Shown here piece by piece: positions 1-13,336 of a stretch of 13,336 nucleotides of DNA. The stretch is taken from contig NVWR01000002.1 in NCBI GenBank assembly GCA_002746275.1, positions 210,838 to 224,173 on the forward strand, written 5' to 3'. Source of the DNA: Rhodobiaceae bacterium (GTDB lineage: Bacteria > Pseudomonadota > Alphaproteobacteria > Parvibaculales > Parvibaculaceae). How positions within the stretch are numbered: position 1 is the stretch's first letter; every line of letters begins with the position of its first letter. Under the pieces are notes generated by a model that saw only the letters and a list, made by a program, of their open reading frames with translations, made no database searches and was not told the DNA's origin. Both the position numbers and the translations under genes were made by a program.

Positions 1-242
1 GTTCCGGCAGGATCAATGATAGCCTCATCGAAATACACGTCGACTTGGATATAAGTCTGAAAGAAAGCAGGCAACCCCTGCACTATGATCGAACTCAGCA
101 ATATGACGAGAATGGAAATGGCAGCGAGAATGGCGCCCAGACCATAGGCCCGGAAGCGTCGCTCAGCGGCGTAGCGCTTTTTCAATCCAACGGCAAAAGG
201 GGTTTGTTTTGCTGCAATATTCTGCCCAGGTAAATCAGTCAT
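1..242 (-). CDS. pstA: Phosphate ABC transporter permease PstA (N-terminal fragment)
   Basis: Inner-membrane permease that pairs with PstC to import inorganic phosphate using ATP hydrolysed by PstB. Only about the first 80 residues are in the window, since the gene runs off the left edge. It opens with a polar, basic stretch (MTDLPGQNIAAKQTPF, then a KKRYAAERRFR segment) followed by one hydrophobic helix (GLGAILAAISILVILL) and the start of a periplasmic segment. This extended N-terminus before the permease core is typical of alphaproteobacterial PstA. The ATG (242-240) lies inside the last codons of pstC, giving an 8-base overlap, so the two are probably translationally coupled. pstB, phoU and phoB would be expected further left, outside the window. 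The identity rests on the N-terminus plus position directly after pstC. Confidence 0.88.
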   Translation of the reverse strand, partial: MTDLPGQNIAAKQTPFAVGLKKRYAAERRFRAYGLGAILAAISILVILLSSIIVQGLPAFFQTYIQVDVYFDEAIIDPAG

Positions 243-1617
243 ATTTCTCACTGTATTTTCGAACAATGATGAGCGCGATCGTGTTCAAGCACAGCGTGAT
301 GGTGAAAAGCACCAGCCCGAGTGCAAACGCCGCCAATGTTTTGGCACTATCAAATTCCTGATCGCCAACAAGAAGCGTGACGATCTGAACCGTCACCGTG
401 GTGACTGCTTCCAGGGGGTTGAGTGTGAGGTTTGCCGCGAGACCCGCCGCCATCACCACGATCATGGTTTCGCCAATGGCGCGAGACGTGGCCAGCAGAA
501 CAGCTCCCACAACACCCGGCAGAGCGGCTGGCAAGATCACCTGCTTGATGGTCTCAGACTGGGTCGCGCCCAGAGCATAAGCCCCATCGCGCAACGACTG
601 GGGTACCGCGTTCATGACATCATCGGAAAGGGACGACACAAAGGGAATGATCATCACCCCCATGACAAGGCCTGCCGCCAGTGCTGATTCAGAGGAGACC
701 AGCAATCCCACTTCGTCTCCCGCTGTGCGAAAGAAGGGCGCCACGGTAAGGGCTGCAAAGAAACCATAAACAACGGTGGGAATGCCCGCCAGAATTTCAA
801 GCATCGGCTTGGCAATTGCGCGGAAGCGGGGGCTTGCATATTCCGACATATAGATAGCCGACAGGAGGCCGATCGGGGCGGCCACGAACATCGCAATCGC
901 GGTGATCATAAAGGTGCCTGCAAAGATCGGCACGGCGCCAAACGCGCCGGATGAGCCGATTTGTTCGGCCCGCAAAGCGGTTTGGGGGCTCCAGGACAGT
1001 CCGAACAGAAATTCGGAAATACTTACCTTTTCGAAGAACCGCACGGTTTCGAAAATCAAGGAGAGGATGATGCCGATGGTGGTGAGGATCGCAATCGTTG
1101 ACGCCACAGCCATGACGATACGAACGACTTTCTCAACCTGATTGCGGGCCCTGAAACCCTGCGTCAGCGCGGTTCGCGCCCGGTAGAGACCATAGATTGA
1201 GAGCGACAAGGTCAGAACGACCAGAGCCGCGCGGCTGGTGCTCTGCAATGACAGATAATGATCGGCAGCAATCAGAAGAGCTGGATCAATTTCCCGGCTA
1301 ACGATGTTGCCCGATGCAAGGTTTCTGATATCGGAGACGAGCAGACCCATTTGTAACGGATCAAGCATCACGGTTTCTGGCAGCGCCGCCACAACCAGAT
1401 ATTCCACAATCGCCGGTTCCAAGGCCAACCAACCCGCGACCAGAACCAGAGCGGGTAGTCCACAAGAGAGGGCCACGTATGCCCCGTGATAACTAGGTAG
1501 AGAATGCAAAACAGAAAGGTGACTGGTGCCAGCTAGCAGACGGGCACGGCCCCGCCCCAGCCAAAACCCAAAGCCAGACAGGAACAGGATCGTTATAATC
1601 AGTACGGAGGTATCCAT
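235..1617 (-). CDS. pstC: Phosphate ABC transporter permease PstC
   Basis: Inner-membrane permease of the high-affinity Pst phosphate importer. The product is 460 residues, longer than E. coli PstC (about 320), because of an N-terminal extension with two hydrophobic segments (about 2-20 and 46-66) and a long linker, as is common in alphaproteobacteria. The permease core follows: further helices at about 130-145, 165-190, 230-255 and onwards, then the cytoplasmic EAA loop at about 345-370 (GAYALGATQSETIKQVILP) that contacts the ATPase PstB, and two C-terminal helices. A strong ribosome site (GGGCAGGTGAG) lies right before the ATG. It is downstream of pstS with a 111-base gap containing a hairpin, and overlaps pstA by 8 bases. 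It is expected to belong to the Pho regulon through the Pho box upstream of pstS. Confidence 0.96.
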   Translation of the reverse strand: MDTSVLIITILFLSGFGFWLGRGRARLLAGTSHLSVLHSLPSYHGAYVALSCGLPALVLVAGWLALEPAIVEYLVVAALPETVMLDPLQMGLLVSDIRNLASGNIVSREIDPALLIAADHYLSLQSTSRAALVVLTLSLSIYGLYRARTALTQGFRARNQVEKVVRIVMAVASTIAILTTIGIILSLIFETVRFFEKVSISEFLFGLSWSPQTALRAEQIGSSGAFGAVPIFAGTFMITAIAMFVAAPIGLLSAIYMSEYASPRFRAIAKPMLEILAGIPTVVYGFFAALTVAPFFRTAGDEVGLLVSSESALAAGLVMGVMIIPFVSSLSDDVMNAVPQSLRDGAYALGATQSETIKQVILPAALPGVVGAVLLATSRAIGETMIVVMAAGLAANLTLNPLEAVTTVTVQIVTLLVGDQEFDSAKTLAAFALGLVLFTITLCLNTIALIIVRKYSEKYD

Positions 1618-1682
1618 CTCACCTGCCCAAAACTATTTACGGTGACGCGCCCCGCAGGGCAAAGACCGTTTGGTAGAAGCAG

Positions 1683-1710
1683 CAAGCGGGCACTTATCCA
1701 AGCCCGCCTG
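1683..1710 (-). other. Intercistronic hairpin between pstS and pstC
   Basis: In the leftward transcript the arms 1702-1710 and 1683-1691 (CAGGCGGGC / GCCCGCTTG) form a 9-bp stem with one G-U pair and a 10-base loop. No U-run follows, so it does not look like a full terminator. A structure here fits 3'-end protection or partial attenuation that would keep pstS mRNA more abundant than the permease mRNA, as is known for binding-protein genes of ABC operons. A short second hairpin (GCCC-TGCG-GGGC) follows about 20 bases on. Confidence 0.55.
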
Positions 1711-1728
1711 CCATTTGTGTCGTCGCGA

Positions 1729-2766
1729 TCACATTGTGAGGGGTGCCATGTTGGCCGCAGAGTTGCGGATCGCTTCACGGTCTGCATCGGGTAGAGGGAT
1801 AAGGCCCTTGTCGATGAGATAACCGTCTGGCCCCCAAGTTGCTTCGTTCGTGAATTCAGCAACGAACTCAGCAATGCCAGGAACAGAACCGACATGCTCC
1901 TGCTTCACGTAGAAATAGAGAGAGCGAGAGATCGGATAGTCGCCACCCGCAATGTTGTCGAAGGTCGGCGCGTGACCGTCCACAATAGCTCCCTTAAGGC
2001 GATCAGCATTCTGGTCGAGGAAGGAGAAACCAAAGATGCCGACAGCATTAGGATTGGCTACGAGCTTCTGCACGATCAGATTGTCGTTTTCGCCAGCTTC
2101 GATGAATGCGCCATCTTCGCGGATCGTATGTGCAATGACTTTAAAGGCGCTCTTGTCTTCGCCGCGCAGAGCTTTGAGTTCTGGGAAGGTTTTCGCACCG
2201 GATTCCATTGCCAGTTCAACAAAGGCATCACGGGTTCCAGAGGTTGGAGGAGGCCCCAATACTTCAATGCGCAGATCCGGCAATTGTGGATTAACGTCCG
2301 ACCAATTGGTGTTTGGATTGGCGATCATGGCACCGTTTCCGTCGGGGACTTGCGCTGCGAGTGCGAGGAAGATGTCGCGGGTGGTCAGATAGAACTCTGC
2401 GCCGCCCTTTGCATTGGCCAACACAATGCCGTCAAAACCAATCTTCACTTCAGTGATCGTAATGCCATTGTCGGAGCATTTCTGAAATTCAGATGACTTG
2501 ATCCGGCGAGAAGCATTGGTGATGTCTGGATGCTCAAGGCCAACGCCTGCACAAAACAGCTTCATACCGCCGCCAGAGCCTGTCGATTCCACGACGGGTG
2601 TATTGAACGATGTGGTCTGGCCAAACCGTTCTGCCGTTGCCGTCGAAAACGGAAAAACGGTCGATGAGCCGACAATTTGAATGTGATCGCGAGCCTGTGC
2701 GCCACCCGCCATCGTGATGGATGCAACTGCGAGCGTTGTCGCGATTGCCAAATTCTTGAGTTTCAC
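1729..2766 (-). CDS. pstS: Periplasmic phosphate-binding protein PstS
   Basis: Captures phosphate in the periplasm and delivers it to the PstC-PstA permease. I choose the GTG at 2766-2764 as the start. It is preceded by GGAGAAG at good spacing, and it begins a clean signal peptide (MKLKNLAIATTLAVASITMA, with likely cleavage after AQA at about residue 25). The longer reading frame back to 2799 would put a polar stretch before the signal peptide. The mature protein carries the PstS ligand segments: GSSTVFPF (33-40), STGSGGG (61-67), SRRI (86-89), FDGIV (111-115) and a later SGTRDAF. Two cysteines (72 and 97) could form a disulfide. At about 345 residues it has the family's usual size. It is first in the pstSCA unit and has its own Pho box and hairpin-rich leader between phoR and this gene. 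Confidence 0.96.
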   Translation of the reverse strand: MKLKNLAIATTLAVASITMAGGAQARDHIQIVGSSTVFPFSTATAERFGQTTSFNTPVVESTGSGGGMKLFCAGVGLEHPDITNASRRIKSSEFQKCSDNGITITEVKIGFDGIVLANAKGGAEFYLTTRDIFLALAAQVPDGNGAMIANPNTNWSDVNPQLPDLRIEVLGPPPTSGTRDAFVELAMESGAKTFPELKALRGEDKSAFKVIAHTIREDGAFIEAGENDNLIVQKLVANPNAVGIFGFSFLDQNADRLKGAIVDGHAPTFDNIAGGDYPISRSLYFYVKQEHVGSVPGIAEFVAEFTNEATWGPDGYLIDKGLIPLPDADREAIRNSAANMAPLTM

Positions 2767-2945
2767 GGTTCTTCTCCAATCCATTGGACACCCTGCCAAT
2801 CAGTCTGGCTGGCAGGCCGGGCCGCTTGGATGTCAAAACAACCTCGCTTGCCCCCTAACGCCTGAGTACTGCCAGATCATTCTGGTCAGTCGCCCCGACG
2901 CGTGCGCAAGCTAGGTCCGACACAAGAAGGGAATACGACGATTGT
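2767..2945 (-). promoter_or_regulatory. pstS leader with two hairpins and an alternative pairing
   Basis: This is the region between the Pho box and the pstS start. In the leftward RNA, hairpin A pairs 2885-2881 with 2876-2872 (CCAGA-ATGA-TCTGG). Hairpin B pairs 2816-2810 with 2798-2792 (CCTGCCA / TGGCAGG, 11-base loop) and ends about 25 bases before the start codon. The 3' side of A plus its flank (CTGGCAG, 2875-2869) is also perfectly complementary to CTGCCAG (2815-2809) in the 5' arm of B, so a 7-bp alternative helix would exclude both. A small CCAAT-GG-ATTGG inverted repeat (2787-2776) abuts the ribosome site. Function is inferred only. Confidence 0.4.
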
Positions 2946-2963
2946 GCAACGGTTATATGACAG
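2946..2963 (-). promoter_or_regulatory. Pho box (PhoB-binding site) upstream of pstS
   Basis: On the minus strand the 18 bases read CTGTCAT ATAA CCGTTGC. The first half-site and the AT-rich spacer match the E. coli Pho box consensus (CTGTCAT, A[AT]A[AT], CTGTMAY) exactly, and the second half-site matches 4 of 7, giving 15 of 18 overall. A PhoB-dependent promoter needs only a -10 element about 10 bp downstream, and TATTCC stands at that distance (weak, 3 of 6). The box lies 31 bases after the phoR stop and about 180 bases before the pstS start, so pstSCA can be induced separately from phoR. Confidence 0.75.
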
Positions 2964-2993
2964 AGTAAGTCATTGAATTCTATGGAGCTTTAG

Positions 2994-4130
2994 TCAGACG
3001 CCGACGGGGAAGCGGATCGCAAAGGTCGCGCCCTCGCCGAGCGTGCTGTCGATGACAAGCTCCGCGCCGTGCCGATTGAGGATGTGTTTGACGATCGCAA
3101 GCCCCAGCCCCGTTCCCCCACGGGCACGGCTGGTTGCCACATCAATCCGGTAGAATCGTTCGGTCAACCGCGGGATATATTCACGTGCAATGCCCGGCCC
3201 AAAATCACGCACGGCGAGTTCCACCCACTGGCCGCCCGCGCCGTCGGTCATGACCCGGCCGGATATCTCGACGCGCTCGCCCTCCTGGCCATATTTGATG
3301 GCATTGTCGACCAGGTTTTGTACCACCTGATGCAGCTCATCCCAGTCACCCTTCACGGAGGGAAGGTCGGCGGGAATATCGACTTTGATCTCAACATTGT
3401 TCCGGGCAGCAATCGGCCCGATCACATCCACCACGTCGCGCGCTAATCCTTGCAGGCTGATTGTTGCGGTTGGCGGCTGATGCTCGCGCAATTCGATATG
3501 CCCCAGGGACAGGAGATCCTCGATCAGGGCCTGCATACGAGCGGCCTGCTCCCCCATGATGACGAGAAAACGCTCGCGGGCTTCCTCGTCATCCTTTGCT
3601 GGCCCTTGCAGGGTCTCAATAAACCCTAGGAGTGAAGCCAAAGGCGTGCGCAGTTCGTGGCTCGCATTGGCGACAAAATCCACCCGCATCTGCTCCACGC
3701 GCTTGGCATCAGAAATGTCATGCAGCACCAGGAGTGTTGTCGTCCCCCCATCCGCATCTCCCCCAAAATCCGTGGCTTTCACCGTCGATAGGGAAGCCTG
3801 ATAGTGATGCTCGACAGGAAAGGGCCGCTTAAATTCAACGCGTTCTGCCGCCCCGCCCTGTTGAATGCGCTCCAATGCTTCCAACACAGCGGATTCGCGA
3901 AGCATCGAGGAGAGGTGTTTCCCTTTAGCGCGTGGACCAAGGAAACTCTCCGCTGACCGATTGCAAAAAAGGATGCGTCCGTTTGCGCCTAGCAGAACAA
4001 CAGCGTCGGGCAATTGTTCCATCGCGGCATACACAATGCCCGGCGCGACATCAGGCGCAACAGAGGGTTGGGACGGATCGCTTGCGGGCGTGGGCACGCT
4101 GTCAGGGCCTCTGCCTTTATTCCTGTTCAT
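2994..4130 (-). CDS. phoR: Phosphate-regulon sensor histidine kinase PhoR, lacking membrane segments
   Basis: Kinase that phosphorylates PhoB under phosphate limitation, under control of the Pst transporter and PhoU. The 378-residue product has a Pro/Ser-rich polar N-terminus (1-30), a PAS domain (about 31-142), a HisKA dimerisation helix with phosphoacceptor H158 (SHELRTPL), an N-box (N272/N276 in QNLVDNAIKYG), and ATP-lid motifs DFGPGI (309-314) and GGTGLGLA (338-345). I prefer the ATG at 4130 because GGAG lies 6 bases before it. A GTG 12 bases further upstream has its Shine-Dalgarno sequence too close. An in-frame TGA at 4163-4161 closes the frame, so no transmembrane helix is encoded, whereas E. 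coli PhoR has two. It is first in a phoR-pstSCA array and divergent from the SDR gene. Confidence 0.9.
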   Translation of the reverse strand: MNRNKGRGPDSVPTPASDPSQPSVAPDVAPGIVYAAMEQLPDAVVLLGANGRILFCNRSAESFLGPRAKGKHLSSMLRESAVLEALERIQQGGAAERVEFKRPFPVEHHYQASLSTVKATDFGGDADGGTTTLLVLHDISDAKRVEQMRVDFVANASHELRTPLASLLGFIETLQGPAKDDEEARERFLVIMGEQAARMQALIEDLLSLGHIELREHQPPTATISLQGLARDVVDVIGPIAARNNVEIKVDIPADLPSVKGDWDELHQVVQNLVDNAIKYGQEGERVEISGRVMTDGAGGQWVELAVRDFGPGIAREYIPRLTERFYRIDVATSRARGGTGLGLAIVKHILNRHGAELVIDSTLGEGATFAIRFPVGV

Positions 4131-4158
4131 CTTTCGCTCCACTGCTCCTTCACGTTGC

Positions 4159-4170
4159 TTTCATATGAAA
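4159..4170. promoter_or_regulatory. 12-bp perfect palindrome upstream of phoR
   Basis: TTTCATATGAAA is a perfect dyad 29 bases before the phoR start. It may be a protein-binding site or part of the phoR promoter, but no family can be assigned from it. Confidence 0.3.
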
Positions 4171-4184
4171 CTGTGAGGAGAATC

Positions 4185-4202
4185 ACAACAATCTGATGAC
4201 AA
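4185..4202 (-). promoter_or_regulatory. Weak Pho-box-like site upstream of phoR
   Basis: On the minus strand the 18 bases read TTGTCAT CAGA TTGTTGT, matching 12 of 18 Pho box positions with a nearly intact first half-site (TGTCAT). It lies about 55 bases before the phoR start, a sensible distance for autoregulation by PhoB. The second half-site is degenerate, so this could be chance. Confidence 0.4.
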
Positions 4203-4298
4203 TCGCCACGCGACGGCAGTCTCAAGTGACCGGGACCTGCACTATTTGCCATTGCGGGGCGACAAAGCGGGCAGTTGTGTTTATAACCCTTCTCAATC

Positions 4299-4311
4299 TG
4301 ACAAAATGTCA
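4299..4311. promoter_or_regulatory. Inverted repeat TGACA-AAA-TGTCA upstream of the SDR gene
   Basis: Perfect 5-bp arms around AAA, centred 38 bases before the SDR start and overlapping the region where a promoter would lie (AT-rich TAATAATT at 4313-4320 may serve as -10). It is a candidate operator for control of the SDR-ABM pair. It does not resemble the TAGAG-type operator next to the TetR gene. The remainder of the 4131-4342 gap shows no gene. Confidence 0.35.
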
Positions 4312-4342
4312 CTAATAATTTTCATGCTGGGGGATCACCTTT

Positions 4343-5173
4343 ATGACAAGCATTGCCGGAAAAGTCGCCGTTGTAACAGGCGCAGCCAGTGGCATAGGCC
4401 GAGCAACCGCCTGCCTGCTCGCTGCTGAAGGGGCTCGGCTTGCGATCACTGATGTGGATCGCGCCGGACTTGAAAAAACCGCCGAGACAATCCGCGCCGC
4501 TGGTGGGCAGGTGACGACCTACCTTGTTGATGTCGCCAATAAGGACGCAGTCTACGGGTTCGCGGATCAGGTTGCGGCCGACATGGGCGGGGCAGACATT
4601 GTTCTCAACAATGCCGGTGTCGCACAAATGGCGCGGGTTGAAGACCTGACCTACGACGATTTCGAATGGGTGATGAATATCGATTTCTGGGGCATGGTCT
4701 ATGGCACCAAAGCCTTCCTCCCCCAGATGCAGGCGAAGGGAGCCGGACACGTTATCAACGTCTCGTCGATTTTCGGTCTGATCGCCGTTCCCACCCAGGC
4801 TGCCTATAACTCGGCCAAGTTTGCCATTCGCGGCTTCACCGAAGCATTGCGGCTGGAACTCAAAGACACTGACATCAACGTGTCCAGTGTTCACCCCGGC
4901 GGGATCAAAACCAATATTGTTCGCAATGCGCGCTTTTTGCAGAGCACAAGTGTTGGCGAGCGTGAGGAAGCTGTTAGCGGGTTTGATAAACTGGCTCGGA
5001 CAACGCCGGAAAAAGCGGCGATGACCATCGTGAAGGGCATCAAGAAAAACAAGCCACGCATCCTGATCGGGTTTGATGCCCGTTTGGTTGATTGGGTACA
5101 GCGGCTATTACCGACAAGATACGGCTTCATGTTCAAAGGTCAGGCTGAAGATTCTGGCTTTAAACTCGACTAA
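4343..5173 (+). CDS. Classical short-chain dehydrogenase/reductase (SDR)
   Basis: NAD(P)-dependent oxidoreductase of the classical SDR family, probably cytoplasmic and acting on an alcohol, ketone or aldehyde. The substrate is not predictable from the sequence. In 276 residues it shows the cofactor motif TGAASGIG (12-19), an acidic residue after strand 2 (D37, favouring NAD over NADP), NNAG (89-92), N112 of the catalytic tetrad, S141/S142, Y155 and K159 in YNSAK, and HPGGIKTN (184-191). The C-terminal about 50 residues, with a basic stretch (KGIKKNKPR) then hydrophobic and aromatic positions, could form a substrate cap or membrane contact. GGGGG at 4329-4333 is the likely ribosome site. It lies 22 bases before the ABM gene and is probably co-transcribed with it. 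The neighbouring TetR operon suggests a role in oxidising or reducing a product of that pathway, which is inference. Confidence 0.93.
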   Translation: MTSIAGKVAVVTGAASGIGRATACLLAAEGARLAITDVDRAGLEKTAETIRAAGGQVTTYLVDVANKDAVYGFADQVAADMGGADIVLNNAGVAQMARVEDLTYDDFEWVMNIDFWGMVYGTKAFLPQMQAKGAGHVINVSSIFGLIAVPTQAAYNSAKFAIRGFTEALRLELKDTDINVSSVHPGGIKTNIVRNARFLQSTSVGEREEAVSGFDKLARTTPEKAAMTIVKGIKKNKPRILIGFDARLVDWVQRLLPTRYGFMFKGQAEDSGFKLD

Positions 5174-5195
5174 CACTCAGCGCAGGAGGCACCCC

Positions 5196-5501
5196 ATGTT
5201 GGTGGTAACCGGAATTATCGAAGTCAGCGAAGACAGCATTGAGGCCGCCCGTGGCCTCATCGGGCCGATGGGGACTGCCAGCCGGGCAGAGGCGGGCTGT
5301 CACGCCTACGCATTTTATCAAAACCTGGAAGAGCCCACACAAATCCGCATCTATGAGGAATGGGAAAATCAGGCGGCTCTGGAGGCCCATTTCGCAACCC
5401 CTCATATGGCAACCTTTGCTGAAGGGTTGGGCAAGCTCGAACTCAAATCAATGGATGTGGTCAAATTTGACCGTGGAGAAACCTCACCCGTCCGCGGATG
5501 A
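5196..5501 (+). CDS. Small antibiotic-biosynthesis-monooxygenase (ABM) fold protein
   Basis: A 101-residue protein of the dimeric alpha-beta barrel ABM superfamily (putative quinol monooxygenase/YgiN-like). Members include cofactor-free quinol oxygenases, haem-degrading enzymes and non-enzymatic binders. The pattern is characteristic: strand VVTGIIEV, helix SIEAARGLIGPM, EAGCHAYAFYQN, strand IRIYEEW, then WENQAALEAHFATPHM (56-71) with H65 and H70. The start at 5196 has an ideal AGGAGG six bases before it; a longer reading frame from 5073 runs inside the SDR gene and is unlikely. It follows the SDR stop by 22 bases. Its last 18 bases overlap convergently with the end of the TetR gene. The actual reaction is unknown. 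Confidence 0.88.
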   Translation: MLVVTGIIEVSEDSIEAARGLIGPMGTASRAEAGCHAYAFYQNLEEPTQIRIYEEWENQAALEAHFATPHMATFAEGLGKLELKSMDVVKFDRGETSPVRG

Positions 5502-6134
5502 GGCCGTAAACTCTCGCGCCAGAACACGTCGGGCCGCCCGGTCGAAATCAGGATCAAGATAGGGTGCCAGCACGTCAAAGAGCTGAGACATGCCGCTACC
5601 CATGTCGGCGCGGACAATCGCGTGGTCGGGTGATGATATTTGGACGTGACGTATCCAGTTACTCCAGATCAGCCAGGTATTGAGTGCTACTGAGCGAAAA
5701 CCATTGCGCCCGCGTGGCTTGCTCATATTGCCATCTTCAGCCACCTGCCGGGCGATGGCTTCCAGGTTTTTGAGCGCCCAGGCTTGCATCTCCTGATAGC
5801 GGCGCGACAGGTCTTCATCACGTCGCAGAAGATTAAGCAGGCCGCCAAATATAAATCGATATTCCCACACGACATCGAAGCTTCGGAGATAGAAGCCTGC
5901 AAAGCGGGCCGGGCCGATAGGCGGATCGACATCAACGGTGAGGACATCTCGAAAGGCGCGCTCCAGCCCGTCGAACAGAACGCGGATAATCTCTTCCTTG
6001 TTCTTAAAATGATAATAGAGATTGCCTGGGCTGATCCCGAGAGCGTCGGCGATCTGGGTCGTGCCGATCGCCTGCGCGCCATGCGCATTCATCAGCCTAC
6101 GCGCCTCCTCCAGAATACGGTCCCGATTGTTCAT
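5484..6134 (-). CDS. TetR-family transcriptional regulator
   Basis: A 216-residue repressor-type protein with an N-terminal TetR DNA-binding domain: helix 1 RDRILEEARRLMNAHG (4-19), and the helix-turn-helix around TTQIADALGISPGNLYYHF (25-43). The C-terminal part (about 50-216) is the ligand and dimerisation domain, rich in aromatic residues (for example VVWEYRFIFGGLLNLL and NTWLIWSNWIRHV), which suggests a hydrophobic ligand. The start has AAGGAGA just upstream. It is divergent from the diiron/SOI-like operon, and the gap holds two tandem 16-bp operators over that operon's promoter. The likely job is to repress the operon, and probably itself, until a lipophilic inducer is present. The ligand is unknown. 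Confidence 0.93.
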   Translation of the reverse strand: MNNRDRILEEARRLMNAHGAQAIGTTQIADALGISPGNLYYHFKNKEEIIRVLFDGLERAFRDVLTVDVDPPIGPARFAGFYLRSFDVVWEYRFIFGGLLNLLRRDEDLSRRYQEMQAWALKNLEAIARQVAEDGNMSKPRGRNGFRSVALNTWLIWSNWIRHVQISSPDHAIVRADMGSGMSQLFDVLAPYLDPDFDRAARRVLAREFTASSADG

Positions 6135-6184
6135 CTGCTCTCCTTGGCTCTGTTCATATCAAAATACGGGCCTTTTCGACAGCG

Positions 6185-6212
6185 TTGACTTCGTCATTTT
6201 TAGAGGTATAAC
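6185..6212 (+). promoter_or_regulatory. Sigma-70 promoter of the diiron/SOI-like operon
   Basis: TTGACT (6185-6190) and TATAAC (6207-6212) each match the sigma-70 consensus at 5 of 6 positions and are 16 bp apart. Transcription would begin near 6219, about 38 bases before the start codon. The -10 element lies inside the first TetR-type operator. Confidence 0.75.
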
Positions 6213-6239
6213 TCTATTTAGAGGTTTTCCTCTAAATAG
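6201..6239. promoter_or_regulatory. Tandem TetR-type operators
   Basis: Two copies of TAGAG-N6-CTCTA stand at 6201-6216 and 6219-6234, with centres 18 bp apart. Their cores are alike (GTATAA and GTTTTC). The second copy extends to a perfect 11-bp inverted repeat with a TTTT spacer (arms 6214-6224 and 6229-6239). Copy 1 covers the -10 element and copy 2 the expected transcription start. This is the classical layout for repression by the adjacent TetR protein. Binding by that protein is inferred from position. Confidence 0.75.
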
Positions 6240-6256
6240 CTCATCTGGAGGACCCC

Positions 6257-7195
6257 ATGTCTGATGCAATTCTTGACACCTCGTCCCGTATGGTTGTGCG
6301 GCGCGTTCCGTTTTCTTACACAGACACGGCCACTGCAGGTACAGCCCCCGGACATTGGAACACCAACAGCCCCGAATTCTCACAGATCGTGAATTCAGCT
6401 TCTTTGGCGATGCCCTATCTGGAGCCCTATCTCATCCGCAGCATGCGCGAAGCCCGCAAGCAGATAACCGACCTCGCTCTTCAGAAAGACCTGGATCTTT
6501 ATGTGGCGCAGGAAGCCACGCATTTTCGCCAGCACAGAAAATTCAATGACACGCTCGCAGCTGCTGGTTATCAGGCCATCGGTCCAATCGAAGACAGGCT
6601 TCGTCGTGACTATGAGGTGTTAGGAACCAAGCGCTCTTTGCGTTTCAACCTTGCCTACGCGGAAGGGTTTGAGTCCATGGCGCTGGCCATTGGCCATATG
6701 CTTATCGAGGACCGTGTTTTTCTTTTTGGTGACAGTGACCCTGCGGTTGCATCGCTGGTGCTTTGGCATTTTGTCGAAGAGATCGAGCATAAGAATGTGG
6801 CGTTTGACGTCTTTGCCCATCTGCATGGCAGCTATTTCTGGCGCATGGTGGGGCTGGTCTACGCGACCTCCCACATTTTCTGGCGCACAGGTCAGGGCTA
6901 CCGCGCCCTTCTGAAGGAAGATGGCCTGTGGCGCGACCTGAAGAGCCGCCTACGCTTAGCAAAGGTTCTGGTGCGCATCATCAAGAACATTCTGCCGCGA
7001 TGGTTTCACATCTGGCGGCCCAGCTATCACCCTTCCCAGGTTGCCGATCCCAAATGGGGCCGTGACTGGGCGAAGCTGTTTGACGCCAATCCGGATGGGG
7101 CTGCCAATCTCGACACATCCCGTCTCAGAGAAACCGTTCCCGTCGCAGTCCCTTCCTCTGTCGTTGGAACACAAGCACAAAAGGACGGCCTATGA
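6257..7195 (+). CDS. PF10118-type 'predicted metal-dependent hydrolase' with ferritin-like diiron motif
   Basis: A 312-residue protein that I assign to the family usually named 'predicted metal-dependent hydrolase' (COG3687/PF10118). What the sequence shows is the ligand set of a ferritin-like four-helix diiron site: E56 in a first helix (PYLEPYLIRSM), E86 and H89 (QEATHFRQH), E136/E139 (YAEGFES), and E175 and H178 (EEIEH). That pattern is used by diiron oxygenases, desaturases and related oxidases. H93 and H171 are further candidate ligands. A later amphipathic stretch (about 193-255, rich in W, F and R) could touch a membrane. The start has GGAGGA upstream. The stop overlaps the next gene (ATGA), so the two are coupled. 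The family name fits poorly with the motif; an oxygenase acting on a lipid-like substrate is my inference. Confidence 0.85.
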   Translation: MSDAILDTSSRMVVRRVPFSYTDTATAGTAPGHWNTNSPEFSQIVNSASLAMPYLEPYLIRSMREARKQITDLALQKDLDLYVAQEATHFRQHRKFNDTLAAAGYQAIGPIEDRLRRDYEVLGTKRSLRFNLAYAEGFESMALAIGHMLIEDRVFLFGDSDPAVASLVLWHFVEEIEHKNVAFDVFAHLHGSYFWRMVGLVYATSHIFWRTGQGYRALLKEDGLWRDLKSRLRLAKVLVRIIKNILPRWFHIWRPSYHPSQVADPKWGRDWAKLFDANPDGAANLDTSRLRETVPVAVPSSVVGTQAQKDGL

Positions 7196-7704
7196 CCATC
7201 GCCACACGCTCTTCAATCCTCCCTCGCATGCAAACGCTTCTGTTTTTGAACGGCGTTGGACTGTTTACCGTCGGGCTGGCCTTTGGCTGGGTCTGGTTCT
7301 TTCATCTGCTGGGGGAAATTGTCTTGTGGCCCTTGCCTATCCAAATAGAGGTGAACATTCCCGGTGATGCTCGGTCGTTCCGGATGGGCCATATGGAGGC
7401 CATTACGCAAAGCCTCATGCTCATGGCGTTGGCCTTCGGTGGACAGTTCATGGCACTCAGCAAAAAGGAGTTCACCGCCCTGTTTTGGTCTGCCCTCATC
7501 ACGGCTTGGCTCTTCACCCTACCGGCCATGGCCAATACCTTCTTTGGGACACGCGGTCTTGCGTTTGGAGGCGGCCCGTTCAAAGAGAGCCTGGCGAATG
7601 ATGTGATCTTTATTCTGGGTTGGCCGCCCGTGCTCTGCGTCCATATTCTCTTCGGTCTTGCAGCGATTGGCCTTTTCCGTCACTTGAAGACGCAACAGGC
7701 CTGA
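7192..7704 (+). CDS. Four-helix membrane protein resembling styrene oxide isomerase
   Basis: A 170-residue integral membrane protein with hydrophobic segments at about 15-45, 70-89, 94-115 and 138-163. Size, topology and two local motifs recall styrene oxide isomerase (StyC/SOI), a haem-containing membrane enzyme that turns aryl epoxides into aldehydes. The motifs are the segment IEVNIPGD (52-59) followed by an Arg and a His (H67 in RMGHME), and RGLAFGGGPF (121-130). In SOI a His at the matching place binds haem. Other SOI active-site residues, as far as I recall them, are not kept: Asn appears as Q73, and the position of the catalytic Tyr is not Tyr. Substrate and chemistry may therefore differ. 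It is translationally coupled to the diiron gene by a 4-base overlap. The similarity is judged from memory, so the family call needs confirming; that it is a coupled membrane protein is secure. Confidence 0.65.
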   Translation: MTIATRSSILPRMQTLLFLNGVGLFTVGLAFGWVWFFHLLGEIVLWPLPIQIEVNIPGDARSFRMGHMEAITQSLMLMALAFGGQFMALSKKEFTALFWSALITAWLFTLPAMANTFFGTRGLAFGGGPFKESLANDVIFILGWPPVLCVHILFGLAAIGLFRHLKTQQA

Positions 7705-7731
7705 GGCTAAGGATACAGCCTCCAAATAGTA

Positions 7732-7765
7732 AAGGCCGGGGCGATGAGGGATCGCCACCGGCCTT
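7732..7765. terminator. Strong hairpin between converging genes, likely terminator
   Basis: Arms AAGGCCGG (7732-7739) and CCGGCCTT (7758-7765) continue into GGCGAT/ATCGCC (7740-7745 and 7751-7756) around a GAGGG loop, with one bulged A. This makes a 14-bp stem. In the leftward direction the stem is followed by TTTACTATTT, so it best fits a terminator for the LTXXQ gene, and it may also stop rightward transcription. Confidence 0.65.
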
Positions 7766-7767
7766 GG

Positions 7768-7804
7768 GGCCTCGCCCGATTTTGGGGGAACGGCGAGAGC
7801 CTTT
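7768..7804 (+). terminator. Second hairpin, possible rightward terminator
   Basis: GGC plus CTCGCC (7768-7776) pairs with GGCGAG plus GCC (7792-7797 and 7799-7801) with a single bulged A. It is followed by TTT. It lies 63 bases after the SOI-like gene and touches the end of the converging LTXXQ gene. The T-run is short, so it is a weak candidate. Confidence 0.4.
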
Positions 7805-8342
7805 AGTGCCACCAGCCGCGCCGGCGGTGATTGGCAACATTGTCGAGCATTTCCTTTTGCTCAGCATCAAGTGTCGCGTAGAAAGTGTCGAAGGCAGGGC
7901 GAATGGTCTGCATGACCGTCAGCCCGACACTGATCGCGTCCTCGGCCATTGCGAGGCGCTCGGGCGCTGCAGCCGGTCCTGCATCACGGGCTTCATCAAC
8001 CCGGGCGCAAAAGGTGGTGATCTCCATCCCGCCGGTGCGAATGGCTGCAATCAGATCATCCCAGCTCGCCTGTTGCTTCGTGGTAAAGCTGACTTCATCG
8101 TCTGCGTGTTCGACTAATTCTTCCACAAAATCGTCAATGCCTTCTTCACAATGCTGGGCTGCTGTCGTGGGGGAGCCCCACCAACCGCCGTGGCTTGAGA
8201 ACCAGGATGCATTTTGAACCGGCGCGTCCTGCGCCGTGGCGGGCGCAACAAAGGCAACCGCCGACACAATCGTCACGAACACGAGGGTCGCGAGAGAATT
8301 GACAATGAGACTTTGGGACAAGGACTGAGGTTGACGGGGCAT
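7803..8342 (-). CDS. Periplasmic LTXXQ-motif (Spy/CpxP-family) protein
   Basis: A 179-residue exported protein. Residues 1-38 form a signal peptide (hydrophobic LIVNSLATLVFVTIVSAVAF, cleavage near ATAQ). The mature part has the helical LTXXQ-family layout: WDDLIAAIRTG (94-104), a run around ERLAMAEDAISVGLTVMQTI (128-147), then FYATLDAEQKEML (154-166), where LDAEQ is the LTxxQ signature. C65 and C112 could form a disulfide. The ends are Trp- and His-rich (HGGWWG and a C-terminal RRRGWWH). Spy and CpxP are periplasmic chaperones; CpxP also restrains the CpxA sensor. This gene is divergent from an OmpR/EnvZ-class pair, and a CpxR-like direct repeat lies upstream, so it is probably both target and partner of that system. 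AGGAG precedes the ATG. The partner role is inferred. Confidence 0.85.
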   Translation of the reverse strand: MPRQPQSLSQSLIVNSLATLVFVTIVSAVAFVAPATAQDAPVQNASWFSSHGGWWGSPTTAAQHCEEGIDDFVEELVEHADDEVSFTTKQQASWDDLIAAIRTGGMEITTFCARVDEARDAGPAAAPERLAMAEDAISVGLTVMQTIRPAFDTFYATLDAEQKEMLDNVANHRRRGWWH

Positions 8343-8414
8343 GGGGCTCTCCTGGATGAGTGCGCGGGGATTAAAGGCTTGCTCGTTCCCCTAATCTGGA
8401 CGCATGGAGCCCCA
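8342..8414 (-). other. Possible start-site-masking inverted repeat in the LTXXQ mRNA leader
   Basis: In the leftward RNA, TGGGGCTC (8414-8407) is complementary to GAGCCCCA (8349-8342), which ends at the A of the start codon and touches the Shine-Dalgarno region. The 8-bp helix would enclose a 57-base loop. A third GGGGCTC copy stands at 8501-8507 on the plus strand. The function is speculative. Confidence 0.3.
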
Positions 8415-8437
8415 AAATCCTCTCTCCACGGTATCGA

Positions 8438-8443
8438 ATTGTA
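8438..8443 (-). promoter_or_regulatory. -10 element of the LTXXQ gene
   Basis: On the minus strand TACAAT matches 5 of 6 positions of the sigma-70 -10 element, giving a start near 8430 and a leader of about 90 bases. There is no recognisable -35 (GAGGGG at 17 bp), which fits a promoter that needs an activator. The CpxR-like repeat ends 25 bp upstream of the -10. Confidence 0.5.
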
Positions 8444-8468
8444 ACAGTTCGTTTCGGTTTCCCCTCCT

Positions 8469-8483
8469 GTTACGGCCGGTTAC
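8469..8483 (-). promoter_or_regulatory. CpxR/OmpR-like direct repeat GTAAC-N5-GTAAC
   Basis: On the minus strand the site reads GTAAC CGGCC GTAAC, two 5-bp direct repeats one helical turn apart, 8 of 10 matches to the E. coli CpxR box (GTAAA-N5-GTAAA). It would be centred near -46 of the LTXXQ promoter, a usual activator position, and about 52 bases before the response-regulator start on the other strand. A further GTAACAG at 8441-8447 (plus strand) could be an extra half-site. Binding by the adjacent regulator is inferred. The rest of the 8343-8527 gap shows no gene. Confidence 0.6.
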
Positions 8484-8527
8484 AAAATTCTCACTCAAAC
8501 GGGGCTCAATTGGACTAAATTCAGCTC

Positions 8528-9241
8528 ATGAGTAATTTGCCCCATCTTCTGGTGGTCGACGATGACCGCGAGATACGTGATCTTCTGAAACGCTTCCTCA
8601 CCAAGCACGGTTTCCGTGTAACCGTGGCGGAGGATGGTCCCTCATGCATGGCTGCAGTCGAGGGGGGGCATTTCGATCTCGTCATTCTTGATGTGATGAT
8701 GCCGGGAGAAGACGGGCTGAGCGTCTGTCGTCGCTTGCAGGCAAATCATACCCTGCCGGTCATCATGCTCACCGCCATGGGAGATGAAACCGACAGGATC
8801 ATTGGCCTTGAAATTGGCGCGGACGATTATCTGCCAAAACCATTCAATCCACGCGAACTACTGGCGCGCATCCGCGCGGTGCTGCGACGGTCTCCTCCCA
8901 CCCGTGATGCCCCCGCATCTGGTGAGTGCTATCATTTTCAAGGATGGAATCTCGACCCCCGATCGCGCACCCTCATAGATCCAGAGGGGGCGGCCGTCGA
9001 ACTCACCTCCGGCGAGTTTGATCTGTTGCTCGCTCTCACCAAACGCCCTAACCGTGTCCTCTCACGAGACCAGCTTCTCGACATTACAAAGGGGCGCGAA
9101 GCGATGCCCTTTGACCGTAGCATCGACGTGCAACTCTCCAGGCTGCGGCGAAAAATAGAAGAAGACCACAAGGCCCCACAGTTCATTAAAACCATTCGTG
9201 GGGGCGGTTACATGTTTGCAACGGACGTGGAACGCCGATGA
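8528..9241 (+). CDS. OmpR-family response regulator (CpxR/OmpR-like)
   Basis: A 237-residue DNA-binding response regulator. The receiver domain (about 5-118) has acidic residues D11-D13, phosphoacceptor D55 (LVILDVMMPGEDG), T82 (MLTAMG) and K104 (LPKPFNP). The winged-helix effector domain (about 135-235) has the expected VELTSGEFDLLLAL, SRDQLLD, SIDVQLSRLRRKIE and TIRGGGYMF. The ribosome site is weak (GGAC at 8512-8515). The stop overlaps the kinase start by 4 bases (ATGA), so the pair is translationally coupled. The domain order, the kinase type and the divergent LTXXQ gene point to an envelope-stress circuit analogous to CpxR or OmpR. The orthologue name cannot be fixed by sequence reading alone. 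Confidence 0.95.
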   Translation: MSNLPHLLVVDDDREIRDLLKRFLTKHGFRVTVAEDGPSCMAAVEGGHFDLVILDVMMPGEDGLSVCRRLQANHTLPVIMLTAMGDETDRIIGLEIGADDYLPKPFNPRELLARIRAVLRRSPPTRDAPASGECYHFQGWNLDPRSRTLIDPEGAAVELTSGEFDLLLALTKRPNRVLSRDQLLDITKGREAMPFDRSIDVQLSRLRRKIEEDHKAPQFIKTIRGGGYMFATDVERR

Positions 9242-10620
9242 TCCGCAGACGTCACCGACATCGGCGACATGGAAAGCCGCACTTTAAAAGTCGTCTGCGC
9301 GGAAAAATGCGTCGCATTACGCCGCCGGGCCTGGCCGGACGGATCATTCTTTTTGTCGTCGGTATTCTGCTTGTGGTGCAGGTGGTCGGCTGGATATTTG
9401 GCGACGATGACGGCTGGCAAATTGATGAGCCCCAGGAAGTTATTGCCGAACAGGTGATTGCGGCCACACATTTGCTCGACAAAGCACCTCCTTCTGAACG
9501 CGGAGCGATTTCTGCCGCGCTCAGTGGTGTTCTCATGCAGGTTGAAATCGATGATGAACCGGGCCCTGCAAAATTCCACGGCCGAGATCTGGAAGACATC
9601 CAAGACGAGGTGAATGACCTCTTGTCACCCCTTGAGGGGCGTGCCATCAGGGTTGGCTATCGCGGCGAGTGGGGCTGGGACGGTGTGATTGTCCTGTCAG
9701 TTCAGTTGCTGGATGGCGATTGGGTGATCTACCGTTTTCCCATTCGCACATTTTCCTATTACGATCAGGATAGGTCCGGCTGGGGGACTGCGTTCTTCTG
9801 GATATTTGTTATTGGGGCCATCTTCTGGTTCTCCAATCGTCTGGCGCGACCGATCCGAACTTTTGCAGACGCTGCCGACCGGCTGGGCCGTGACATCAAT
9901 ATTGCCCCCCTCCCGGTCACGGGCTCTCGTGAGCTCAGACGGGCCGCCACCGCGTTCAATAATATGCAGACACGCATTCAACGCATGATTGACGACCGGG
10001 CCCTGATGCTTGCAGCCATCGCCCATGATTTGCGCACAGTGCTTACACGGCTACGGCTGCGGGCTGAATTTATTGAGGACATCGAGCAGCAGAACAAAGC
10101 TGCCGCTGACATTGAAGAGATGCAGGCCATGCTGGATGCGGGCCTTGCCTTCGCCCGTGGCGAAACAGAAGTGGAGGAGCGCCGGACTATCGACCTTGCA
10201 GCGCTGGTTCGCAGCCTGACGGAGGATTTTTCCAAGACGGATGGTCCTGCACACTATTTTGGCCCCGATCACCTCCCTTTCCGCTGTGGCCCCAATGAGA
10301 TGCGCCGCGCTGTTTCAAACCTGATCCGCAATGCCATCGTCTATGGATCAAAGGCCGAGGTTCACCTGACCCGGGGAGCGCAAGGAATTGCGGTAAGCAT
10401 TACCGATGAGGGACCGGGCATTCCCACCGACCTGCATGAGAGCGTGTTCCAACCCTTTTTCCGTGTGGAAAATTCCCGGAACCGGGAGACCGGGGGCACG
10501 GGCCTTGGGCTTGCCATCGCCCGGACAATTGCCCGGCGGCATGGCGGTAACATTGAACTCAAAAATGGTCCTGAGCGTGGGTTGACAGCTACCTTGACGC
10601 TTCCTTCCTCCCCGACCTGA
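9238..10620 (+). CDS. EnvZ/CpxA-like membrane sensor histidine kinase with atypical H-box
   Basis: A 460-residue sensor kinase that should phosphorylate the preceding response regulator. The N-terminus is unusually basic and His-rich (MIRRRHRHRRHGKPHFK). Transmembrane helices lie at about 34-54 and 184-200 and flank a periplasmic domain of roughly 130 residues. HAMP follows (about 197-255), then HisKA with H263, N-box N361/N365 (NLIRNAIVYG), G1 DEGPGI (390-395) and G2 GGTGLGLA (419-426). The H-box reads AHDLRTVLTRLRLRAEF, EnvZ-like except that V268 replaces the nearly invariant proline. In EnvZ-type kinases that proline affects the balance of kinase and phosphatase activity, so signalling may be biased. 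The start overlaps the regulator stop. A hairpin with a short T-run covers the stop codon. Confidence 0.93.
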   Translation: MIRRRHRHRRHGKPHFKSRLRGKMRRITPPGLAGRIILFVVGILLVVQVVGWIFGDDDGWQIDEPQEVIAEQVIAATHLLDKAPPSERGAISAALSGVLMQVEIDDEPGPAKFHGRDLEDIQDEVNDLLSPLEGRAIRVGYRGEWGWDGVIVLSVQLLDGDWVIYRFPIRTFSYYDQDRSGWGTAFFWIFVIGAIFWFSNRLARPIRTFADAADRLGRDINIAPLPVTGSRELRRAATAFNNMQTRIQRMIDDRALMLAAIAHDLRTVLTRLRLRAEFIEDIEQQNKAAADIEEMQAMLDAGLAFARGETEVEERRTIDLAALVRSLTEDFSKTDGPAHYFGPDHLPFRCGPNEMRRAVSNLIRNAIVYGSKAEVHLTRGAQGIAVSITDEGPGIPTDLHESVFQPFFRVENSRNRETGGTGLGLAIARTIARRHGGNIELKNGPERGLTATLTLPSSPT

Positions 10621-10641
10621 CATCCTCTGGTGTCAGATTTT
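10617..10641 (+). terminator. Hairpin at the kinase stop codon, weak intrinsic terminator
   Basis: CTGACATC pairs with GGTGTCAG (one T-G pair) around a CTCT loop at 10617-10636, followed by ATTTT. The stem starts in the stop codon of the kinase gene. The short T-run makes it a modest terminator. Confidence 0.45.
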
Positions 10642-10668
10642 GCGGGCGCGGGCCGGATCGCCTAGAAT
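10640..10668 (+). promoter_or_regulatory. Candidate promoter of the alpha/beta hydrolase gene
   Basis: TAGAAT (10663-10668) matches the -10 consensus at 5 of 6 positions. TTGCGG lies 17 bp upstream with only 3 of 6 matches. Transcription would start near 10675, about 30 bases before the ATG. Confidence 0.4.
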
Positions 10669-10704
10669 AGGGCATCCGCCATTTTTCAAGGAGCCTCTCC
10701 CCCA

Positions 10705-11598
10705 ATGACAAGCACCTCCGCCCTTATCGGTCCTGGCCCCACGTCACACACGTATTTCTCCCAGCGCCTGCGGCTCCATTATGTCGATTGGGGCAATGAG
10801 GAGGCAGAGCCGCTCCTGCTCATTCATGGCGGGCGCGATCATTGCCGAAATTGGGATTGGGTGGCTCAGTCCTTTCGCGACACGCATCACATTATCGCGC
10901 CGGATCTTCGCGGTCATGGTGACAGCCAATGGATGATCGGCGGCACCTATGATCTGACCGATTTCGTGTACGACATTGCGCAACTCATTCACCAAAAGAA
11001 ACTGAACCCGGTGACGATCATCGCCCATTCGATGGGCGGGTCAGTCGCCCTGCGGTATGCAGGTCTCTATCCGGAGACAGTGAAAAAGCTTGTCGTTATC
11101 GAGGGGCTTGGCCCGTCGCCCAAAATGATCGAAGACCGCATGAAGACGCCTATCTATGAGCGTACCGCCCAATGGGTAGAGCAGATGCGCAAGCTCTCAA
11201 GCCGCCTTCCCCGGCGCTACGACAGCGTGCTGGATGCCTTCAAGCGGATGCAGGACGAAAACCCCCATCTGTCGCCAGAACATGCCCGGCACTTGACGGT
11301 GCATGGGGTCTCTCAGAATGAAGATGGCACCTATAGCTGGAAATTCGACAATTACGTCCGGGCCTTTTCGCCCAACGGGTTCAACCCGGAAGAAACACGA
11401 GAATTTTGGGCACGGATCACCTGCCCTACACTCCTCATCCGCGGGACAGAGAGCTGGGCAAGCGACCCCTTAGAAGATGGTAGAGCCAAGCACTTTGCAA
11501 ATGCCCGTGTTGAAAGCATCGAGAAGGCCGGTCACTGGGTTCATCATGATCAGTTGGGCGTGTTTCTCGATATGACGAAGGAATTTCTTGCAGATTAG
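10705..11598 (+). CDS. Alpha/beta-fold hydrolase
   Basis: A 297-residue cytoplasmic serine hydrolase of the MhpC/epoxide-hydrolase-like group; the substrate is unknown. Visible motifs are the oxyanion-hole segment LLLIHGGRDH (37-46), the strand and turn IIAPDLRGHGDS (63-74), the nucleophile elbow AHSMGGS with S109, and the C-terminal H277 in KAGHWVHHD. The acid is most likely D254 or E249 near RGTESWASD. A helical cap lies at about 140-235. Because the nucleophile is Ser rather than Asp, it is not a classical epoxide hydrolase or haloalkane dehalogenase; an esterase, lactonase or C-C hydrolase is more likely. AAGGAG lies 11 bases before the ATG. It follows the kinase by 84 bases with its own candidate promoter and overlaps the next gene tail-to-tail by 4 bases. 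Confidence 0.92.
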   Translation: MTSTSALIGPGPTSHTYFSQRLRLHYVDWGNEEAEPLLLIHGGRDHCRNWDWVAQSFRDTHHIIAPDLRGHGDSQWMIGGTYDLTDFVYDIAQLIHQKKLNPVTIIAHSMGGSVALRYAGLYPETVKKLVVIEGLGPSPKMIEDRMKTPIYERTAQWVEQMRKLSSRLPRRYDSVLDAFKRMQDENPHLSPEHARHLTVHGVSQNEDGTYSWKFDNYVRAFSPNGFNPEETREFWARITCPTLLIRGTESWASDPLEDGRAKHFANARVESIEKAGHWVHHDQLGVFLDMTKEFLAD

Positions 11599-13336
11599 TG
11601 CAAGGAGGCCTTTGTGGGCACCGCGGCTGCATTGTTCCCGACCCGGGCAACGGGCATGCGGACAGTGACCGTGGTCCCCTGACCTTCCACACTGGCAATC
11701 TCAAGACGTCCACCGTGTGCTTCCACCAGCGATTTGGTGATGGCGAGCCCCAGGCCTGTTCCTTCGAACCTTCGGGCCAAAGAATTGTCAGACTGGGTGA
11801 AGGGCTGGGTCATTTTGGTGATCTGTTCCGCTGGAATGCCGATGCCCGTGTCCTTCACGATGATAGATAGACCAGAGAACTCATCGATGGCCGCAGAGAG
11901 ATCAATACGCCCATCGACGGGTGTAAACTTAATGGCGTTCGAGAGCAGGTTGATCATGATTTGCCGGAAAGACCGCTGGTCTGCCAACAGTTCGGGGAGT
12001 TGATCTGAGGTGCGCATAAATATGGGGGCGTGTGCTGCCGTGGATTTCGGCCCTGATTTTTCAGGAGCTGCCCTGTCCTGAGCCCAGGCGAGCTCCTCTT
12101 CAACATCCAGCCATTCGTCATCAAGTTCCAATTCACCGGATTCGATACGGGAGATGTCGAGAATATCATTGATGACGGAGAGCAAATGCCTGCTGGAGTC
12201 ATGAATGCTCCCCATATAGTCCAGATAGCGCTCATTCTCGACAGGCCCAAACATCTGGTCCTTCATTATTTCGGAAAACCCGATGATGGCATTCAAAGGC
12301 GTGCGAAGCTCATGGCTCATATTTGCCAGGAACAATGATTTGGTTTTGTTGGCGGTCTCTGCCGCTTCCAGCGCTTCGTGAAGGTGCTCCTCCGACTCTT
12401 TGTTCGCTGAAATATCGCGCACCATGCCGATGAAAAAGAGCTCTTCGCCGATGCGCATTTCTGTCACCGACAATTCCATCGGGAAATTGCTGCCGTCTTT
12501 CCGGCGCCCCTTTCCCTCACGCGGACCAAGTGACACCAGTTTGTCCAGACCCCAGGATCGGCCCCTAGGGTTTGATGACCGGGAAAGGGCCAAAATCACA
12601 GAGTCGGGTAGGAGAATACCAATACCGCACCCAATCAGTTCGTCGGGCTGGTAGCCAAATACCTTCGCAGCCGCAGGGTTTGCCGATTGGATAACACCAT
12701 TTTCGTCCGTAGAGAAAATTCCATCGGCCACGCTTTGCATCATTGTTCGAAGTCGAATTTCGCCAGCCTGCAACCGCTCTTGGGCGATCAATTGTTGCGA
12801 TATGTCGCGGATGCTCACAAAGAGTGCAGGTTCTCCCGAGACTTTCTTGATACGTCTCCAGCCACATAGAACGTGATGGTATGTCCCGTCTGGATGGCGT
12901 AGCCGTACCTGCCCCTCAGGACGGCGTTCAGGGTTGGCAGCGGAGTCAGCAGCCAGCTCGCAGAACATCTCTACATCTTCCGGGTGCACCAGGTCTGTCA
13001 GATGTTGACCGACAAAGGTTGATGCTGCATCGCCCAACCATTCGTGAAATCCTGGTCCTAGGAATACGGCTTTGGTTTCAAAATCAACGATCGCAATTGC
13101 GTCATCTACAGCGGTGATCAGGGTCCTGTAGTGCTCCGTCGTATTGTCCAAATCGCGCCAGTAGCGCGTCATGCGGCGTGTCAGGGTCGTCCAGTCACGG
13201 GTGACGTCGCCAAATTCATCAAGCGACATGGGCACCAAGTCGATGATGGCGTCCGGGTCTTCCAGAACGGTGAGGGCCTGAGTCCGCAATTTTTTCAACG
13301 GACCAAAACTTTGATTGAAACTGTATTGCGCGAAGA
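11595..13336 (-). CDS. HAMP-PAS-PAS sensor histidine kinase (5' end outside window)
   Basis: The reading frame is open to the right edge, so the TTG at 13298 is not a start and the N-terminus, probably a membrane sensor, is missing. The 579 visible residues begin in a HAMP-like segment (FGPLKKLRTQ, then a DEFGDV turn), followed by PAS 1 (about 70-182), PAS 2 (about 192-312, with FSTDENGVIQSANPAAAKVF), a coiled linker, HisKA with H341 (NMSHELRTPLNAIIGF), and an ATPase domain with KDTGIGI and GTGLGLA. The stretch from FGPVENERYLDYM to NDILDISRIESGELEL is typical of alphaproteobacterial PleC/DivJ-type kinases, which act on single-domain regulators such as DivK. No receiver domain is attached, so its partner is encoded elsewhere. 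The stop overlaps the hydrolase stop by 4 bases. Confidence 0.93.
   Translation of the reverse strand, partial: FAQYSFNQSFGPLKKLRTQALTVLEDPDAIIDLVPMSLDEFGDVTRDWTTLTRRMTRYWRDLDNTTEHYRTLITAVDDAIAIVDFETKAVFLGPGFHEWLGDAASTFVGQHLTDLVHPEDVEMFCELAADSAANPERRPEGQVRLRHPDGTYHHVLCGWRRIKKVSGEPALFVSIRDISQQLIAQERLQAGEIRLRTMMQSVADGIFSTDENGVIQSANPAAAKVFGYQPDELIGCGIGILLPDSVILALSRSSNPRGRSWGLDKLVSLGPREGKGRRKDGSNFPMELSVTEMRIGEELFFIGMVRDISANKESEEHLHEALEAAETANKTKSLFLANMSHELRTPLNAIIGFSEIMKDQMFGPVENERYLDYMGSIHDSSRHLLSVINDILDISRIESGELELDDEWLDVEEELAWAQDRAAPEKSGPKSTAAHAPIFMRTSDQLPELLADQRSFRQIMINLLSNAIKFTPVDGRIDLSAAIDEFSGLSIIVKDTGIGIPAEQITKMTQPFTQSDNSLARRFEGTGLGLAITKSLVEAHGGRLEIASVEGQGTTVTVRMPVARVGNNAAAVPTKASLH

Follow-up and report, generated by a model that had tools for sequence, protein, structure and literature searches.

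The window, that is, the whole 13,336-nucleotide stretch of DNA analysed here, comes from a 3.45 Mb genome; its relatives are, by record name, Rhodobiaceae, Parvibaculum and Candidatus Phaeomarinobacter, on which basis it is regarded as alphaproteobacterial. The following features concern the gene pair and its surroundings.

4343..5173, + strand: SDR oxidoreductase, a neighbour only (PF00106)
5484..6134, - strand: TetR-family regulator, divergent from the pair (PF00440 and PF13972)
6199..6234, no strand: two tandem 18-bp palindrome-like repeats of the TAGAGGN4CCTCTA type, candidate TetR operator (repeat search)
6257..7195, + strand: gene 1, PF10118 protein of 312 amino acids (ORF; Pfam)
7192..7195, + strand: ATGA stop-start overlap of gene 1 and gene 2 (sequence)
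7192..7704, + strand: gene 2, membrane protein of the styrene oxide isomerase (SOI) superfamily, 170 amino acids (ORF; profile and model)
10705..11598, + strand: alpha/beta hydrolase, a neighbour (PF00561)

Both ORFs of the pair and their 4-base overlap are present as first described, with ATGA at 7192-7195 and a ribosome-site-like AAAAGGA just 5' of it. The PstC-type permease and PhoR-like kinase genes at 235-1617 and 2994-4142 form a phosphate-regulon block that adjoins the module; the PhoR-like kinase is syntenic in many Parvibaculum/Rhodobiaceae-type loci.

Gene 1 belongs to the Pfam family PF10118 (Metal_hydrol), which it matches with 202 bits compared with a gathering cut-off of 33.2. 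No other Pfam family is found at E 0.001, and the profile of the gene 1 family has no match among the PDB chains. In the alignment of 122 PF10118 rows, some of which are repeated between groups, E56, E86, H89, E139, E175 and H178 are invariant (122 of 122), as is Q85, and H171, four positions before E175, is kept in 121 rows, with an X in the remaining one. The original prediction had wavered between E136 and E139 in the third helix, where E139 turns out to be the conserved residue; the rest of its diiron ligand set (E56, E86-H89, E175-H178) is real, but the conserved H171 was missing from it, and the predicted ligands are E56, E86, H89, E139, H171, E175 and H178, i.e. 3 His and 4 Glu. The structure model of gene 1 (pLDDT 92.4, pTM 0.90) places these residues on helices 39-67 (E56), 73-102 (E86/H89), 128-151 (E139) and 162-177 (H171/E175), with H178 just beyond the last helix; the refuting condition named in advance for gene 1, E and H residues not placed at one site, was checked at the level of this helix placement. 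The 50 best PDB neighbours listed for the model all belong to diiron or dimetal types (CmlI/AurF, R2, sMMOH and R2lox). Model and neighbours agree on the anticipated diiron-type fold: gene 1 is predicted to encode a soluble ferritin-like protein, a helix bundle with the E/ExxH/E/ExxH pattern spread over four helices. Thus, a gene usually labelled as a metal-dependent hydrolase looks like a two-iron oxygen-using enzyme and, very probably, is a diiron oxygenase or oxidase. A further residue, H206, is found in 78 of the 78 SOI-paired PF10118 proteins, compared with 7 of the 32 others, and may mark the paired function.

Gene 2 is a member of the wider SOI superfamily, given detectable homology and the SOI fold. 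Its score against the NCBIfam StyC model (NF045734) is 38.3 bits (E 1.2e-9), below the cut-off of 150, and its family profile matches the solved SOI structure 8pnu with E 6.1e-18. The model consists of long helices 11-40, 60-86, 91-118 and 144-169, and a short helix 134-142, so that the SOI fold, which had been set beforehand as a refuting test, is recovered by both the profile match and the four-long-helix model. H67 (codon 7390-7392) aligns with H58, the axial haem histidine of SOI, and the RGL motif aligns with R112-G-L114, R121 being the predicted propionate arginine; across the superfamily, the H58 position is kept in 89 of 89 rows and R112 in 87 of 89. From this alignment, gene 2 is predicted to bind haem b through H67. 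The catalytic and pocket residues are changed: N64, D95, N99 and Y103 of SOI correspond to Q73, T104, F108 and A112 in gene 2, and position 99 is F in 56 of the 60 PF10118-linked SOI-like rows, of which 4 have Y at position 103. Some PF10118-linked members (L052, L060) retain N64, N99 and Y103. Of the SOI likeness initially proposed for gene 2, the fold, the haem histidine H67 and the RGL motif hold up but the SOI-specific catalytic residues are lost; hence ‘SOI-like' denotes the family and the haem site, with the chemistry unproven. The ligand conservation, the motifs and the profile scores of the pair are far beyond chance.

The precomputed family label of the SOI-like proteins is PF26512, which is absent from the local Pfam version and on which no paper was found in the literature searched. 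The genome of the window itself encodes a second, distant SOI-like gene (G000:C2:140360-140800; L143:5870-6322), located after a gene for a 441-amino-acid protein with an N terminus that appears flavoprotein-like by eye; this protein has no match in Pfam or NCBIfam at E 0.001.

The pairing was assessed in 79 loci that derive from the best 80 of the 100 confirmed genome-scan places; the scan motifs come from the clade of the window, so the set is biased to it, and it includes two places on one contig (L089 and L091) and two loci from one assembly (L088 and L136). PF10118 adjoins the SOI-like gene on the same strand in 66 of these loci, with 12-152 bases between the profile envelopes, and lies before the SOI-like gene in 40 cases and after it in 26. 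In a tree of 89 SOI-like proteins (a quick search with long branches flagged, where the partner label ‘none' may reflect no more than a short flank), all six StyAB-linked rows group in a single branch, and the 60 PF10118-linked rows occupy four deep places. The conserved adjacency, also named in advance as a refuting test, is therefore found in either gene order and across four deep branches of the tree.

Other samples add to this picture. Among 61 genomes searched, 26 have a match to the gene 2 protein, and PF10118 lies beside every gene 2-like gene in the resulting loci, apart from L022, which is cut off by the end of its contig, and L028, a distant one; L029, distant too, likewise has no PF10118 beside it, and in L025 the order of the pair is reversed. 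In the class sample of 385 genomes, for which two profile listings were compared by hand with at most 6 PF10118 candidates scored per genome and L051/L152 added, 21 of the 41 SOI-like matches, in 17 of the 23 SOI-bearing genomes, adjoin PF10118. PF10118 itself is above the cut-off in 34 of the 385 genomes; among the 66 such places listed, 19 adjoin an SOI-like match and 47 (by hand count) do not. In the phylum samples, the StyC model has matches in 3 of 299 genomes, the genome of the window included, none of them above the cut-off, and the SOI-like profile (A3) has matches in 6 of 398 genomes, three of which have PF10118 next to the match. Additional pairs come from L218, L219, L226 and L227, and the plasmid search gave no match to the gene 2 protein. 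Taken as a whole, it is highly likely that the PF10118 and SOI-like genes are a functional pair. The mirror-distance correlation of the paired proteins (0.90 over 44 pairs) is given no weight as proof, since common descent of the species would be enough to produce it. Gene fusion was likewise set aside as proof of pairing: the sole long protein, P0122, looks like a frameshift product, and its PF10118 match spans 107 residues and ends before the SOI-like part.

Several arrangements depart from the simple pair. In three genomes that belong to one genus (L005, L006, L009), one PF10118 gene is followed by a tandem of two SOI-like genes. In Zhongshania (L218 and L225, the genome of L109), two consecutive PF10118 genes are flanked by two SOI-like genes, a cluster separate from the L109 copy that lies beside an FAD-type protein. 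At L214:4418-6312, a PF10118 gene near the SOI-paired type (E 1.4e-105) overlaps a gene that by eye resembles a zinc alcohol dehydrogenase; the SOI-like genes of this genome are found at other places, one of them on its own and one next to a different PF10118 gene. No clearly recurring partner was seen when N termini were read by eye in a context set of 20 PF10118 places, mostly away from SOI-like genes; the reading covers the places other than L199, L204, L209 and L213, for which no PF10118 ORF was retained.

The TetR gene and the candidate operator recur beyond the window. The TAGAGGN4CCTCTA pattern has 2 matches in the window, with 0.21 expected, and TetR relatives are present in 17 of the 79 loci (tblastn, E 1e-20). 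When 16 hand-chosen relatives are scanned with the pattern of the window (10 of 12 positions), an operator-like site lies no more than 200 bases upstream of the PF10118 match in 10, the gammaproteobacterium L070 among them, compared with 0.07 of 16 in shuffles. All 10 site-bearing loci are among the 12 chosen loci that have a related TetR gene (tblastn); none of the 4 others has a site. The TetR gene together with the shared operator-like repeats makes it probable that a small molecule induces the pair.

The other neighbours are far less constant. The nearby SDR had been cast as the enzyme that handles the aldehyde or ketone, but relatives with at least 72% identity occur in 16 of the 79 loci, all of them Parvibaculum/Rhodobiaceae-type or unclassified alphaproteobacterial, with one more at 35%; given this narrow conservation, a third pathway step has no wider support and the SDR is best regarded as local synteny. 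Alpha/beta hydrolase relatives are present in 16 of the 79 loci, one of which (L142, 58%) is a Sphingomonadaceae record, and in three Parvibaculum loci (L080, L094, L096) the hydrolase lies directly downstream of the pair. As for a fixed reductase or other pathway neighbours, no Pfam family appears in more than 5 of 99 flanking ORFs (TetR 5, GST 4); these were hand-picked, with long ones left out, from 151 ORFs in 32 chosen loci of the 79, and, being the longest non-overlapping frames, may miss some real genes.

Thirteen of the 79 loci have no adjacent PF10118 gene, although one of these, L088, is cut. In five (L101, L102, L103, L107 and L109), an FAD/NAD(P)-type protein is encoded 12-553 bases from the SOI-like gene, in pieces and different frames in L101 and on the opposite strand in L109. 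Such a neighbour is thus found in 5 of the 13 loci without PF10118, compared with 0 of the 66 paired loci (flank covered; Fisher p 5.7e-5, kinship ignored). L101, L103/L107 and L109 occupy separate places in the SOI tree, and L102 is outside the tree. Two paired loci from outside the 79-locus set, L145 and L046, carry an FAD-type protein nearby, which argues against full exclusion. The SOI-like protein of L149, with an FAD-type protein encoded next door, passes the StyC cut-off (160.6 bits). In a search of the 12 uncut genomes, for which completeness is not given, the PF10118 profile (A5) has no match in those of L101, L102, L103 and L107. PF10118 copies of 336-402 bits are present in the genomes of L106, L108, L133 (with an internal stop) and L134, copies of at most ~204 bits in those of L084, L087 and L120, and the L109 genome has both a PF10118 copy and the FAD-type protein. 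In L106 and L109, the high-scoring copy adjoins other SOI-like genes, whereas the 1.5-kb flanks of the copies in L108, L133 and L134 contain no SOI-like gene.

The FAD-type protein, where named, is called an NAD(P)/FAD-dependent oxidoreductase or similar; its N-terminal part weakly matches two flavin monooxygenases (4a9w and 4c5o) as well as an enzyme of thiazole biosynthesis, and it has no match to StyA at E 1e-8. In two of its relatives, P0230 and P0234, precomputed Pfam annotation places alpha/beta hydrolase domains on one chain with the FAD-type part. The replacement of PF10118 by the FAD-type protein, along with the presence of StyAB beside StyC, suggests that PF10118 supplies the oxygenation step: three unrelated redox-type partners (StyA, the FAD-type protein and PF10118) are best explained if each of them oxidises and the haem protein performs the next step.

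These observations suggest that gene 1 and the relative of the haem isomerase are an oxidise-then-rearrange enzyme pair, with epoxidation followed by rearrangement as the best, if unproven, mechanism. Gene 1, presumably metal-loaded with an AurF/CmlI-type 3-His/4-Glu diiron site, would insert an oxygen atom from O2 into a lipophilic substrate, most likely yielding an epoxide. This product would pass directly to gene 2, a putative haem-loaded membrane enzyme, probably a trimer like SOI, that could convert the epoxide to a carbonyl in a Meinwald-type rearrangement, with ferric haem acting as the Lewis acid and a pocket whose shape has presumably changed to suit a substrate different from styrene oxide. 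The main point against epoxide rearrangement by gene 2 is that the SOI pocket is lost in most of the PF10118-linked members. In its entirety, the scheme of a TetR-controlled two-enzyme module, in which a diiron oxygenase is followed by haem b SOI-type rearrangement, has an even chance of being right. A broader proposition, slightly more doubtful, holds PF10118 to be a large and wrongly named family of stand-alone diiron oxygenases. Its SOI-paired branch would represent a new two-metal module, made up of a diiron epoxidase and a haem Meinwald isomerase whose pocket has been redesigned, and the oxygenase of this module would have given way several times to an unrelated flavoprotein.

Under a different and rather unlikely explanation, gene 2 would be a small haem b cytochrome and membrane anchor that passes quinol electrons to a diiron enzyme lacking a fixed reductase gene. 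Such a role fits poorly with the adjacency of the same SOI subclade to FAD/NAD(P)-type proteins, which are expected to draw on NAD(P)H directly, with the retention of N64, N99 and Y103 in the PF10118-linked L052 and L060, and with the many listed PF10118 places away from SOI-like genes, which imply that PF10118 generally needs no such neighbour. The haem protein might, alternatively, act on a different product: haem hydroperoxide isomerases isomerise or dehydrate oxidised products, and gene 1 could make a hydroperoxide, an alcohol or a chlorinated compound that gene 2 then isomerises or dehydrates. The remodelling of the gene 2 pocket where SOI holds the epoxide oxygen is compatible with this possibility, as is the proximity of QExxH and HxxEExxH in gene 1 to the QExxH/HxxDExxH signature of the CylC/NocO halogenases (available text of PMC12101540); it appears improbable, nevertheless, given that the sole characterised SOI-family members all act on epoxides and that the Pfam tally of the flanking ORFs reveals no conserved biosynthetic neighbours. 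Finally, PF10118 could be a metal-dependent hydrolase as named, with the neighbour being a chance or housekeeping gene. The Pfam family name and the placement of PF10118 among protease groups in the accessible part of PMC8960859 speak for a hydrolase, but the diiron ligand set and fold of gene 1, along with an adjacency that persists in 66 of 79 loci despite changes in gene order, make this hardly credible.

In many Pseudomonadota and in Myxococcota/Deltaproteobacteria records, the haem SOI family is found beside a diiron-type protein, whereas the characterised SOI members belong to styrene degradation and have a flavin oxygenase as their neighbour. If the epoxidation and rearrangement scheme is correct, PF10118, which carries the name of a hydrolase, gains a testable function, and new enzymes for turning epoxides into carbonyls could be drawn from the pair. 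In the open-access literature searched, the PF10118/SOI-like pairing was not found in print, nor was any paper on COG3687 or on SOI together with a metal-dependent hydrolase; papers combining metal-dependent hydrolase, ferritin-like and diiron are, by title, not on PF10118, Meinwald with epoxide and diiron retrieves only a chemistry review, and SOI with diiron only a review. In the text available from the authors of the SOI work, no substantial structural relative of SOI is reported, and the portion of the CylC diversity paper at hand (PMC8406957) contains no link to PF10118.

Among the known diiron enzymes, gene 1 resembles the N-oxygenases AurF, CmlI and DnfA, with the ligand pattern E/ExxH/E/HxxxExxH (from the available part of PMC9478400), in the seven-ligand order and the bundle fold but differs in having no sequence-family match to them (Pfam at E 0.001; PDB profile search). 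D135 of AurF corresponds to Q85 of gene 1 (PMC12101540, available text). QExxH and HxxxExxH are shared with the CylC/NocO dimetal halogenases, compared by published motif alone, with E in gene 1 in place of the D of HxxDExxH. The closest parallel to the pair as a whole is StyA/StyB/StyC (Pseudomonas sp. VLB120 pSTY, Rhodococcus opacus 1CP), where an oxygenase gene is likewise followed by a gene for an SOI-family haem membrane protein. In the four named controls, StyC has StyA and a flavin reductase as neighbours; among the 166 loci, StyA or StyB matches are found only in L050, L058, L153 and L163-L166, and the window has no such neighbours. StyC shares the fold, the haem histidine and the propionate arginine with gene 2, whereas the oxygenase differs, FAD-dependent StyA with StyB in one case and a diiron-type protein in the other; unlike the six StyAB-linked SOI rows, which keep N64, N99 and Y103, most of the PF10118-linked rows have departed from the StyC pocket.
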